Assembly: GCA_019894765.1 (NCBI GenBank)
Contig: JAGXNT010000095.1
Location: forward strand, 62,001 to 126,000
Source of the DNA: Candidatus Heimdallarchaeota archaeon
GTDB lineage: Archaea > Asgardarchaeota > Heimdallarchaeia > JABLTI01
Length of the DNA: 64,000 nucleotides
Direction of reading: 5' to 3'
Shown: positions 1 through 64,000 of the stretch, one piece after another
How the letters are laid out: every line of letters starts with the position of its first letter
Numbering within the stretch: position 1 is the first letter of the stretch
Program-made: the position numbers and the translations under genes
Notes under the pieces: model-generated
What the model was told of the DNA's origin: nothing
The model's database searches: none
Seen by the model: the letters and a program-made list of their open reading frames with translations, nothing else

Positions 1-199
1 CAAGATACGTACCATCATCGAATTCAATGGTTGGCACCCGTCGTTTTCCATCATTAATTTTCTCAACAATTAATGCTGCTTCCTCATTCTCATCTATATC
101 TATCCAATTATACGGAATTCGGTGTCCACCAAGAAATGTTTTTGATCGCTTACAATCAGAGCACCAAGAGGTTCCATAAAAATTCGTAATCTTTACCAT
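1..199 (-). CDS. glutaredoxin-like protein (mycoredoxin type), 3' end outside window
   Basis: Reverse translation from the ATG at 199 gives a thioredoxin-fold start with the motif SWCSDC, a family-like stretch ending in PYNWIDID, and RVPTIEF, where VPT is the cis-proline site. Mycoredoxin/NrdH-like glutaredoxins show this order of redox motif and Val-Pro-Thr. The active site is CSDC, so both cysteines needed for a dithiol mechanism are present. The product should be a small cytosolic disulfide reductase. The reading frame is open to base 1, so the C-terminus is missing. It lies downstream of a PadR regulator on the same strand, about 60 bases away. Confidence 0.8.
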   Translation of the reverse strand, partial: MVKITNFYGTSWCSDCKRSKTFLGGHRIPYNWIDIDENEEAALIVEKINDGKRRVPTIEFDDGTYL

Positions 200-261
200 A
201 TGATAATGCTGTCATGGTTAGTTTTAATTTTTTTCATTCATTAAACCGGATAATTACCCAA

Positions 262-702
262 TTATTTACCATTTAGTGAGTTCATTTGTTTGATATATTC
301 ACTAATTGATTTTGTGATATTTGTGGATGTCTCTTTTGCTTTCTTCTGATCAATTTGACTATAATTGTTAAGTAGAAATGAGTAGTATTGCATATAGGCT
401 TCCATTTGAAGATTAATATTTGAGATTATTTTATCTATGGCTTCTAAACCTTTCTCTGAAATGGAATAACCATATGGTTTAACTGCATGCAATTTCAAAT
501 ATCCCCTAACATGCAAATTGTGTACGGATGGATAAATTGTTCCTTTCTTTGGTTCCCATAATCCTTCAAACGATTCCTTTAAAACAGCCATTATTTCTGT
601 CACTTTCTTTGGAGTATCTTTTGATTTCGCGAACTCCATAAGAATTGCCACTTGAATCGAACTCGTTTTTCCTACTCCTGATACAACATCGAGAATCCAC
701 AT
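262..702 (-). CDS. PadR-family transcriptional regulator
   Basis: The product (about 146 residues) has a winged-helix domain with the PadR hallmark KGTIYPSVHNL followed by a wing containing YSISEKG, then a long C-terminal helix that usually makes the dimer. PadR proteins are repressors that often respond to small molecules or membrane stress. An ATG at 702 is preferred over a TTG at 708. There is no clear Shine-Dalgarno site, and a TATA-like ATTTAAATAA at 731-740 would place the transcript start close to the ATG. The neighbouring methyltransferase, esterase and glutaredoxin are on the same strand and are possible targets; that is inference. Confidence 0.85.
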   Translation of the reverse strand: MWILDVVSGVGKTSSIQVAILMEFAKSKDTPKKVTEIMAVLKESFEGLWEPKKGTIYPSVHNLHVRGYLKLHAVKPYGYSISEKGLEAIDKIISNINLQMEAYMQYYSFLLNNYSQIDQKKAKETSTNITKSISEYIKQMNSLNGK

Positions 703-730
703 ATTCAATCAGTTAGAGGTCTGACTTGAG

Positions 731-740
731 TTATTTAAAT
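731..740 (-). promoter_or_regulatory. TATA-like box for padR
   Basis: The minus strand reads ATTTAAATAA about 30 bases before the ATG at 702. This fits an archaeal TATA box that gives a very short leader or none, in line with the missing Shine-Dalgarno site. Confidence 0.5.
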
Positions 741-791
741 GTTTCTTGGATGAAGAGACAAATTAAAGGAATTTATGGTTCAATTGCAGAA

Positions 792-1694
792 TTACGGTTT
801 TTCACCTATTGTTATTATTCGATGAACGATTTCCTGTTCATGAGTTTGTTTTAGTTCTTTTTCAGTTATAGTTACTAATTTATTATAATAGTCGAAAACA
901 ACACCATAGGCTTCATCGATTTCTTTCTCATTTTCGTTATTTCGTAGCAAGATATCTCTCACTTTTGCTTGTTGCTTTTTAGCTAAATCATATCTAAGTT
1001 TGAACCATTTCTTCTTTTCAGAAAAGTCATACCGTGTATCCGAAATCGTGAATACTGAGGTCCACCCATAACAAGTGATATTTTTTAAGCCAACTTCTTC
1101 AAAGAATTTCGGATAGAAATAAGTCCAAGGATTTCTTGGTATCATATCTTCTTTGTCTTTCATTCTCTCCATGCATTTGTATCTTACAGCTTTTTCTAAG
1201 AAATCAAATGCCTTTGTTATTTCTTCAGATGGATAATAATGTCTACTTGCAGGTAAAGGATCAATGGTTATGATTTTTCCATTGCTTTTAACTACTCGAG
1301 ACATTTGTTGTAAAGCGACTACTGGATCCAATAAATTATGAATAACAATATGAGAAATCGAATAATCAAAAGAATTTGACGGGATAGTAGTAGTTTCAAT
1401 TGGCTCATTTACAATAGAGATGTGTTCCTTAAATCGATTCTTCAAAGTTTCTACAAACGTTTCATCTGGTTCTAAACAGGTAAGTTTAATGTTGTCAAAT
1501 AGATTGAGAAGAATATTGGTGAAAAACCCACTTCCGGATCCTATCTCGAGAACTTTACTGTCAGGTTTCTGTAGGAAAGAAAGCCATTTCTGAAACTGCT
1601 TCTTAGCATCATCATCGTGTTCAAAATATCTTCCAACGGTTATATCGTCTACTCCTTGAAGCTTACTCCAATCATACTTTGTTTTATCCAACAA
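792..1694 (-). CDS. class I SAM-dependent methyltransferase
   Basis: The 300-residue product has the Rossmann SAM-binding motif VLEIGSGSGFF near residue 50, an acidic residue after strand 2 (CLEPDE), and the motif IV-like stretch SISHIVIHNL, as in the Methyltransf_11 group. The substrate cannot be read from sequence. The C-terminal 130 residues carry a large helical region (RYDLAKKQQAKVRD) that may bind the substrate. The start is TTG at 1694, supported by AAGGAG seven bases upstream. The gene sits between an esterase and a PadR regulator on the same strand, which suggests small-molecule metabolism. Confidence 0.85.
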   Translation of the reverse strand: MLDKTKYDWSKLQGVDDITVGRYFEHDDDAKKQFQKWLSFLQKPDSKVLEIGSGSGFFTNILLNLFDNIKLTCLEPDETFVETLKNRFKEHISIVNEPIETTTIPSNSFDYSISHIVIHNLLDPVVALQQMSRVVKSNGKIITIDPLPASRHYYPSEEITKAFDFLEKAVRYKCMERMKDKEDMIPRNPWTYFYPKFFEEVGLKNITCYGWTSVFTISDTRYDFSEKKKWFKLRYDLAKKQQAKVRDILLRNNENEKEIDEAYGVVFDYYNKLVTITEKELKQTHEQEIVHRIITIGEKP

Positions 1695-1721
1695 AATTAA
1701 CTCCTTAAAAACTAAAAAAAA

Positions 1722-2486
1722 TCACTTTAGTATTGATCTCTTGCGAATAAATTCATAGATTAGTTCATTAATCTTTTCCATCTCAGATTCATGCGTTAAA
1801 CTATGCGAGGATTTTTCCAGAAATACTAGTTCTTTATCTTCAGAGGAAACTCTATCATAAATTATCTTTGCTGATTTCCTTAACCATTTATCATCTAATG
1901 ATCCCTGGAGAATGAGAATAGGATCATTAATTGATGCTAGTTTCGACTTGTTATTTTTCAAAAGCTTTCGCAGTGTATTAGCAGGTCCAATAGGATACCC
2001 ATCATAACAAAGAATAGAATATTTTATCTGATCCTGTTTTTCGTTTTTGTTTTTCTTATAAACTACATTCTTGAAAATTGGTGCTGCAATTGCTAACATA
2101 GTGCCTTGAATAAACTGGAGTTTTGTTGGAGTTGCTAGAGTTATTATTCCATTCACATGATTTTCAATGGCAAATCGTATTGTTAGAGCTCCTCCAAGTG
2201 AGTGTCCCAACACAAAAAACTCATCACAATATTCTTTCAACCAATTGAAAGCATAACAATATTCATTGTACCAATCGTCTGTTGTTTTTCCTATTAGGTC
2301 TTTTACTGTTGTTCCATGCCCTGGTAATAGTGGGGCAATCGTAGTTATCCCTTTCTCAGCTAAGTATTTCCCTATATTATGGACTTCGTCTGGTGTACCT
2401 GTATACCCGTGGCAAAGTAAACATCCGACTTTCCCTCTTTTGTAAAAAAAAGGTTCCGCGCCAGGGATAATATTCTTTGAAGTCAT
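1722..2486 (-). CDS. alpha/beta hydrolase, carboxylesterase / monoacylglycerol lipase type
   Basis: The 254-residue protein has the oxyanion-hole stretch LLCHGYTGTP, the lid-side PLLPGHG, the nucleophile elbow GHSLGG, a late Asp in DPILILQGSLDD and the catalytic His in KSSHSLTHE. All three triad members are present. This matches Est30/YvaK-type carboxylesterases and thermostable monoacylglycerol lipases, which cleave short acyl esters in the cytosol. The ATG at 2486 has GGGAG six bases upstream. The downstream methyltransferase starts 28 bases past its stop, so the two are probably cotranscribed. Confidence 0.88.
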   Translation of the reverse strand: MTSKNIIPGAEPFFYKRGKVGCLLCHGYTGTPDEVHNIGKYLAEKGITTIAPLLPGHGTTVKDLIGKTTDDWYNEYCYAFNWLKEYCDEFFVLGHSLGGALTIRFAIENHVNGIITLATPTKLQFIQGTMLAIAAPIFKNVVYKKNKNEKQDQIKYSILCYDGYPIGPANTLRKLLKNNKSKLASINDPILILQGSLDDKWLRKSAKIIYDRVSSEDKELVFLEKSSHSLTHESEMEKINELIYEFIRKRSILK

Positions 2487-2611
2487 ACGTTACTCCCAGT
2501 TATTCTATTTCGATTTTTAGTTAAAAAATATCCGTTCTTCTTTTTTTCTTAAAAAATTCCTAAAATTTGTTACATGAGAAAACGTAAAATACTATAACAG
2601 ATATTTTTTTC

Positions 2612-3178
2612 ATGATTCAAATGTGTCCTCCAACAATGAAAACCGATAAAGGCGTAATTTCTATTGATGAGATTAAAATTCCTACAGATAGTAGAAAAGA
2701 CACACCCACAAAGGGAGATAATATCTGTGCTTTATGGGTTTTTCAAAATTGTGCGGGTGAAAAAGAAAAGAAACTTCGTCGAATTGTTTCTTTAGTTCGA
2801 AATCGCAATTCTATTGATTGGCTACCCGTAACAACTGATGGTCAAATCTGCATAGTAACTTATGTAGGAGAATTTAGTAACTTAATCAAATTACGTTCAA
2901 GTGTATTTGGTCTAGGTATGGAATCATTTAGTTTCAAAATCAATGCTTTTTGGATTATCCCTCCAAATGACATGACACAGTTCCAAGGATTCTTTGAAAT
3001 TATCAAATCAGATCTTCAAACCCGAGAAAAGAGACTATTACAGCAAAGAGAACGAGAAATAAAATCAAAAGCAGTCACAGTATCTCCAAGCGATTTTAGC
3101 GAAGCTGATGCAGTGGATTTAACTGACACAGACATTAATGATCTAAGAAAAGAACTAGAAGCAATTAGTTCAATTTAA
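2612..3178 (+). CDS. hypothetical protein, alpha/beta N-terminus with charged C-terminal helices
   Basis: I do not recognise a family for this 188-residue protein. The first 130 residues look globular and alpha/beta, with strands around ICALWVF and QICIVTYVG. A strongly charged helix follows (residues about 132-152, rich in R, E, K and Q) and then an acidic tail. It is divergent from the esterase gene and convergent with the thermosome gene. No Shine-Dalgarno site precedes the ATG, so a leaderless transcript is likely. Confidence 0.6.
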   Translation: MIQMCPPTMKTDKGVISIDEIKIPTDSRKDTPTKGDNICALWVFQNCAGEKEKKLRRIVSLVRNRNSIDWLPVTTDGQICIVTYVGEFSNLIKLRSSVFGLGMESFSFKINAFWIIPPNDMTQFQGFFEIIKSDLQTREKRLLQQREREIKSKAVTVSPSDFSEADAVDLTDTDINDLRKELEAISSI

Positions 3179-3243
3179 TGCTTTTATTTTCCTTTTATTT
3201 ACGACTAGAACTAGCTGATTTTGAAAATAAAAAACAAAGAAAA

Positions 3244-3259
3244 GAGACCAGAAGGTCTC
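3244..3259 (-). terminator. hairpin plus T-tract terminator after the thermosome gene
   Basis: GAGACC and GGTCTC form a 6-bp stem around an AGAA loop. Read on the minus strand, the stem is followed by CTTTTCTTTGTTTTTT. It lies 16 bases past the thermosome stop codon. Confidence 0.65.
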
Positions 3260-3275
3260 AAAAAATGAATTATTT

Positions 3276-4904
3276 TTACATTGGAGGCATTCCAGGAGGC
3301 ATTCCACCGGGCATACCGCCAGGTCTGGCTTTAGCAGCGATTACATCATCAATTCGCAAGATTAATTCAGAGGCTTCAGAAGCAGATCTGATTGCTTGTG
3401 ATTTGACTCTTAGTGGTTCTAGGATTCCAGCCTTTTCCATATCACTTACTTTTGCTTTGAAAAGGTCAAGACCGAATTTATAACCGTCGGCTCCAGTGTG
3501 TTTAGCTCTAATCTCAGTTACGATATCAATCGCATCAAGACCAGCATTCTCTGCTAGAGTTTTTGGAATAATCTCGAGTGAATTTGCAAATCGTTCAATT
3601 GCTAATTGCTCACGTCCACCTATGCTTTCAGCAAGACTTCGTAGAGCCAAAGCAATTTCTACTTCAGAAGCTCCACCGCCAGCAATGACTTTTCCATCCT
3701 CAACAACGTTTCTAACTACGCTAAGAGAATCTGTAAGAGCTCTTTCTGCTTCATCTGTGATGTATTTACTACCACCACGAATTAAGATAGTTACAGAACG
3801 AGGATTCTTTGCTTCTGAAACAAGAACATTATCATCGTCACCGATTTTTATTTGTTCAACTTTTCCAGCAGCACCAAGATCGCTTTTCTTCAAATCATGA
3901 AGTGTTGATACAATTTTGCCATCTGTTGCTCGAGCCATTTTCTCCATGTCGCTTTTCTTTACTCGTCTGATTGCTAAAACACCTTTCTTTGCTAAGAAGT
4001 GTTGAGCAAGGTCATCTATACCTTTTTGACAAACGAGAACATTAGCACCGGATTTGGTAATTGTCTCTACCATTTCTTCGATCATTTGTTCTTCACGATC
4101 TAGAAATGCTTGCATCTGGCTTGTTTCTTCAATCTTGATTTCAGCACTGAACTCTGTTTTTTGGATTTCAATGTTATCATCAATTAGAGCAATCTTTGCA
4201 CCAGTGATTGATTTTGGCATACCTGGATGAACTACCTCTTTATCAAGTAAAACTCCATTAATTAACTCAGTATCTTTCAATGCTTTTCCAGTTTTTTGGA
4301 CGACTTTAATCCAATCAAGATCGGCAATCTTCTTTCCGTTGCGATCTTCAGTAATCTGTAAAACTGCATCTACACTGATTTTAGCTATTAAATCCTTCTC
4401 TGAAGCAACAACCTTACTATTTAAGGCAGTTGTAGCAACTTTAGCTAAGGACTTCCTATCGTCTATGTCTATGTCCATTGAAATCTTATCTAAAATTTCT
4501 CTTGCTTTCTCGGTTGCTTTCTTATAACCAGAAATAATTATGGAAGGATGAATACCTAATTCAATTAAAGCATCAGCATTCTTGAGGAGTTCTCCAGCAA
4601 GAACGACAGCAGAGGTTGTTCCATCTCCGACAGAATCATCCTGTGTTTTTGCAACTTGAATCATCAATTTTGCTGCAGGATGTTCGACATCTATTTCATC
4701 TAATATTGTGGCACCATCGTTAGTAATAACGACATCTCCTAGGGAATCCACGAGCATCTTGTCTGATCCTTTTGGACCGAGAGTTGAGCGTACTGCTTCT
4801 GCAATAGCCATTGCTGCTCGCATGTTATTCTTTTGGGCTTCTTTTCCCCTGGTTCTTGAAGTGCCCTCTTTTAGTAATATAACGGGAATGTTTTGTTGAG
4901 ACAT
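3276..4904 (-). CDS. thsA: thermosome subunit (group II chaperonin)
   Basis: The 542-residue product is full length for a thermosome/CCT subunit. It has the ATP-binding start [14 protein letters not shown] and TNDGATIL, the nucleotide loop [15 protein letters not shown], the apical domain with its helical protrusion, and the late GGGASEVE and GVDLF-like equatorial motifs. The C-terminus is the Gly-Met-Pro-rich tail [14 protein letters not shown] that projects into the folding chamber. It folds proteins in the cytosol using ATP as a double-ring complex. The ATG at 4904 follows GGTGAG. A TATA box at 4961-4970 and a palindrome at 5008-5020 lie upstream. No second subunit gene is visible here. 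Confidence 0.97.
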
Positions 4905-4960
4905 TTAGTGTTCTCACCAAGAGGATTGTTTATTTTCTACTTTTCTGCTGATTTGTACTG

Positions 4961-4970
4961 ATATTTAAAG
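4961..4970 (-). promoter_or_regulatory. TATA box of the thermosome gene
   Basis: The minus strand reads CTTTAAATAT about 57 bases before the thermosome ATG. With a start site about 25 bases downstream, this leaves a leader of roughly 30 bases that contains the GGTGAG ribosome site. Confidence 0.6.
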
Positions 4971-5007
4971 CTTACGAGTGCTTTTAGAACAAATAGACTT
5001 CTAAGGT

Positions 5008-5020
5008 GGAATTCAATTCC
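5008..5020. promoter_or_regulatory. palindrome GGAATT-C-AATTCC between divergent promoters
   Basis: Six-base arms surround a one-base centre. It sits about 40 bases upstream of the thermosome TATA box and about 95 bases upstream of the divergent gene. The position suits a regulator-binding site, perhaps for heat-shock control, but no known consensus is claimed. Confidence 0.3.
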
Positions 5021-5114
5021 AGCGGTCCCTTCGGAGAGATTTATTGCAAAATGAATAAAAAGTAGGAAAGTCATAGAAAATATAGAATTAAAATCTTGTT
5101 AGGAGAGTATATAC

Positions 5115-5852
5115 GTGGCAGAAGAAGAACCCATCTTATTTTTTAGAGATTTAAAGGAACCTGGTAACGTTAACATTTTTGCGACTCTTAAGGATGCAAT
5201 TGATTTAGTCGCAAAAAATAAGAAGCCATATTTGCGTTTAGTTTTAGTTGATCCTTTCAATAAAGAACTCTATATTCAGATTTGGAGTGATAATGAAATT
5301 TATGCTCCAGTTAATATGTTCCTTCGAAAAAATCTCTTGTATCTAAATGGACCAATACACTTAGTTGATCTTAGTTATGATGGTGAGTATACGGGTTCCT
5401 CTATGAAAACTAAGATTGATACTATGCCTACTCAACACCCTGTTTATGAAAAGTATATTGCTCTCAACAATTATCGTTTACTCAAAACAATTCCAGAAGA
5501 CCCAAAAATCCTAGGTGAGATTCACAAACTTCTGAATATAACGCCTCTTATTGAAGCTATACTTGCTCGTCTGAAAGATGAAGGATTAGCGATAACCGAG
5601 GAGCTTTTCTGGGAAATCACAAAACTCGTTTGTGACAAAACCTACACCGGAACAATCCATCTAATCTCAGGTAATCCACAGTTAGAAGTAACCCCTCAAT
5701 ACTCTGATTATGTCTTAAAACAATTAGAAATTCTGATGATAGCTTTTGAAAGGAATATTGCTAATAATCGTGTTGCTCCAATTATCCTTCTTAGAAGATT
5801 GCAAAAAGATCTTGTTAGTCTGTATGAATTCACCGAATTCCAAAATAAATAG
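5115..5852 (+). CDS. hypothetical protein with an OB-fold-like N-terminal domain
   Basis: The 245-residue product begins with a segment (residues about 12-80) reading like an OB fold: a first strand near NVNIFATL, then KPYLRLVLVDPF and ELYIQIW, which resemble the second and third strands of nucleic-acid-binding OB domains (pattern pYL-ltl-D-iW). Residues 110-245 are predicted helical. The GTG start at 5115 is supported by AGGAGAG eight bases upstream. It is divergent from the thermosome gene. A nucleic-acid-binding role is a guess from the fold only. Confidence 0.6.
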   Translation: MAEEEPILFFRDLKEPGNVNIFATLKDAIDLVAKNKKPYLRLVLVDPFNKELYIQIWSDNEIYAPVNMFLRKNLLYLNGPIHLVDLSYDGEYTGSSMKTKIDTMPTQHPVYEKYIALNNYRLLKTIPEDPKILGEIHKLLNITPLIEAILARLKDEGLAITEELFWEITKLVCDKTYTGTIHLISGNPQLEVTPQYSDYVLKQLEILMIAFERNIANNRVAPIILLRRLQKDLVSLYEFTEFQNK

Positions 5853-5890
5853 AAACTTGGCATTAAACATTACAAATTGTTTCATATGAT

Positions 5891-6712
5891 TTATTCGTTG
5901 TCAGTGATAATAACAACAGGATTGACTGGTTCTTTAATTTCTTTAAAGACTCTATCATATTTCTTAGCTAGTCGTTCTCCTTCTTTTTTAGAAATTTTTC
6001 GAACTTCATAGAATGTTATTATTGCATATATTAAAGAGAAAATGACAGTTATTCCATATCCCCATAAAACTAAAGTTATCGGAGCAATTAGCACGTAAAA
6101 TACAATGATTAGATAAAATTCAGGTGTTTTGGAAACAGTGATTTGAAAGGGATTAAGGAGATCAGCTGCATCAGGCAAACCAAAAACAACAAGTGAAAAC
6201 AAAATGTATAACCATATCCAATAAAATACGGTATTATTTATCATTGTATCTAGCCATTGAAAAAGAATCATACCGGGAATTATCCAGATAGTGATTACAA
6301 GAACATTCATGATTGGTGCCCAGAAAAAGATGATTCCTTGTCGCAAATCCTGTAGTCTGCCATTAAGTTTGATTCCCACACGACTCCAACCGTAACCAAA
6401 ACTAACAACTGTTTCTGTCGGAAGATTTAATCTCTTTGCAGCAAATACATGCCAAACATTGTGCATAAGTGTTCCAGGAATTAAAATAAACTCAAGAATT
6501 CTGATAACACCTTTGATAAATGGAAACAATTCAGCTAAGAAAATTAATACTAAATTAATTACAAGCCAAATAATAAAACAGATAAGAAAAATTGAACTGA
6601 ATGTCATTCCTGTTAATCTTAGTACATTCTTTAGCCATTCTAAGTAATTTTCAAAAATGACTGCATTTATACTACTAACCACATTAATACCAGGATCAAT
6701 CATTTTTCTCAT
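5891..6712 (-). CDS. multi-pass membrane protein resembling an M50-type protease without the catalytic Glu
   Basis: The product (about 273 residues) has five to six hydrophobic segments. The stretch LIPGTLMHNVWHVFAAK resembles the first zinc-binding helix of M50 site-2 protease relatives (PGTLxHExxH), but HNVWH has Asn where catalysis needs Glu. A later DAADLLNP follows a membrane segment, roughly where a third metal ligand would lie. It may be an inactive family member or only a chance likeness. The ATG at 6712 follows AAGGA; a TTG at 6715 is an alternative. It is convergent with the OB-fold-like gene. Confidence 0.55.
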   Translation of the reverse strand: MRKMIDPGINVVSSINAVIFENYLEWLKNVLRLTGMTFSSIFLICFIIWLVINLVLIFLAELFPFIKGVIRILEFILIPGTLMHNVWHVFAAKRLNLPTETVVSFGYGWSRVGIKLNGRLQDLRQGIIFFWAPIMNVLVITIWIIPGMILFQWLDTMINNTVFYWIWLYILFSLVVFGLPDAADLLNPFQITVSKTPEFYLIIVFYVLIAPITLVLWGYGITVIFSLIYAIITFYEVRKISKKEGERLAKKYDRVFKEIKEPVNPVVIITDNE

Positions 6713-6864
6713 CAAATTTCCTTTCGAGTTTTATTGTCAATGTTAACTAGCAATCAAACTCAAACTTATCTTCAAGATTTTTCTTTTAAAAGAGCTAAAT
6801 TAGGTAAATTGTATATTTATAACAAAAAATCAGCAAGTGTTCAGTAAAGTGGAACGTTTAAGGT

Positions 6865-7353
6865 ATGTCTGTTAATAAAGGAAGCAAAAATCAGGAGAGA
6901 AAAATTCTTTCTGAAAGAAAAATTGCAGATATACTTGCTGTTCATCTCGAGAGATTAGGTTATCTTACTGTAAAGGAATTAGTTCTTAATAGTTCACTAT
7001 TTGAAATACGAGCAATTACCAAAAGGAATATTTCAAAAGTAAGGATAGATGTAGCAGCATACAAAGATGGAAAAATCACTTTTATTGAGGTAGAGAATGG
7101 TCTCTGGTTAACCCACCCACTACTTTACAGAGATTTTGCTCATAGAGTCTTTTTAGCTTGTCCTTTCAGTGATGAAACACCTACAGATTCTGAACAAATC
7201 TCTATGGCTAAAGTATATGGTATTGGAATCCTCAAGATATCAGAGCTAGGGACAATTATGCCAATCCTAAGTCCAGTAGATTATGATGTTCCACCAATTA
7301 TCGCAAATCCCATCATTAGTTTAATCAAAAGCAAATTAGGGATAGAACAGTAA
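6865..7353 (+). CDS. hypothetical protein, possible PD-(D/E)XK nuclease fold
   Basis: The 162-residue protein starts with a basic helix, then has VRIDVAAYKDG followed by KITFIEVENG. An Asp at the end of one strand, then a strand ending in Glu-x-Glu, is the spacing seen in restriction-endonuclease-like folds, though the usual Lys is replaced. It lies next to, and convergent with, a large FtsK/HerA-like ATPase that ends six bases after it. HerA ATPases commonly work with NurA nuclease, but this is not a recognisable NurA. The nuclease call is tentative. Confidence 0.5.
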   Translation: MSVNKGSKNQERKILSERKIADILAVHLERLGYLTVKELVLNSSLFEIRAITKRNISKVRIDVAAYKDGKITFIEVENGLWLTHPLLYRDFAHRVFLACPFSDETPTDSEQISMAKVYGIGILKISELGTIMPILSPVDYDVPPIIANPIISLIKSKLGIEQ

Positions 7354-7358
7354 ATTAG

Positions 7359-10300
7359 CTATTGGTCTTTTACGTATTGCTTTAAATCTAATACAAGACT
7401 ATCAGGCATTAATTTTTTACTTAAAATCAGCTTCTCTAGTTTCTTTAACAAACTCTCAGAAAGAACTCCACCATTCTCTGAATCTAAATAAAGCTGCTTA
7501 AGAATTGTAACTACTTCAGAAATAGTATAGTCATCATCTGTTTTACCACTAAAACGTGATGCTAAGACATGCCAAATAAATTCCTCGTCATCAAGAGATG
7601 GAACCTCAAGTTTTCTTGCTATTTCAAGCAAGAGTTTTTTCTTTATTTGATCGAGACTTTTTTTTTGTTTTTTTTGACTTTTAGTTTGAGTTTCTTTCTC
7701 TGTTGGTTTGAAAGGATCGTAGGCTTCTTCTTTGTCTACTTCTTCATTGTTTTCTAAATAATCCTCATCAAAGATATTGCTCTTTTTTGGAGTATACAAT
7801 GACCCTTTTGAATCTAAATGTTGCAATCCAGCAGATTTCAAATCATCAGCTGCTACTAGAAATAAGCTGTCATTTTCCTCGTCTTTGGGTAAAACCTCTA
7901 CTTGTTCTTCCCATGGATCAACTTGTTCAGCAACTTCTTTCTCTTTAGTTAAATCAAAAGAGAATTCAAATTCCTCATCAGAATCTTCTTGTTCAGTTTT
8001 CCTTGGTGATTCTTCTTTTTTCTTCTGTTTCATAGAGGTCCTTGTTTGTTTTTTCTCTGTTTGGGTGGATTCTTTCAGTAATTGATGTTTTATTGATTTC
8101 AAGGCATTTGCTACAAGTTGAGAGAATTCTTGATGAATACGTTTTGCTTTGCTAACATTTCCAACTTCTTTTATTGAAGTTAAATAGGACCATTGGTCGA
8201 GAAGTTTTGCGGCAATCTTGCCATTAATGAAACGATCTTCTTCGGGGAGAGCTCCGAGTAGTTTAATTGCTACTTCTAGCATGAGATCCATAGCAACAAT
8301 GCTTTCTCCTGCATCAAACATTTTATCGATTTTCTCTAATTTCGAGAAAATATCGTTTTTGAAGTTCTTTTCAACGATCATTGATTTAATTGATATTAAT
8401 GGTATTTCCTTCTTCAGATTTAGATAACTCTTGTAGTACTCTTCACCCCTCTCAGTGAGTTTAAGTAAATTAATTGCTTCTTCTGAATCATCTGGTGAAT
8501 TTACTACTATTTTTATGAAAGATTCATCTCTTGCGATTTCCTTTGCTCGTAAAACATCAGTTTCTGTGCAATCTGTTAGGAGTTTTTCAATCCCTTCCTC
8601 CGGAAGAATTTTCCTGGGTTTCTCTTTTAAAACTCTAATTAATTCAAATATTGCTTTCCTCACCTCAGGAGAGATTCCTTCGTTTCGAAGATAGTCTTTG
8701 GAATGGATTATTCTGACATTGCTTTCTTTAATTAGATTATCAACTTCTAATTTCATTTTTGTTTCTGGTTCAAAATTAACTTTGATGTAATTGGGACTGG
8801 AAAATTCAGGAACAAGTGTAAGATATTCTCTCATTGAGAGTTTGTTGATATTTTGTATGTCGTTTTTAGAAATATTGTACTCATTTGTTAAGAGATGCTT
8901 ATCAGCCATTACTTGTAGTCTATTAATAAATTTGGCTTGTGTGCTTTTGAATAGTTCTTGTATTTTGGAAGGTGACCGAGCACCAATGACGACATGGAAA
9001 TCCTCAGATAACCCAAGAATTAAATCAGCGAGATTATTATCTTGCCAATTTCTGGTATTTTGTCCTATGATTTCATCCAAGTTTTCAAGTACAATTATTT
9101 TTGGTTCATCATTTATTATGGAACGAAGTTTTAGCAAGGTGAATAAATAAGCGATTTTTGTTAATTGATCATCATTTTTAGCAAACTGAATAACTGAACC
9201 TTTTGTATCCAGAAGTGATTCAAAAGATAAGGAACGACCTATACGAGTGAAAAGAGAAATTTCATCATAGGTCCCAAGAGGATACAGAACATTCGCAATC
9301 GTTACTGATTCGTTTCGACTCATTTTTGTTACTTCTGAAGTTAATTCTTGATTGGCAAAATCCTTGAATTGAAAAACTGATCGTGTTTGATTACTTGGAT
9401 CTCTAAAAGCACCTAAGAGGTATGTTTCAATTGTTTTTGAGAGATCGGTTCTCAAACCGGAGATACTCGCGATTATCTTCGCAAACCAAAAAGCGTAAAC
9501 TTGTTCTCTGATCTTCTCTCCTTCTGTACTAATGATATTCAACATATAATTCGTTCCTAGCAGATAGCCACGAACCCTTGGATTAGCCATAGCTAATCGA
9601 CCATAGTTCTCCTTTGGATCAAAAACAAGATACTTAGCATTTGCATTCTTGAGAATATTCAAGATAAGACTTCTTCTTGCTTCGGGTTCACCTATAACAA
9701 TAACAGGAAATCGATCATTATAGAGAGGAAGAAAACTGTTCTTTGTAGATAAAACGTGGGTAATTGCTTGAGGATCAGTTTTAGAACTTAACAATGGTTG
9801 TTGTTCGTTAATTTCCTTTCTCATGTTCTTAACTACTGGGATTAACATAGAGTATTCTTGTTGTTTTGTCGTTGATCCTAGACTTTTTTCTTCTAAGAGT
9901 TTGTTAAGAATTGGTTCAGGTACTTCTCTAAGTTGATGGAAAGCAGTTAGAATTTCCTCGCCTTTCAAATAGAGTGGTTTACCAATTGATCGCAGTGTTT
10001 GGTGAATATCCTCTTGTATAATGTCATCAAAGTGCAGTAATGACTCTTGGATAATCAATGGATTTTCTTCTTCTGAAATCCCTTGAGGATAATATAATTT
10101 ATCACAATAGTGAGCAATAAGTAGAATCAAAGGAGGAAAGTATTTTCTTTTCCCAAGCAATTTTTTCCCGGGATATTTTTCCTTTAACTTCTCTTCATAC
10201 TTTTTTTCAGCTGGGTTTTTAACAAAATATCTTATAACGGAAAGACTGCCACTTTTCTGATTCGCAATAACTTTCAAAGGAGTTTTTTGTTCTCTCTTTG

Positions 10301-10508
10301 AGCGTCTTCTTAAATCGATTACTTGAGAAGAGTGATTTCTTTGTAGACTATCAACAATCATAATTGCATACACATGTGCAAAGTAGTATCCTTGATCCGG
10401 ATAATGTTGTATTAGAATAGATTTATGCATTTTTGACTTCTTATTTTCATATATCTCAAAATCCATTACGTTGTTTGCATTGCTATTGGTTGATGATTGG
10501 TCTATCAC
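7359..10508 (-). CDS. large FtsK/HerA-like (DUF87-type) ATPase with degenerate Walker A
   Basis: The 1049-residue protein has an alpha/beta N-terminus (1-250), then a domain laid out like HerA/FtsK P-loop ATPases: VIVIGEPEARRS at 270-280 in the Walker A position, YLVFDPKENYG after it, a Walker B-like KIIVLENLDEI near 475-485, and VVIGARSPSKIQE as a sensor-like strand. The Walker A has Arg-Arg-Ser where Gly-Lys-Ser/Thr is expected, so ATP hydrolysis is doubtful. A helical domain follows, then a low-complexity acidic and lysine-rich linker (about 830-960) and a C-terminal helical domain. The GTG start at 10508 follows GAGGT. A DNA-related role is inferred from the fold and from neighbouring hef. 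Confidence 0.6.
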   Translation of the reverse strand: MIDQSSTNSNANNVMDFEIYENKKSKMHKSILIQHYPDQGYYFAHVYAIMIVDSLQRNHSSQVIDLRRRSKREQKTPLKVIANQKSGSLSVIRYFVKNPAEKKYEEKLKEKYPGKKLLGKRKYFPPLILLIAHYCDKLYYPQGISEEENPLIIQESLLHFDDIIQEDIHQTLRSIGKPLYLKGEEILTAFHQLREVPEPILNKLLEEKSLGSTTKQQEYSMLIPVVKNMRKEINEQQPLLSSKTDPQAITHVLSTKNSFLPLYNDRFPVIVIGEPEARRSLILNILKNANAKYLVFDPKENYGRLAMANPRVRGYLLGTNYMLNIISTEGEKIREQVYAFWFAKIIASISGLRTDLSKTIETYLLGAFRDPSNQTRSVFQFKDFANQELTSEVTKMSRNESVTIANVLYPLGTYDEISLFTRIGRSLSFESLLDTKGSVIQFAKNDDQLTKIAYLFTLLKLRSIINDEPKIIVLENLDEIIGQNTRNWQDNNLADLILGLSEDFHVVIGARSPSKIQELFKSTQAKFINRLQVMADKHLLTNEYNISKNDIQNINKLSMREYLTLVPEFSSPNYIKVNFEPETKMKLEVDNLIKESNVRIIHSKDYLRNEGISPEVRKAIFELIRVLKEKPRKILPEEGIEKLLTDCTETDVLRAKEIARDESFIKIVVNSPDDSEEAINLLKLTERGEEYYKSYLNLKKEIPLISIKSMIVEKNFKNDIFSKLEKIDKMFDAGESIVAMDLMLEVAIKLLGALPEEDRFINGKIAAKLLDQWSYLTSIKEVGNVSKAKRIHQEFSQLVANALKSIKHQLLKESTQTEKKQTRTSMKQKKKEESPRKTEQEDSDEEFEFSFDLTKEKEVAEQVDPWEEQVEVLPKDEENDSLFLVAADDLKSAGLQHLDSKGSLYTPKKSNIFDEDYLENNEEVDKEEAYDPFKPTEKETQTKSQKKQKKSLDQIKKKLLLEIARKLEVPSLDDEEFIWHVLASRFSGKTDDDYTISEVVTILKQLYLDSENGGVLSESLLKKLEKLILSKKLMPDSLVLDLKQYVKDQ

Positions 10509-10655
10509 GTAGTCCTACCTCAATGTGTTATCTGTGAAAATTGTTTAAAAGTAGCTAAATACGATAGTTGATCTTCTCGAGTTGAAATTTAGCTGTTTTA
10601 ATACATTAATTCGTAGTATTTTATTGTAAGGAAAGACTTTCTTGAGAGGAAATAA

Positions 10656-13031
10656 GTGACATCAGCAGAAGAGATTATACAACATCCTTATTTGCGTAAA
10701 GGTATAGAAGCCCGACTTTTTCAACAGACGATTCTTAACACATGCATAACTAAGAACACGCTTGTAGTACTTCCCACTGGAACCGGGAAGACTATTATTT
10801 CAATACTGCACATTGCCTATCTTCTTCAAAAACAATATTTCATAGGTGAAGGAGAATACATTTTGATCATGGCACCTACAAAACCTCTCATTAATCAACA
10901 TGTTAAATCCTTTAGGTCTTTCCTCAAAATTCCTGCCGAAAAAATAATCGAACTTTCAGGTGCAATTGAACCTCAAAAAAGAAAACTTTTGATTCAAAAC
11001 GCAACCGTTATTATCGCAACTCCACAAACTGTGAGAAATGATATAATTCATGGACATCTTGATCCTGCTCAATGTAAATTGGTTTATTTTGATGAGGCTC
11101 ATCGCGCGAGAGGTGAATATGATTATGTTCATATTGCAGACATTATTCATGACAAGAATCCAGAAACTAGGATAATTGCACTTACAGCTTCACCTGGAAC
11201 AAACAAAGAAGATATCATTGAAATCTGTCGGAATTTATTCATTGAGGCGATTGAAAGCCGTCCAAAATATGACCCTGAAGTAAGAAACTACATTCATGAT
11301 GTTGAAATGGAACGTATAGAAGTTCCACTTCCCTTGGAGTTTGAGGAGATACTTTTCATAATAAATAAACTTGGAGAAAGAGAGGTTAGTTTCTTACGAA
11401 CGAAAGGATTAACTGAGAAAAAATTCCAATACTTATACAAAGGTGAGTTACTAGGAATCAAAAAAGAGCTTTCAAAGAATTTTCGAGCTAATTATCTCGA
11501 GATGATGGCTTGTAATCGTCTAGTTTATATTCAGATTTTACGGGACACCCTCGAGAGCCAAGGTGTTCCAAGTGCACTTACTTTAATCAATAATTGGCGC
11601 GAAAAAAATAGTAAGAGTATCAAAGGGTTATTTAGCGTTTCAGAATTCAGTGAGATGGTTGAGAAAATAGAACTCTTAAAAGAGCAAGGAGTTATTCATC
11701 CTAAATTGTTCTATTTACTGGAGATTCTTGATACTGTCGATTTAATCAATTCAAGAGTTCTCATTTTCTGTAATTTACGGGGGACTTGTTATGCAATCAG
11801 TAAAGCATTAGATGAACGAGGAATTAAGGCAAAACCTTTTGTGGGTCAAGGTCGAGGACAAACAGGTGGGCTAAGTCAGAAGAAACAAATCGCCTTGCTT
11901 AGTTCTTTTAGACGAGATGAGTTTCCAATTTTAGTCTCAACAAGTGTATTAGAAGAAGGATTGGATGTTGAAGAATGCAATTTAGTTATTTTTTTTGATG
12001 GAACTGCTAGTGCAATCCGAAAAATCCAAAGATCAGGTCGAACTGGGAGAAAGAAGAAAGGAAGAGTCATTATTTTAACAACCCACCACACAGCTGATAC
12101 AGCAGTTCATTTTGTCTCAAGTTCTCGAGAGAGAAACATGAATAGATTATTACAAGATATTGGCTGGTTAAAGGAAGAACTTGGTAAAGAACCTGTTGCT
12201 GATTCCAGAGCTTTTGCACCAATTATTGATGAAGAAATTACAGAAACTGACGTTCCAACAGAAAGCAATCATCCTGTAGAAGAGGAAACTGCAGAAATGC
12301 CTGAAAAATTAGCTTCTTTCAAACTTGCTCTTGATGACGTGAAGAAATGGGAAGAACAAGAAAACGAAAAAGAAGAAAGTAAAAGTAAATCTGAAGACAG
12401 TGTTAGAATTATTGTGGATAGTCGAGAAAAGAATAGCAAGATTTTGTTTTACTTGAAAAAAGAAGGTATTGACCTTGGGTTTAAGCAACTTGATTGTGGT
12501 GATTATATTTTAAGTGATCGAGTTGCGTTAGAATACAAGAAAGGTGAGGATCTTCTCTCATCAATTATAGATGGTAGATTGTTCGAGCAACTTGGATCCC
12601 TAACTAACGCTTATCAAATCCCAATTCTACTCATTGAAGGGTTCCCTTCTGGAGGTATTCATCCTGAGGCAATTGCTGGTGCTCTCTCTTCCTTCGTAAT
12701 CGATTTTGGTGTATCGATTATTCAAACACAAAACTCAGAAGAATCTGCAGCTATTATTAAGAGGATTGCTATCAGAGAACAAAAAACCAAGAAAAGAAAA
12801 CCGTTAATTAGAAAATCCATGAAAATGGGCAATCCAAATGAAAACGCTATACAAGTTATTAGTTCTTATCCAGGAATTAATAGAACATTAGCAACTCGTC
12901 TACTTGAAGATCTAGGAAGCATACGCAAAATAGCAAATGCAACACCAGATGATTTGAAAAAAATAGAGGGACTAGGTAAAAAGAAAAGTCAAAAATTCGT
13001 AGATCTTTCAAATAAAGAATATGAAGAATAA
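10656..13031 (+). CDS. hef: Hef: SF2 helicase fused to ERCC4/XPF-type nuclease and HhH
   Basis: The 791-residue protein has the archaeal Hef architecture, related to FANCM and XPF. The helicase part shows PTGTGKT (40-46), DEAH (146-149), TASPG, and motif VI QRSGRTGRKKKG. An acidic linker (about 515-580) leads to an ERCC4 nuclease domain starting IIVDSREKN and then tandem helix-hairpin-helix motifs (PGINRTLATRLLEDLGS). Hef processes stalled replication forks. The nuclease motif reads EYKKGED (626-632), keeping Glu, Lys and Asp of ERKxxxD but with Tyr in place of Arg. The GTG at 10656 follows GAGAGGA. Confidence 0.95.
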   Translation: MTSAEEIIQHPYLRKGIEARLFQQTILNTCITKNTLVVLPTGTGKTIISILHIAYLLQKQYFIGEGEYILIMAPTKPLINQHVKSFRSFLKIPAEKIIELSGAIEPQKRKLLIQNATVIIATPQTVRNDIIHGHLDPAQCKLVYFDEAHRARGEYDYVHIADIIHDKNPETRIIALTASPGTNKEDIIEICRNLFIEAIESRPKYDPEVRNYIHDVEMERIEVPLPLEFEEILFIINKLGEREVSFLRTKGLTEKKFQYLYKGELLGIKKELSKNFRANYLEMMACNRLVYIQILRDTLESQGVPSALTLINNWREKNSKSIKGLFSVSEFSEMVEKIELLKEQGVIHPKLFYLLEILDTVDLINSRVLIFCNLRGTCYAISKALDERGIKAKPFVGQGRGQTGGLSQKKQIALLSSFRRDEFPILVSTSVLEEGLDVEECNLVIFFDGTASAIRKIQRSGRTGRKKKGRVIILTTHHTADTAVHFVSSSRERNMNRLLQDIGWLKEELGKEPVADSRAFAPIIDEEITETDVPTESNHPVEEETAEMPEKLASFKLALDDVKKWEEQENEKEESKSKSEDSVRIIVDSREKNSKILFYLKKEGIDLGFKQLDCGDYILSDRVALEYKKGEDLLSSIIDGRLFEQLGSLTNAYQIPILLIEGFPSGGIHPEAIAGALSSFVIDFGVSIIQTQNSEESAAIIKRIAIREQKTKKRKPLIRKSMKMGNPNENAIQVISSYPGINRTLATRLLEDLGSIRKIANATPDDLKKIEGLGKKKSQKFVDLSNKEYEE

Positions 13032-13038
13032 TTGATTT

Positions 13039-13725
13039 TTACTCGAGAACTTGAAATAATTGCTCGAATTCATCGATGCCTTTTGCGGAAATTGTAAATG
13101 GAACCAATACTTCTAGTTCTTCTCCGCTTAAATCTTCAAAAGTTATTTCTGTGCTTTCATTACTCTTTCTTGTAAGTCTTAGAGTTATGTCGCTATAACT
13201 TCTCGTTGATGCTGAAGCTACAGGCCTAAAATCATTATTGGCTGTCATAGTTGATGCAACTTGGTTAGTATACATCACAGCAATATTTCCCCTAATAGCA
13301 AGTGATTGCAGTGTTGAGAGAGCCTTTCTTAGTAATGTTAAACTAACTGGATTAGCATGTGACCTATAAGATGAAGTAAGTGAATCGATAATTAGCAAAT
13401 CCGAAGCTAACTCTATAGTTGGTAATTCATGAGTTAGTGTGTGAATAAGATCATCGAAAGTAAAAATATCCGATGTCGATATTGTTTCCATTAGTTCTCG
13501 AATATATCCTCCTTCAGCTTCAATCATAGACTGCATTCTGATTTCAATGGGACGTTCTGTAGAGATAATACTCACATGTAGATCGTGTTTTGCAAGTTCA
13601 AAGGCTATACTTGCTGAAAGTGTGGATTTTCCACTTTTAGGTGGACCAAATACATGTGTTACTTTACCTTTGCTAATAAATTCTGTACCTGAATCCCGTA
13701 CAGAAATTAATTTTCTATTATCCAT
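13039..13725 (-). CDS. radB: RadB-like RecA-family ATPase
   Basis: The 228-residue protein is a minimal RecA core without the N-terminal HhH of RadA. It has Walker A GPPKSGKST (27-35), a Walker B strand LLIIDSLTS, and an L2-side stretch RGNIAVMYTNQV typical of the Rad51/RadA/RadB group. Length and layout match archaeal RadB, a recombination mediator paralog that binds RadA. Its start overlaps the stop region of the upstream membrane gene by eight bases, so translation is probably coupled to a cell-surface operon. That is an odd setting for radB. KaiC-like relatives are a less likely alternative. Confidence 0.8.
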   Translation of the reverse strand: MDNRKLISVRDSGTEFISKGKVTHVFGPPKSGKSTLSASIAFELAKHDLHVSIISTERPIEIRMQSMIEAEGGYIRELMETISTSDIFTFDDLIHTLTHELPTIELASDLLIIDSLTSSYRSHANPVSLTLLRKALSTLQSLAIRGNIAVMYTNQVASTMTANNDFRPVASASTRSYSDITLRLTRKSNESTEITFEDLSGEELEVLVPFTISAKGIDEFEQLFQVLE

Positions 13726-14389
13726 CTAAATCCACAGTTCCACCAATTAGTGAAGCGCTTTTCTCTGAAGACATTCTATCTGATAAACCTGGGATGAAAA
13801 ATGTCAGCAGTGTTGTAGTAATTATTCCAGTTAAGACAGCAATAATCACTCCTAATGAATTCAGGAATGGAACTAGTGCTGCAGCAAGAATAGCACAGAG
13901 AATGGTTGCAATTACAAACCAAATTACAATTGATCTTACGGATGACTGACTTAATTCTTTAATGTCTTGAAATGAGGGTACTGAATTAACTGCAATCAAA
14001 AATCCAAAGATGTAGAGAAAAGAGGACAACAAAACAAGATTGCTTTCAAGAATTAACCCTAAGGAACCAATTAGTGATCCTAATAATAAACCAATTCCCA
14101 TTGGGACTAACACTAAAGAAGTAAACAAAATATCCCAGCGATTTGTTTCTTCATGTGTAAACTTCAATTTAAACGGATCACACTCATGCACTTCGATCTT
14201 GAAGATTTTTGTTAAAACAAATTTCTTCAGATAGAAATTAACAGTGTACCCTAGGAAACCGATCACTCGAGCACCTTTTTCTCCGAAAATAAATGTTATT
14301 ATCCACTTAAAGAGCAAACCTAACAACCAAAATAATAGTATTAATTCTATAGCTTTATACAAGACTTCTAGATTAAATATTTCAACCAT
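13718..14389 (-). CDS. multi-pass membrane protein of unknown function
   Basis: The 223-residue product has about six hydrophobic segments, with a cytosolic stretch around residues 62-85 (KIEVHECDPFKLKFTHEE). I do not recognise a family. The ATG at 14389 follows AGGTG. It sits 23 bases after the preceding gene and overlaps radB by eight bases, so it is part of the 21.5-13.0 kb operon with surface proteins. Confidence 0.65.
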   Translation of the reverse strand: MVEIFNLEVLYKAIELILLFWLLGLLFKWIITFIFGEKGARVIGFLGYTVNFYLKKFVLTKIFKIEVHECDPFKLKFTHEETNRWDILFTSLVLVPMGIGLLLGSLIGSLGLILESNLVLLSSFLYIFGFLIAVNSVPSFQDIKELSQSSVRSIVIWFVIATILCAILAAALVPFLNSLGVIIAVLTGIITTTLLTFFIPGLSDRMSSEKSASLIGGTVDLDG

Positions 14390-14412
14390 ATTTCAACACC
14401 TTTAGTTTTTGC

Positions 14413-15207
14413 TTAAGCCCTTAGAAGTTGTTTTTCCACCAGTTTTTGTTCTTGTTTTTCTAAGGTTGAATTTTTGATGTAATCAATTTCATCTTCAGAT
14501 ATTTCTAGAAAAGCATCGAATTTCTCTGGATCTAAACCAATGTTTAAAATCATTAGAATTCTTTCTTGACCTTTCACAAGATGTAAATTCAAATTTTCAT
14601 AGTCTAAATCAAACTTCTTTTTCATTAAGAGAATGGTTCTTTCAATCTCTTTAACGAGTTTTGTTGCTTGTTCTTGTAAATCACTTGATTTCTTTATAGC
14701 ACACTTCTTTCTAATAACAAAGAAGCATCCTTCTCGACAATCTTGGATTTGTATTCCCTCATCTTGTAAGAAATCCCAGATCGAGCTGAGATTGACGAAA
14801 TTGGTAATCCACTCAACACTTAGAAGGGAAATTCCGATGAGGAAGTTTTTCTTTGTGAATAAGGTTATTGATTGATTATTGCTACGAATTAGTGATGTTT
14901 TATTTTTCGAATTTCCGAAGCCTAGAATGTTTAATTTCTTACCTAATCCTTTCTCCAAAATTGGTTGTAGGAAGAATGAAACAAGAATATAAGTTCCAAA
15001 TGTAACAGCTATAGTAATTCCAAGAAGCTTTGTTACTGCTAAAACACAGATGAATACAATGAAAGTAATAACTGAATTCAAAATCGTTGGTTTTAGCCAA
15101 GCAAAGATTTTACCAAGTTTAGATTTTAACTTCTGACTTGATAAATTACTGCTAATTTCAGCAGACATATTTGGATTCTCAATTACAGTTGTTTGTTCAG
15201 TTGTCAT
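14413..15207 (-). CDS. membrane-anchored protein with cytosolic alpha/beta domain, unknown function
   Basis: The 264-residue protein has a hydrophilic N-terminus, two adjacent membrane helices (about residues 42-82), and a soluble C-terminal domain (about 110-264). The soluble part has two cysteines in DCREGCFF and a third in KKCAIK. No family was recognised. The ATG at 15207 lies three bases before the upstream stop codon's far edge, after GAGGATGAT, so translation is tightly coupled to the secreted protein gene before it. Confidence 0.6.
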   Translation of the reverse strand: MTTEQTTVIENPNMSAEISSNLSSQKLKSKLGKIFAWLKPTILNSVITFIVFICVLAVTKLLGITIAVTFGTYILVSFFLQPILEKGLGKKLNILGFGNSKNKTSLIRSNNQSITLFTKKNFLIGISLLSVEWITNFVNLSSIWDFLQDEGIQIQDCREGCFFVIRKKCAIKKSSDLQEQATKLVKEIERTILLMKKKFDLDYENLNLHLVKGQERILMILNIGLDPEKFDAFLEISEDEIDYIKNSTLEKQEQKLVEKQLLRA

Positions 15208-15209
15208 AT

Positions 15210-16427
15210 TTAATCATCCTCAAAATCAAATGCTTCCTCAATATCGTCATCATCGTCTCCCGCTGTCAATCCTTCTGGATCCAAGATGTTAATATCTTCA
15301 TCATCAATAATATTGATATCAACTTCTCCAGGAAGCTTTTTCCATTCCCTATATTTCAAAATGGAATAAGGCATTATCCAAAGAAACAAGATAACTATTC
15401 CCACAATTGGAATGGATGGCCATTGGAAGAAGGGAATTTCTAAATCGCTGAAACCAAATCTATTTTGTGATTCTGTTAATTCAATAGTACAGCTGGTTAT
15501 TGTAACATTAAAATCTGAACCCCATAATTTATCACTAAAAATTACTAGTTCAATTGTATAGAAATTCGAACCAATTGCAGGAGAGAATTGAGTTTTAGCA
15601 TTGAGTGTATTTACAGAAGTTTGATTTTTTACGAATGAATGGGTGGCATCACTAGCATCGAAAAAGGTTAGGGAAACACTAATTTCCCCGATTATCTGCA
15701 CCGTTAGCTCGAGATTGCATTCACTTTTCTCGAGTAAACTATTATTTTCGATTGTTAACGGAATATAGCTTCGTACTTTCAATCCACTTAAAGATGACAT
15801 TCCACTTTGTTTTTCCGGAAAAACATGGGCTGCGAATTGTCCATAATTATCTAATAAAAGAGCATCTCCAATGAACAATCGCGAAGTTTCCTTTATTGTT
15901 ATTGTACCAGAATCGCTACTGGAATACTCATTTGTACAGCTAATGTTTATGACAAGATGATTACTAAAAATCCGCCCTTCAGCAAACATCGGTATAGCAA
16001 ATTGGATTGTTTCTTCACTATCATCAATGGGAATAATTGATCTACTAAGGGTAGACTCAAAGGGTTGGAGATTAAATTCACCTTCAAATACATACCCAGG
16101 ACTTTCTGGTCGATCACCGTCAGATGTAAAATCAATGACAAGTAAAGCAGGACCAATATTATTGAGATCAAATGTCTTGTAAATTGATAATTCAAATGTC
16201 CCAGCTCCATCCCAAATCAATGAATTCGAGAAAATTCCAATATCATTGAAACTGTATTCTTGTAGTGTACTACTCTTAGACAAAAACGATTGTTCTGTTT
16301 GATTCGGAATTGCGCTCGAAGAAATTAAAAAGATATTAAGTATAATAAGCAATAAAATTACAATTCTTATTGTTGTTTTTAGTAGGCGAAAAGCAAAATT
16401 TCTTTCTTCGTTCTTTACGTAAAGAAT
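15210..16427 (-). CDS. secreted, C-terminally anchored beta-rich protein; probable ATT start
   Basis: The frame is open back to the stop codon of the 1705-residue gene. Starting at the ATT at 16427 gives 405 residues with a normal signal peptide: a charged stretch (KNEERN...RLLKTTIR) and then a hydrophobic core ending in SSA. The first usual start codon, TTG at 16352, falls inside that core and would lose the charges. GGAGGT lies six bases before the ATT. The exported part is beta-rich with two domains; a single membrane helix near the end (IPIVGIVILFLWIM) is followed by an acidic tail. It is probably a partner of the giant Ig-like protein encoded four bases upstream. Confidence 0.65.
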   Translation of the reverse strand: MLYVKNEERNFAFRLLKTTIRIVILLLIILNIFLISSSAIPNQTEQSFLSKSSTLQEYSFNDIGIFSNSLIWDGAGTFELSIYKTFDLNNIGPALLVIDFTSDGDRPESPGYVFEGEFNLQPFESTLSRSIIPIDDSEETIQFAIPMFAEGRIFSNHLVINISCTNEYSSSDSGTITIKETSRLFIGDALLLDNYGQFAAHVFPEKQSGMSSLSGLKVRSYIPLTIENNSLLEKSECNLELTVQIIGEISVSLTFFDASDATHSFVKNQTSVNTLNAKTQFSPAIGSNFYTIELVIFSDKLWGSDFNVTITSCTIELTESQNRFGFSDLEIPFFQWPSIPIVGIVILFLWIMPYSILKYREWKKLPGEVDINIIDDEDINILDPEGLTAGDDDDDIEEAFDFEDD

Positions 16428-16430
16428 TTT

Positions 16431-19400
16431 TTAACCTCCACTTTTCTGTTTAAATGTTTGATCAATTTCTTCAGCTATTTCCTTTAAGCTAATTACAGTT
16501 GATTTTAGCGAACTAGTTTCCTCTTTTTCAGCTAGAATCTTGATTTGCTCTTCTTTTGGTAAGAGTCTATAATCAATATCAGGAATCAAACTCGATAAAT
16601 CATCAATTGATTTTTTCATTTCACCATTTTCATCGGGAAGCAAACCATCATCAATTACCTTTGCAATATATTCTTTGACTTCTTCCAATTGAGGAGTAGA
16701 TTCAATTTTAACAGGCTCTAATGTTTCAATTAGGAATTCTTCTGCTAATTCTCTCGCTACAGATGCCACTGGGGGAATATTCGCTTTCTTTTGTTTCTTT
16801 GGTTTTTTAGTGCTCTCAGATTGATTTGGAGATTCAACAGCTAATTGTGGTTCTTCGAACGTTTCCAATAATTCATCACTTAAATCTGGTAAATCTAACT
16901 CAGTCGCTGTGGGATTAGTTTGAATTTGTTTTTTACGTTGAAGTGATAAATAAAGTGCTCCGGCAATGATTCCTATGAAAACTAACACTGCTACAACAAG
17001 TGAGGTTGTTAGCAATGATGAACCAGATATTCCGCCTAACATGATCTCATCAGTTAGAATTCTTCCCATTATATCAGTAACCTTGATCGTTAGAATATGG
17101 CTTTTCGAATGACTCACGTAGCCATAGAAATTATAGACACCATCAGCAATCATGGTTATTGTGAGTTTTTGTCCATCTAACCAAATCTCAATGAGTTCTA
17201 TTGGATAATAAGAGTCTATTGTTATATTCCCAGAGATAAAATCATCACTTTTTCCATCTTCGATTTGCCAAATATAATCTAATAATTGAGGAGTTTTTGG
17301 AATAACTAGTAATCTCTCAGAGATGTGGTTAATGTATACGTTACTTGTTTCTTCAACAATTTTTATTTTAATCTCAAAATTTCCAATAGCTAATGAATTA
17401 ATACTAATTAACCATACACTTCGATGAACATCTATTTGATAGCTAAGAACCATCTGATATTCAGTATTATTAATTATGAAATACACTTGGCTCAGAGGAT
17501 TCTCTGCGTAAATTAATGCTTCAAAATTCAATTCTTCTCCTTCTTCTAACACTTCAGAATTGATATGGTACGTCACAACTTGTGTTCTTTTTTCAAAAAC
17601 TGTTAGTTGGTCAAGATCATAAATTGCAATATATCCTTGCATGTCTTCTGCAACTAAACTAATATTGTAAACTCCTTGTCTCAACATAAAAATGGTAGTT
17701 GTATAGATTGATTCAACCAGAACTAAATCATATTGAGTTCCGTTAGCAATAAACCATATTGCCTTTATTCCCGAAGCATCATAGAAACTAGCTTCAAGCA
17801 CAAATGGTTCACCTTCACAAATATAAGCATCATAAAAGAAGCCAATTAATTCAGGAGGAATGTTTTGTATGACTTGGATTGTTATTTCTTGAGATGAAAG
17901 CAAGTACACAGTATCCTCTACTGAGAGGAAGGTTAGATTATATTGTCCTATTGTTGTTGGTTGCCAGGAAAAAGATCCATAACCATTGATAATGGTAATA
18001 GTATCATTGTAAATGTTGTTTATAAAAACATGAATAGTAACCCCAGCGCCACTAACCGAATTAGCTACAGTAACTTCTATGATAACTTCTTGATGATCAG
18101 CAACTTCATGATGATCTGAATGTAGAGTAATGCCTGGTAAAATCTTTGGAGGAGGTACAATAACAGTCATTTCCAATCCAAGAAAACCACTACTGTAAAA
18201 TTCGTTGCCTGGAAATTCTACTTTAAGAGTATGTACTCCCAAAGAGAACGGAATGATAATCGAAATATCAACATAACCTAATTGATTTGTGGTATAAATT
18301 CCTAGAAGTGTCCAATCATTTCCAATCCAAATGAAGATATACATTTCTGCTTGTTGTATGGGAGCGCCATATATATCTAGAAATGTTATTCTGAATGTTG
18401 CTGTGGAATTAGCAATAGCATCAAAATCAGTTCCGATTATTACTACTTGTGCTTTCTGTATTATAAACGAGGTATATTGTTCTGAAGGTCCAAAATCGAT
18501 TGCTCCTGAATAGCGAACACCAATTTCAAAAGAACCTGGAACATGAGTAATTATTGTTCTGAAGGTGACAATTCCTGCTATGTTAGTACTATTTTCTCCT
18601 AGTTTTATAAGAGAACCATCATCTAGTAATATGAAGAATTCAACTAATCTATTATCAAGTGGCAAGTTTTGCAAAGATTCAAGCTTTGCTTGGATGTAAA
18701 TCTCTTCTCCATAGCTAGTCGTTATATCAGTTGTTAGCAACTCTATTTCTGATTCTTGCTCATAGATCAAAACATTTCCAGTTGCTGTTACATCATACCA
18801 ATCATCATTTCCCTCAAATGTTAGCACTAAGAGGTAACTACCAATCTCGAATCCTATTACGGAGAATGAGTATTCAATACGCCCATTTGCATCTGTTGTT
18901 AGTAATTCACTCCAACCAAAGAATGTTATCCTAACAATTAAGTTTGCAATAGGTCTTCCAAGTGAATCAAAAGCTAGAGCTTTAATAGTTAGGAATCCAT
19001 CTTGGATAGTAGCTGCATCCAAGAGTACAAAATGAGGTACTCCTTTTGATAAGTAAAAATTAGCAAAAGCTTGGACTGAATTATAGTGTTCATCTTCGAT
19101 AGTTACACATTGTATTACATATAGTCCAGTAGGCAACTCTGGAGCAATATATGCTCGAACAAATCCATAGCAATCACTTATTCCCTCATACAAAATCCCA
19201 TTAATTATGAACTGAACATGAACATAGCTCAAAGGTCTTCCTTCGATATTCTTAACCATAGCAATTAATTCAGTATATGTACCTTTTTGCCCTTGTTGAT
19301 TTTCTAAAAATATAATTGGAGTACATTTAATGAGATTTATCTTGAAATGTAATTGATAGCCTTCATGTCTGCTAGTCTCAATGATTTCTGCCACACACTG

Positions 19401-21548
19401 ATATTGCTTCCCAACCAAAGTTAAATTATGATAATCATTAAACAATGCATAACCCGATGCATTAGTGGTTGTATAACCAATATTCCCATAATATAGATCA
19501 CCAAATTGTCTTCCATTGATTTCAATAAGAATGTCAGAAGCAGGTGTTCTATCTTCAAATTCAACATAAAAAACTAAATCAATGGTACTTGTATATTCTA
19601 AATCAATTTCTTCACCACTACCTCTGAGTTCTCCTTCACTAAGAACAAAGATGGTAAGACTCATACGACCAACAAACAAGTTGACTATTTTTTCATTAGA
19701 ATTGAATTGAGAACTCTCTAAAGCTTCCGCTTTGAGGGTATAACTACCCACTGTCAATGGCATTTGATTCCATATTAATTCAGCAAAACCAGTAGTGTTT
19801 GTATTAATTTCCCCTATCTCTATCCACTGAGAATTATCATAATATGAAAACCTAACTGTTATTCCTGCCCAACCTTCATCTAATGAAGTAATTCTAGCAG
19901 TAAGTGTAACATCATCACTCCAATTCACAGAATAATCTTGGGAATCAATTTCCAGTATCCCTTTCTCAACAATGGAGTCACCATAAGCAGAATTACCAAG
20001 ATATCCATTTTCATAATCTGCGGGAGTAAAGTAATGCGTATCTACGTGGTGACCTGCTAGCAGGTTTTCAATTCCTTGATCAAATACTCCATACCCGGTT
20101 CCATTAGTTGTAAAGTAATGAGGGATTCTTTCATAAGCACCATCTATATAATACCATAATTCAAAATCCATATTTGCAATAGGATCATCATCATCGTCTT
20201 TTACTTGAATTTCTGCACTCAGTTTTGTATAAGTGGGTGCGCCAGGATTATTCCGGTATTGCCCTTGAAAATCAATGTAGAACCAACTAATTCCTTCTAC
20301 TTGAATTTCCAATGTTGTATCTGCCATTGAATACTCATTTACTTTCGCTCGTAGAATATAATTTTCAGGATCCAGAGTAAATTGATGGGTCAGTATTGCT
20401 TGTCCAAATAGATTCGTGACAGCAGATCCTATGGTTACCCAATTCTGAGCATCGAGACTTGCTAGGAAAGTAACAGTTTTTCCTTCTGCTGGAGTTATCA
20501 TATCATACTTGACTGTTGCTTGTAATATTGTTGGATCATTATATTCTGTTATGATAGGATCAATAGATACTAGAAGTACTTCTATTGAGGGAATAATAGT
20601 TCGTAATGCTGATCCGAAACTTTCCGCATTGAATGCAGAACCTTTGTACCAAGCAATGAATGAATGGCTTCCCTGATCTATCGTTGTCCATATTGCTGAA
20701 GCATAGCCATTAAAATCAACTGTAATATCTTCTGATATTGTATCAACATTGGTAATTAAGTAAAAATTAACATCTGTTAATATTTCAGCGTAATTTCCAT
20801 TCCACCATTCATAGACTTTCAAATCATCGTTTAAATCAGAAGATTCCCCTAATTCAAAGAAAGTATCTGAAGTCGAAATTGTAGGTTCCAATAAGAAATA
20901 ATAATCAGTGTTTGCAGTTAGTGTTAATGGTGCACTTCCTCCGCAATATTCGAATGGAACATGCAATAATTGATTTGTTACATGAGCACTATTAGCAATG
21001 TATCCTGTTATTACTCCGTTTCTAATGTCAGAACCAGTTAAAGTACTTTTAATGTAAAAGTTGACATCTTCTCTGATTGTTGGACTTATATCTGTGAGAA
21101 ATCCATAAATTGTGGTAGTTTGTGGAAGATTAATTCTCAAAGCAAATTTGTTTGAATAAACAGTATTTATGATTGTTTCATTATCAATTGGTAATAATTT
21201 AAGATCCTTAAAATCAACTTCTCCTGAAGAGACTCCATGACCTGATGAAGTAGTTAAACTTGTGAGAGTTATTTCAGTTCCTTCCACTATTGGTTCTCCT
21301 TCAGATACAGATAAATTCGTGTAAGAAGGGGAAACTAAATCGAGAGGTTGCAATACTTGATTGAAGGGTTGTGTAGCTTCTGTTCTTGATATCTTATTAA
21401 TCACTTCGAATCCTTGCTCAAAATTGCCATCATGGAATAACACTTGTATATCTTCAATGCTTTCTTCTGTCGTGCTGTTGAAATTAATCAAGTGGATAAA
21501 CATCAAGGAAAAGTATAATACCATTACTACTAATGCTTTCTTTTTCAT
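16431..21548 (-). CDS. giant surface protein with tandem Ig-like (Big/MG2-type) domains
   Basis: The 1705-residue product begins with a signal peptide (KKKALVVMVLYFSLMF). A long series of about 90-110-residue beta-sandwich repeats follows, marked by recurring patterns such as TNTTGFAELIW, TTNASGYALFN, TTNQLGYVDISI, VTFLA and YTLKAE; these resemble bacterial Ig-like and macroglobulin MG2 modules. A single membrane helix (LVVAVLVFIGIIAGALYL) sits near residue 1510, followed by about 170 cytosolic residues that are Lys/Glu-rich. It looks like an adhesin or S-layer-associated fibre with an inside tail that could signal or bind cytosolic proteins. The ATG at 21548 follows GAGGT. It leads a five-gene same-strand run that ends with radB. 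Confidence 0.85.
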   Translation of the reverse strand: MKKKALVVMVLYFSLMFIHLINFNSTTEESIEDIQVLFHDGNFEQGFEVINKISRTEATQPFNQVLQPLDLVSPSYTNLSVSEGEPIVEGTEITLTSLTTSSGHGVSSGEVDFKDLKLLPIDNETIINTVYSNKFALRINLPQTTTIYGFLTDISPTIREDVNFYIKSTLTGSDIRNGVITGYIANSAHVTNQLLHVPFEYCGGSAPLTLTANTDYYFLLEPTISTSDTFFELGESSDLNDDLKVYEWWNGNYAEILTDVNFYLITNVDTISEDITVDFNGYASAIWTTIDQGSHSFIAWYKGSAFNAESFGSALRTIIPSIEVLLVSIDPIITEYNDPTILQATVKYDMITPAEGKTVTFLASLDAQNWVTIGSAVTNLFGQAILTHQFTLDPENYILRAKVNEYSMADTTLEIQVEGISWFYIDFQGQYRNNPGAPTYTKLSAEIQVKDDDDDPIANMDFELWYYIDGAYERIPHYFTTNGTGYGVFDQGIENLLAGHHVDTHYFTPADYENGYLGNSAYGDSIVEKGILEIDSQDYSVNWSDDVTLTARITSLDEGWAGITVRFSYYDNSQWIEIGEINTNTTGFAELIWNQMPLTVGSYTLKAEALESSQFNSNEKIVNLFVGRMSLTIFVLSEGELRGSGEEIDLEYTSTIDLVFYVEFEDRTPASDILIEINGRQFGDLYYGNIGYTTTNASGYALFNDYHNLTLVGKQYQCVAEIIETSRHEGYQLHFKINLIKCTPIIFLENQQGQKGTYTELIAMVKNIEGRPLSYVHVQFIINGILYEGISDCYGFVRAYIAPELPTGLYVIQCVTIEDEHYNSVQAFANFYLSKGVPHFVLLDAATIQDGFLTIKALAFDSLGRPIANLIVRITFFGWSELLTTDANGRIEYSFSVIGFEIGSYLLVLTFEGNDDWYDVTATGNVLIYEQESEIELLTTDITTSYGEEIYIQAKLESLQNLPLDNRLVEFFILLDDGSLIKLGENSTNIAGIVTFRTIITHVPGSFEIGVRYSGAIDFGPSEQYTSFIIQKAQVVIIGTDFDAIANSTATFRITFLDIYGAPIQQAEMYIFIWIGNDWTLLGIYTTNQLGYVDISIIIPFSLGVHTLKVEFPGNEFYSSGFLGLEMTVIVPPPKILPGITLHSDHHEVADHQEVIIEVTVANSVSGAGVTIHVFINNIYNDTITIINGYGSFSWQPTTIGQYNLTFLSVEDTVYLLSSQEITIQVIQNIPPELIGFFYDAYICEGEPFVLEASFYDASGIKAIWFIANGTQYDLVLVESIYTTTIFMLRQGVYNISLVAEDMQGYIAIYDLDQLTVFEKRTQVVTYHINSEVLEEGEELNFEALIYAENPLSQVYFIINNTEYQMVLSYQIDVHRSVWLISINSLAIGNFEIKIKIVEETSNVYINHISERLLVIPKTPQLLDYIWQIEDGKSDDFISGNITIDSYYPIELIEIWLDGQKLTITMIADGVYNFYGYVSHSKSHILTIKVTDIMGRILTDEIMLGGISGSSLLTTSLVVAVLVFIGIIAGALYLSLQRKKQIQTNPTATELDLPDLSDELLETFEEPQLAVESPNQSESTKKPKKQKKANIPPVASVARELAEEFLIETLEPVKIESTPQLEEVKEYIAKVIDDGLLPDENGEMKKSIDDLSSLIPDIDYRLLPKEEQIKILAEKEETSSLKSTVISLKEIAEEIDQTFKQKSGG

Positions 21549-21645
21549 TGTACAACCTCAGATAATCTATTTCGCTTTCAATGGTTTCTCATGGAATTTT
21601 GTTTAAAAAACACTAAATGAGATATCTTATAACGACAAAAAATGA

Positions 21646-23460
21646 TTAAGTTAAATTGTGCTCTTTGAAGAAAAAGTTTAGACGATCAATCATTTTAGCA
21701 GTATTCTTGCATTCTATTGCTCTTGGGAAGACATCCATATATGAGATTCGATTGTCTAATATAATCCAAGCACCAATATCATTCTCTGATCGAATCATTC
21801 TTCCTAAACATTGTCTCATTGTAACAACTGCTTGTAAGTAATTCATGTAGTTTGCAGCCTGTTCTTCTCCCCAAAATTTACTGTACTCTTTTATTATTTC
21901 TTTTAATGACCTGGATGGCGGAGGATACGGTAAACCTGCAATAATAACAGCAGAAATGAGTGATTTCTCGTTTTGTACGATTTCAATTCCTTCTGAAATT
22001 TTACCTCGAGCAGGAGCTAAAATTGTTGCCTTTGTTGGACAGCTTTTCACTTCATTTATTAATTTGGTAATTGGTTGGTTTGGTCGTTCTTCATACTTTG
22101 TTTTCAATAGATTAGCAAAAACAGAGGTTAGTTCATAGTTTGGAGTAAAGACTAGGGTGTGTCCCGGAATGGTTTTCAATATTTTTGAGATTGTGTCACA
22201 GTAATATAGAAATCGTTCTCTTGAGCGTTCTGAATAACGCATTGTTAATTGGGAATCATTTGTCGTCAAAATTATCCTATTTTCCCCGATTTTTTCTGAT
22301 AACACTGAAACCTTCTTTGCATTTGGTACTCCGAGAAAGCTCGCAAAATATTTCAGTGGTCTGAATGTTCCTGATAATAATATCAGGTGTTTTGCTAATT
22401 TCATGGGATTCAAAATTATTCGCGGATCTTTTAGATACAAAGTGAACTTCTTATCTGAAGTTAAAAAGCAAAAATCGTGATTATGGAGAAATTCACTAAC
22501 TTTAATGGTACTACTTATTTCTCTGCTACCTTGATTAAAACGTCTTAGAAGGTATTGTCTTCCACAATTTTGAAGATCTTGTATATCTTTGTCATCTACA
22601 TCCAAAGTATGTAACCCTTCTTGGTCGCGCAGACTTTGTAGGAGATTTAGCACTTTGTGTGAACCAATTTCATTAACTGCCTGATATAATGTTTTGTAGG
22701 ATAGGTTTCCAATGTTTCCTTTTGCGAGATTATGAGCCTCGTCAATTATAATTGTTGTATTTGCTAGATCAATTTTCATATTTTCAAATAGAATCTCTCT
22801 CAGCTTTGTATTCAACAAAAAGGGATATGTTGTAATTATCAAATCTGCATCTTTAAGAGCGGTCTTTAAAGCTAAATAGGGGCAGCCTAGGTTCTCAAGT
22901 TTATTTTCTAACATCCAAAGGATTTCTGCTAGTCCCACACCTTTTTTGATGTTTTCTGCAATACTGGTTCTTACACGTCTTGAGAGAGCATAGAAATTAC
23001 CGGATTCATTCTGCATGAAATGATATTTCTTGATATGATTGCAATCAAATAAGCTGCAACCAATTTGTGAAAATTGATTTCTAGTTTGCTTTGTAACTAG
23101 TGGACAAATATGTGTTTTCCCAACCATTGGAACTAACGAGTAGGTTTTCTGTCCAACTTTTCGATTATAATCATTAATCAATCCTAATTCTCTAAACCAA
23201 GCATCCATTTGTCCGAGCATTTTAGTGAAGATTAGAATTCGTTCATCCTCTTCTTTCCTGCTTAGAATTGCTGACAAAACAGCAGCAGTTTTACCACTTC
23301 CAGTTTCAGCATCTATTAGCAACGTATTATGAGATGCTTTTCGAATTGCTGTTATTATTGAGAATTGTTCTTTTCGATAATTAAGATAGGGAAAGATATC
23401 ATTTAAACGAGACCAAAAATTAACAAAATCATCTTGACCTTGATTACTTTCAGAATTCAA
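21646..23460 (-). CDS. xpd: XPD/Rad3-type DNA helicase with 4Fe-4S cluster
   Basis: The 604-residue SF2 helicase has Walker A AETGSGKT (51-58), DEAH in IIIDEAHNL (about 240-243) and motif VI QCLGRMIRSENDIGA. Between motifs I and II are four cysteines, C119, C135, C140 and C193, with spacing matching the iron-sulphur domain of XPD, FANCJ and DinG. Archaeal XPD unwinds DNA 5' to 3' and is linked to repair. The start is TTG at 23460 with AAGGA about 11 bases before it. No XPB-like partner is in the window. Confidence 0.9.
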   Translation of the reverse strand: MNSESNQGQDDFVNFWSRLNDIFPYLNYRKEQFSIITAIRKASHNTLLIDAETGSGKTAAVLSAILSRKEEDERILIFTKMLGQMDAWFRELGLINDYNRKVGQKTYSLVPMVGKTHICPLVTKQTRNQFSQIGCSLFDCNHIKKYHFMQNESGNFYALSRRVRTSIAENIKKGVGLAEILWMLENKLENLGCPYLALKTALKDADLIITTYPFLLNTKLREILFENMKIDLANTTIIIDEAHNLAKGNIGNLSYKTLYQAVNEIGSHKVLNLLQSLRDQEGLHTLDVDDKDIQDLQNCGRQYLLRRFNQGSREISSTIKVSEFLHNHDFCFLTSDKKFTLYLKDPRIILNPMKLAKHLILLSGTFRPLKYFASFLGVPNAKKVSVLSEKIGENRIILTTNDSQLTMRYSERSRERFLYYCDTISKILKTIPGHTLVFTPNYELTSVFANLLKTKYEERPNQPITKLINEVKSCPTKATILAPARGKISEGIEIVQNEKSLISAVIIAGLPYPPPSRSLKEIIKEYSKFWGEEQAANYMNYLQAVVTMRQCLGRMIRSENDIGAWIILDNRISYMDVFPRAIECKNTAKMIDRLNFFFKEHNLT

Positions 23461-23749
23461 TGTAGCTGCAATTCCTTTTGAAAATTTTTATCTTTCAATT
23501 GGTATTGCTAGTTTTTCTTTTAAAATAGCTAATTATTTTTTAAGATTATAGCTAAATCGAACCGCATCTGTTCTTGATTCATTATGTTGTTTAGATTTTA
23601 GAATAAAAAATACAGATAATCGAATAGGAAATGTTAAAACGTAGAAAATTCTAAAGAGAGTTTTGCTAATTACCGCTTTGAAAGAAATCCTATGATTCAA
23701 TATTATCCCCTACTAAATATTAGTTAGGCAAGTATTTGAATCTATTTTA
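23461..23749. other. intergenic region, no gene recognised
   Basis: This 289-base AT-rich stretch lies between xpd and rfcL, both on the minus strand. I see no reading frame with family support and no stable hairpin; it presumably carries the xpd promoter. Confidence 0.5.
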
Positions 23750-25312
23750 TTAAAAGAAATCATCAAGGGAGACTTGTTTCCTCTCTTTCTCTTCAGTATC
23801 CTCTTTTTTCTTTTCTTTCACTTCTTTAGCAGCTTTCTGTTCTTTAGCTTTCTTTGCTTTTCTCTCTGCAGCTTTGCGTTTTTTCTCTTCCTCTTCCAAT
23901 CTTTTTTCTTCAGCTAATTGTTCTTCCCTTTTCTTCTCGTATTCCTCTAATATTTCAGTCCAATCATCGCCTGTATCATCAAAACTTGAGAATTTTTGTT
24001 TACCCATTGTTGTTTGTTGTTTAACTTTCTCCTCTTCAAATGCATTCATTATCTTCTTTATTTTTCGAATAGATTCAGGATTCTCAATGAGTGATTTTAG
24101 CTGATTATCGTCTAACTCAAGCCAATAAGCCATTTGAGCAGCGTCACCTATATTACCATTGAGAACTTGTTTTACCAAATACAATGAGTCAGATCTTGCA
24201 GCAACTTTCGAGACATGTGTTTTCTCAGCCATACTGGAAGCTACGGAATCTCGTAATGCTCTGGAAAACATAGTCTGAGCATACATCCCAATTTTTTGCG
24301 GGAAAGTGTATTGCTTGATTTGTTTTGACGGTTTATCAACTTCTACCGCAACCCCACCAGAAACCAAATCAAAAAAGTATGAAAGTAATGCCCAACTTTG
24401 TCTTCTCATAATTCTCCCAAGAAAACGATCTGCTGTAGCTATAGTTTCATATGTATTAGCAAGTTGCTCATCACTAGTATGCATATAGGCATTTTCAAAA
24501 ATCCAAAGGAGTAACTCATCATATTTCATTTTCACTCCATCAATCGAATGCTTTCCATCCAAGAAATTTTGTGAATTGAATAAATCAACTAATGCTTGTT
24601 GAATATCCTTTGTTTGATCTCTATATGTATGAAGCAATTCAATATCGGTAGTTTTTCCAGCTTTAATTTGCAAAGCTGTACCCTCGAGATCATTAATTGC
24701 ACTTCTTAGATCTCCTTGGGCATGTTCAGCTATAAAAGTCAAATTTTCAGCCTTAAGCTCAAATTTCTGTTCTCGACTAATTTTCTTTAATATCTTCAAA
24801 ATTGATTCTATGGGAACCGGATAATATGCAATTACCTTTGATACTTTTCTTAAAGCCTTTAATTTCTGATCATATGCCTCATTTGCAGTACAAATTATTG
24901 GAACCGCAGCTTCTGCAATAACATCAATAAGGGATTTTACACCGCCTCTATCTTCTCTACCAGTTATACCATCAACTTCATCAATTAACAGAATTCTCTT
25001 GCCTTTAGATCCTCCATCCAAAGTTCCCTCTCTTGCTGAACTTCCAGCAATTCTTAGAATAGCATCTTTATTTCGAGTATCACTTGCATTCATCTCAACA
25101 AGTTCGTATCCTCTTTCTTTTGCTAAAGCAATGACACTACTTGTTTTTCCTGTACCAGCTGGTCCATGAAGTAAAGCAACTTTCCGGTTAGCTTTCGGTG
25201 ACCATGAATCGAACCAATCTCTTAATGCATCTACTGCATTTTCGTTACCTATAACTTGTCCAAGATTTGTTGGACGATATAATTCAGCCCATGGTAGAGT
25301 TTTATCAGACAA
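23750..25312 (-). CDS. rfcL: replication factor C large subunit
   Basis: The 520-residue AAA+ protein has the RFC N-terminus WAELYRPTNLGQVIGNE, Walker A GPAGTGKT (50-57), Walker B LLIDEVDG, sensor 1 ICTANE, and an RFC collar. A long Lys/Glu/Ala coiled tail (about 440-510) ends in the PCNA-interaction box QVSLDDFF at the very C-terminus. It opens and loads the PCNA clamp with the small subunit, which is not in the window. The TTG start at 25312 follows AGGAT by eight bases. The tail makes it slightly longer than many archaeal RfcL proteins. Confidence 0.96.
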   Translation of the reverse strand: MSDKTLPWAELYRPTNLGQVIGNENAVDALRDWFDSWSPKANRKVALLHGPAGTGKTSSVIALAKERGYELVEMNASDTRNKDAILRIAGSSAREGTLDGGSKGKRILLIDEVDGITGREDRGGVKSLIDVIAEAAVPIICTANEAYDQKLKALRKVSKVIAYYPVPIESILKILKKISREQKFELKAENLTFIAEHAQGDLRSAINDLEGTALQIKAGKTTDIELLHTYRDQTKDIQQALVDLFNSQNFLDGKHSIDGVKMKYDELLLWIFENAYMHTSDEQLANTYETIATADRFLGRIMRRQSWALLSYFFDLVSGGVAVEVDKPSKQIKQYTFPQKIGMYAQTMFSRALRDSVASSMAEKTHVSKVAARSDSLYLVKQVLNGNIGDAAQMAYWLELDDNQLKSLIENPESIRKIKKIMNAFEEEKVKQQTTMGKQKFSSFDDTGDDWTEILEEYEKKREEQLAEEKRLEEEEKKRKAAERKAKKAKEQKAAKEVKEKKKEDTEEKERKQVSLDDFF

Positions 25313-25449
25313 TCTGGCAAATCCTCGTTTGTAAAGTTAATCTCAAAGTATTTCTTCTTTATTTCTCTGTAGCATTTTAAGAATAAAAGCTTCACTATTA
25401 CCTTTGAGATTGAAAAGAAAGAAAAGATTGAATCAGCACTAAGGGTTTT

Positions 25450-26220
25450 TCATAACCTTTGAGCTGTTTCAATTTGTAAACCGTCTTCTTCTAGATTTAC
25501 TGGATAGAGTCTAGTATCGTAAATAGCTTTTCGCATTTTTCTAACTCGAAAAGTTCTTTGGAGTTGATCTGATCTCTCTCGTAAATAGAAATCAATAACT
25601 CCATCGGCAATATGACTGAACAAAATCTCAGTTTTCACATCATGCATGCCTTTAACCATTAATAAAATATGAACTCCACCTACTTTTCGAATAACATTAG
25701 ATGCGTAGTTTTGTATAAGTTCTCTTACTGGTTCTACTTCGTAATCTAGTAAAAGATGTGAAATTGAATCTATAATTGTAAATGGTTGGACTGCTTTTGC
25801 TACAGTAGTAGTAAATTTTGTTCTTAAAAGATTCAATAATCCTTTATCCCATGCAATTACTGGTGAACTCTCATCACTAGCGTATTTTGCACTATATGCA
25901 TCAATATAGGTCCAAGAACCAAGTGATTTGTAAGTATCAATACTCCAACCAAAAGTCATCATTTCTAATTCTACTTCTGAAGGTGGTTTGTCTACTGATA
26001 CATAAAATACCTTTTTTCCCGCTTTAGCCTGGTTATAAAGCATTTGTAAAGCAAATATTTCATGACCAGAACCAGGTTCACCTAGTAACAAAATAAGAGA
26101 ACCATCAGGGATACCTTTCCCGCCAATTGCGACATCAAATCCGGCAATTCCACTTTCTAAATAAACTCCTTTAACAGCTTCACTTCCTGGTATTTTACTT
26201 GGTATTCTTTGATAATCCAT
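25450..26220 (-). CDS. KaiC/RAD55-like RecA-fold protein lacking the Walker A lysine
   Basis: The product (256 residues from the ATG at 26220) follows the KaiC/RAD55 domain order: ESGIAGFDVAIGGKGIPDGS, a P-loop, the strand VFYVSVDKPPSEVE, a Walker B-like FTIIDSISHLL, and a late VRKMR basic stretch. The P-loop reads GEPGSGHE (47-54), with His-Glu in place of Lys-Ser/Thr, so nucleotide hydrolysis is unlikely in the usual way. It may be a regulatory or scaffold member of the family. GGAG ten bases before 26220 favours this ATG over a TTG at 26244. Confidence 0.8.
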   Translation of the reverse strand: MDYQRIPSKIPGSEAVKGVYLESGIAGFDVAIGGKGIPDGSLILLLGEPGSGHEIFALQMLYNQAKAGKKVFYVSVDKPPSEVELEMMTFGWSIDTYKSLGSWTYIDAYSAKYASDESSPVIAWDKGLLNLLRTKFTTTVAKAVQPFTIIDSISHLLLDYEVEPVRELIQNYASNVIRKVGGVHILLMVKGMHDVKTEILFSHIADGVIDFYLRERSDQLQRTFRVRKMRKAIYDTRLYPVNLEEDGLQIETAQRL

Positions 26221-26296
26221 TTCTTTTATTCTCCAATTTAGCAATCTTTCTTCTAATTTTAGTTAAACTTATTTGAAAACCTTTGTTATATGGCAA

Positions 26297-27205
26297 TTAG
26301 TAGTCATCTACTGTTTTAGCTCGTTCCATCATATGCTTGACCATATAAAACGGTCCATATGAGACATAAAAAATCGTTAAAGCGAACATAAATGCAGCAG
26401 GATAAATGACATATGCAAATGGTGTAGCAACACAAGCTACAATTGTGACTGCTGCTAAGCCCAAGAGAAATATTTCTAAGAAGTTCTTTGGTAGTTTTGT
26501 TGTTGGATACTTTATTTGAACTATCATCATTGTTCCTGTTAATATCATTAGTATCAAACCAATGATTGGTGTTGCAATGGAATCCGATCCTATTTGATCT
26601 TCAATAAATAATTTAATTATAATGTAACAAGCTGCGGCACATCCTGCCCCTGGTGAAGGAATCCCTTTAAACCATTTCTTGCTTGGAGATTTCATGAATC
26701 TAACCAACCTAAACAAAGTACAGAACCCAAAATAGACACCAACAAGAACTGAAAATACACCTAATATTTGGTGCGCAGGGCTAATTGTATTTCTTAGGGG
26801 AAGACTTAATGCAATCATTACTGCAGGTGCCAAACCAAATGAAACAGTATCTGCTGCGGAATCTACGAATGTACCAAAAAATCCAGGTTTCTTTTGAGCT
26901 AATCTTGCCGGTATTCCATCTGTGAAATCAAAAATAATCGCTAAAAGAACAAGTCTACCTGCCCATAGGACAAACTTGTAATTGTCAAGTTCAATGCCCA
27001 AATAGAAGTTTCTTGCATTTATGGAAACCAAAACAATAGCAGCAACTCCACTAGCAAAATTTAGGAACGTTATTGTATTTGCAATTATCGCTAGAATAAT
27101 GCGTAGAAAACGAGGAAGTTGTGGTGGTTCCCATTTTGTTTTCTTATCTTCCTCTGCTACTTCTGAAGTTGCATCTTGATCTGTGCTGTTTGATTTCTCA
27201 GGCAT
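26297..27205 (-). CDS. CDP-alcohol phosphatidyltransferase, PssA-like (archaetidylserine synthase candidate)
   Basis: The 302-residue membrane protein has the CDP-alcohol phosphotransferase signature D-x2-DG-x2-AR-x8-G-x3-D-x3-D. It is visible as DFTDGIPARLA followed by GTFVDSAAD, with all metal-binding aspartates and the nucleophile present. About eight hydrophobic segments follow. In archaea this family transfers serine, glycerol phosphate or inositol phosphate onto CDP-archaeol; the SAADTVSFGLAP stretch is closest to the serine type. The N-terminal 35 residues are charged and cytosolic. The ATG at 27205 follows GAGAGAAG. It is a polar-lipid synthesis gene without lipid genes beside it. Confidence 0.88.
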   Translation of the reverse strand: MPEKSNSTDQDATSEVAEEDKKTKWEPPQLPRFLRIILAIIANTITFLNFASGVAAIVLVSINARNFYLGIELDNYKFVLWAGRLVLLAIIFDFTDGIPARLAQKKPGFFGTFVDSAADTVSFGLAPAVMIALSLPLRNTISPAHQILGVFSVLVGVYFGFCTLFRLVRFMKSPSKKWFKGIPSPGAGCAAACYIIIKLFIEDQIGSDSIATPIIGLILMILTGTMMIVQIKYPTTKLPKNFLEIFLLGLAAVTIVACVATPFAYVIYPAAFMFALTIFYVSYGPFYMVKHMMERAKTVDDY

Positions 27206-27286
27206 AAAACTTCTCTCAATTTAATTACAAACTTATTTGATTTGATAGTTTTGAGTTTAAAGAATATTTCCATTTTTAGGAGAAAT

Positions 27287-27769
27287 TCATTCTTTATTTA
27301 TTTCATCAATAATTTTGAGAGCTTCATCCACATGCTTCTTTGGATTAAATTGTGATACAAATATGTGTCGGACAACACCTTTCTTATCTATAATGTATGT
27401 CACTCTTCCAGGTATAAGTCCGAATGTTGCTTTAACTCCGTAGCTTTTTCTTACGCTATTATCCTCATCACTTAGTATGGTAAATGGGAGTTTGTATTTA
27501 GTTGAAAAGTTCGTATGTGAATCAACTGAATCGCCACTAATTCCAATAACCTCTGCTTCTGCTTTCTTAAACAGCTCATATCTATCTCTAAAAGTACATG
27601 CTTCTGCTGTACACCCTGCTGTTTCATCTTTTGGATAAAAATAAATGACAAGTGTTTTCTTACCAATATAATCTTTGAGATGGACTACTTTACCATTGAT
27701 ATCTGGCAATGAAAAAAGTGGAGCTTCATCTCCTATACCTACTTTACTTTTGGTTTTCTTACTGCTAAT
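27287..27769 (-). CDS. bcp: peroxiredoxin, BCP/PrxQ type; probable ATT start
   Basis: The thioredoxin-fold core has the peroxidatic site AGCTAEACTFRD with the CxxxxC pair of BCP enzymes (residues 53 and 58 from 27769), which reduce hydroperoxides using thioredoxin. The first usual start, TTG at 27709, would delete the conserved first strand, yet the in-frame upstream sequence reads KVGIGDEAPLFSLPD, an excellent match to the family N-terminus. The open frame begins after a TAA at 27770-27772, and the only plausible start is the ATT at 27769, with GGAG nine bases upstream. An upstream ATG-GAG-TTG-TTG-TAA mini-frame is in the same phase. It is next to a thioredoxin-V4R gene. Confidence 0.9.
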   Translation of the reverse strand: MSSKKTKSKVGIGDEAPLFSLPDINGKVVHLKDYIGKKTLVIYFYPKDETAGCTAEACTFRDRYELFKKAEAEVIGISGDSVDSHTNFSTKYKLPFTILSDEDNSVRKSYGVKATFGLIPGRVTYIIDKKGVVRHIFVSQFNPKKHVDEALKIIDEINKE

Positions 27770-27793
27770 TTACAACAACTCCATGATTGCGAA

Positions 27794-29287
27794 TCAATCT
27801 ACAAAAGAGATTTCAAATTCACAGAATTTATCTCCTAAACCATGACATTTGGTTTCTGTGACAATACAATCTTTACTTGTTAAAATCTGAATTCGACCTG
27901 CTATATATCCCGCCATGAAATCACAAAAAGTAGTCTCCGAATTTTTTGCACCCGAGGACATTGCGCATTCATAAATGCGTATTTTTAATTTTCCATCTTC
28001 TTCGATTATCTTAACATCTGATCGTTCTTTCGCAGCTTGAATCATACCGAAATGAAAGAATTTATTCAAAACAAATAATGATTGATCAAGTGTTAGAGGC
28101 CAGGAATAATTCTCATCTTCTAAATAACGTTGCAAAATATCTCTTCCAGGACCAAAAATTCCTAGTTGTCTGCCTGCAGCATAAAGGAGAGCACCTGAGA
28201 AAGGATCAGCCATTCTTAGGTTTACAATTGCTTGTTGCAGTTTTGTGAAATGAACTTCATTTCCAATATTCCCTCGCTGAAAGACATCCTTTGGACTAAT
28301 GAAGGATTCATGCAATCTTGTTGAGATGTCATGGAGAATTCCTTGGAAATGCTGACTACGATCTTCTACTATATACTCATCTTGGTATTCTTCTTGAGTT
28401 CTAGTGATCTTATCATCGGAAACCATAATCTCGAATTCGCAATAAGTGTGCCCAGTACCAATACATTTGCTTTCATGTACTACAGCGTGTTTTCCGGTTA
28501 GTGCTTCTGTAATACCGGCCATTTCTCCTGCACTGAAATGACACAAAGGTTCCCCAACAAAAGGAGCACCACATGCGCTTGCTAATCCGTTTATGCGGAG
28601 AACTGCCTTATCATCTTTTAATTCCACTACTTCTGCGGATTCAGCAAGTTTCATGGGAATATTGATTGTTTCGTTATCTGAGAAGTACTTGACTAAACCT
28701 GCCATTACTTCTTCAAATCGTTCTTTCGCACGAAACTCAGTGCCTATACTTGGATTTAATGTTATCATCAAATAGGTCCCGACACCATACAATCCAACAT
28801 CACGCCCAGCTTGATACAACAAGTGTGGCACTAATTTATCCAAGGCCACGAGTGAGACCATCATTTGCTGCATCACACCGACGTGTAAATAATCTCCAAT
28901 ATTTGGTCGAATGAATTCCTCATTCATAATTGAATCAAAACTATTCTTACTTATGGTCAACAAAGTTTCTTTTCTTGCATCAAAGGATTCCTCTCGTTCC
29001 ATTATTGACCCAGTAACTCTTTGCCATAACAGATCTTGAATGTCACTTTCTGTAACTAACCCTTGGAGAACGATTTCGTCATCAATTATTACTGTAGGTA
29101 AACTTCTTACATTATATTTTTCAGCTACTTTAGGATATTCAACAACATCTATTGTGCTAATATGACACAGGTCAGAATAATAGGTACCTACGTGTTTGTG
29201 TACAATTCTCTCAACGTCAGGGCATGCATAACAGTCAGGAGAAGTGAATACAAGCATTCGTATTGGAACATTAATATTATCTACCAT
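27794..29287 (-). CDS. thioredoxin-fold domain fused to two V4R domains
   Basis: The 497-residue protein starts with a thioredoxin-like domain carrying CYAC (residues 19-22) and the cis-proline SLPT (62-65). Two V4R (vinyl-4-reductase) domains follow, about 115-295 and 315-497. Each ends in the same cysteine pattern, ESKCIGTGHTYCEFEI and ETKCHGLGDKFCEFEI, with an earlier cysteine (SACGAPF, YECAMSS). V4R domains bind small hydrophobic ligands or metals and are often regulatory. The fusion suggests redox sensing or disulfide transfer to the V4R part. The next gene on this strand is a peroxiredoxin 24 bases away, which supports a peroxide-related role by inference. Confidence 0.85.
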   Translation of the reverse strand: MVDNINVPIRMLVFTSPDCYACPDVERIVHKHVGTYYSDLCHISTIDVVEYPKVAEKYNVRSLPTVIIDDEIVLQGLVTESDIQDLLWQRVTGSIMEREESFDARKETLLTISKNSFDSIMNEEFIRPNIGDYLHVGVMQQMMVSLVALDKLVPHLLYQAGRDVGLYGVGTYLMITLNPSIGTEFRAKERFEEVMAGLVKYFSDNETINIPMKLAESAEVVELKDDKAVLRINGLASACGAPFVGEPLCHFSAGEMAGITEALTGKHAVVHESKCIGTGHTYCEFEIMVSDDKITRTQEEYQDEYIVEDRSQHFQGILHDISTRLHESFISPKDVFQRGNIGNEVHFTKLQQAIVNLRMADPFSGALLYAAGRQLGIFGPGRDILQRYLEDENYSWPLTLDQSLFVLNKFFHFGMIQAAKERSDVKIIEEDGKLKIRIYECAMSSGAKNSETTFCDFMAGYIAGRIQILTSKDCIVTETKCHGLGDKFCEFEISFVD

Positions 29288-29492
29288 TGTCCAGCTTCCA
29301 AGTTTTAATAATCGATTCTCAGTACCTTAAATTAAATATTAGGGTCTTACTTTAAGCTTTTTGTTTGACGAAAATCGCTAAGAATTATTCCTCAAATACA
29401 TTATTACCTTTGATTTTTTATTCAAAAACTCTTTGAAAACTAGGTACAAAATATCTCTAAATAGTCTAAAATAAATTGGATTTTGGAACTTG

Positions 29493-29524
29493 AACCTCAG
29501 AGATAAGAAAAAAACTCTGTGGTT
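29493..29524 (-). terminator. hairpin after the 102-residue gene
   Basis: AACCTCAGAG and CTCTGTGGTT pair with one mismatch around a 12-base loop, directly after the stop codon at 29525. The T-run on the minus strand is inside the loop, so this is a weaker terminator than others in the window. Confidence 0.4.
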
Positions 29525-29833
29525 CTAAGCCCCTTCAGCTGTAACTTGCTCGAGTAAAGCTATAGCATCCATTAATTCACGTTGGAGATCAATTCCTAAG
29601 AGACCTGCGAGAGCTAAAGAACTCATTACTGTTTCGAGTAATTCTTCTTTAATGTCTTCTTGTTGTTCAGCCAACATTGAATCTGATATCATTTGTCCTG
29701 CAAACATGTTTAGCATTTTTTCACCAAGCATTCGCATAGGGTTTTCGACACCAGCAGTCATTAGTTGTCTTACTGATAATCGTGAATTTATGAGGTCCAA
29801 AAGCTTATCTTGAGTTTCTTGTATGGTTATCAT
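29525..29833 (-). CDS. small all-helical protein, unknown
   Basis: The 102-residue protein is rich in Leu, Met, Glu and Ala and is predicted to be wholly helical, with an amphipathic pattern (KLLDLINSRL, EELLETVMSSLALAGL). There is no cysteine and no membrane helix. I recognise no family. The ATG at 29833 has GGTGG about 12 bases upstream, and a TATA-like TTTTAAATA lies near 29890 on this strand. Confidence 0.6.
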   Translation of the reverse strand: MITIQETQDKLLDLINSRLSVRQLMTAGVENPMRMLGEKMLNMFAGQMISDSMLAEQQEDIKEELLETVMSSLALAGLLGIDLQRELMDAIALLEQVTAEGA

Positions 29834-29994
29834 TTTGTTTTTTCCACCAGATTTAATTCGTTGATTATGTATACATTGAATTACTTATTTAAAAGTATAT
29901 ACTATCGGTGTATTATTTAGATATTACCCTATTTGTATAGATAAACCGTAAAACTTTTAGATGAATAGCTATATAGTATATTTAGCAATATAAG

Positions 29995-30095
29995 CTTAGT
30001 TATCCCCATAGAGGATAAACCGTTAGTTTCTAGTTCCACTGGAAACCAAGGGGAGGGGGGCTAGGTAGATATTGTAATATGGTAGCAGGTGAAGA
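29995..30095 (+). promoter_or_regulatory. structured, G-rich leader of the 30099 gene
   Basis: A TATA-like region lies near 29966-29985, and about 100 bases then precede the GTG start. This leader has a hairpin TTATCC/GGATAA (30000-30005 with 30013-30018), a second GTTTC/GAAAC arm pair around 30024-30045, and G-runs GGGG-A-GGGGGG at 30050-30060 that stand out in AT-rich DNA. The 10-mer GATAAACCGT occurs at 29940 and again at 30014. It may be a regulatory RNA leader; no known riboswitch was recognised. Confidence 0.35.
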
Positions 30096-30098
30096 TGC

Positions 30099-30455
30099 GT
30101 GACAACCATAGTCGAAATGCCCTTGCGGTTTGACGGCCAAATAAAGAAAATTATTGATAGTCGAAGTGAATTTAAGAAAAAGATCAAGAAGAGTCAGATT
30201 ATTACCTACTCTGTGGAGTTCTTCTCCAGTTGTTTTCTTGACGACCCCAGACATATGAAAGGAATTCATGTTCGATTATACAACCTACAGCAGGATCAAC
30301 GACCAGAAATTAACAATTATGTGATTTCTTGGGAAGACATTCCCAGGAATGATGAAGAGGATTGGAACAATTTTCAATCTAAGGTTAATGACCAGCTGGA
30401 AGCGTTTCTATTCGAACTTAAAGAGCATACTAATGTCGTTGAAGGTTCTCTTTGA
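30099..30455 (+). CDS. hypothetical 118-residue protein
   Basis: The product is mixed alpha/beta with a basic N-terminal half (KKKIKKSQ) and an acidic C-terminal helix (NDEEDWNNF). No domain was recognised. The GTG start at 30099 has AGGTGA seven bases upstream. It stands alone between two minus-strand genes and has a long G-rich leader. Confidence 0.55.
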   Translation: MTTIVEMPLRFDGQIKKIIDSRSEFKKKIKKSQIITYSVEFFSSCFLDDPRHMKGIHVRLYNLQQDQRPEINNYVISWEDIPRNDEEDWNNFQSKVNDQLEAFLFELKEHTNVVEGSL

Positions 30456-30629
30456 TTGCAGCTGTTTTTACAGCAATTGATGAATCCAAGGATCTTTCAA
30501 ATTCTGATTATTAATTTCAGAGTATTTTAGGTACAGCATGTGGCTTTTGATAAAAGAGAATTTCAGCATGTGAGATGACTTAAAGTATTGTAAGAATAAA
30601 TGAAAAAAATTTGTCTCAGAGAGGTGAGG

Positions 30630-30950
30630 TTATTCAATTACTTTTAGAAGAAGAATTCTCTCATCAAATCCCCCTCGTTCTTTCTTTTTGAGCAAACGCC
30701 TCTTCTCAAAATCGGATAGATCAATTCCCTTGTGATTTAATATTGAATAAAGAACTTCCATGACATCAAGTAATTCTTCAAGTTGTTTCGTTTCATAGTA
30801 TTCCTTTGCTTCTTCGATTAATTTCTTCCCTAAATATTCCTCAAATTCCTTCTCTTCCCTAATTTTCTTAGTAACGGGTTTTTCTCCTTGTTTCTTGATT
30901 ATTGCAGGAATATTATCTCTCACTAGCTTATTGTAATGTTTTTCAGGCAA
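30630..30950 (-). CDS. MazG-like / phosphoribosyl-ATP-pyrophosphohydrolase-like house-cleaning enzyme
   Basis: The 106-residue helical protein has YNKLVRDNIPAIIKKQGEKP at its start, the metal-binding EEAKEYYE and EELLDVMEV helices (the E-x2-E plus E-x2-D arrangement of all-alpha NTP pyrophosphohydrolases), and a C-terminal KKKERGGFDERILL. Relatives hydrolyse nucleoside triphosphates to monophosphates and are placed near HisE. The start is TTG at 30950. It is a single gene, divergent from fen. Confidence 0.85.
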   Translation of the reverse strand: MPEKHYNKLVRDNIPAIIKKQGEKPVTKKIREEKEFEEYLGKKLIEEAKEYYETKQLEELLDVMEVLYSILNHKGIDLSDFEKRRLLKKKERGGFDERILLLKVIE

Positions 30951-31084
30951 ATTAAATCACGAGTTTTAATATGAAGCAAGGAATTAAAACTTAGTTGCAC
31001 AATTATATAGAAAACTATACGAGAGAAGTATTGGAAAAATTAATAGTTAATAGCTGAAAGTTTACTTGTGGAGGACAAGAATGA

Positions 31085-32140
31085 ATGGGTGTCACAAAAC
31101 TCGGAGATTTATTTGCAGAACGTCAAGAAGTTAACTTTGAGTTTTTCAAAGACAAAGCAGTTGCTTTTGATGGGAACAATATCCTTTATCAATTTTTAAC
31201 TCGTATTAGGCAATCTGATGGTAGTCTTTTAACAGATGAACATGGCAATGTGACTAGTCATCTCTCCGGATTACTGTATCGAATCATAAGAAGTATAGAC
31301 AGTGGAATTAAAGTTGTGTTTATTTTTGATGGTAAACCACCGGAAGAAAAACAAAAGGAACTTCTGAGAAGGAAGACCGTGAAAAAGGAAGCTGATGTTG
31401 CTTATGAGGAAGCATTAGAAAGAGGAGATATGGAGCTAGCTCAAAGATATGCACAAAGAACAGCTCGATTAACTTCACCAATGATAGAAGATGCAAAGCG
31501 TTTACTTAATCTAATGGGTGTTCCCGTTATTCAAGCTCTGACAGAAGGAGAAGGACAAGCTGCGATTATGGCAAAAAAGGGCGATGTATGGGCTAGCTGC
31601 TCACAAGATTATGATAGTTTGCTTTTCGGTACACCTAGGTTGGTTAGAAACCTCACTGTATCAGGAAAAAGAAAATTACCTCGAAAAAATGTCTATGTAG
31701 AAGTGAAACCTGAATTAATTGAATTACAACATTCTTTGGATCTCATTGAATTGACTCAAGAGGAACTCATTGATTTAGCGATTTTACTCGGAACTGATTT
31801 TAATCCGAATGGAATAGGAGTATCAGGTATTGGACCAAAGACTGCTCTAAAGTTAATTCAGGAGCATAAAACACTTGAGAAGATTCTCGAACTACCAAAA
31901 ATGTCTGAAGCAACAATCGATTTCGAAGTAAAGACAATTCGGGATCTTTTTTTGAAGCCAGCAATTACAACTGATTATGCTCTAAATTGGTCATCACCAA
32001 ATATTGATAAAATTGTCGATTTCCTTGCGGGTGAAAGAGGATTCTCCGAAACAAGAGTGAGAAATGCTCTCGAGAAAACTATTATGAAAGCCGAAGAAAA
32101 GAAAAAGCAACCCACTCTAGATTCATTTTTTGGCGGATAA
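31085..32140 (+). CDS. fen: flap endonuclease 1
   Basis: The 351-residue protein shows the FEN1 N-domain (MGVTKLGDLF, FDGNNILYQF, VFIFDGKPPEEK), the I-domain (LTEGEGQAA, CSQDYDSLLFG) and the helix-three-turn-helix (LIDLAILLGTDFN...GIGPKTALKLI). All catalytic acids are present. The C-terminus carries the PCNA box QPTLDSFF (342-349). It removes 5' flaps during Okazaki fragment processing. The ATG at 31085 has GGAGGA upstream. It is convergent with tldE. Confidence 0.98.
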   Translation: MGVTKLGDLFAERQEVNFEFFKDKAVAFDGNNILYQFLTRIRQSDGSLLTDEHGNVTSHLSGLLYRIIRSIDSGIKVVFIFDGKPPEEKQKELLRRKTVKKEADVAYEEALERGDMELAQRYAQRTARLTSPMIEDAKRLLNLMGVPVIQALTEGEGQAAIMAKKGDVWASCSQDYDSLLFGTPRLVRNLTVSGKRKLPRKNVYVEVKPELIELQHSLDLIELTQEELIDLAILLGTDFNPNGIGVSGIGPKTALKLIQEHKTLEKILELPKMSEATIDFEVKTIRDLFLKPAITTDYALNWSSPNIDKIVDFLAGERGFSETRVRNALEKTIMKAEEKKKQPTLDSFFGG

Positions 32141-32223
32141 CTAAAAGAAATAGGTTAGAGAAGGTATCTAACCAAAATAATTTTTTCTGAAAGTGACTTT
32201 GTTTTTAAAAAAGAAAGAAAATT

Positions 32224-32241
32224 GAGTGAATGATTTCACTC
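32224..32241 (-). terminator. hairpin plus T-tract terminator after tldD-tldE
   Basis: GAGTGAA and TTCACTC form a 7-bp stem around a four-base loop, just past the tldE stop. On the minus strand it is followed by AATTTTCTTTCTTTTTT. Confidence 0.7.
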
Positions 32242-32244
32242 AGA

Positions 32245-33702
32245 TTAAAACATTGGGTGCTTTCCTGTAAGCGCAGTAATAACTTTCAACATGATTAAAC
32301 CAAAACGAGTTTTCATGTCGAATTTTTTCGCGGTTATAGGAACCTTAGCAATACGAATGTAAGGACAATTTGCTAGCATGGTTGATTTCGGTTCTTTGGA
32401 AATCATATCGATATTTTTGATTATCTCAGGTAACATACCGGAAATAGAAAGTCCTTGTACTGGATATTTAATCTCGCCATTCTTAATGTACCAGCCAAAA
32501 CCTGTGACAGAGAAACGACCAGAGCTTCGATCAGACATATGTAAACCCATCAATGAACGAACCATGAAACCTTCACGTGTTTCAGTAATCATTTCTTCTT
32601 TTGTGGAGTCGCCGCCAAGGATTTCTGCAGTTGTTGCACCAATTGATGGGGAAGTTTTTATTGAGTCACCAAATCCCATTATGCCAGTTCGTGTGCTTTT
32701 TCCGTTTGATTCCAAACCAAGTTTCTTTCCATAGTATGAATCTAGTAAAAATGTTTGAAGAATTCCTTTATCAATCAAGACTGTTTTCTCTCTAGGAATA
32801 CCTTCTCCATCATAAGTGGAGCTTGAGAGTTTATCAGGGGCTATTCCATTATCTATTAATGTAAGCCCCTCAACAGAAATCTGATTACCTACTTGATCTG
32901 AATATGGTGTTGCACCAGAAGCTACATTCTGACCATTTAATTGATTTACAAGAAGACCGAATAATCCGCCCATAAGACCAAAAGAGGCAATTGGTTCAAG
33001 TATTAGTGGAACTTCTTTTTCGTAATTCATAGTCTTTGGTGCTGCTGCACGTTGTGCTTCTAAAATAGAGTCTTTAGCTAAGTCATCTACTATGAATGTT
33101 TCTGTGGAATTACCACCTTGAATTTCAAAGGCATAATTTGGTATTAATCCCTTTAAAGATATAGCAGCAGCCATACCACCATAACCACTACTTTTGCTTG
33201 AGATATCTATACCATTAGAGTTCAAAAGACGATCTTCTTGAATTCCAAGGAACAATTGACTCTGTAGGAATTTTAGATGTTTAACATCACTAATAGCTTC
33301 CATTAAAGTTGCTTGATCTTCAGCCATCATATCTGAAGTTATTTCTTCTAACTTCTTATCATAAGGTATTTTCTTTACTGATTTCTTTGATGGCATTGGT
33401 AGAGATTTAAAATCTGGATCTTTGCCTTTAGATTTTGCATTTGATATTGCAGCAGTAATTGTTGATTCTATTCGTTCTTTAGTCAAAGTTTTTGTGAAAC
33501 CAAATCCAAGATTTCCTTTACTAACTACTCTAAAAGATACTCCAGAAGAGATCCCATTTGTTAGCTTTGGTAATTTCTTTTCAACTGAAAGGTTTATTTC
33601 ACGTGAGGTACTGCTAAAGCCTTCTATTTGTTCTGCACCTTTCTTTTCCGCAAATTTGATTCCATATTGTAGTGCTTTTTCTATTGTATAATATTCTGTC
33701 AT
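32245..33702 (-). CDS. tldE: TldE/PmbA-family metalloprotease partner
   Basis: The 485-residue protein matches TldE/PmbA: an N-terminal alpha/beta domain (KGAEQIEGFSS, GVSFRVVSKGNLGFGFT) and the C-terminal beta domain (GIPREKTVLIDKGIL, LDSYYGKKLG). It has no HExxxH motif, as expected for the non-catalytic half of the TldD/TldE heterodimer, which degrades unfolded peptides. The ATG at 33702 is chosen because GGAGGT lies right before it, inside the last codons of tldD; a longer frame to 33744 has no such site. The genes are translationally coupled. Confidence 0.93.
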   Translation of the reverse strand: MTEYYTIEKALQYGIKFAEKKGAEQIEGFSSTSREINLSVEKKLPKLTNGISSGVSFRVVSKGNLGFGFTKTLTKERIESTITAAISNAKSKGKDPDFKSLPMPSKKSVKKIPYDKKLEEITSDMMAEDQATLMEAISDVKHLKFLQSQLFLGIQEDRLLNSNGIDISSKSSGYGGMAAAISLKGLIPNYAFEIQGGNSTETFIVDDLAKDSILEAQRAAAPKTMNYEKEVPLILEPIASFGLMGGLFGLLVNQLNGQNVASGATPYSDQVGNQISVEGLTLIDNGIAPDKLSSSTYDGEGIPREKTVLIDKGILQTFLLDSYYGKKLGLESNGKSTRTGIMGFGDSIKTSPSIGATTAEILGGDSTKEEMITETREGFMVRSLMGLHMSDRSSGRFSVTGFGWYIKNGEIKYPVQGLSISGMLPEIIKNIDMISKEPKSTMLANCPYIRIAKVPITAKKFDMKTRFGLIMLKVITALTGKHPMF

Positions 33703-33707
33703 TTTTT

Positions 33708-35123
33708 TTAACCTCCAATAGTCATCACTTTTAGTGCACACCAACCTCCACCTGTTCCTGTTGGTGCACGTTGCCCATCCTTACCGCAGAATCCAGTATT
33801 TGCTGAAGGATCAGTCATTTCATTAGAAATTCCAAGTAATTTGCCAAGTGTCTCGAGAGTATTACCTGATAAAGTTGTAGCGCGTCTCATTTCACTGATT
33901 TCGCCATTTTTAACTTCATAAACTTCTGAAACACCAAAATTGAAGGTTCCTCTAATAGGATCAACTTGTCCTCCACCGGCACGTTTCAACAAAGCTCCAT
34001 TCTTTACAAGTTCTAGAATCTCATCTTCTGATAAGTCATGACCTTTAGAAGCTTCTAAGAAAGTATTACGCATCCTCACTATTGGAAAGCTTGAAAAGAA
34101 TTCAGCTCGACAATTTCCTGTAGGTTTAAGATTGAAGTGTGAGGCATTAGATCTATCAGTTAGATAGGTCTTTAAAATTCCATCTTTAATAATTTCAGTT
34201 CTTTCCACAGGCACACCTTCGTCATCATATTTCATGAATCCAAAGGTTCTGCTTTTGTAGCCGGGAACATACTCGAGGGTTCCATCATCTACAAGATTTA
34301 CAAAACTGGGTGCAAGTTTTTTGTTTAGTTTTCCTCTAAGAACACCTGCTGCTCTAAGAAAATCAGCTTCAGCACTGTGTCCTGCTGCTTCATGAGCAAA
34401 AACAAAGTTTAATGAGCCATCTAAAACCACAGGATATTTTCCAGGTTTAATTGGTTTGGATTCTAAACCAGCTATTGTTCTCAATTTTGTTTCTTCAGCA
34501 CGCTTCACAACATCAACGTTATCAAATAACTCGAAACCACCCACATGTCCAGCACGTCCCATCCCTTGATTTGTCTCAGTTCCTTTACGTGCAGTCGGTA
34601 ACATATAGAAATTAGTATATGGTCTTTCTTCGTAAATTAGAGTTCCTTCTGAAGTTGCTAAGGTTTGTCTTCTTAAAACATCAGTATAAAATAATCTTGT
34701 TGATTTGATTTTGTTTTCTTCATCTCGAAGTTGCTTATCTGTTTCCAATACTAATTTCATTTTTTCTTCAAAAGAAACATCTTGTGCTGGTTTTTTCTGT
34801 TTTATAACTACTTTATCTTTTACGACATCAACAGGTGCAAGTTCTACCTTGTCATCTGATAATTTCTTTGATGTCTTCTGAGCGCTTAACGCCATTTGAA
34901 ATACGTCTTTGTAATGTTCTTTAGATCCGTAGGCGAATCCTAGCACACCATCAATTAGTATACGTATTCCAATACCAGCTTCTGAACCAGCGGATGATGT
35001 TTGCACTTTACCATCAATGACTTCTATAGAAGTGTAAAGTGAATCTTCATCTCTTATGTCCAAATAAGTAGCGTTTTCTTTTGAAGCCAATTCGAAAATT
35101 TTCTCATACAGGCTTTCATCCAA
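33708..35123 (-). CDS. tldD: TldD metalloprotease
   Basis: The 471-residue protein has the TldD zinc motif HEAAGH (244-249) in a family-typical setting, the downstream GVPVERTEIIKDGIL and the C-terminal GFCGKDGQRAPTGTGGG, where the cysteine completes the zinc site. It forms a heterodimeric protease with TldE, encoded six bases downstream. The start is TTG at 35123, with AGGAGGT seven bases upstream. Confidence 0.96.
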   Translation of the reverse strand: MDESLYEKIFELASKENATYLDIRDEDSLYTSIEVIDGKVQTSSAGSEAGIGIRILIDGVLGFAYGSKEHYKDVFQMALSAQKTSKKLSDDKVELAPVDVVKDKVVIKQKKPAQDVSFEEKMKLVLETDKQLRDEENKIKSTRLFYTDVLRRQTLATSEGTLIYEERPYTNFYMLPTARKGTETNQGMGRAGHVGGFELFDNVDVVKRAEETKLRTIAGLESKPIKPGKYPVVLDGSLNFVFAHEAAGHSAEADFLRAAGVLRGKLNKKLAPSFVNLVDDGTLEYVPGYKSRTFGFMKYDDEGVPVERTEIIKDGILKTYLTDRSNASHFNLKPTGNCRAEFFSSFPIVRMRNTFLEASKGHDLSEDEILELVKNGALLKRAGGGQVDPIRGTFNFGVSEVYEVKNGEISEMRRATTLSGNTLETLGKLLGISNEMTDPSANTGFCGKDGQRAPTGTGGGWCALKVMTIGG

Positions 35124-35218
35124 ATTTCAAAACCTCCTAATATTTACAAATTTTAACTTTAAGAAATAAAGCAAAAAACAGTTTAAAAACTAAACTCACA
35201 ATTCGTAAATAAAAAACA

Positions 35219-35785
35219 CTAAGGCTCAGGAGGTTTTATGGAACAAATTTTACTCATCTGACCTGTTAAGACTCTGATTTCATGCTTATCTGATAAGATG
35301 CCAGTTATTTCCTCTTTAAATGATCCTTTTTTGTCTGTCTTTTTGGTATAAACAGGTTGATCTGTTTCTAGATTCAAACCAAAGAACAATGATATTTTCG
35401 GTGAAGCTTCGAGACGAATTATTTCATTTTTTAGTTTTGTTACTTTCTTTATGGTGACAACTGCTTTCTTTGTTTGATGAGATATTGTAATCTCTTGACC
35501 TTTATCGCTTTCAGAGAAAATATTCCCATTAATAGAACCTATAAATTGCAATACCTTGCTGCTTTTAGAATCTATAATTTCTAAGGTGTTATTCCCAGGA
35601 CGACCAATTGCTTCGAAAGTCATTGCTCCAGATTTAGACAATGTCTTATCTTGTGCAGGAAAAGCAGCAAATCTTATTTTTGCCCCTTTAAACTTGCCAA
35701 AGCCACTTATTGCTACTTTTAAGCCAAGCTCTTTTCTTGTGGGATCAAATTTTTCTGTGACAGCGAATGATATTGTGTATGCCAA
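35219..35785 (-). CDS. beta-rich hypothetical protein
   Basis: The 188-residue product is mostly short beta strands with Lys, Ile and Thr repeats (KKAVVTIKKVTKLK) and reads like one or two beta-sandwich domains. No signal peptide or membrane helix is present. The TTG start at 35785 has a weak AAGAG upstream. No family was recognised; the neighbours give no clear hint. Confidence 0.55.
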   Translation of the reverse strand: MAYTISFAVTEKFDPTRKELGLKVAISGFGKFKGAKIRFAAFPAQDKTLSKSGAMTFEAIGRPGNNTLEIIDSKSSKVLQFIGSINGNIFSESDKGQEITISHQTKKAVVTIKKVTKLKNEIIRLEASPKISLFFGLNLETDQPVYTKKTDKKGSFKEEITGILSDKHEIRVLTGQMSKICSIKPPEP

Positions 35786-35885
35786 TTGATTTCAACTCTT
35801 TTTTCATATAGACTAGTATGACATTATCCACACTATAATAAATAAATTGCCTTGAACTCTCAGACCAAATTAAACGGAATAAATT

Positions 35886-36209
35886 TCAACCTTCTACAGG
35901 CATTTCTTCTGCAATTTGATAATAATGTATGGCTAAATCATTTTGATCCATTAAAGCATATAATGCACTGATTCGTATCCAGATAATCTTATTTGATGGA
36001 TCTTTTGAAGCTGCTTCATGCCAGCATTGCAATGAACTTTCAAATTGTGCCTGATAAAACAGTGATTCAGCTAAACAACACCAATAATTTGGATCAATGC
36101 TGTTTTCTTCAATAATTGCATTCGAAAAGATTTCTGTTGCAGTTGCGAAATCCCGATTTTCTAAAGCAATTATTCCTAAATCTATATTTCTTATTATTTC
36201 ACATGCCAT
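35886..36209 (-). CDS. small tetratricopeptide-repeat protein
   Basis: The 107-residue protein is built of about three TPR-like helix pairs: GIIALENRDFATATEIFSNA, WCCLAESLFYQAQFESSLQC and IRISALYALMDQNDLAIHYY. Small, aromatic and Ala positions follow the TPR pattern. Such proteins act as binding scaffolds. No partner can be named. Confidence 0.75.
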   Translation of the reverse strand: MACEIIRNIDLGIIALENRDFATATEIFSNAIIEENSIDPNYWCCLAESLFYQAQFESSLQCWHEAASKDPSNKIIWIRISALYALMDQNDLAIHYYQIAEEMPVEG

Positions 36210-36341
36210 TTTAGTGTGACCCTTTCTCTTTTCAGGAGATCCGACTCCTAATAGTAATTAGGCATTTTTCTTTAAAAAGGAGCAACTAGAGATGGAGATA
36301 ACCGAAAGTATTCTAGAATCAGTTAATAAAAAGATCTGAGA

Positions 36342-36375
36342 GTAGTAACTTGGAGGTTTTATCCAAGGATACTAC
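36342..36375 (-). terminator. imperfect hairpin after the 187-residue membrane gene
   Basis: GTAGTA/TACTAC plus CTTGG/CCAAG form a stem of 11 pairs with a small bulge and a nine-base loop. A short T-tract (CTTTTTATT) follows a little further on along the minus strand. Confidence 0.4.
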
Positions 36376-36393
36376 CTATGATAGTTTTGACTT

Positions 36394-36957
36394 TTATCTT
36401 CGACCGTAACCATATGAATAGCCAGGTGAATAATAATACGATTCTTTCTTCTTTGCAGTTAAAGCGATTATTACTGTGACTAGTAAGAGTAGTGCACTTA
36501 ATGGTATTGGGATATATGTGTCTGTTGCAGGTCCTGTGGCTTTCATTCCTAGAAACCAAACAATAGGTAACATACCATCAGCGACAAATGCTAAGCCAAA
36601 GAAGAGACTCGAAAGTTTTAACTTAAAGAAAGCAACAATTATGCCTATAACTATCATACCCATACCGATATACCATAAAATCATCATAAATGTACCAGTT
36701 GGCAAACCTAAAAATGGGGCAGATGAAAAAGCAGCATTCCATGAATCAGGACTAAAGATGCTTGCATCCGGTGTTAAGAATTTGAAGAACCCAAAACCAG
36801 ATTCACCACCGACTTTTGCATCATAAAATCTACCTTGAAATTCAATGGTAAAAACTGCAGGATCAACACTATTATCAGTTACAATTAGAAGGCTCACCGG
36901 GACTAATACGAGAGTAACGGCTGCAAAGATTATGACTATTGCTTTACCCAATTTCAT
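36394..36957 (-). CDS. four-helix membrane protein with Tyr-rich tail
   Basis: The 187-residue product has four hydrophobic helices, with an outside loop of about 60 residues between the first and second (FQGRFYDAKVGGESGFGFF). It ends in a short cytosolic tail rich in Tyr, Gly and Arg (SPGYSYGYGRR). The family is unknown. The ATG at 36957 directly abuts GGTGA, so a TTG six bases in (36951) may be the real start. Confidence 0.6.
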   Translation of the reverse strand: MKLGKAIVIIFAAVTLVLVPVSLLIVTDNSVDPAVFTIEFQGRFYDAKVGGESGFGFFKFLTPDASIFSPDSWNAAFSSAPFLGLPTGTFMMILWYIGMGMIVIGIIVAFFKLKLSSLFFGLAFVADGMLPIVWFLGMKATGPATDTYIPIPLSALLLLVTVIIALTAKKKESYYYSPGYSYGYGRR

Positions 36958-37169
36958 TCACCATAATGTACTATATAACCTAAAGATAAATTAGATATTC
37001 GTATATTAAATCCTTTGTTTTTGGACATATATTGTATACCTATGCATTTTATGTGCATCTAATTTCGTGAGGCCTCACTTTGAGCTTCTTTTAATGCTCA
37101 GGAATACAGGACATATTCTTTCCAAGTTCATACATTTGTTGTGGTCTGTTTTTGGGTACAGGGGATCTA
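36958..37169. other. intergenic region, nothing recognised
   Basis: This stretch holds a TATA-like TTATATAG (minus strand, near 36972) for the membrane gene. The rest gives no supported frame or RNA gene. Confidence 0.4.
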
Positions 37170-37430
37170 TCAAGGAAATGATTGATGAGTAGCAACTAAG
37201 GAATTTTCTCGTTTACGGATTTCTTCAGCTATGCTTTTATCGGTTAATTTCTCAACTTCTACAACAACTATAGTGAAATCGCAGCTGGGACAATTTAAAA
37301 CGGCTATTTCTTCTTTTTTAATGTGATATAAGTGGATTTTTGGCTTTTGAGTACATTCACATTCTAGACATCTTTCGCCCCAGACGTCATGTATCAATCG
37401 CTCTTGGTGTTCATGAATTTGTGACATCAT
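37170..37430 (-). CDS. small zinc-ribbon protein
   Basis: The 86-residue protein has two cysteine knuckles, RCLECEC and LNCPSCDF, 24-30 residues apart, the layout of a zinc ribbon. The rest is charged and helical. The start is ATG at 37430 or the next ATG at 37427, preceded by GTGATG. It could bind nucleic acid or a protein partner. Confidence 0.65.
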   Translation of the reverse strand: MMSQIHEHQERLIHDVWGERCLECECTQKPKIHLYHIKKEEIAVLNCPSCDFTIVVVEVEKLTDKSIAEEIRKRENSLVATHQSFP

Positions 37431-37541
37431 TTTTCATCACTCACAAGGTATTTCGACAAAATTCCTTTTAAAGGAATGAATTAGAGAAATGAAAGCACAA
37501 AAAAGCAATTATCTGTAGAAAAAAATAAGGGAAGAAATTAT

Positions 37542-38843
37542 CTAAAAAGGTCTATAATGCCTTTCTTTGATAACTTCACTATTGGCAGAATAATTTGGAC
37601 CGGGACTTTGTTTATTCTTTAGATCTTTTATCCAATCAATTAATTTCTTATCTTCATCAGGATCCAATCCTTTCACCTCTAAGATAAGAATATTGAAATT
37701 TAAGCCAGCCTTTTGCCATAATTCATAGATAGCAGTTGTTCTTGGTCCTATGTGTTCTGCAAGTTGCTCTCGAGGATTAATTGTAAATTTATGCAATTCC
37801 TTCATAACATCTTCCGAAAAAGCGAATTTTGATAAGAAGAATATATTATTTGAAAAATCACTTTCAGACCATAAGGCATCAAAATTTATACCTCCAACAT
37901 CTGCAATCACTTTCTCGACTTTGTCATAAACGATTTCTTTTGAATAAACATTAAGTTTATCAAGTTCTTTCCAATCGATGTTTTCAGATAAAACCCACAT
38001 CATTTCCTCGATTTTTCTTCCTAACCTCTGATGAGTGACAGAGCGCCACATGAGTTTTATTGGAATATCACCTTTTGTTGCTAAATATTGGATTACAATA
38101 TGTCCAAGTGCTTCGCGGTCATCATATGAAGCTTTAGCTGGTTCAACATCAAATAAACTTGGTCTAAAAGGAACCGCTTCTGATAAAATTCGAGAAATTT
38201 TCTCGAAATCACCTGGTGATTTCTTGTCATAAAGCCGTTTGCCTTCTATTTCCTTAACTTCTCGTAATTTCTTTATTGGACCAACTTCTCTTAATAATTC
38301 CCTATTTAGAACACTATCTAGTGATGATAACCAGTTCTTACGCCCATCCAAATCATGCTCTGAACGTTTAATTGAAAGAAATTCAGAATTAAAAGCTTCA
38401 CTAAATATTTTCATGAGTTGATCAGCAGTAGGATAATAAGCAGCATTCGATGGTAAAGTACAATCTAAAAGAAGAATTCTGCCTTCTGGCATTACCTCCT
38501 CCAGATTTTTACCCAAATGAGACTGGCGTTCCTCAATCGTTAAAGAACCAATTATTTTTTCCGTAACATTACCTAAAATAACTCTATTCTCTTTCAGAAA
38601 TTTCTCATTCTCTCGAGAAGCTTCAAGTAGGAATAACGGAGCTAAATTTTCTTGTGACCAAAAGAAACTGCCAGCTAATGCCCCTTTTTTTCGAAATGAT
38701 TTGTATATTTTTGACAAATAATTATCTATAACCCATTTAAGTTCCTTGTATTCTTGGTAAGGGATATTTTTTGCTTTCTCTCGCCAATCAGCTAATCCTA
38801 CAACAGCTAGATACCAGTGCCTTGGAATTTGAATCTTCATCAT
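37542..38843 (-). CDS. hypothetical 433-residue cytosolic protein
   Basis: I do not recognise a family. The sequence is globular, helix-rich, without signal peptide or membrane helix. Notable stretches are GRILLLDCTLPSNAAYYPT (about 120-140), a basic segment with RHWYLAVVGLADWREKAK at the N-terminus, and a conserved-looking end. The ATG at 38843 follows AGGTGT. It lies alone between a zinc-ribbon gene and a two-helix membrane protein gene on the same strand. Confidence 0.6.
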   Translation of the reverse strand: MMKIQIPRHWYLAVVGLADWREKAKNIPYQEYKELKWVIDNYLSKIYKSFRKKGALAGSFFWSQENLAPLFLLEASRENEKFLKENRVILGNVTEKIIGSLTIEERQSHLGKNLEEVMPEGRILLLDCTLPSNAAYYPTADQLMKIFSEAFNSEFLSIKRSEHDLDGRKNWLSSLDSVLNRELLREVGPIKKLREVKEIEGKRLYDKKSPGDFEKISRILSEAVPFRPSLFDVEPAKASYDDREALGHIVIQYLATKGDIPIKLMWRSVTHQRLGRKIEEMMWVLSENIDWKELDKLNVYSKEIVYDKVEKVIADVGGINFDALWSESDFSNNIFFLSKFAFSEDVMKELHKFTINPREQLAEHIGPRTTAIYELWQKAGLNFNILILEVKGLDPDEDKKLIDWIKDLKNKQSPGPNYSANSEVIKERHYRPF

Positions 38844-38939
38844 AGAAATTACACCTAATTTGATTTGTTACTTTCTACTTAACAGACAACATTTTCAGAT
38901 ATTAAGATTGTTTTAAGGGACAAAGAAATGAAAGGAGTA

Positions 38940-39224
38940 TCAGGTGAATGTAACTATCGTTAGTCCAGCACCACCAGCAACAAGAGATATGGCAATCAAA
39001 ATTATCCCCTTTACTACTGTTTTTTTCCCTCCCTTATCATCCCAGCCAGTTGCCCATTTTATTGCACCGACAATCGCTAGAACGACACCAAGGGCAAAGC
39101 AAATTGCCACGAGAAAAGCTACCGCATTAGCGAAAATTCTTATGAAATTACCAGGAAGCTCTTGGATTCTATCTATGAAATTATTCAAATCTAAGAACAT
39201 TAATTGATAACTTCTGTAGTGCAT
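38940..39224 (-). CDS. two-helix membrane protein resembling VirB2/TrbC-type pilins
   Basis: The 94-residue protein has an amphipathic N-terminus, two membrane helices (AVAFLVAICFALGVVLAIVGA and GIILIAISLVAGGAGLTIV) and a short Gly/Lys loop between them (TGWDDKGGKKT). This is the topology of VirB2/TrbC pilins and of the archaeal DNA-import membrane subunit CedA1. The likeness is in shape only. An inside ATG at 39200 is an alternative start. Confidence 0.5.
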   Translation of the reverse strand: MHYRSYQLMFLDLNNFIDRIQELPGNFIRIFANAVAFLVAICFALGVVLAIVGAIKWATGWDDKGGKKTVVKGIILIAISLVAGGAGLTIVTFT

Positions 39225-39334
39225 AAGATCGCCTAAGCTTTACTTATAAAAAACAACATAAAAAGACCACAAAAAAACAAAATTTTCCCCCTAAACGTTA
39301 ACGTTAAATGCCATAGAGAAAATGATTACTTATC

Positions 39335-40288
39335 ATGAACGATGATGAGAAACTGATCCCTAACGAAGAGGAAGAAACAGTAATTGATCTTACAAAATTA
39401 CCACAAGTGAGAAATCTTTCTCCGAGTAAATTGGCAGATCAGTTTTGGTGTGAAATGCAGCTCCATTTACGTTTGCATCTAGGAATGGATCCAACAGAAG
39501 AGATGATTGTGGGATCACAAATTCATCGATTATTAGAAGAAGAATTGGGACCGATTATTGAGGTAACTGTTACAACCTTAAATGATAGTATAATAGCTTA
39601 CATACTACAAATTTATTCTAAATTACAAACTTTACTAAAGTTAGGAGTTACTCGAGAGCTTCCTGTCATTGGCAAAATTCAGGATATACCTTGTCTTGGC
39701 ATTATTGACCAACTATCATTTGAAATTTCTCCTGATAATCAGAAACAAATGGTGATTACAGATTATAAGACTAGAAGATCTAAAAGAGCCCCATCATATG
39801 AACAAAAAAGAAGAAATCGCATTCAATTACAAGTTTACTGGCATTTATTGAATGACTTGAAGGACGGGAAATTTACAGTTGATATGTTTAAAGAATATTT
39901 TGAAATGTCAGATGAATTAATACCATCTGATGAATTACTAGCTCAACTCCCAGAGGAACATAAGAAAATAATAACAGATAAAGAACCAACAGAATTATTA
40001 TTTGAAACCTTTAAGATATTCCAAAATTTACCTGAACTGTCAGAAGAGCTAAATGCAACATATTTGTATCAAGAAGATCAACAACCTGTTTTTTCTGATA
40101 GAACTTTCTTCCATGTAGAGAGTTTTGAGGTAGATATGGATTGGGCTGTCGATTATTGGAGAGGTAAAAGAACTCCTGGTGAATGCCCTCAGCAGTGGAT
40201 GTGCAAGTTTTGTCAATTCACCGAGGATTGCTCATATTTTCTAAAAAGAAATATGAATAATAAAGATAACAAAAAAAGAGAAATTTAA
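39335..40288 (+). CDS. Exo5/Cas4-like PD-(D/E)XK nuclease with Fe-S cysteines
   Basis: The 317-residue protein opens its domain with NLSPSKLADQFWCEMQ (C39), a conserved His in GSQIHRLLE (H64), GIIDQ (D125), the core DYKTR (D143, K145) and QLQVY (Q164). Three more cysteines close it (WMCKFC and EDC, near 289-298), so four cysteines can hold a 4Fe-4S cluster as in Cas4, AddB and eukaryotic Exo5. It should be a single-strand DNA exonuclease in repair. No cas genes or repeat arrays are near, which argues for Exo5 over CRISPR Cas4. Confidence 0.85.
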   Translation: MNDDEKLIPNEEEETVIDLTKLPQVRNLSPSKLADQFWCEMQLHLRLHLGMDPTEEMIVGSQIHRLLEEELGPIIEVTVTTLNDSIIAYILQIYSKLQTLLKLGVTRELPVIGKIQDIPCLGIIDQLSFEISPDNQKQMVITDYKTRRSKRAPSYEQKRRNRIQLQVYWHLLNDLKDGKFTVDMFKEYFEMSDELIPSDELLAQLPEEHKKIITDKEPTELLFETFKIFQNLPELSEELNATYLYQEDQQPVFSDRTFFHVESFEVDMDWAVDYWRGKRTPGECPQQWMCKFCQFTEDCSYFLKRNMNNKDNKKREI

Positions 40289-40308
40289 GACAAAAAATTA
40301 TTTGTCTT
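40287..40308. terminator. shared hairpin between convergent genes
   Basis: AAGACAAA and TTTGTCTT form an 8-bp stem around a six-base loop, across the ends of the Exo5-like and CBS genes. It may stop transcription from both sides. Confidence 0.4.
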
Positions 40309-40744
40309 GCATAAATTTCTGTCGTTTCTTTAATGTCTTCAATAACTCGATTTTGATTGATGAGCGAATCACATCCGCATCAATTAAACCAACAACTATT
40401 AATGAGTCTTCTTTTTCAACTACTGCCAAGCGACTGACATTGGTTTGTTCCATTAAATCATCAGCTTGAGCTAAAGTTGCAGTTTTAGGTATTGTGACAA
40501 CGGGTTTAATCATGAAATCCTTAGCTTTTATATCTGGTGAAAGCATCCCACCTTCTCTTAGAATTAAACGTAAGACATCTCTTTCTGTGATTATACCGAT
40601 GACTTCACCGATACTGGTAACAAAAACACAGCTCTTATTTGACTGTAAGAGAACTTTTGCAATGATTGCTACATTATCGTTTTCATCCACCATAGCTGGA
40701 GGAACCATTGCTGATTCAATTAGAGATTTTGTTGTTAGAGACAT
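40298..40744 (-). CDS. CBS-domain pair protein
   Basis: The 148-residue product is a tandem CBS (Bateman) module: MVPPAMVDENDNVAIIAKVLLQ and CVFVTSIGEVIGIITERDVL for the first, then MIKPVVTIPKTATLAQADDLM and GLIDADVIRS for the second. Such modules bind adenosine nucleotides or SAM and regulate partners. The ATG at 40744 is preferred, with AGTGA upstream; a GTG at 40753 is part of that site. Confidence 0.9.
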   Translation of the reverse strand: MSLTTKSLIESAMVPPAMVDENDNVAIIAKVLLQSNKSCVFVTSIGEVIGIITERDVLRLILREGGMLSPDIKAKDFMIKPVVTIPKTATLAQADDLMEQTNVSRLAVVEKEDSLIVVGLIDADVIRSSIKIELLKTLKKRQKFMQDK

Positions 40745-40891
40745 ATTCTTCACTTTAGAGTTTTATTTTACTATACAATTTATTATTCTTAAAGATAATT
40801 AACACTAATTCCTTTTAATTTTTAAGATTTAATAAGTAAATAATTTTTTAATTAATACTTCATATAATTCTCTTACTATCTTTCATGTGTG

Positions 40892-40900
40892 TATTTAAAT
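40892..40900 (+). promoter_or_regulatory. TATA box for a leaderless rhodanese transcript
   Basis: TATTTAAAT is centred 25 bases before the ATG at 40921, so the transcript would begin at or just before that codon. The box lies inside the longer open frame, which rules out the upstream ATGs as starts. Confidence 0.6.
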
Positions 40901-40920
40901 ATAAAATGTGTGGAAAAAGT

Positions 40921-41439
40921 ATGAAAATAAAGGCAAGAATAACTAAAAGCAGTTTTCTTCTTCTAACAATAATATTTGTAGTGAGTTTACTCCCAGCAAT
41001 TGGAGCAGATTTTGAAGGCATTACACCAGAAGAAGCAAAAAGGAGAATTGATTCAGATCCAACTATTTTCATACTAGATGTTCGTTCTTCAATTGAATTT
41101 CGAGATGGTCATATAAATGGAGCGGTAAACATCAATGTTTACTACATAAACAGTTATGCTTATTTGTTGCCTGAAGAAAATGACACGGGTATCATTGTGT
41201 ATTGTGATGATGGATTCAGATCTAGAACAGGAGCTGATAAAGTAGTAAACCTTGGATATACGAATGTATCTAATATGTTAGATGGGTATTTTGGTTGGTT
41301 AGATTTAGGATATCCTTATGTGACTGGAACAGAAACATCACTAATAACACCATCAGTAGATATTGGATTACTTAGCATTGTTTGCATCTCGATTGTAGTA
41401 TTAATTATATGGAAAGTCAAGCTGCCAACTAAAAAATAA
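40921..41439 (+). CDS. exported, membrane-anchored rhodanese-domain protein
   Basis: From the ATG at 40921 the 172-residue product has a signal peptide (KIKARITKSSFLLLTIIFVV), a rhodanese domain with DVRSSIEFRDGHINGAVNI and the catalytic loop YCDDGFRSR, and a C-terminal membrane helix (LLSIVCISIVVLIIW). The active cysteine is present, so sulfur transfer or thiol chemistry outside the membrane is possible. Two earlier ATGs overlap the TATA box and are unlikely starts. Confidence 0.88.
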   Translation: MKIKARITKSSFLLLTIIFVVSLLPAIGADFEGITPEEAKRRIDSDPTIFILDVRSSIEFRDGHINGAVNINVYYINSYAYLLPEENDTGIIVYCDDGFRSRTGADKVVNLGYTNVSNMLDGYFGWLDLGYPYVTGTETSLITPSVDIGLLSIVCISIVVLIIWKVKLPTKK

Positions 41440-41479
41440 ACATAATTAATTAGATTTGAAATATCCCATTTATTTCTCA

Positions 41480-41518
41480 TGGAATTTCAAAAATTTGCTA
41501 TTTTTAAACAAAATTCCA
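41480..41518. repeat. inverted repeat with 23-base loop
   Basis: TGGAATTT (41480-41487) and AAATTCCA (41511-41518) are perfect 8-base inverted arms in the gap between the rhodanese and the small Cys-rich gene. It could be a terminator or a regulator site for either gene. Confidence 0.35.
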
Positions 41519-41620
41519 AAGTAACTATTTGAAACAATTACTGGAGCATACGTGTTTCAATGCGAAAAACTCTAGCATTGAAAATTGAGCATAATAGCTA
41601 CTGCCAGGTGAATAAAACAT

Positions 41621-41872
41621 ATGAAAATTATGGGACTCAAGGGATTGCTAAAATTAAAAATCAGAATCCATAGAATGAAAAATAAGACTTTGCTATCCGA
41701 GTGGCAAACAATCAGATTGATAAATAGTGATTGTGTTCCTCAGGATATTGCTAGCTGCACAAATTGTAATCTAGCAAGATGTCTTTGTTTTCTAACATAC
41801 GAGGAAATTATCACAGCTGAATTATTGAATCGAGGTTTGTTTGATTTTGCCTTAAATAATTGTTTAAGGTAA
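41621..41872 (+). CDS. small cysteine-rich basic protein
   Basis: The 83-residue product has a very basic N-terminal third (KGLLKLKIRIHRMKNK) and a cysteine cluster ASCTNCNLARCLCF that could bind zinc. AGGTGA lies about eight bases before the ATG. The gene precedes a Ski2-like helicase on the same strand by about 95 bases. No family recognised. Confidence 0.5.
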   Translation: MKIMGLKGLLKLKIRIHRMKNKTLLSEWQTIRLINSDCVPQDIASCTNCNLARCLCFLTYEEIITAELLNRGLFDFALNNCLR

Positions 41873-41968
41873 TAAAACAACTCACATTTATGATCCGTGA
41901 ATCATAGAATTGTTTCACGTCAATGAAAAATCAGGAAAGAACTGAATGCATGTTGGAGAAAAAAGAAA

Positions 41969-44227
41969 TTGGTTATTGATGATATTTCAAGAGAAAACAC
42001 TATCCAAGTTCTAAAACATATTCAAGCAGAAAAGGGTTTTAAGAAACTTACTCAAATACAGAAGAAAGCTTATCCTCAAATTTTCTCAAATAGGAACTTA
42101 GTTGTTGTGGCTCCAAGTGGAGCTGGTAAAACATTAATTGCAGAACTAATTGCTTTAAAAGATATAATTGGTGATAAGAATGAAGAAGCAACAATCATTA
42201 CAAGAAGCAAATTTGCGCATAAGAAGAAAATTGCTGAAATGTGTAATGCAAAAACAATTTTTTTAGTTCCACTACGTGCCTTAGCAGAAGAAAAAGCAAA
42301 TAATTTGGTGAGAGATTATCGTCATTTTAATTTAAAGATTCATATGTCAATGTCAGAAATTGATTTTGATGAAAAGGAAATTAGGAAATGTAATATTTTA
42401 ATCTCAACCTACGAAAGGTTTCGTACAATCATTGGAAGAATGCCTGAGTTAATACCTCATGTCAAGAATGTAATTATCGATGAATTTCATTTGCTTGGAA
42501 ACAAAAAACGAGGACCCGTTCTAGAAGCTATTTTAACCACTCTCTTAGATAAAGTTCGTTTAATCCTTCTTTCTGCTACAATAGCAAATCCTGAGGAAGT
42601 TGCAAAATGGTTAGATGCAATACTGCTAATTAGTAATGAAAGACAAATTCCACTTGATTTTGATATTTTGCCGTCATTAGATCCTGATAAAATAGTTCAA
42701 CAAATAATCTCAAGAAATATAGCCAATAATTCACAAGTGCTAATTTTTTGTGGAACGAGAATGAAAACGGAGGAATACGCGGATTATCATTCAGATTTCA
42801 TACAGAAAAAAAGCAATCTCTTGAGCAAGAATGAAGCCCAGAAGACAGAAGCTTTCTTGCAAAGTCTGGCACTGCCAAATGATACCCTTGGAAACAGACA
42901 ATTATTTGAATTAGCGAAAAAGGGAACGGGATTTCATCATGCAGGACTAGGCAGAGTTGCAAGAAAAGCAGTTGAGGAACTTTTTCGCCAAAAACTAATC
43001 AAAGTATTATTTTGTACAGAAACTCTGGGGGCTGGAGTTAATCTCCCGGCCCGGGAGGTTATTATTTATGAAACAAAGAGATGGAATAATGAATGGCTCA
43101 GTAGAAATGTTTTCCATCAGATAGCAGGAAGAGCTGGTAGACCGGGATACGATGTTTATGGTAAGTGTTCAGTTCTAGTTAGTGATTCCCAAGAGAGAAC
43201 AAAGATTCTTCGTAGATTTTGGCAAAATGAATTGGAAAAATCTTCAGCAGATAAGCTATTATCAATTATCAATCCAAGATTTGATGCTGTAAAAAGCATG
43301 TTAACTAACATAGAAGAAATCGAAAAATTAGTATTATCACTTATTTACAATAATCAACCAACCTTTGATGATTTACTCAAACTATTAAGTAAGACGTTTT
43401 TAGATTTCAATCGTCGAAATGAATTAAAGAATAAAAAGTCAATAAAAGAATGGCATGATGAAAGCAAAGAATTATTCAAAGTTCTTCTAAAACAAATAGA
43501 AAAAGTTGATGCTGAAAAATTATTAGTTTTAGAGAGTTTGTTTCCTGAAAGCAAACTGGAAATAATAAAAACAATTGATGGGGATGAAAGTCAAGCAATA
43601 TATGTATTGGATGGTGAAACTCAATTTACTCTCTTACTGGAAAGTAATCGATTATCCTGCTCTTGTCCTGATCTCAGTTTCTTATGCAAACATAGAATCT
43701 ACGTAATGAAATACTTGCCATCATATATAGTCAGCAAAATCTTAAATTCTGAATTTTCTGTTTTAGAAAAACTCATTGTAAATAATTATGTGATTGAAAA
43801 TGCAAAAGGGGAATTTCTAACAACTACAAAAGGCAGCATATGTGCTGAAATGGGTATAACACGGAAGAAATTCGAACTACTGAAAGATTGGTTGATGTAT
43901 GATGTTTTTACTACGAAACCAAATATGACTGAATTGCTTTACTATTGTGTAAAACTTATTCCAGAAATTGATGAGAGTGATTCTTTTATTGATAATATGA
44001 GCTTTAAACGTCCGATATATGAGCATGTTATACTTGGAAGAAATATTTTGGAAGTAATTAAAAAACACCAACTCTATGAAGGAGATTTACTACGAGTGGA
44101 GGTTAGTTTAAAATCACTTATTGCGGGATTAACACCTCTCGCAGAGTACCTTGGATTAACAAAATTAAGCCAACATTTCAAAGATTTAGATAAGATTCTT
44201 TCAGATGCTTTATGGCATTCATTTTAA
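41969..44227 (+). CDS. Ski2/Hel308-like SF2 helicase with SWIM zinc finger
   Basis: The 752-residue protein has the Ski2-family helicase core: Q-motif FKKLTQIQKKAYPQIF, Walker A APSGAGKT, DEFH in IIDEFHLLG, LLSATIANPEEVAKWL, HHAGLGR, TETLGAGVNLPA and motif VI QIAGRAGRPGYD. Residues about 562-574 read SCSCPDLSFLCKH, a CxCx6CxH SWIM zinc finger, and a helical C-terminus follows. Hel308 helps restart forks, but its usual form lacks SWIM, so this is a variant. The start is TTG at 41969 with GGAG ten bases before it. The product should be a nuclear-type DNA or RNA helicase working in the cytosol. Confidence 0.9.
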   Translation: MVIDDISRENTIQVLKHIQAEKGFKKLTQIQKKAYPQIFSNRNLVVVAPSGAGKTLIAELIALKDIIGDKNEEATIITRSKFAHKKKIAEMCNAKTIFLVPLRALAEEKANNLVRDYRHFNLKIHMSMSEIDFDEKEIRKCNILISTYERFRTIIGRMPELIPHVKNVIIDEFHLLGNKKRGPVLEAILTTLLDKVRLILLSATIANPEEVAKWLDAILLISNERQIPLDFDILPSLDPDKIVQQIISRNIANNSQVLIFCGTRMKTEEYADYHSDFIQKKSNLLSKNEAQKTEAFLQSLALPNDTLGNRQLFELAKKGTGFHHAGLGRVARKAVEELFRQKLIKVLFCTETLGAGVNLPAREVIIYETKRWNNEWLSRNVFHQIAGRAGRPGYDVYGKCSVLVSDSQERTKILRRFWQNELEKSSADKLLSIINPRFDAVKSMLTNIEEIEKLVLSLIYNNQPTFDDLLKLLSKTFLDFNRRNELKNKKSIKEWHDESKELFKVLLKQIEKVDAEKLLVLESLFPESKLEIIKTIDGDESQAIYVLDGETQFTLLLESNRLSCSCPDLSFLCKHRIYVMKYLPSYIVSKILNSEFSVLEKLIVNNYVIENAKGEFLTTTKGSICAEMGITRKKFELLKDWLMYDVFTTKPNMTELLYYCVKLIPEIDESDSFIDNMSFKRPIYEHVILGRNILEVIKKHQLYEGDLLRVEVSLKSLIAGLTPLAEYLGLTKLSQHFKDLDKILSDALWHSF

Positions 44228-44234
44228 CTTACAA

Positions 44235-45521
44235 TTAGCCTTTATGAGTTTGATGAAGTTTTTCATCAAGTTTCTTTAAGTTTAAAATTTTAAAGCTAGA
44301 CGATGAGATAAATGGAATTGATATTATAAGGATAATAGCTCCAATCAAGAATGAATATTGATAACCTCTTTGTAAGAATTGAGCAAGTAATCCTCCAATA
44401 ATAACACCAGGAATTTGAGCTAGCGTTTTAACTAAATATAGTAATCCGATAAATTGCCCTCTTTTCCCTTCTGGTGTAAGACTATGCATTAATGCTCCTC
44501 TTGATATGATATCAGCAGTATTAGCAATACTAAATGGTATAATGAATAAGGCTCCAATTAACATGGGATTACTGTTTCTGAAAACAGGAGTTAGAGCAAA
44601 AAGACCTGTAGTTAGCGCGAAAAGTGTTCTTGATATAATCAAGAATTTGTAGTTATTTGTTTTATCTATTAAGGAACCAAAGGGTATTGTAAAGAGCAGA
44701 GATGTAACTGTCATTATAGTAAATATGATCAAAACTTGCCCATTTTGTAATGATAGACCTAAACCAATTACTTCTCCACTAGCAGGATTGTTTTCTTGCG
44801 TTAAAAAAATAAGAAGAAATGGGATATAGCAATTTATCCCGACATGTAACAAGAAATGACTAATTAAAAATCTAAAAAAATTCTTCTCGGATTTTAGATT
44901 ACTTAGTAAAAAGGTATTCTTTATTTCAACATGCCATTTCTTTGGTTGAGAGTCAGCTTTTGGTTCTTGAAAGAATAAACCAACTATTAGAAAGCCAAGA
45001 GAACAGATAGCTCCAGCAGCAAAGAACACATTAGATGATGATTTTAGAAGCATTATTGCAAAACCTACAACAGTACCAAGTGAAGTGCCAAGCAAAGCAA
45101 TAGCATTGGTCTTTCCTAGTTTGCGATTAGTAGTTACATCAGGAATTAATGAATTGTTGCAAACAAATGCTGCGGTATTCATAATATTCATTGCGACATT
45201 TAAACCAACAATAACAGCAATTGATTTGCCCAATGGAAAGAGAAAGAATAGAAGAGTAGAAGATGTCCCACCAATTAAGATGAATATCTTTCGTCTCCCA
45301 AATTCAGATCTTAAATTATCACTAACTGATCCTGCAATGATACTAGCAATTGCACCAGTTAATGCGACTAAACTTACCATTAAAGAGATTATAAGCGGAG
45401 AGAAATTAGACAAATCAGCAAGGTAGTCATTCAGATATTGACCCTGAATAGCAAAAAATATTGACCAAATAAAAGCACCTAAGGAAATGAGAGCAATATT
45501 TCTTTTAGTAGTAGTCGACAT
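44235..45521 (-). CDS. MFS transporter, 12 membrane segments
   Basis: The 428-residue product has about 12 hydrophobic helices and the MFS motif A-like loop SGSVSDNLRSEFGRRKIF after the second helix. A second such loop (GSLIDKTNNYKF) lies in the second half. The pattern is close to sugar-type GPH/SLC45 carriers; the substrate is unknown. The ATG at 45521 with AGAGGT upstream is chosen over a frame that runs to 45614 into the radA stop. A related gene lies at 54409. Confidence 0.88.
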   Translation of the reverse strand: MSTTTKRNIALISLGAFIWSIFFAIQGQYLNDYLADLSNFSPLIISLMVSLVALTGAIASIIAGSVSDNLRSEFGRRKIFILIGGTSSTLLFFLFPLGKSIAVIVGLNVAMNIMNTAAFVCNNSLIPDVTTNRKLGKTNAIALLGTSLGTVVGFAIMLLKSSSNVFFAAGAICSLGFLIVGLFFQEPKADSQPKKWHVEIKNTFLLSNLKSEKNFFRFLISHFLLHVGINCYIPFLLIFLTQENNPASGEVIGLGLSLQNGQVLIIFTIMTVTSLLFTIPFGSLIDKTNNYKFLIISRTLFALTTGLFALTPVFRNSNPMLIGALFIIPFSIANTADIISRGALMHSLTPEGKRGQFIGLLYLVKTLAQIPGVIIGGLLAQFLQRGYQYSFLIGAIILIISIPFISSSSFKILNLKKLDEKLHQTHKG

Positions 45522-45610
45522 TGAAAACCTCTTATCTTTTCTACTTAATTGTGTACAATTTTGGTTGAGAGAGGATTTTACGGGAATTTCTTCGGATTTG
45601 AATCCCCAAG

Positions 45611-46960
45611 TCAAGCGGGAACGTTCGATTTTTTTCCTGATGATTTTGACTTGGATTTTTCTTCTTTAGGTGTTTTTGTTGGTACTTCTTCTATTGTATG
45701 GAAATCTTCTTCTATATCCATGAGTGTTTTTTCTTCTATTATTTTCTCCTCTTCTTTCTCAGCTGGTTTCTCGATTTTCTCAGTAGTTTTTTTGCTTTTA
45801 GTTTTCTCAACTTTAGCTTCTTTTGCTTCTCCTTCTTTGAGTTCAGCAATTTCTTTTAATCCAGCCATCATTGGACTAGATACTGGTTCTTCTATTGCTT
45901 CTTCTTCGACTTCTAATTCCACTTCATCTTTTACTTTTTTTGAAACTGGTTTGCTTTCTTTATCAGAGATTACTTCCTCATCAAATATTCCCATACTTGT
46001 AATATAGAAGTCAGCTGTCTCATTAGGCAACCAAGCACAATCATCTATTTTTGCTCTACGCATGTTTCCTTTTAGTTTTTTCATGAAGATTCGTATGTCT
46101 GAAGCGTGTGCAACAACATGACCCCCTGTTGCGATTACTGGTATGAATTGTCCTGAAGGGCCAATATTCGCCATAACTTGGTTTGTAAAGATGATAGAAG
46201 TATTAAACGCAATAGCGATTCGCTTAAGTAATCCAATAAGTCTACCAATTTTTTTCTGTCTTACTGGAAGTAGATTCAACTCATGGAATTCGGTTCGAAA
46301 AGGGGCCATTAATGAATCGATAATAATAAGTCCAGGATCTAAAGCTTGAACATAACCCGGTAAACGATCAATTGCTTGATTCAAATACCTCAATTGTTCT
46401 GCTTGTACGACAAAGAAATTACTTAAGAGCTGATCAGGATCGATATCATAACGCTTTCCAATCTCTTGAATATGCTCTGCTTGGAAAGAGTTCTCAGTGT
46501 CAATATAGATAACTGGTCTTCCTAAACCACCTTGTTCTTCTGGTAGTTGAGCTGTAACAGCACATGTTAAACAAGTTTGGGTTTTTCCAGTTCGGTATTC
46601 ACCATTAATTTCAACGATCGTACTTGTTGGCATTCCCCCACCAAGTAAATCATCAAGATTTTTTGAGCCAGTGGTAAAGTATTTTCTTTTCTTCAACAAT
46701 CTTTCTGATTGATCAGCTGCTTTTTGAAATAATGGACCTCTAAAATTATCGTCTGCGGCTCTAACCAAAGCTACTGCAGTTTTTTCACTCACATTTGGAA
46801 TTGCAGCTATTTCTCCTTCAGTTAAAACGCTCAGCACTCTCGCATCAAAAATCCCGAAATCTTGGAGTGCTTTCAAAGCAATTTTTGGAATGCCATATTT
46901 TTTCATATTTTTTTCAATAAAATTCTCAATAGCTGTCTCTTTATTCTTTTTTACTGCCAT
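45611..46960 (-). CDS. radA: RadA recombinase with long charged C-terminal tail
   Basis: The protein (449 residues from the ATG at 46960) has an N-terminal HhH domain (ALQDFGIFDARVLSVLTEG), polymerisation residues near FTTGSKNLDDLLGGG, Walker A GEYRTGKT (120-127), Walker B LIIIDSLMAPF, and L2 region TNQVMANIGPS. It forms filaments on single-stranded DNA and drives strand exchange. Typical RadA ends near the stretch ETADFYITSMGIFDEE (about 335); here about 110 extra residues rich in Lys, Glu and Ser follow. The tail is low complexity and likely disordered. A GTG at 46969 is an alternative start. Confidence 0.96.
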   Translation of the reverse strand: MAVKKNKETAIENFIEKNMKKYGIPKIALKALQDFGIFDARVLSVLTEGEIAAIPNVSEKTAVALVRAADDNFRGPLFQKAADQSERLLKKRKYFTTGSKNLDDLLGGGMPTSTIVEINGEYRTGKTQTCLTCAVTAQLPEEQGGLGRPVIYIDTENSFQAEHIQEIGKRYDIDPDQLLSNFFVVQAEQLRYLNQAIDRLPGYVQALDPGLIIIDSLMAPFRTEFHELNLLPVRQKKIGRLIGLLKRIAIAFNTSIIFTNQVMANIGPSGQFIPVIATGGHVVAHASDIRIFMKKLKGNMRRAKIDDCAWLPNETADFYITSMGIFDEEVISDKESKPVSKKVKDEVELEVEEEAIEEPVSSPMMAGLKEIAELKEGEAKEAKVEKTKSKKTTEKIEKPAEKEEEKIIEEKTLMDIEEDFHTIEEVPTKTPKEEKSKSKSSGKKSNVPA

Positions 46961-47140
46961 TAAAGTCACACTCTTTTTATGCTCTCAAATAAACTCAAAG
47001 GTTATTTTCTTTTTAAATATACAAAAAAAGGGAGCACTCGACTTTAGAACACGTTTTTATTTTAGGTAGAGCGAAAGTTTATTTGATAATGTAAAGGGTC
47101 TGTAAATAACAAGTATAAACTATTCCTGGTGAAGAATTTG

Positions 47141-47947
47141 GTGGAAGAAGAACAAATAGAAATGCCAACAGAAGAACCAATAAAAGAAACTATAGAACAA
47201 GCATTGACTGAATCATTGGAGGAGGAACAAGAGATAGAAATCAGTGAAGATTCTGTCGAGATTATAAAAGATGATACACCCTGGCTGTTTTTTGATTATT
47301 CAGGAACATTAGTAGATACTGTTAATGCTTTATCGAGAACATATACAAGGTTTCTTGGCAAAGAATTTCCTCCCGAAAAAGTGAAGAGCTTGTACAAGGA
47401 TTATCCTAAACTTGGTAAAATTGCTTTGATGCGTAAGTACAAGTTTAATCCATTCAAATACATGATTGGCGGTAAAAGTAAGATCGATGAAATTCGTAAA
47501 GAAGAGTTTTGGGTTGGAGTTCGATCGTTTCCAGGAATACCTGAAGTACTTTTACGATTACAGAAAATCGTTAAAGCAAAATTAGCTATTGTTACTCATG
47601 AAACAGAATTAGAGGATGAAGTAGAAAGAGAGAAAATTTTCCAGAAATTTGGTATCCCAATTACATTTGATGGAATAATTACTGATTATTCAAATAAGAA
47701 AGAGAAATTTGATCAATTCATTGAAGATCGAGGAATAGTTCACGGTATCTGTATTGGTGATGTACAATTTGACCTAGACTTAGGTAAAACTCATGGTTTC
47801 TTTACAATAGGAGTTACTTGGGGTTTCTCATCTCGAGATGAGCTTCTTGCAGACTATGTTATTGATGACCCTCGAGAATTACTGCAAATTGTCATGAGTC
47901 TTATGCATCAAATTGAGCAGAAACAATTGCATGGAGATCCAATCTAG
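47141..47947 (+). CDS. HAD-superfamily hydrolase with acidic N-terminal extension
   Basis: After about 45 acidic residues the HAD fold begins with WLFFDYSGTLVDT. Motif I is DYSGT (52-56), so the first Asp (nucleophile) is present but the second Asp of DxD, used by phosphatases, is Ser. Motif II is AIVTHET, and motif III/IV are GIVHGICIGDVQFDLDLG. The cap domain is helical (C1 type). It may be a dehalogenase- or phosphonatase-like member, or have weak activity. GGTGA at 47128-47132 makes the TTG at 47138 or GTG at 47141 the likely start. Confidence 0.8.
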   Translation: MEEEQIEMPTEEPIKETIEQALTESLEEEQEIEISEDSVEIIKDDTPWLFFDYSGTLVDTVNALSRTYTRFLGKEFPPEKVKSLYKDYPKLGKIALMRKYKFNPFKYMIGGKSKIDEIRKEEFWVGVRSFPGIPEVLLRLQKIVKAKLAIVTHETELEDEVEREKIFQKFGIPITFDGIITDYSNKKEKFDQFIEDRGIVHGICIGDVQFDLDLGKTHGFFTIGVTWGFSSRDELLADYVIDDPRELLQIVMSLMHQIEQKQLHGDPI

Positions 47948-47969
47948 ATAATAATACCAGGTGATTTAC

Positions 47970-48431
47970 ATGGATATCAAGAAAATTAAAGATAATTTAA
48001 AATCAAGAAAAAAGGAATCTCGAGAAGAAGCTGTAGATCAATTAGCTCTGGCTCAAGATCCAGAAACAATCCCTGACTTAATAAGAATTTTAGAGAAAGA
48101 TCGAGAAGGTAGTGTTAGACGAAGAGCTGCTTTAGCACTTGCTAGAATAGGTAGTAAAGAATGTGCAGATGCACTTTATGAAGCAGCAAAAAAAGATTCT
48201 GATGAAGAAACTAGAAGGAATGCAGCAATTGCTTTGGGAAACCTTGGTGATGAGAGAGCAATATTACCACTTTATGAATTTTATTTGTCTCCCAGAAGAA
48301 ACACATTTTCCGATAATTTGGATAGAGCACGTGTAAATAAGGTATTAATTGAGCTTTCGGAAAAGAAAGCTCAAAGATCAGTTGAAGAATTAGTTGAATG
48401 GAGAAAAGGAAGAATAAATACAAAAGAATAG
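47970..48431 (+). CDS. HEAT-repeat (PBS-lyase-like) protein
   Basis: The 153-residue helical protein has repeats such as EEAVDQLALAQDPETIPDLIR, VRRRAALALARIGSKECADAL and TRRNAAIALGNLGDERAILPL, the signature of HEAT/PBS-lyase repeats used for protein binding. The ATG at 47970 has AGGTGA six bases upstream; a GTG at 47961 overlaps that site. It follows the HAD gene by 22 bases and is probably cotranscribed. Confidence 0.88.
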   Translation: MDIKKIKDNLKSRKKESREEAVDQLALAQDPETIPDLIRILEKDREGSVRRRAALALARIGSKECADALYEAAKKDSDEETRRNAAIALGNLGDERAILPLYEFYLSPRRNTFSDNLDRARVNKVLIELSEKKAQRSVEELVEWRKGRINTKE

Positions 48432-48436
48432 AAATA

Positions 48437-49228
48437 CTATTTTGAAGATTTTCTTCCAAAGATTTCAAAATCATTTAGAATTCGTAGAATTTCTTCGAAT
48501 TTCTCTTCTTGAATATTATTGATATTGCTTTTAATTTTATTTTTAGTTATAAAGAGAAAAATCACAATAATTAGTATTGGAATTAGAAATATGAAAACAA
48601 AATACCACCAATTTATGACCCAACTTAGAACATCTAATTCCAAGATGAAAGCATATACACCTAATCCCGTTAGAATTACTAATTCAAGAATTACAGAAGA
48701 ATTTAGAGCATATTGCCAAGCTTTATGACTTTTTAAAAGTTGGCGAAAAACGATCGGATCAAAATCTTTTGTAGTATCAGCTAAAATTTCATGCTTAACA
48801 CCAAAGACTTTTCTCGTATATATTAACAAATATTTGATGTCACTTAAAGTCATATTATCTATTCCGCCTTGTTTTCGAGCCCGATTAATAAACCATTTCT
48901 TAATTCGATCCCAAGTAGAAATTACAGAATGCAAAAACAGGAAATAAATTAAAACAATTAAATCAGCAATTAAAAACATGTAGCCAAAATGGTTTTGCTT
49001 TAAACCAAACATAACAATTGACCAAATAAAGAAGTACAAAAGTGGCAGGAATTCCAATGAAAATATCCTTGCGTTCCAACCAGTTATAAAACCAAGAAGA
49101 TATAGGATGCGATGAGAGACGAACTTTTCGAGCTCGCTCTCGCCGCTCAAGATGATCGATTTTAATGATTCCTTCACTACTTTTGTAGATACGGGTACTT
49201 TGGCCGATTCTGAATGTTCACCGTTCAG
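48437..49228 (-). CDS. membrane protein coupled to a winged-helix regulator; probable CTG start
   Basis: The product (about 263 residues) has about four hydrophobic segments in two pairs (LLYFFIWSIVMFGL and YMFLIADLIVLIYFLFL, then SSVILELVILTGLGVYAF and WWYFVFIFLIPILIIVIFL) and a cytosolic middle. The frame opens with a TTG at 49255 that has no ribosome site. GGAGGT lies in the end of the preceding gene, and the first in-frame codon at the right distance is CTG at 49228, nine bases away. No family recognised. It is translationally coupled to the regulator gene. Confidence 0.6.
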   Translation of the reverse strand: MNGEHSESAKVPVSTKVVKESLKSIILSGESELEKFVSHRILYLLGFITGWNARIFSLEFLPLLYFFIWSIVMFGLKQNHFGYMFLIADLIVLIYFLFLHSVISTWDRIKKWFINRARKQGGIDNMTLSDIKYLLIYTRKVFGVKHEILADTTKDFDPIVFRQLLKSHKAWQYALNSSVILELVILTGLGVYAFILELDVLSWVINWWYFVFIFLIPILIIVIFLFITKNKIKSNINNIQEEKFEEILRILNDFEIFGRKSSK

Positions 49229-49233
49229 AGTTG

Positions 49234-49764
49234 TTATACCTCCTCGACTTGACAATATTCTATAATGAAGTCGAGGACTTTTTGTTTTTCTTTCTCATCT
49301 AATTCTCTGATCATACCCAGTATTTCCCGGAATGACAATGACATTAAATTCCCAAATACTCCTCTGCTTTCAATTTCACTTTTGAGTTCTTTGGGCAAGG
49401 CCTCTTCCTTCACTTTTCTTATTTCTTCTTTTCCTATAATATTTACTTTTATAGTGTAAAATTTGGAAGGACCAAAAGGTGCGGGAATATGATCAACAAT
49501 TTGGTATTTGATCAGGATTTTCATTATTTTTGAGATAAATTGCGGAGTCTTATTAGTTAGTTTAGCAAGTTGAGCACCGGTTCGTGGATTATCGATTAAT
49601 AATTCAACCATCTCTTTTTGTGCTACTGTTAAAATTTTAATAGAATTTAAACCCACTAAAGCTACTGTATCCTCATCTATTTTTAATAGTTCAATAGAGG
49701 ATTTTTTTCTAGCCTCTTGGATACTTTTTAGAAAGTTATTTATCTCGTTTTCAAAGGATTGCAA
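49234..49764 (-). CDS. winged-helix transcriptional regulator
   Basis: The 176-residue protein has a central winged helix: LTVAQKEMVELL, PRTGAQLAKLTNKTPQFISKIM as the helix-turn-helix, and ILIKYQIVDHIPAPFGPSKFYTI as the wing. The N- and C-terminal helices may dimerise. It resembles MarR/TrmB-like archaeal regulators. The start is TTG at 49764 with AGGAGT upstream. The partner membrane protein just downstream may sense the signal; that is inference. Confidence 0.75.
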   Translation of the reverse strand: MQSFENEINNFLKSIQEARKKSSIELLKIDEDTVALVGLNSIKILTVAQKEMVELLIDNPRTGAQLAKLTNKTPQFISKIMKILIKYQIVDHIPAPFGPSKFYTIKVNIIGKEEIRKVKEEALPKELKSEIESRGVFGNLMSLSFREILGMIRELDEKEKQKVLDFIIEYCQVEEV

Positions 49765-49888
49765 TTAATTCTACTCCTAATGTAAGTAAGTAGATACTAC
49801 TAAACTAATTGGGTTGATATTATTTATAAGTTTTGGGTCGATTGTAACAAAACATAATTTTAATGGAAAAAGCAGAAAAAATCAGAGA

Positions 49889-52216
49889 TTATTGATATCT
49901 CGGTCTTCTAACGTAAACAACAGCAACAGTCATAATTATTCCTGTGATAAACCCAACAATTACAGCTTGATTAATAGGATTATTAAGTAATGGTTCGAGA
50001 AATGCTGGAAGAACATTTAAAACTAAAGCTGAAATTCTTTGCGGTGTTTCGATTGAAAAAGCGTGAGTGACTGGGAAAATTTCTTCTCGATAATTAAAGG
50101 GAATGTTGTTTGTAAAGAAACCTGTTTTATCATTCAAAACTACTGAATCTTCAACGAGATGCTCACTAAAGAATGTTTTTGCAATTGCATCTTTTCCTTC
50201 ACATATTGCAGAAAGTTGGTATTGATCATCGTCGAGAAGATCAGCTTGAAACAACAGCAAGGATTGAATTAAGGGATCGAGTAGGTTTTTATCATCGTTT
50301 AATAGAAATAAATCATTTAAAAGATAGAGATAGTCCCATTGATAAATCTTTGATCGACCTAGACCAGTATAAACATCAAATTGATCCATCCAATCGGGGA
50401 TATCATCAATTGAAGCATAAATCTCAGATAAATCAACTGTAACAAAAACATCACAGATAGCATAGAAATGACTTCCACCACAATCAATCAGATTATTACC
50501 AACTATTGAATTCTTTGAAATGCCACTTGTGCTTTGATCTATATTTTCAAGCAATAAATCAGCTAAGGATGTCAATGTATTATCAACACGTTCTTTTAGA
50601 ACAGCCATATCATCATTTGGGGCAAAAATTGCCAGGTCTTTTTTCACTTGTAAGAGAAACTCCATAACAAACATTGATCCTTTGAACGTCCTTAATCCTT
50701 CAGGCAAGATTTCCGGAAGAACAAGATCAGCATCATTAATCAAAGGTTCTGCGATAATCGATTCATCTAAAGCAGTGCCAAAATAAGGACTGAATACAAA
50801 GCTATTATCTTCTCTTTGAGATTTTATGATTTCATTAACGAGACTAAAGGCGTTTCGTTCCGTAATTTGTAGTTCTGAATCCCGAATAAATGAATGAGAT
50901 AATAATTTATAGATATCAATAAGACCAGGGATATCTCCAGCACCTTGAAATGTTCTCATATTAGAGATTTTTAGTGGAGCAATTTCAGTTTGATATTGGA
51001 TTAAATCAGTTTCTGAATCTTGTTTGTCAATGAAATACTTTTGCCACATATAGGTATAACCTGAATATTTTTGTTCTAAAGCAGACCACGAAACACCATT
51101 TGATGGATTGTGAACATAAACTACAGAATCATATATCATGCCAATATGTAAGGCATAATTATTTGTTATTTTCTCTGTCACTTCAGCTAAGATGGGGTCA
51201 CTCACCGGGTATACGTTGAAACTACTTGGATTCCAAGCGAAGGAATTAGGTGAAGATAATTTCTTAATATACATTAAATATTCAGAAGCAATTTGAGGAG
51301 AAGTATAAAGGTAATTTTGGAAGTCGATATAATCATCTGTGAAAACATCTGCAATAACAAAACTATCATTATTTGCCATTTGGTTGAAAGCAGCCCATCC
51401 AACCCATTTATTATAATCAACATCGATGCCTGAATCCCCGATTCCTGCGACAGCGAATTTTGGATCATGAAGAGCATAGCTATTTATTGCACTCCACCAG
51501 TTATTTACAGCTTCAGATATGAGTGAAATTGAAGCTGATTCATAATAGGTATAGTATGGCATAAATTCTACAGCTTTTAGGATCTTGGAACCAAGAACCA
51601 TTGTATCACATAATAGAGATAATCTATCTAAAACAAAGTTGTTATCTAAAGGTCTAATGAATGTGTTCCAAAATGTACTGAATCCATTCCTATTAGGAGT
51701 CATTGAATTCATTATGTGAATAATTTGATCATTTATTGCAATATTGTAATACAACCAATTTACAATTCTCTCTGTCATAAAAATCCATTGTCTATTGAAA
51801 AGATATTCTTCATGATTGCTTCCAACAAATTCGAGAGCGATATTTACATTCTTTTTGAGAATTAAGAATTGTATTTCAATGTCATGCGATAAGCCATTGA
51901 GCCACGTTTCAAGATCTAATTCTTGTAGGCCCTCGTCTCCATTTGTTAAATCTCCAAGGTCCCCGTAACGAGAGAGATTGAATGGATTTTGATAATTCCA
52001 GAGAAAGATTCCTTCCTTTTCATTAAAAAGAGATGCAATACTGGAAGTTGCTGCTTTAATTTGCTCAATTATTTCCTCATTGGTAAAATCTTCAAGAGAA
52101 TTTTTAATAGTATTACTTTGAGAAAGAGAGGTACCTAATAATTGAGCTACAAATATAACTGCTATAAGTAAGAAATTGCCTGTCATTCTTTTTCTTGAAA
52201 TGATCAGTTTAGGCAT
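49889..52216 (-). CDS. large exported protein, helical, C-terminally anchored
   Basis: The 775-residue product has an N-terminal signal sequence (KRMTGNFLLIAVIFVAQLLG), a long extracellular region and one C-terminal membrane helix (AVIVGFITGIIMTVAVVYV) followed by a short basic tail. The outer part is helix-rich with repeated units of about 100 residues (for example WLNGLSHDIEIQFLI and FNQMANNDSFVIADVF), which could be an alpha/alpha barrel, but no enzyme family is recognised. The ATG at 52216 follows AGAGGT. It is probably a cell-surface protein. Confidence 0.65.
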   Translation of the reverse strand: MPKLIISRKRMTGNFLLIAVIFVAQLLGTSLSQSNTIKNSLEDFTNEEIIEQIKAATSSIASLFNEKEGIFLWNYQNPFNLSRYGDLGDLTNGDEGLQELDLETWLNGLSHDIEIQFLILKKNVNIALEFVGSNHEEYLFNRQWIFMTERIVNWLYYNIAINDQIIHIMNSMTPNRNGFSTFWNTFIRPLDNNFVLDRLSLLCDTMVLGSKILKAVEFMPYYTYYESASISLISEAVNNWWSAINSYALHDPKFAVAGIGDSGIDVDYNKWVGWAAFNQMANNDSFVIADVFTDDYIDFQNYLYTSPQIASEYLMYIKKLSSPNSFAWNPSSFNVYPVSDPILAEVTEKITNNYALHIGMIYDSVVYVHNPSNGVSWSALEQKYSGYTYMWQKYFIDKQDSETDLIQYQTEIAPLKISNMRTFQGAGDIPGLIDIYKLLSHSFIRDSELQITERNAFSLVNEIIKSQREDNSFVFSPYFGTALDESIIAEPLINDADLVLPEILPEGLRTFKGSMFVMEFLLQVKKDLAIFAPNDDMAVLKERVDNTLTSLADLLLENIDQSTSGISKNSIVGNNLIDCGGSHFYAICDVFVTVDLSEIYASIDDIPDWMDQFDVYTGLGRSKIYQWDYLYLLNDLFLLNDDKNLLDPLIQSLLLFQADLLDDDQYQLSAICEGKDAIAKTFFSEHLVEDSVVLNDKTGFFTNNIPFNYREEIFPVTHAFSIETPQRISALVLNVLPAFLEPLLNNPINQAVIVGFITGIIMTVAVVYVRRPRYQ

Positions 52217-52410
52217 GTTATGGTACCTCTTTTAGACTAGTCCATATAACTTGAATATTCTCAAATCTGATAATTTTACGTTAACGTATTGTGTTATTAT
52301 GTCTAAACAGCTTAATAACTTATTTGTCTACTTTTTTTAATATTAGGCTAAAATTAAATAATAAATTCTAATCAATGAAACCAAATAAAAATCAAGTAAA
52401 TATAAAAAAA

Positions 52411-52437
52411 GTATCCAGAAAAATAGCCCCTGGATAC
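52411..52437 (-). terminator. strong hairpin plus T-tract after the coiled-coil gene
   Basis: GTATCCAG and CTGGATAC form a perfect 8-bp stem around an 11-base loop. On the minus strand it is followed by TTTTTTTATATTT, 23 bases past the stop codon at 52460. Confidence 0.75.
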
Positions 52438-52459
52438 AGTTAATATGAGAATTGCTAAA

Positions 52460-53068
52460 TTATTTCTTCTTTGAAACTAAAGGATTGCTATCTCGACCTT
52501 CACCATGAATTTCAACGAGACCTGCACGTTCAAGTTCTTCGAGCCATTTCTTTGCTTGAGCAGGAGAAACTCCAGCTTTCATAGAAACTTGATTTAAGCG
52601 CATTTCACCGAATTCTGTTAAATCTTTTAGGATTACAAATCGAGGTTCATTCTCTGCAATCTTTTGGAAAGCACGCATTTCTTCCTCTAATTTCTTGTAT
52701 TCTTTCTGCAAATCTTCAATTTTCTTTTTAGCGATGCTTAAATCCTCAACAGATCCTTCAAGTCTTGTAATTTCAAGTTCTCTTTGGGATAGTCGATGTT
52801 CAAGATCTTTTAATGATTCTTTGCTTTTAGAATCATTGACTCTTAATTCTTTAAGCTCCTCTTCATATGTTTTAATTTTCTCATCGCGATTGGCTACATC
52901 AGTTTCCAAATTAGTAATCTTATCGTTTAACGAGTCCATATCAGCTAGATTTTTCTTAGCAGTTGCTAATTCATTCTCTAAATTAGCGATTTTTTGTACT
53001 GGATCAATATTTGGTTCTGGTTCTTCCATTTCTACATCTGGTGTTTTTGGTGGTTCATCTTCGGACAT
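52460..53068 (-). CDS. coiled-coil protein with C-terminal winged helix
   Basis: The 202-residue protein has an acidic Pro/Glu start (PPKTPDVEMEEPEP), a coiled coil from about 22 to 135 with clear heptads (IANLENELATAKKNLADMDS), and a C-terminal winged helix (FGEMRLNQVSMKAGVSPAQAK, then WLEELERAGLVEIHGEG). A helix-turn-helix on a long coiled coil suggests a DNA-binding or scaffold protein. ESCRT-II subunits also end in winged helices, but no specific ESCRT match is seen. The ATG at 53068 follows GAGGT. Confidence 0.7.
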   Translation of the reverse strand: MSEDEPPKTPDVEMEEPEPNIDPVQKIANLENELATAKKNLADMDSLNDKITNLETDVANRDEKIKTYEEELKELRVNDSKSKESLKDLEHRLSQRELEITRLEGSVEDLSIAKKKIEDLQKEYKKLEEEMRAFQKIAENEPRFVILKDLTEFGEMRLNQVSMKAGVSPAQAKKWLEELERAGLVEIHGEGRDSNPLVSKKK

Positions 53069-53259
53069 AAGTCTGAGACCTCCGTATCATTCATCAATTG
53101 CTAAATGTAATTCAGAACAATTGAGAATTGGTTTTTCAATTATCTACTATAATTACTTTAGATTTGATTTAAAATTATTTGGATATCGTCACAACCGAAG
53201 CAATTCACAATAAATTGTTTATCAGTGTAAAAATGAATAATGAAAAATAATTTTGTTGT

Positions 53260-53724
53260 TTAGCCAGAGAATGAGCTAATGACATTATCCACTACGTAAT
53301 CAATCATATCTAGGTTTGCTGAGTCGTGTGTGAGAATATTTCCTAATCCAATTGTTAGTGTGTCACCTAGCTCCTCCAATAAGTCATAAATAGCAGATTT
53401 TTCAGTATATTTACTTCTAGCAATCAAAAACCAGTTATTATCAGGATTAGAATACATAACGATTATGGAAGATTGATTTTTGCTTTGGATAGTATAAACA
53501 TTATCATCATAGATAGAAGAAAACATTTGATTTAGAGCAACCATCAAACCAGCAAAAAGTACGTCTCCTTCCCATTTCTCTTGATGTCCTCTATTTGGGG
53601 ACCATAATAATTCACCTGAATCAAGGGCTAGAACAGTTGTATCTAAAATTATACTTGTATCAATATTATTTGTGTTTTCGCTCAAAGAGAGACACCATTC
53701 CTTTTGTTTTTGGTATATTTCCAT
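53260..53724 (-). CDS. roadblock/longin-like domain protein (tentative)
   Basis: The 154-residue protein is alpha/beta with the run VLALDSGELLWSPNRG, then a helix GDVLFAGLMVALNQMFSS, then strands VYTIQ, SIIVMYS and NWFLIARS, and a final helix. That order (strand-turn-strand, helix, three strands, helix) is that of roadblock/LC7 and longin modules, which sense or regulate small GTPases and are common in Asgard genomes. No GTPase gene is adjacent. Sequence likeness is weak. Confidence 0.5.
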   Translation of the reverse strand: MEIYQKQKEWCLSLSENTNNIDTSIILDTTVLALDSGELLWSPNRGHQEKWEGDVLFAGLMVALNQMFSSIYDDNVYTIQSKNQSSIIVMYSNPDNNWFLIARSKYTEKSAIYDLLEELGDTLTIGLGNILTHDSANLDMIDYVVDNVISSFSG

Positions 53725-53823
53725 GAAATGGTGGTTTTTAACTCTTATTTACGTTATTGCTAAATAGTTGCTGAAGAAAAAAAAGAATACTAGAGGGAAA
53801 CGTAATACATTTCCCTAAATTTT

Positions 53824-54255
53824 CTAGAAGTGGGGAATTAAATCTATACTTCCACCAGAAATCATTCTTACCAAGAATTCAATTATAAAGATGATTAGTA
53901 ATGATATAATTGTCATCCAAATAGACCATTGCCAATATTTGTCTGTAGAGTGATCTCTATATGGTATTACCGCAGGAGTTGTTAGTAGGTATCTTATAAC
54001 AATAATGAATCCAATCGTTAGGAATACATAGAACATCGGGGCAGAAGCAAATTGGTTTGTTACCGCACTTATTGCATAGGCAATCGCTGAAACACCAACA
54101 GCTAGAATTATTGCTACAAAAAACAGCCTAAAGAAATAACTCGCATCAAGTTTCTTTCGACCAGTTATAAGACGCATGCTAAGATAAAGTACCAAAGTAA
54201 TAAGTAAAATCTCTATAACTAAAATTAATATCCAAGCCCAATCTTCGAAAGCCAT
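53824..54255 (-). CDS. four-helix membrane protein, unknown
   Basis: The 143-residue product has four membrane helices (WILILVIEILLITLVLYLS, FFVAIILAVGVSAIAYAI, FYVFLTIGFIIVI and WMTIISLLIIFIIEFLV) with basic loops on one side. No family recognised. The ATG at 54255 has GGTGA five bases upstream; a GTG at 54264 is part of that site. It is divergent from an MFS gene. Confidence 0.6.
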   Translation of the reverse strand: MAFEDWAWILILVIEILLITLVLYLSMRLITGRKKLDASYFFRLFFVAIILAVGVSAIAYAISAVTNQFASAPMFYVFLTIGFIIVIRYLLTTPAVIPYRDHSTDKYWQWSIWMTIISLLIIFIIEFLVRMISGGSIDLIPHF

Positions 54256-54408
54256 GATTTTCACCGAATGGAAAGAGGATTACTGCTTTTTGTATTTTGT
54301 GTTTGAGGGCAAGGATTAATCGATAATAATGCATTTGTAAGTTTTTAAGAAAAAACAATGGTAGTAGAGATGAGCAAGTTTGCTCTAAAGATTAAAAAGT
54401 GAATTATT

Positions 54409-55749
54409 TTGCTGGAATTCAAAACAGAGGATGTTGACAAAAGGAAGCCTAATTCACTTTTCTCAAGAAGACTTCTAAGATTGTATCTGACAACAAGCAT
54501 TTTCAGTTTTGGTTATAATTTCGTTACTACTGCCGAATATGTTAATTTTAGACAAATTATGATCCAAATTGAATTAACTAGTTCCACTAAAATTTCCATA
54601 CTTCTCATGTGTTCACTCTTTGCCTTGTGCTTAGGAACAATTATTGGAGGAACAATTAGTGATTCGCTTAGAACTAGATTTGGGCATAGAGCACCACTAA
54701 TATTACTTGGGGGATTAGTAGGTTCATTATTATTCTTGTTAATTCCATTGGTTCCACTTTTGGGAAATAACTGGAACTTGAAATATGCATTTTTACTTTT
54801 GATTTTTATTCCAGCACATATTTTTATTGGAATTGCTTTTGCACCTTGGCTTGCGCTAGTTTCCGATCTTTTCAAAAAAGAAGAAAGAATAGGTGCTGGT
54901 GTCGCAATTAATATCCTTAGTGCTATTGGTGCAGCTATTGCAGTTTTAATTTTTTCAAGATTAATTGAATCGGGATTATCTTGGATTATTTGGATTATAA
55001 CGGGATTAATTTTTGGGAGCTCGGTTATAATTACTGTTTTACTAATGCCAAAGAATAATCCTGATTATGAACCAATTGGAAAAACTAAAGATATCTTGAA
55101 AATACCAGCGGTAATTTGGAAATATGGGGGAAAACCTTGGATCCTATTATTGCTAACTAGTACTTTCTGGGCTTTTAGCTCACATCTTGTTGAGACAGGG
55201 ATAGTTGATTCATTAATTGAGCGTTTCAGCATTTCTGATACGAAAGCATCTCTAACTAGCAATATTTTGATGGGAGTCTACATTGTTATTTTGTTAGTTC
55301 CAGTTATTTTGATGATAAATAGAATCGGAAAAATTCGAGCCAGTATTCTAGCGAGTATTTTTTATGGAATCTTCTGTATGCTTCTTTCGACTATGATTCA
55401 ATTCCAATCTATTTATTACATTGTATTAATTGGTGGGTTGGGAAATATTATGTTAAGTACTCTGCAAATTGCTTTACCTGCAGATATAGCGCCAAGAGGA
55501 CGCGAAGCTAGTTTTATGGGAGTTTTCTTTGTTTTTGGATCAATTGTTAAACCTTTTGCAACTTTAATACAGGGAGTAGTTCTTGAAGGAAGTGAACGCA
55601 ATATTTCATTAAGTCAATTTGGCGGATATCCTTGGGTATTTCTAATTGCTGGCATAAGCAGTTTTTGTTCAATATTTCTGCTTTTACTTATTATGAACAA
55701 AAGAAAATCTGACATAAAGGAAAATATTGCAGTACCTACTAACATGTGA
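54409..55749 (+). CDS. MFS transporter
   Basis: The 446-residue product has about 12 membrane helices and the motif A loop GGTISDSLRTRFGHRAP after helix 2. Helix-rich halves are joined by a cytosolic loop near residue 220 (PIGKTKDILKIP). It is similar in layout to the MFS protein at 44235, so the two may be paralogs. The start is taken as TTG at 54409, with only AGTGA near as ribosome site. The substrate cannot be told. Confidence 0.87.
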   Translation: MLEFKTEDVDKRKPNSLFSRRLLRLYLTTSIFSFGYNFVTTAEYVNFRQIMIQIELTSSTKISILLMCSLFALCLGTIIGGTISDSLRTRFGHRAPLILLGGLVGSLLFLLIPLVPLLGNNWNLKYAFLLLIFIPAHIFIGIAFAPWLALVSDLFKKEERIGAGVAINILSAIGAAIAVLIFSRLIESGLSWIIWIITGLIFGSSVIITVLLMPKNNPDYEPIGKTKDILKIPAVIWKYGGKPWILLLLTSTFWAFSSHLVETGIVDSLIERFSISDTKASLTSNILMGVYIVILLVPVILMINRIGKIRASILASIFYGIFCMLLSTMIQFQSIYYIVLIGGLGNIMLSTLQIALPADIAPRGREASFMGVFFVFGSIVKPFATLIQGVVLEGSERNISLSQFGGYPWVFLIAGISSFCSIFLLLLIMNKRKSDIKENIAVPTNM

Positions 55750-55799
55750 CATGAAATCAAAAATAAAGAAAAATATAAGGTAAATAACCTCATGTGTTT

Positions 55800-56894
55800 T
55801 TATTTAGTAGTTACATGGTGACACTCAACAAAGTGAGTTGGAGAGATTTGTATTCTTGGTGGTTCTTCCTGTGTGCAAATAGATGTAGCAATTGGACATC
55901 TTGGATGGAAGTTACATCCGGGAGGTGGTGCTACTGGTGAAGGTGGATCTCCTTCAAGGAAGATTCTTTCTGGTTTTACTGTAGGATCAGGAATTGGAAT
56001 AGCTGAAATTAGTGCACGGGTGTAAGGATGTCGCATGTCTTCAAAGACTTCCTCTACAGAACCAACCTCTACAAGTCTACCTAGATACATTACACAGACG
56101 ATATCAGAAATCATACGAATAACTGATAAGTCATGAGCAATGAAGATATAAGCTAAGTTGAATTCACGTTGTAAATTTCTTAGTAACATTAAAACTGCTG
56201 CTCTTACAGATACATCGAGAGCTGACACTGGTTCGTCAAGAATAACAAAACGTGGGTTCAAAGCTAATGCTCGCGCAATACCTACACGTTGTTTTTGACC
56301 ACCAGAGAACTCGTGTGGGAATCTAAATGCGTGGTGAATCATTAAACCTACTTTTTCCATTAATTCAATTGTTCTAATTTTTAATTCATCGCCAGAAGCA
56401 ACATCATGAATTAATAATGGTTCTGAAATAATGTCAAAAGCAGTCATTCTAGGATTCAAAGAAGCAGAGGGATCTTGAAAGACAATTTGCATTTGTCGTC
56501 TCATTTCTCGTAATTCTCTTCTATCCAAAGAAGTTAAATCAATCATTTCTTCATTTTCATTTTTGAAGAAAACATGACCGGATGTTGGTTCTAATAATAG
56601 AAGAATCGATCTTGCAGCTGTGGATTTTCCACAACCGGATTCACCGACAATACCGACAGTTTCACCCTTTCTTACATTAAATGATATGCCATCTACTGCT
56701 TTTAAGAAAATAGGAGTACGATTGAATAAAAGACCTCCACCAGCTACTAGAAAGTGTTTCTTCAAATTTCTTATAGCTACTAGCAGTTCGGGGTCGTCAG
56801 GTATTTCATATATTTCGTCTTCCGCATCTGCCTTTGGTTCTTTGTATAAACCCATTCTTTGCTTTACGCGGTCCCAGAATGAAAATTCACTCAT
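55800..56894 (-). CDS. oligopeptide ABC transporter ATP-binding protein, OppF/DppF type
   Basis: The 364-residue ATPase has Walker A GESGCGKST, Q-loop MQIVFQDPSASLNPRM, signature HEFSGGQKQRVGIARALAL, Walker B FVILDEPVSALDV and the H-loop. The C-terminal oligo_HPY extension is complete (RIFLEGDPPSPVAPPPGCNF with cysteine-bearing HPRCP and CTQEE). It would power peptide or sugar import at the membrane. No permease, binding protein or OppD is in the window. The ATG at 56894 follows GTGATC; a GTG at 56903 is an alternative. Confidence 0.93.
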   Translation of the reverse strand: MSEFSFWDRVKQRMGLYKEPKADAEDEIYEIPDDPELLVAIRNLKKHFLVAGGGLLFNRTPIFLKAVDGISFNVRKGETVGIVGESGCGKSTAARSILLLLEPTSGHVFFKNENEEMIDLTSLDRRELREMRRQMQIVFQDPSASLNPRMTAFDIISEPLLIHDVASGDELKIRTIELMEKVGLMIHHAFRFPHEFSGGQKQRVGIARALALNPRFVILDEPVSALDVSVRAAVLMLLRNLQREFNLAYIFIAHDLSVIRMISDIVCVMYLGRLVEVGSVEEVFEDMRHPYTRALISAIPIPDPTVKPERIFLEGDPPSPVAPPPGCNFHPRCPIATSICTQEEPPRIQISPTHFVECHHVTTK

Positions 56895-57234
56895 TTTGAT
56901 CACTCTTTACTTTTACTACTGAACTAAACTACATTATCTATCTTCTATATATAGTTTAACATGATACACCAATATATTGTTCAAATAGTCAGTTTCCGTT
57001 GTTAAACAAGACTCTTTCACAAAAATAGTTTATAATATTTCTGTTCATTGTGTTTTTTCCTTTTTATGTGAATAGGAGTAGAAAATTCGATTTTTTTCAA
57101 AATAAAAAGTATTAAAATACCATTCACCCTTAGTACTATTAGAAAAATTTTTGCTTTCAATAAATGTATAGTCGTTTATTAAGGTTTAAATTGTTGTTTG
57201 GATTAAGTTACTAGTAGAGGAGAAATCGAATACT
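56895..57234. other. divergent intergenic region between oppF-like gene and vps23
   Basis: This AT-rich stretch of about 340 bases has a TATA-like ACTATATATAG near 56946-56955 (minus) for the ABC gene. A TATA-like GTTTAAAT at 57184-57191 (plus) suits the ESCRT cluster and would give a leader of about 20 bases that contains GAGGAG. No small gene or RNA is recognised between them. Confidence 0.45.
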
Positions 57235-57996
57235 TTGTCGCGAAATAAAATTAATGACTTGGCATTAGCCAGAGAAACACAATTAATGTTTACTTACACA
57301 GAAGGATTCAGTCCTATAGGAAGTGAACTTAATCGGTGGAAAGGTGAAATTCTTGTCAAGACACCTCAAGGAGAACGAGCAATACCAGTTGAAGTATTAG
57401 TTCCACTAAAATATCCGGAATATCCACCGAAAGTGATGGTTCTTGAGAAGAGCATTCAGCACCCAAATATTGAGAAGAATGGTAATGTATTGCTGAAAAT
57501 AACTCACGAGTGGAAACCTGATGTTCATGTTTATCAAGTAATTCATGCGTTACAGAACCTATTCAAAAAAGTTCCACCTCAGTTTTCTGATGCTGGTGGA
57601 GCAAAACCCCCAAAGCAAAAAGCAACTGTTCAATCAGTTGATACCGAAAGAACCGCAAATCAACAAAAAGTAATAGTCATAAATCAAACAATAACATCTT
57701 TGCAAGATAAAATTAAAGAAAAAGATGAAGAATTACGAAAACTACGAGCAGAATTAGTAAAGGGAACAAACGAGACAATTACGAGAGTAGAAGACATGGA
57801 TATGGTGCTACCAAAAGATAAAGTGAAAAGCGAGAAATTAATGATTCAAGCTAAAAGTGTAGCATTAGCAGATCTTCTATCCACTCTTGATGAGAAATTC
57901 AAAGATGGAGAAATCAGCCCAGTGGATTTCTCAAAACTTTACAGAAAATACACAAAAGAATTGTATTTAATTCATAAGGAATTAGAATCGAAATAA
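57235..57996 (+). CDS. vps23: ESCRT-I subunit Vps23/Tsg101-like (UEV, coiled coil, steadiness box)
   Basis: The 253-residue protein has the three-part Tsg101 design. Residues about 1-120 are an E2-like fold (GEILVKTPQGERAIPVEV, YPEYPPKVMV, SIQHPNIEKNGNVLL, HEWKPDVHVYQVI). In E2 enzymes the catalytic Cys lies just after the GNI/V stretch; here it is Leu, so this is a ubiquitin E2 variant (UEV) that binds and does not transfer ubiquitin. A coiled coil follows (about 145-185), then a steadiness box with AKSVALADLLSTLDEKFKDG near 205-225. Tsg101 recognises ubiquitinated cargo in ESCRT-I. The start is TTG at 57235 after GAGGAG (12 bases). It heads the ESCRT cluster. Confidence 0.92.
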   Translation: MSRNKINDLALARETQLMFTYTEGFSPIGSELNRWKGEILVKTPQGERAIPVEVLVPLKYPEYPPKVMVLEKSIQHPNIEKNGNVLLKITHEWKPDVHVYQVIHALQNLFKKVPPQFSDAGGAKPPKQKATVQSVDTERTANQQKVIVINQTITSLQDKIKEKDEELRKLRAELVKGTNETITRVEDMDMVLPKDKVKSEKLMIQAKSVALADLLSTLDEKFKDGEISPVDFSKLYRKYTKELYLIHKELESK

Positions 57997-58011
57997 TAAG
58001 AGGAAGTAAAA

Positions 58012-58650
58012 ATGTCATATTCGTCTAAAAACAAATCACAAGTAGAATTGGAAGCAGAATTATTTTCATGCATTGCAACCATCGATAATCTAAGTCAAGG
58101 TTTTGCAGATGGAATTTTAGATCCGGGAATGTATCGTCGACAACTAAGAGCATTAATAAGAGATGCATTTAAGGCACGTTTTCAACTACAAAAGTTAGGT
58201 TTTAATTTGGAAGGTTTTCTGGCTCGAGAGAGTATTGTGCAGAAATATCCATATGGTGCAGAAAAACTTCGATTTGCTGAAGGAGTTGCCCCAATTCCGA
58301 TTGATGAAACTGTAGAAACAATAGCTATGCCATTTGCTTCAATGAAAAATCTACCTGCGAAAAGTGCAGATTTTGTTGCAGCAGCTATAGAACTAATAGA
58401 TTTATTGAGACTTGGTTCCGTCGCTCGAGTTGAACTAATAGTTCCAAATCTTGATGATATGGAAGCAATTCTAATTGATTTCCCAGGCTACGGCAAAGAT
58501 TCCGAAGTTGTCGAAGAAATGAACAATTGGAAAGAAATGCTTGCAGCAAAACCACCTGATGAGGTCCTAGAAGAAGGGCTAATTAAACGATTAGAATTTG
58601 AAGCTGTAAGATGGTTAAATGGATTCAGACGATCATTAAGAAATCCATAA
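58012..58650 (+). CDS. vps28: ESCRT-I subunit Vps28-like
   Basis: The 212-residue helical protein aligns with eukaryotic Vps28 in both halves. The N-terminal core has AELFSCIATIDNLSQGFADG and MYRRQLRALIRDAFKARFQL. The C-terminal four-helix bundle has a FVAAAIELIDLLRLG start, VARVELIVPNLDDMEAIL, the Trp-bearing NNWKEML and the final EFEAVRWLNGFRRSL. In eukaryotes the N-part binds Vps23 and the C-part binds ESCRT-II. The ATG at 58012 has GAGGAAGT upstream. It lies 15 bases after vps23. Confidence 0.92.
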   Translation: MSYSSKNKSQVELEAELFSCIATIDNLSQGFADGILDPGMYRRQLRALIRDAFKARFQLQKLGFNLEGFLARESIVQKYPYGAEKLRFAEGVAPIPIDETVETIAMPFASMKNLPAKSADFVAAAIELIDLLRLGSVARVELIVPNLDDMEAILIDFPGYGKDSEVVEEMNNWKEMLAAKPPDEVLEEGLIKRLEFEAVRWLNGFRRSLRNP

Positions 58651-58718
58651 ACTATTTTCCTTCATTCCTTTACTTCAAAGTATTTGAAAAATCTAAGAGC
58701 TATTAAGAGGTAATGCAC

Positions 58719-59021
58719 ATGCGCGGAAATCCTGTAGCATACAGAAATTTAAACCGACATTTACGAGAAATATTAAACTATCTCGAGATAGCTTTAGATG
58801 CAGATTTCGTTTTAGAAGAATTGAATTCCGCAATTTATGAGTGTGAAAAAACATTTGGAAAAAGACATCATTGTACCATTCAACTCCGAAATCAAATGAA
58901 GGATTTATATAAAAAATACATAGAAAGAAAAGCTTTACCTTTAGAGGAAAAAGATGAGAAAAAGCTTCAAAGTAAAATTAATGAGTTATTAAAGAAGTAT
59001 TATCAAAATACTCCGAAATAG
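58719..59021 (+). CDS. small helical protein inside the ESCRT cluster, unknown
   Basis: The 100-residue product is highly charged and helical: an N-terminal part with LNRHLREILNYLEIALDADF, a middle CEKTFGKRHHCTIQLRNQM and a Lys-rich end. It has the size expected for an ESCRT-I helper such as a Vps37- or Mvb12-like piece, but no sequence match is claimed. The ATG at 58719 is preferred, about eight bases after AAGAGGT; an ATG at 58713 is too close. It sits between vps28 and vps22 on the same strand. Confidence 0.7.
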   Translation: MRGNPVAYRNLNRHLREILNYLEIALDADFVLEELNSAIYECEKTFGKRHHCTIQLRNQMKDLYKKYIERKALPLEEKDEKKLQSKINELLKKYYQNTPK

Positions 59022-59090
59022 ATAGTAAAATAATTCGAAACGTTATAATTAGAATTCGTCCTAAAAAATCCTAGTGAGGTAAGAAGAATC

Positions 59091-59816
59091 ATGGGTTTAA
59101 GAGATATAGAAAAGAAAATTAGAATAAAATCTGCATACAAAACAAAAGAAGCCGAATTAATGATAACAGATCTAGAACGTATGTTAGAAAATATACGAGA
59201 GCTTCATACTCAACTAAAGAAATTTGAGAAGAAATGGAAGAAGGATATAGAGAAAAACAAAGATTCCTATGAGAAATTAGTTGAACTTAGACAAGAATTA
59301 GGATTACCAAATGAATTAGGAATTTATGAATGGAAAGAAAGCGCAACATTTTGGGATAAAGTAGGCGGTGGAGATTTCTTCGAACGACTTGGTGTAGAAA
59401 TTTTGGAAAGAGCCAAAGAAATTCAAGAATATACAGGTGGATTAATGACACTTGGTGAAGTTGTTTTACTGGTAAACAAAGGTCGTCCTGGAAAGATTAT
59501 CCCAGCAAAAGATGTTGTAGAAGCAATTGAAAAATTAACCAACGCAAAACTCATTCCTAAACCAAAAGAATTGAAGAGTGGAGTAGTTCTGGTAGAATTT
59601 ATCCCAGCAAATCTTTCTGATGATCAAGAGGAAGTCCTTGCTCTCTCAACTAGAAAAGGATGGATTTCCATGGAAGAACTTATGCTGAAGACGCGATGGA
59701 CACAAGAGAGATGTGATCGTGTGCTTGAATCTATGAGAGATGCTGGTATTGCTAGAGTAGACGCAAGTTATGCAGAAGGCAAGAAATATTACTTCCCCGG
59801 TTTAGGTGGAAGATAA
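59091..59816 (+). CDS. vps22: ESCRT-II subunit Vps22/SNF8-like (EAP30 domain)
   Basis: The 241-residue protein matches SNF8 over its whole length. It has an N-terminal helix pair (LQ-like ELHTQLKKFEKKWKKDIEKN), then FWDKVGGGDFFERLGVEI, the EAP30 core IQEYTGGLMTLGEVVLLVNK, and two winged helices (DVVEAIEKLTNAKLIPKP; STRKGWISMEELMLKTRWTQ then RVLESMRDAGIARVD). A C-terminal KKYYFPGL mirrors the HYWLPAL end of SNF8. ESCRT-II bridges ESCRT-I and ESCRT-III. The ATG at 59091 follows GTGAGGT. The cluster ends with a hairpin terminator at 59841. Vps25 is not in the window. Confidence 0.94.
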   Translation: MGLRDIEKKIRIKSAYKTKEAELMITDLERMLENIRELHTQLKKFEKKWKKDIEKNKDSYEKLVELRQELGLPNELGIYEWKESATFWDKVGGGDFFERLGVEILERAKEIQEYTGGLMTLGEVVLLVNKGRPGKIIPAKDVVEAIEKLTNAKLIPKPKELKSGVVLVEFIPANLSDDQEEVLALSTRKGWISMEELMLKTRWTQERCDRVLESMRDAGIARVDASYAEGKKYYFPGLGGR

Positions 59817-59840
59817 GATACACACTTGAAAAATAGAAAT

Positions 59841-59864
59841 ATTATCAGCTTGATTGCTGATAAT
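59841..59864. terminator. strong hairpin ending the ESCRT cluster
   Basis: ATTATCAGC and GCTGATAAT form a 9-bp stem around a six-base loop, 25 bases after the vps22 stop. On the plus strand TCTTATTTTTATT follows, and on the minus strand ATTTCTATTTTT follows, so it can serve the convergent 451-residue gene too. Confidence 0.75.
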
Positions 59865-59872
59865 TCTTATTT

Positions 59873-61228
59873 TTATTCATTATTAAGTTCATCAGTGAAT
59901 TCTATTGTCTTCGGTTTTTTCTTCTTCTTTTTTACCGGTTTTTCCTTGACCTCTTTCTCAAATGAAATTTCTTTTGGTGCTTCTTCTTCTACCACTTTGT
60001 CTTTATCTAAATCCTTTCTAAATTGGATTCCTTCCATAACATAAGCGTAAACTAAGAATCCAGATATAGCAATAAGAATTGTAACTCCTATACCGATTTT
60101 CCAAGGCATCAGATAATTTGTTAATCGACCCATTGCACGCATTTCTTCTATCCAAGTGTAATAAGAAACCTTGGGATCTCCATTATGAGTACATAATCCT
60201 GCAGTGCTATGAGGTTCCAACAAAGGTGAATAAATCAAGCTAAGATAACCAGTAGGATAATCATAGATTTGATACCAACAGATAAACTCTAAATCGTTTT
60301 CGTAATTTTCAATGACGTTGAAAAGGTATCGAACAAATTCCCCTTGATATGCAGGGGATCCTCCATGACGACTGTCTGAGATAGTATAAATATTAGTAAT
60401 TGCGAAATTCTTAGAAGTTAGACTTGTGAAGTCTGTAAATCGTTCAAGAACTTCTGTTTCATTAAGAAAAGCAAGTCTGCCAATATCATCTGTGAAAATT
60501 CTACAAGAAAGCCCATAGATATCACATGTATTATCGAAACGGCTGATAATTGGTTCAATATTTTCAATATCAAAAACAGGTTGATATCGAAAGATGGTAA
60601 GAACTTGCGTATCACTGTAGTTTGTCTTCACGAATTCATACAATTGCTCACACAGATCAATATAATCATCAAGCATCACAGTGTTTGTTATACTTGAATC
60701 AGTATAATTGAACAATGATTCAAAGAAACCATTAACCTCAGTGCCGTAGCTAATATAATCTAAATCAATTATTTCCATTATATCAACAGTCAAATTACGC
60801 AGAGTATTAACAACAGCAGTATCATTAAACCGAGTAGCTGCTTCGCCAGGTGTATTGTAAGAAGTAAAACTGAATGGATAAGCAAACGTTGTGCTATTAC
60901 TATAAATCACATTAATAGCTAAGGAGGTATTCAACTGGGGATACTTTGACAAGTAAAATTCCTTCCACTCAATAATGGGTGTAAGTGTGTAATTTAAATG
61001 ATCCCAGCCATAATCTCGATGTTCTATTTGTGCTCCCATCTCTAAAGCTCTTTGATAACCAGCATCAATGAATTCTGTTGCACCGTTCAAACCGTTTATC
61101 ATAGAAAAACCAATTTTAACATTTTCACCATAGGCTTCAGTCTCGAATGTACCTACTGAAAATTGAGCGAATATTGGAAGAAGGAATAGAATGAGAATTG
61201 TAGAAACAGTAACTCGAGATCCTTTCAA
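59873..61228 (-). CDS. exported, membrane-anchored protein with a glycosidase-like barrel
   Basis: The 451-residue product has a signal peptide (KGSRVTVSTILILFLLPIFA), a large outer domain that reads like a TIM-barrel glycosidase (KIGFSMINGLNGATEF, YISYGTEVNGFFESL with an Asn/Glu pair where barrel hydrolases keep a catalytic acid, NFAITNIYTISDS, FICWYQIYDYP), one membrane helix (IGIGVTILIAISGFLVYAYVM) and a Lys/Glu-rich cytosolic tail. The GH53-like resemblance is weak. The start is TTG at 61228 with AGGAG upstream. It follows a multi-pass gene by two bases, so the two are coupled. Confidence 0.65.
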   Translation of the reverse strand: MKGSRVTVSTILILFLLPIFAQFSVGTFETEAYGENVKIGFSMINGLNGATEFIDAGYQRALEMGAQIEHRDYGWDHLNYTLTPIIEWKEFYLSKYPQLNTSLAINVIYSNSTTFAYPFSFTSYNTPGEAATRFNDTAVVNTLRNLTVDIMEIIDLDYISYGTEVNGFFESLFNYTDSSITNTVMLDDYIDLCEQLYEFVKTNYSDTQVLTIFRYQPVFDIENIEPIISRFDNTCDIYGLSCRIFTDDIGRLAFLNETEVLERFTDFTSLTSKNFAITNIYTISDSRHGGSPAYQGEFVRYLFNVIENYENDLEFICWYQIYDYPTGYLSLIYSPLLEPHSTAGLCTHNGDPKVSYYTWIEEMRAMGRLTNYLMPWKIGIGVTILIAISGFLVYAYVMEGIQFRKDLDKDKVVEEEAPKEISFEKEVKEKPVKKKKKKPKTIEFTDELNNE

Positions 61229-61230
61229 GA

Positions 61231-62130
61231 TTAATCACTTCTCCTTCTTTGAGAGCTTTTACGAGAAGATGGTTTTGTGGTTGTAGTCTTCTTTTTCGGT
61301 TCTCTAGGAGTAAGATCAATAGTTCCAACTACTTTGCCTTTCTTCTTCTTTGTTTTTTGGGCACCAAGATCAAGTCTAGTTCCTCGAGTATCAATACGAG
61401 TTGTTTGCTTCATGCGGATAACAGAAGCCGTTATTATGAACATTGCAAAAATAATCACTAATTTAATGAGATCTTGCCATATAATGACCCTAAACATAAG
61501 ATCATATGCTATCCCGAGTGCAGCTCCGGAGAAAAGCTGTGTCCAAACTCCAGATTCGTTTTCCAATAAATCATAATCAGCTTTCGATAAAATCGTTACA
61601 AGAATTGATATGGCAACAAGAGCTGGTAGTGTCGCGAAAAAGAACAAATTGAAGAGATAAGTTTCAATAACTACGTTTATCGCTATAGCGAAAGAAAATC
61701 CTGCGAGGACATATAAAATGGATGGTCTGAATAAACCTAAATGTGGGCCATCAGCAGGATGGTCTTCAGTGTAATTTTCAAGATTTCGTTTAAGGAATAC
61801 TGCCACTAAGATGAAAAATGTTCCAAGAGCTATATACTTGAATACATTAATGTACCAATGATATCTGACTCTAAACAAGTCAAATGCAAGTCCAAACATG
61901 AAACCCACAAGGAGTACAGAATAGTTTTTCGCGTCTTCAGAAAATTCACCGCCAGCTCTTCCCAGTACTCGAGAGCATAATATACCACTTAGAACTAAAA
62001 CAATGAATGTAGGTATTAGTGCTTTTAGAAGTAAAAAATAAGATACAATAATATTAAATGCAAAACCCATTGCTACACCAGCAATTAATAACCAGATAAC
62101 GCCACCGTTCGGTCTTCTCAACTTCTTCAA
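61231..62130 (-). CDS. multi-pass membrane protein with basic C-terminal tail
   Basis: The 299-residue product has about eight hydrophobic segments in paired units (GFAFNIIVSYFLLLKALIPT; FSFAIAINVVIETYLFNLFF; GIAYDLMFRVIIWQD), suggesting internal duplication of a roughly 90-residue unit. The cytosolic end is very basic with Lys, Arg, Ser and Thr. No family recognised. The start is TTG at 62130, with a further TTG three codons on; AGGAT lies upstream. It is the first gene of a pair with the anchored surface protein. Confidence 0.65.
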   Translation of the reverse strand: MKKLRRPNGGVIWLLIAGVAMGFAFNIIVSYFLLLKALIPTFIVLVLSGILCSRVLGRAGGEFSEDAKNYSVLLVGFMFGLAFDLFRVRYHWYINVFKYIALGTFFILVAVFLKRNLENYTEDHPADGPHLGLFRPSILYVLAGFSFAIAINVVIETYLFNLFFFATLPALVAISILVTILSKADYDLLENESGVWTQLFSGAALGIAYDLMFRVIIWQDLIKLVIIFAMFIITASVIRMKQTTRIDTRGTRLDLGAQKTKKKKGKVVGTIDLTPREPKKKTTTTKPSSRKSSQRRRSD

Positions 62131-62345
62131 ATCCTGTTAGCTATTCATATTTCATAAAATCTAACCCAAAAAGATGGGATTAATAAATGAAACAATACTT
62201 TTTGAGCTTTTTAATTTCAATCTCTTCAGACTATATTCTCAATATGATTTGAGATATTTTATTCTTTCCATAATTTTTAACATATGACAATAAAGAAAAT
62301 AATCAATAAAATAAGAAGTGAAAATAAAAAAAAGTGAAAGAAAAG

Positions 62346-62642
62346 CTATTGCTTTTGTAATTCAACTTCTTTAGTAAAAGAATGGGATAATCCTTTTTGT
62401 AATCGAAAGACTAACTCGGTAGCTTCAGCGAAAGTTAATTTTATAGCATTAACCTGATTTGGATCAGCAAATTTTGTTAAAACAATTCGAACTGAACCAC
62501 TTGTTAACCAACGACCATCCTTAAGATATGGGTCTTCTATGAAGACCTGCATACTATTTGATCTCTGCTTATTGTAGAAATGAACGATGTCACAAATACG
62601 AGTTCCGTTATTTTGGAATGTGCTTTTTTGTTCTGTTGCCAT
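62346..62642 (-). CDS. hypothetical 98-residue protein
   Basis: The small alpha/beta protein has strands around RICDIVHFYN, MQVFIEDPYL and VRIVLTKF and a C-terminal helix (TFAEATELVFRLQ). It is cytosolic with no motif known to me. An ATG at 62642 is preferred over a TTG at 62651. It lies just before the tRNA-Ser gene (both minus). Confidence 0.5.
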   Translation of the reverse strand: MATEQKSTFQNNGTRICDIVHFYNKQRSNSMQVFIEDPYLKDGRWLTSGSVRIVLTKFADPNQVNAIKLTFAEATELVFRLQKGLSHSFTKEVELQKQ

Positions 62643-62758
62643 ATATATCAACTCGAGAAAAATGTCCTACTTAATAATTCACTGTTATGTATTTAAAGAC
62701 CCAAATTAAAAGAAAAATGAGAAGAGATTATCGAAAGTATTGATAAGATGAGAAGAAA

Positions 62759-62877
62759 TGGTGCTGCGGACGAGATTCGAACTCGCGCGTGCTTTCACAC
62801 AATAGCTGACAAGCGATGAATCCTTCCGGAAACCATTATTTCCAGGCTATCGCCGTACCAGGCTCGGCCACCGCAGC
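62759..62877 (-). tRNA. tRNA-Ser(GGA) with a 32-base intron
   Basis: On the minus strand the 7-bp acceptor stem GCTGCGG/CCGCAGC closes the gene, with discriminator A (62762) and an encoded CCA (62761-62759). The D-arm is GCC...GGC, the anticodon stem is ATAGC/GCTAT, a long variable arm GTGTG-AAAG-CACGC marks a class II tRNA, and the T-arm has TTCGAAT. After removing the intron (62839-62808, between positions 37 and 38) the loop is CTGGAAA, anticodon GGA, for serine UCC/UCU codons. The intron site is the usual archaeal one; exact splice edges may be off by a base or two. Confidence 0.9.
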
Positions 62878-62957
62878 ATGTTTGGTATTTACTTCAGATT
62901 TACATCCGTTTTTTAGTTTTCCGCTAGGAATGATTTTAAGCCTTTCGCTGTTTTAAA

Positions 62958-63557
62958 TTATTTTTCTGATTTTAAGACCCAAAATCCAGAACCTTTAGCT
63001 AGAACTTCATATGTCCCATATACTTCTGTCATTAATTTCTGCATTGACTTTAATCCTTTCTTCTTTGGAACAACAATTTGGAGTGATCCTTTCTCTTGTA
63101 ACTGTTCTTTTGAGGTAACAACAAGTTCAGTTAGAATTTTCTTCCCTGCCATAAGTGGGGGATTTGCAATTATAGAATCAAATTTTAGATCTTTTACTGG
63201 TTCATATAGATGACCTTGTGTCACTTTGGTATTTTTTGATACGTCATTTATTTTGCAATTTTCCTTTGCTAATTTAACCGCTAGTTCATTTATGTCAGTT
63301 AAAACGAATTTAACTTCTGGATAGACTTTTGCTAAAGCAATCCCAATGAAACCGTAACCACATCCGAGATCTAGAATTAAACCACTTTTCGGGATTAATG
63401 CATTATTGAGTAGTAATTCGCTACCTTTGTCTACTTTTCTCCATCCAAAGATTCCAGATTGACTCTTAAAAGACAATCGATTACCAAGTTGATGTGTTTG
63501 AATAATAGTCGTTTTTCCAGTTGAAATTGGTTTCTCTGAGTAATAATGACTACTCAT
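62958..63557 (-). CDS. class I methyltransferase, RsmC-like (MTS/NPPL type)
   Basis: The 199-residue protein begins SSHYYSEKPIS, then has GIFGWRKVDKGSELLL, the SAM motif LILDLGCGYGFIGIALA, FVLTDINELAVKLAKEN, and the catalytic-site motif FDSIIANPPL. The NPP[L/Y] motif is used by N-methyltransferases acting on nucleobases or glutamine; the RsmC-type MTS domain fits best. The ATG at 63557 overlaps the stop codon of the upstream cbf5 gene as ATGA. That link to pseudouridylation supports an rRNA or tRNA substrate by inference. Confidence 0.88.
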   Translation of the reverse strand: MSSHYYSEKPISTGKTTIIQTHQLGNRLSFKSQSGIFGWRKVDKGSELLLNNALIPKSGLILDLGCGYGFIGIALAKVYPEVKFVLTDINELAVKLAKENCKINDVSKNTKVTQGHLYEPVKDLKFDSIIANPPLMAGKKILTELVVTSKEQLQEKGSLQIVVPKKKGLKSMQKLMTEVYGTYEVLAKGSGFWVLKSEK

Positions 63558-64000
63558 TTTTTCGCAGATTCCTTCCAAATCTTTGGGTAGACATCTCGAT
63601 CCATCAACACTCGAGATGTTTTCGCAGCAATTCCATTATTTGTTGAAAGTATCTCTCGATAACTCATTGTTGCATTTGCAAGTGCAACAGCTTCTCCTTT
63701 CAAACTCTCGAGTAAAACTAATGTATCCTTTTCAATAATATCATGGATTTTTAGGACGCCCGGAACAGCTAAACTCGCACCATGACAAATTGCTCCAATG
63801 GAATTATCACGAATCACTATTTTAGGTAGATGGGTTAAACCCTCTTCCATTGGTAGAACTACTTTTCGTAATTCCTCTTCGTCTTTAGATTCTTTGTAGA
63901 TTTCATAAGCATCAAAAATTCGAATAAGTGATGACAAAGTTTCATCTTCTCGAAATGGGCCGGATTTTGTGCGTCTAAGTTCTTTCATATGTGCACCGGT
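63554..64000 (-). CDS. cbf5: C-terminal part of Cbf5 (H/ACA pseudouridine synthase), cut by window edge
   Basis: The frame is open to base 64000 on this strand and begins TGAHMKELRRTKSGPF, the conserved Cbf5/dyskerin stretch that follows the catalytic domain. The PUA domain is complete: PKIVIRDNSIGAICHGASLA, GVLKIHDIIEKDTLVLLESL, KGEAVALANATMS and the RVLMDRDVYPKIW end. Cbf5 makes pseudouridine in rRNA and tRNA, guided by H/ACA RNAs. The catalytic Asp lies outside the window. It overlaps the methyltransferase by four bases. Confidence 0.93.
   Translation of the reverse strand, partial: TGAHMKELRRTKSGPFREDETLSSLIRIFDAYEIYKESKDEEELRKVVLPMEEGLTHLPKIVIRDNSIGAICHGASLAVPGVLKIHDIIEKDTLVLLESLKGEAVALANATMSYREILSTNNGIAAKTSRVLMDRDVYPKIWKESAKK

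Follow-up and report, generated by a model that had tools for sequence, protein, structure and literature searches.

A genuine Asgard ESCRT-I/II gene cluster, of an already described kind, lies on the forward strand of the window (the whole stretch of 64,000 nucleotides that was analysed), and between its vps28 and vps22 genes stands a fourth gene that encodes a separate paralogue, similar to the C-terminal domain of Vps28 (Vps28-C) and here called the solo. The cluster and its logic have already been published, and the finding is thus real and mostly known; the overlooked solo gene is the part worth following. ESCRT is a membrane-cutting machinery that these archaea have in common with human cells, and its Asgard form is central to the question of how eukaryotic membrane trafficking originated. 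The cluster provides a further example, and in relatives of its lineage the ubiquitin-ESCRT set is nearly complete. Judging by the names of the relatives' records, this lineage is most likely Gerdarchaeales within Heimdallarchaeia. The nearest relatives of its Vps28 come from Asgard/Heimdallarchaeota MAGs (92–95% identity), and in a record named Gerdarchaeota the Vps28 is 84% identical (P0049) and the solo 68% (P0106).

The cluster opens with a vps23/TSG101-like ESCRT-I gene at 57235–57996 (+), which has a TTG start and a product of 253 aa and was identified from the list of open reading frames and by Pfam. It is followed by a vps28-like ESCRT-I gene at 58012–58650 (+), whose 212-aa product has an N-terminal core and a C-terminal four-helix domain, by the solo at 58719–59021 (+), which encodes 100 aa from the ATG at 58719 or 102 aa from an alternative ATG at 58713 (58713–59021), and by a vps22/SNF8-like ESCRT-II gene of the EAP30 family at 59091–59816 (+), with a product of 241 aa identified by Pfam and a match to SNF8. 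An earlier, sequence-only reading had described three genes in one orientation with short gaps. All three do lie on the + strand, and the spacer between vps23 and vps28 is indeed short (15 bases), but vps28 and vps22 are 440 bases apart, and the interval contains the solo, which the count of three had overlooked. The terminator proposed 3' of the cluster was found as a 9-bp inverted repeat at 59841–59864 with T-rich tails on both strands, a probable terminator between convergent genes that can be read on either strand (fold z = -3.9); the scanned 3.2-kb region holds six terminator-like sites versus 1.5 in shuffles. Also upheld was the absence of Vps25, ESCRT-III (Snf7) and Vps4 from the window, where profiles made from relatives gave no match better than E 0.13, that match being the solo itself, hit by the Snf7 profile. 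With the three gene identities supported by the Pfam, SNF8 and Vps28 profile matches, the ESCRT-I/ESCRT-II reading of the cluster holds.

The Vps23 product had been described as a UEV domain, a coiled coil and a steadiness box. The UEV domain, at about residues 3–120, was recognised by Pfam (UQ_con, 7.6e-15; UEV, 5.5e-9; both over residues ~30–115), and the protein contains no cysteine, which confirms a UEV fold without the catalytic cysteine of E2 enzymes. The AF2 model has a single long helix (141–175), a probable coiled coil, between low-confidence linkers. The C-terminal part is modelled as a helical hairpin (helices 196–223 and 229–252, pLDDT about 90), and residues 196–252 qualify as a steadiness box on the strength of these helices, of a Pfam match to Vps23_core (9.3e-5; 22.8 bits, under the 26.8-bit cut-off) and of collinearity with HeimAB125_14070, to which residues 4–250 align at 28% identity (3e-30). 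Among the matches listed in structure searches with the Vps23 model, all cover the UEV part only. HeimAB125_14070 is said to have a steadiness box, and its UEV binds ubiquitin, as has been demonstrated for both Heimdall AB125 and Odin Vps23 homologues in the binding sections of PMC9192718. By analogy with these proteins, the window Vps23 is likely to bind ubiquitin as well.

The second product was matched by the Pfam VPS28 model over residues 15–208 (3.3e-7). Its profile matches both the core of yeast Vps28 (2f66_B, 0.0016) and a Vps28 C-terminal domain (2j9w_A, 3.3e-6), and the protein is therefore two-domain, as had been claimed. Vps22 likewise proved to be a full-length EAP30 protein, with a Pfam EAP30 match that runs over nearly its whole length (residues 1–224, 3e-24) and a match to human SNF8 (2zme_A, 6.6e-22). 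A Vps23/Vps28 complex and contacts from ESCRT-I to Vps22 have been shown for related proteins (PMC9192718, sections on binding), and by analogy an ESCRT-I/ESCRT-II link is likely in the window system. Three longer Vps28 proteins (P0076–P0078, 302–312 aa, one named Kariarchaeaceae) were considered as fusions with the solo and rejected, since their additional residues, as judged by eye in an alignment, form a charged extension at the N-terminus and not a solo.

The solo is a real gene under purifying selection, as its relatives and a low Ka/Ks indicate. A search with the window solo returned 27 proteins, its own among them; the other 26 are 63–88% identical to it, and the alignment has 31 invariant columns. 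The second methionine is the start in 26 of the 27 rows, and Ka/Ks was 0.06–0.09 in three of four pairs with relatives, the fourth pair being saturated. Sequence searches for a known family gave little: Pfam found no significant match for the window solo, direct family searches returned only chance-level names, none of 31 solos reached E 0.01 with the Pfam VPS28 model, and no Vps28 came up when the solo alignment was searched against PDB sequences. The AF2 model is a four-helix bundle (pLDDT 87), for which Foldseek ranked yeast Vps28-C first (probability 1.00, TM 0.76), and a VIA structure search placed Vps28-C at ranks 1–3 among the 50 entries listed. A profile of the solos matched Vps28 at E 5e-5, with the alignment in the C-terminal domain. 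When the profile was trained without the window's lineage, it recovered 10 of 10 solos of that lineage (8.6e-15 or better), and the best four other matches listed were Vps28 or Vps23-Vps28 proteins. Predicted fold and profile homology thus point together to a Vps28-C domain, for the window's own solo by way of other lineages.

These results bear on the idea that the solo, as a divergent Vps37, supplies the third subunit that the ESCRT-I head is missing. The protein is small and helical, and its gene lies within the ESCRT-I cluster of a group that, according to PMC9192718, is without Vps37. However, its model is a four-helix bundle with no hairpin, its best folds are those of Vps28-C, to which its profile also leads, and the Vps37 family (Mod_r) is absent from its Pfam matches at E 1. 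Vps37 identity was rejected on these grounds and is given hardly any credence here.

The solo was classed as a Vps28-C-like paralogue, and not as Vps28, because the residues invariant in Vps28-C differ. When 37 solos were compared with 49 full-length Vps28-C domains, in which W173, L194, E195, R200, W201 and F205 are invariant among others, this conservation did not extend to the solos: W201 is kept in 89% of them and L194 in 70%, and at the positions of W173, E195, R200 and F205 another residue is the most frequent. The window solo itself has a leucine at the W201 position. Peculiar to the solos are two invariant residues, E35 and Y69 (numbering of this comparison). In a quick tree of the same two sets, one branch with an SH-aLRT of 99 divides solos from full-length domains; the tree was built on 111 columns, contains some long branches, leaves the finer order unsupported and omits the solo of locus L018. 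Since this branch leaves every one of the 37 solos on the same side, the solo is no recent copy, and the sequences indicate a paralogue that parted from Vps28-C long ago. Were the solo a redundant copy of Vps28-C, or a decoy that competes with Vps28 for one partner and thereby tunes dose, it would have the same predicted fold and homology and would be encoded beside Vps28, as is the case. Such a copy is nevertheless an unlikely explanation, given the residues peculiar to the solo, the four changed positions against two mostly kept, and the deep division in the tree. The retention of the fold while invariant positions change appears easier to reconcile with a distinct subunit than with a spare duplicate.

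The gene order was compared in 49 loci, of which 48 were retrieved via the Vps28 alignment and one is the window. Bit-score limits were set for this table, because iterated Vps23 and Vps28 profiles, which have the hairpin in common, begin to pick up each other's proteins. The arrangement proved to be an ordinary one for Asgard archaea: vps22 follows vps28 on the same strand in every locus but L021 (48 of 49), and in 44 loci it lies within 470 bases of vps28. Vps23 is separate and upstream in 29 loci, and it is separate in the window lineage, whereas it is fused to Vps28 in 18, including HeimAB125; in two (L016, L031) it is lost at the contig end. The solo is present in 38 loci, 37 by profile and L018 by eye, and in the 11 loci that lack it the distance from vps28 to vps22 is -76 to 61 bases, which leaves no room for it. 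In L018 (10600–11060) the solo frame is intact in the conserved part and shows no ATG, GTG or TTG start, which is why the ORF caller skipped it. Across the phylum, 45 of 227 genomes gave a solo match; two weak ones (G169, G050) were excluded, which leaves 43 strong matches, and 42 of these directly follow vps28, 50–110 bases past the Vps28 match. The match in G050 has an E-value of 4.2e-4 and contains stops; that in G169 (C282, 29–289; E 4.9e-5) lies inside a 472-aa open frame and is possibly a fused form.

Five of the 49 loci separate the two neighbours of the solo. An opposite-strand gene stands between the solo and vps22 in L006 (3454–4797), L007 (11052–12422) and L008 (11049–12374); Pfam identified it as an RsmB/F-type methyltransferase in L007, and the other two look alike by eye. 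L019 carries an opposite-strand IS605-type transposase there (11128–12363; Pfam), and in L021 vps22 is 5 kb off on the other strand. The solo keeps with vps28 in all five, and it is therefore linked to ESCRT-I. If it were instead accessory to ESCRT-II, with Vps22 as its partner, its position directly before vps22 in most solo-bearing loci would be explained, but its loyalty to vps28 where vps22 has moved or been cut off makes that rather improbable. Loci L036, L039, L041, L043 and L044, titled Wukong- or Hermodarchaeota (L044 as 'H03M_Hermod_104'), hold vps23-vps28-solo-vps22 clusters. According to a passage in PMC10936438, Hermod-, Hod- and Wukongarchaeia "have none", which may mean unusual families only.

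The rest of the ESCRT and ubiquitin set was searched for in nine related genomes of unstated completeness (G001–G009). Snf7 was found in all nine, ubiquitin in eight, and Vps25 and Vps4_C in seven each; the frame read at four of the eight ubiquitin loci ends in GG, the other four being minus-strand matches outside this count. The cluster resembles eukaryotic TSG101, VPS28 and SNF8 in its UEV without catalytic cysteine, its helical hairpin, its two-domain Vps28 and its EAP30 protein. Unlike in eukaryotic ESCRT-I/II, Vps37 (Mod_r) was above cut-off in 0 of 227 phylum genomes, with nine weak matches below it, and the Vps36 GLUE family is rare, matched in eight of the 227 and above cut-off in four, none of the eight being among G001–G009. 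A further difference is that no eukaryote occurs among the named proteins of the solo's 76 relatives, most of which are nameless entries.

Taken together, a four-gene ESCRT-I/II operon with the solo as an ESCRT-I-associated subunit is, as a whole explanation, held with considerable confidence. By comparison with homologues, the cysteine-less UEV of Vps23 would bind ubiquitin, and the ESCRT-I head would form when the Vps23 hairpin pairs with the core of Vps28. Through its C-terminal half, Vps28 would reach to Vps22 of ESCRT-II, which may pass the signal on to Vps25, ESCRT-III and Vps4, whose genes stand at other places in related genomes. In this scheme the solo would be an old Vps28-C paralogue turned into a separate ESCRT-I-associated subunit with its own conserved residues. 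For it we infer a role and a partner at the ESCRT-I/II link, where it is probably a second docking face in a system in which neither Vps37 nor the GLUE domain of Vps36 is recognisable. More tentatively, and with less than even confidence, the solo could be an archaeal ESCRT-I subunit that lacks a eukaryotic counterpart and has a partner of its own, either bridging ESCRT-I to ESCRT-II, a contact made by Vps36 in eukaryotes, or recruiting ESCRT-III directly. If this is true, the solo would represent a lost alternative wiring of the ESCRT cascade that survives in Gerd-, Heimdall-, Hermod-, Baldr- and Wukongarchaeia.

The vps23-vps28-vps22 arrangement in Asgard genomes was already described (PMC10936438), and the clusters covered there and in PMC9192718 share the three genes, their orientation and their domains with the window. 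It is also in print that "in some Asgard genomes" Vps28-C has a gene of its own (PMC10936438, text on Fig. 3C). The solo agrees with these in that a Vps28-C-type domain is encoded besides a full vps28; it differs from that text's description in being too divergent for Pfam, and it may or may not be among the genes in Fig. 3C. The main text of the literature searched yielded no account of how old the solo is, of its constant position or of the conserved residues peculiar to it. The binding and two-hybrid work of PMC9192718 covered Vps23 and Vps28 as well as freestanding steadiness-box proteins, and its relevant sections do not mention a separate Vps28-C; the solo is a concrete, testable extra part. 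In the locus of HeimAB125 (L037), a genome from which proteins were used in that work, the solo lies between the ESCRT-I fusion gene and vps22.

Three other genes of the window, all on the minus strand, were noted. The gene at 53260–53724 encodes a 154-aa protein with no Pfam match at E 0.01. Near the cluster, the gene at 52460–53068 encodes a long coiled coil followed by a MarR-like winged helix just below the Pfam cut-off, two parts whose combination brings ESCRT to mind. The product of 27794–29287 joins a thioredoxin-like domain to two V4R stretches (Pfam V4R 4.3e-27), and V4R is related to subunits of the TRAPP trafficking complex.
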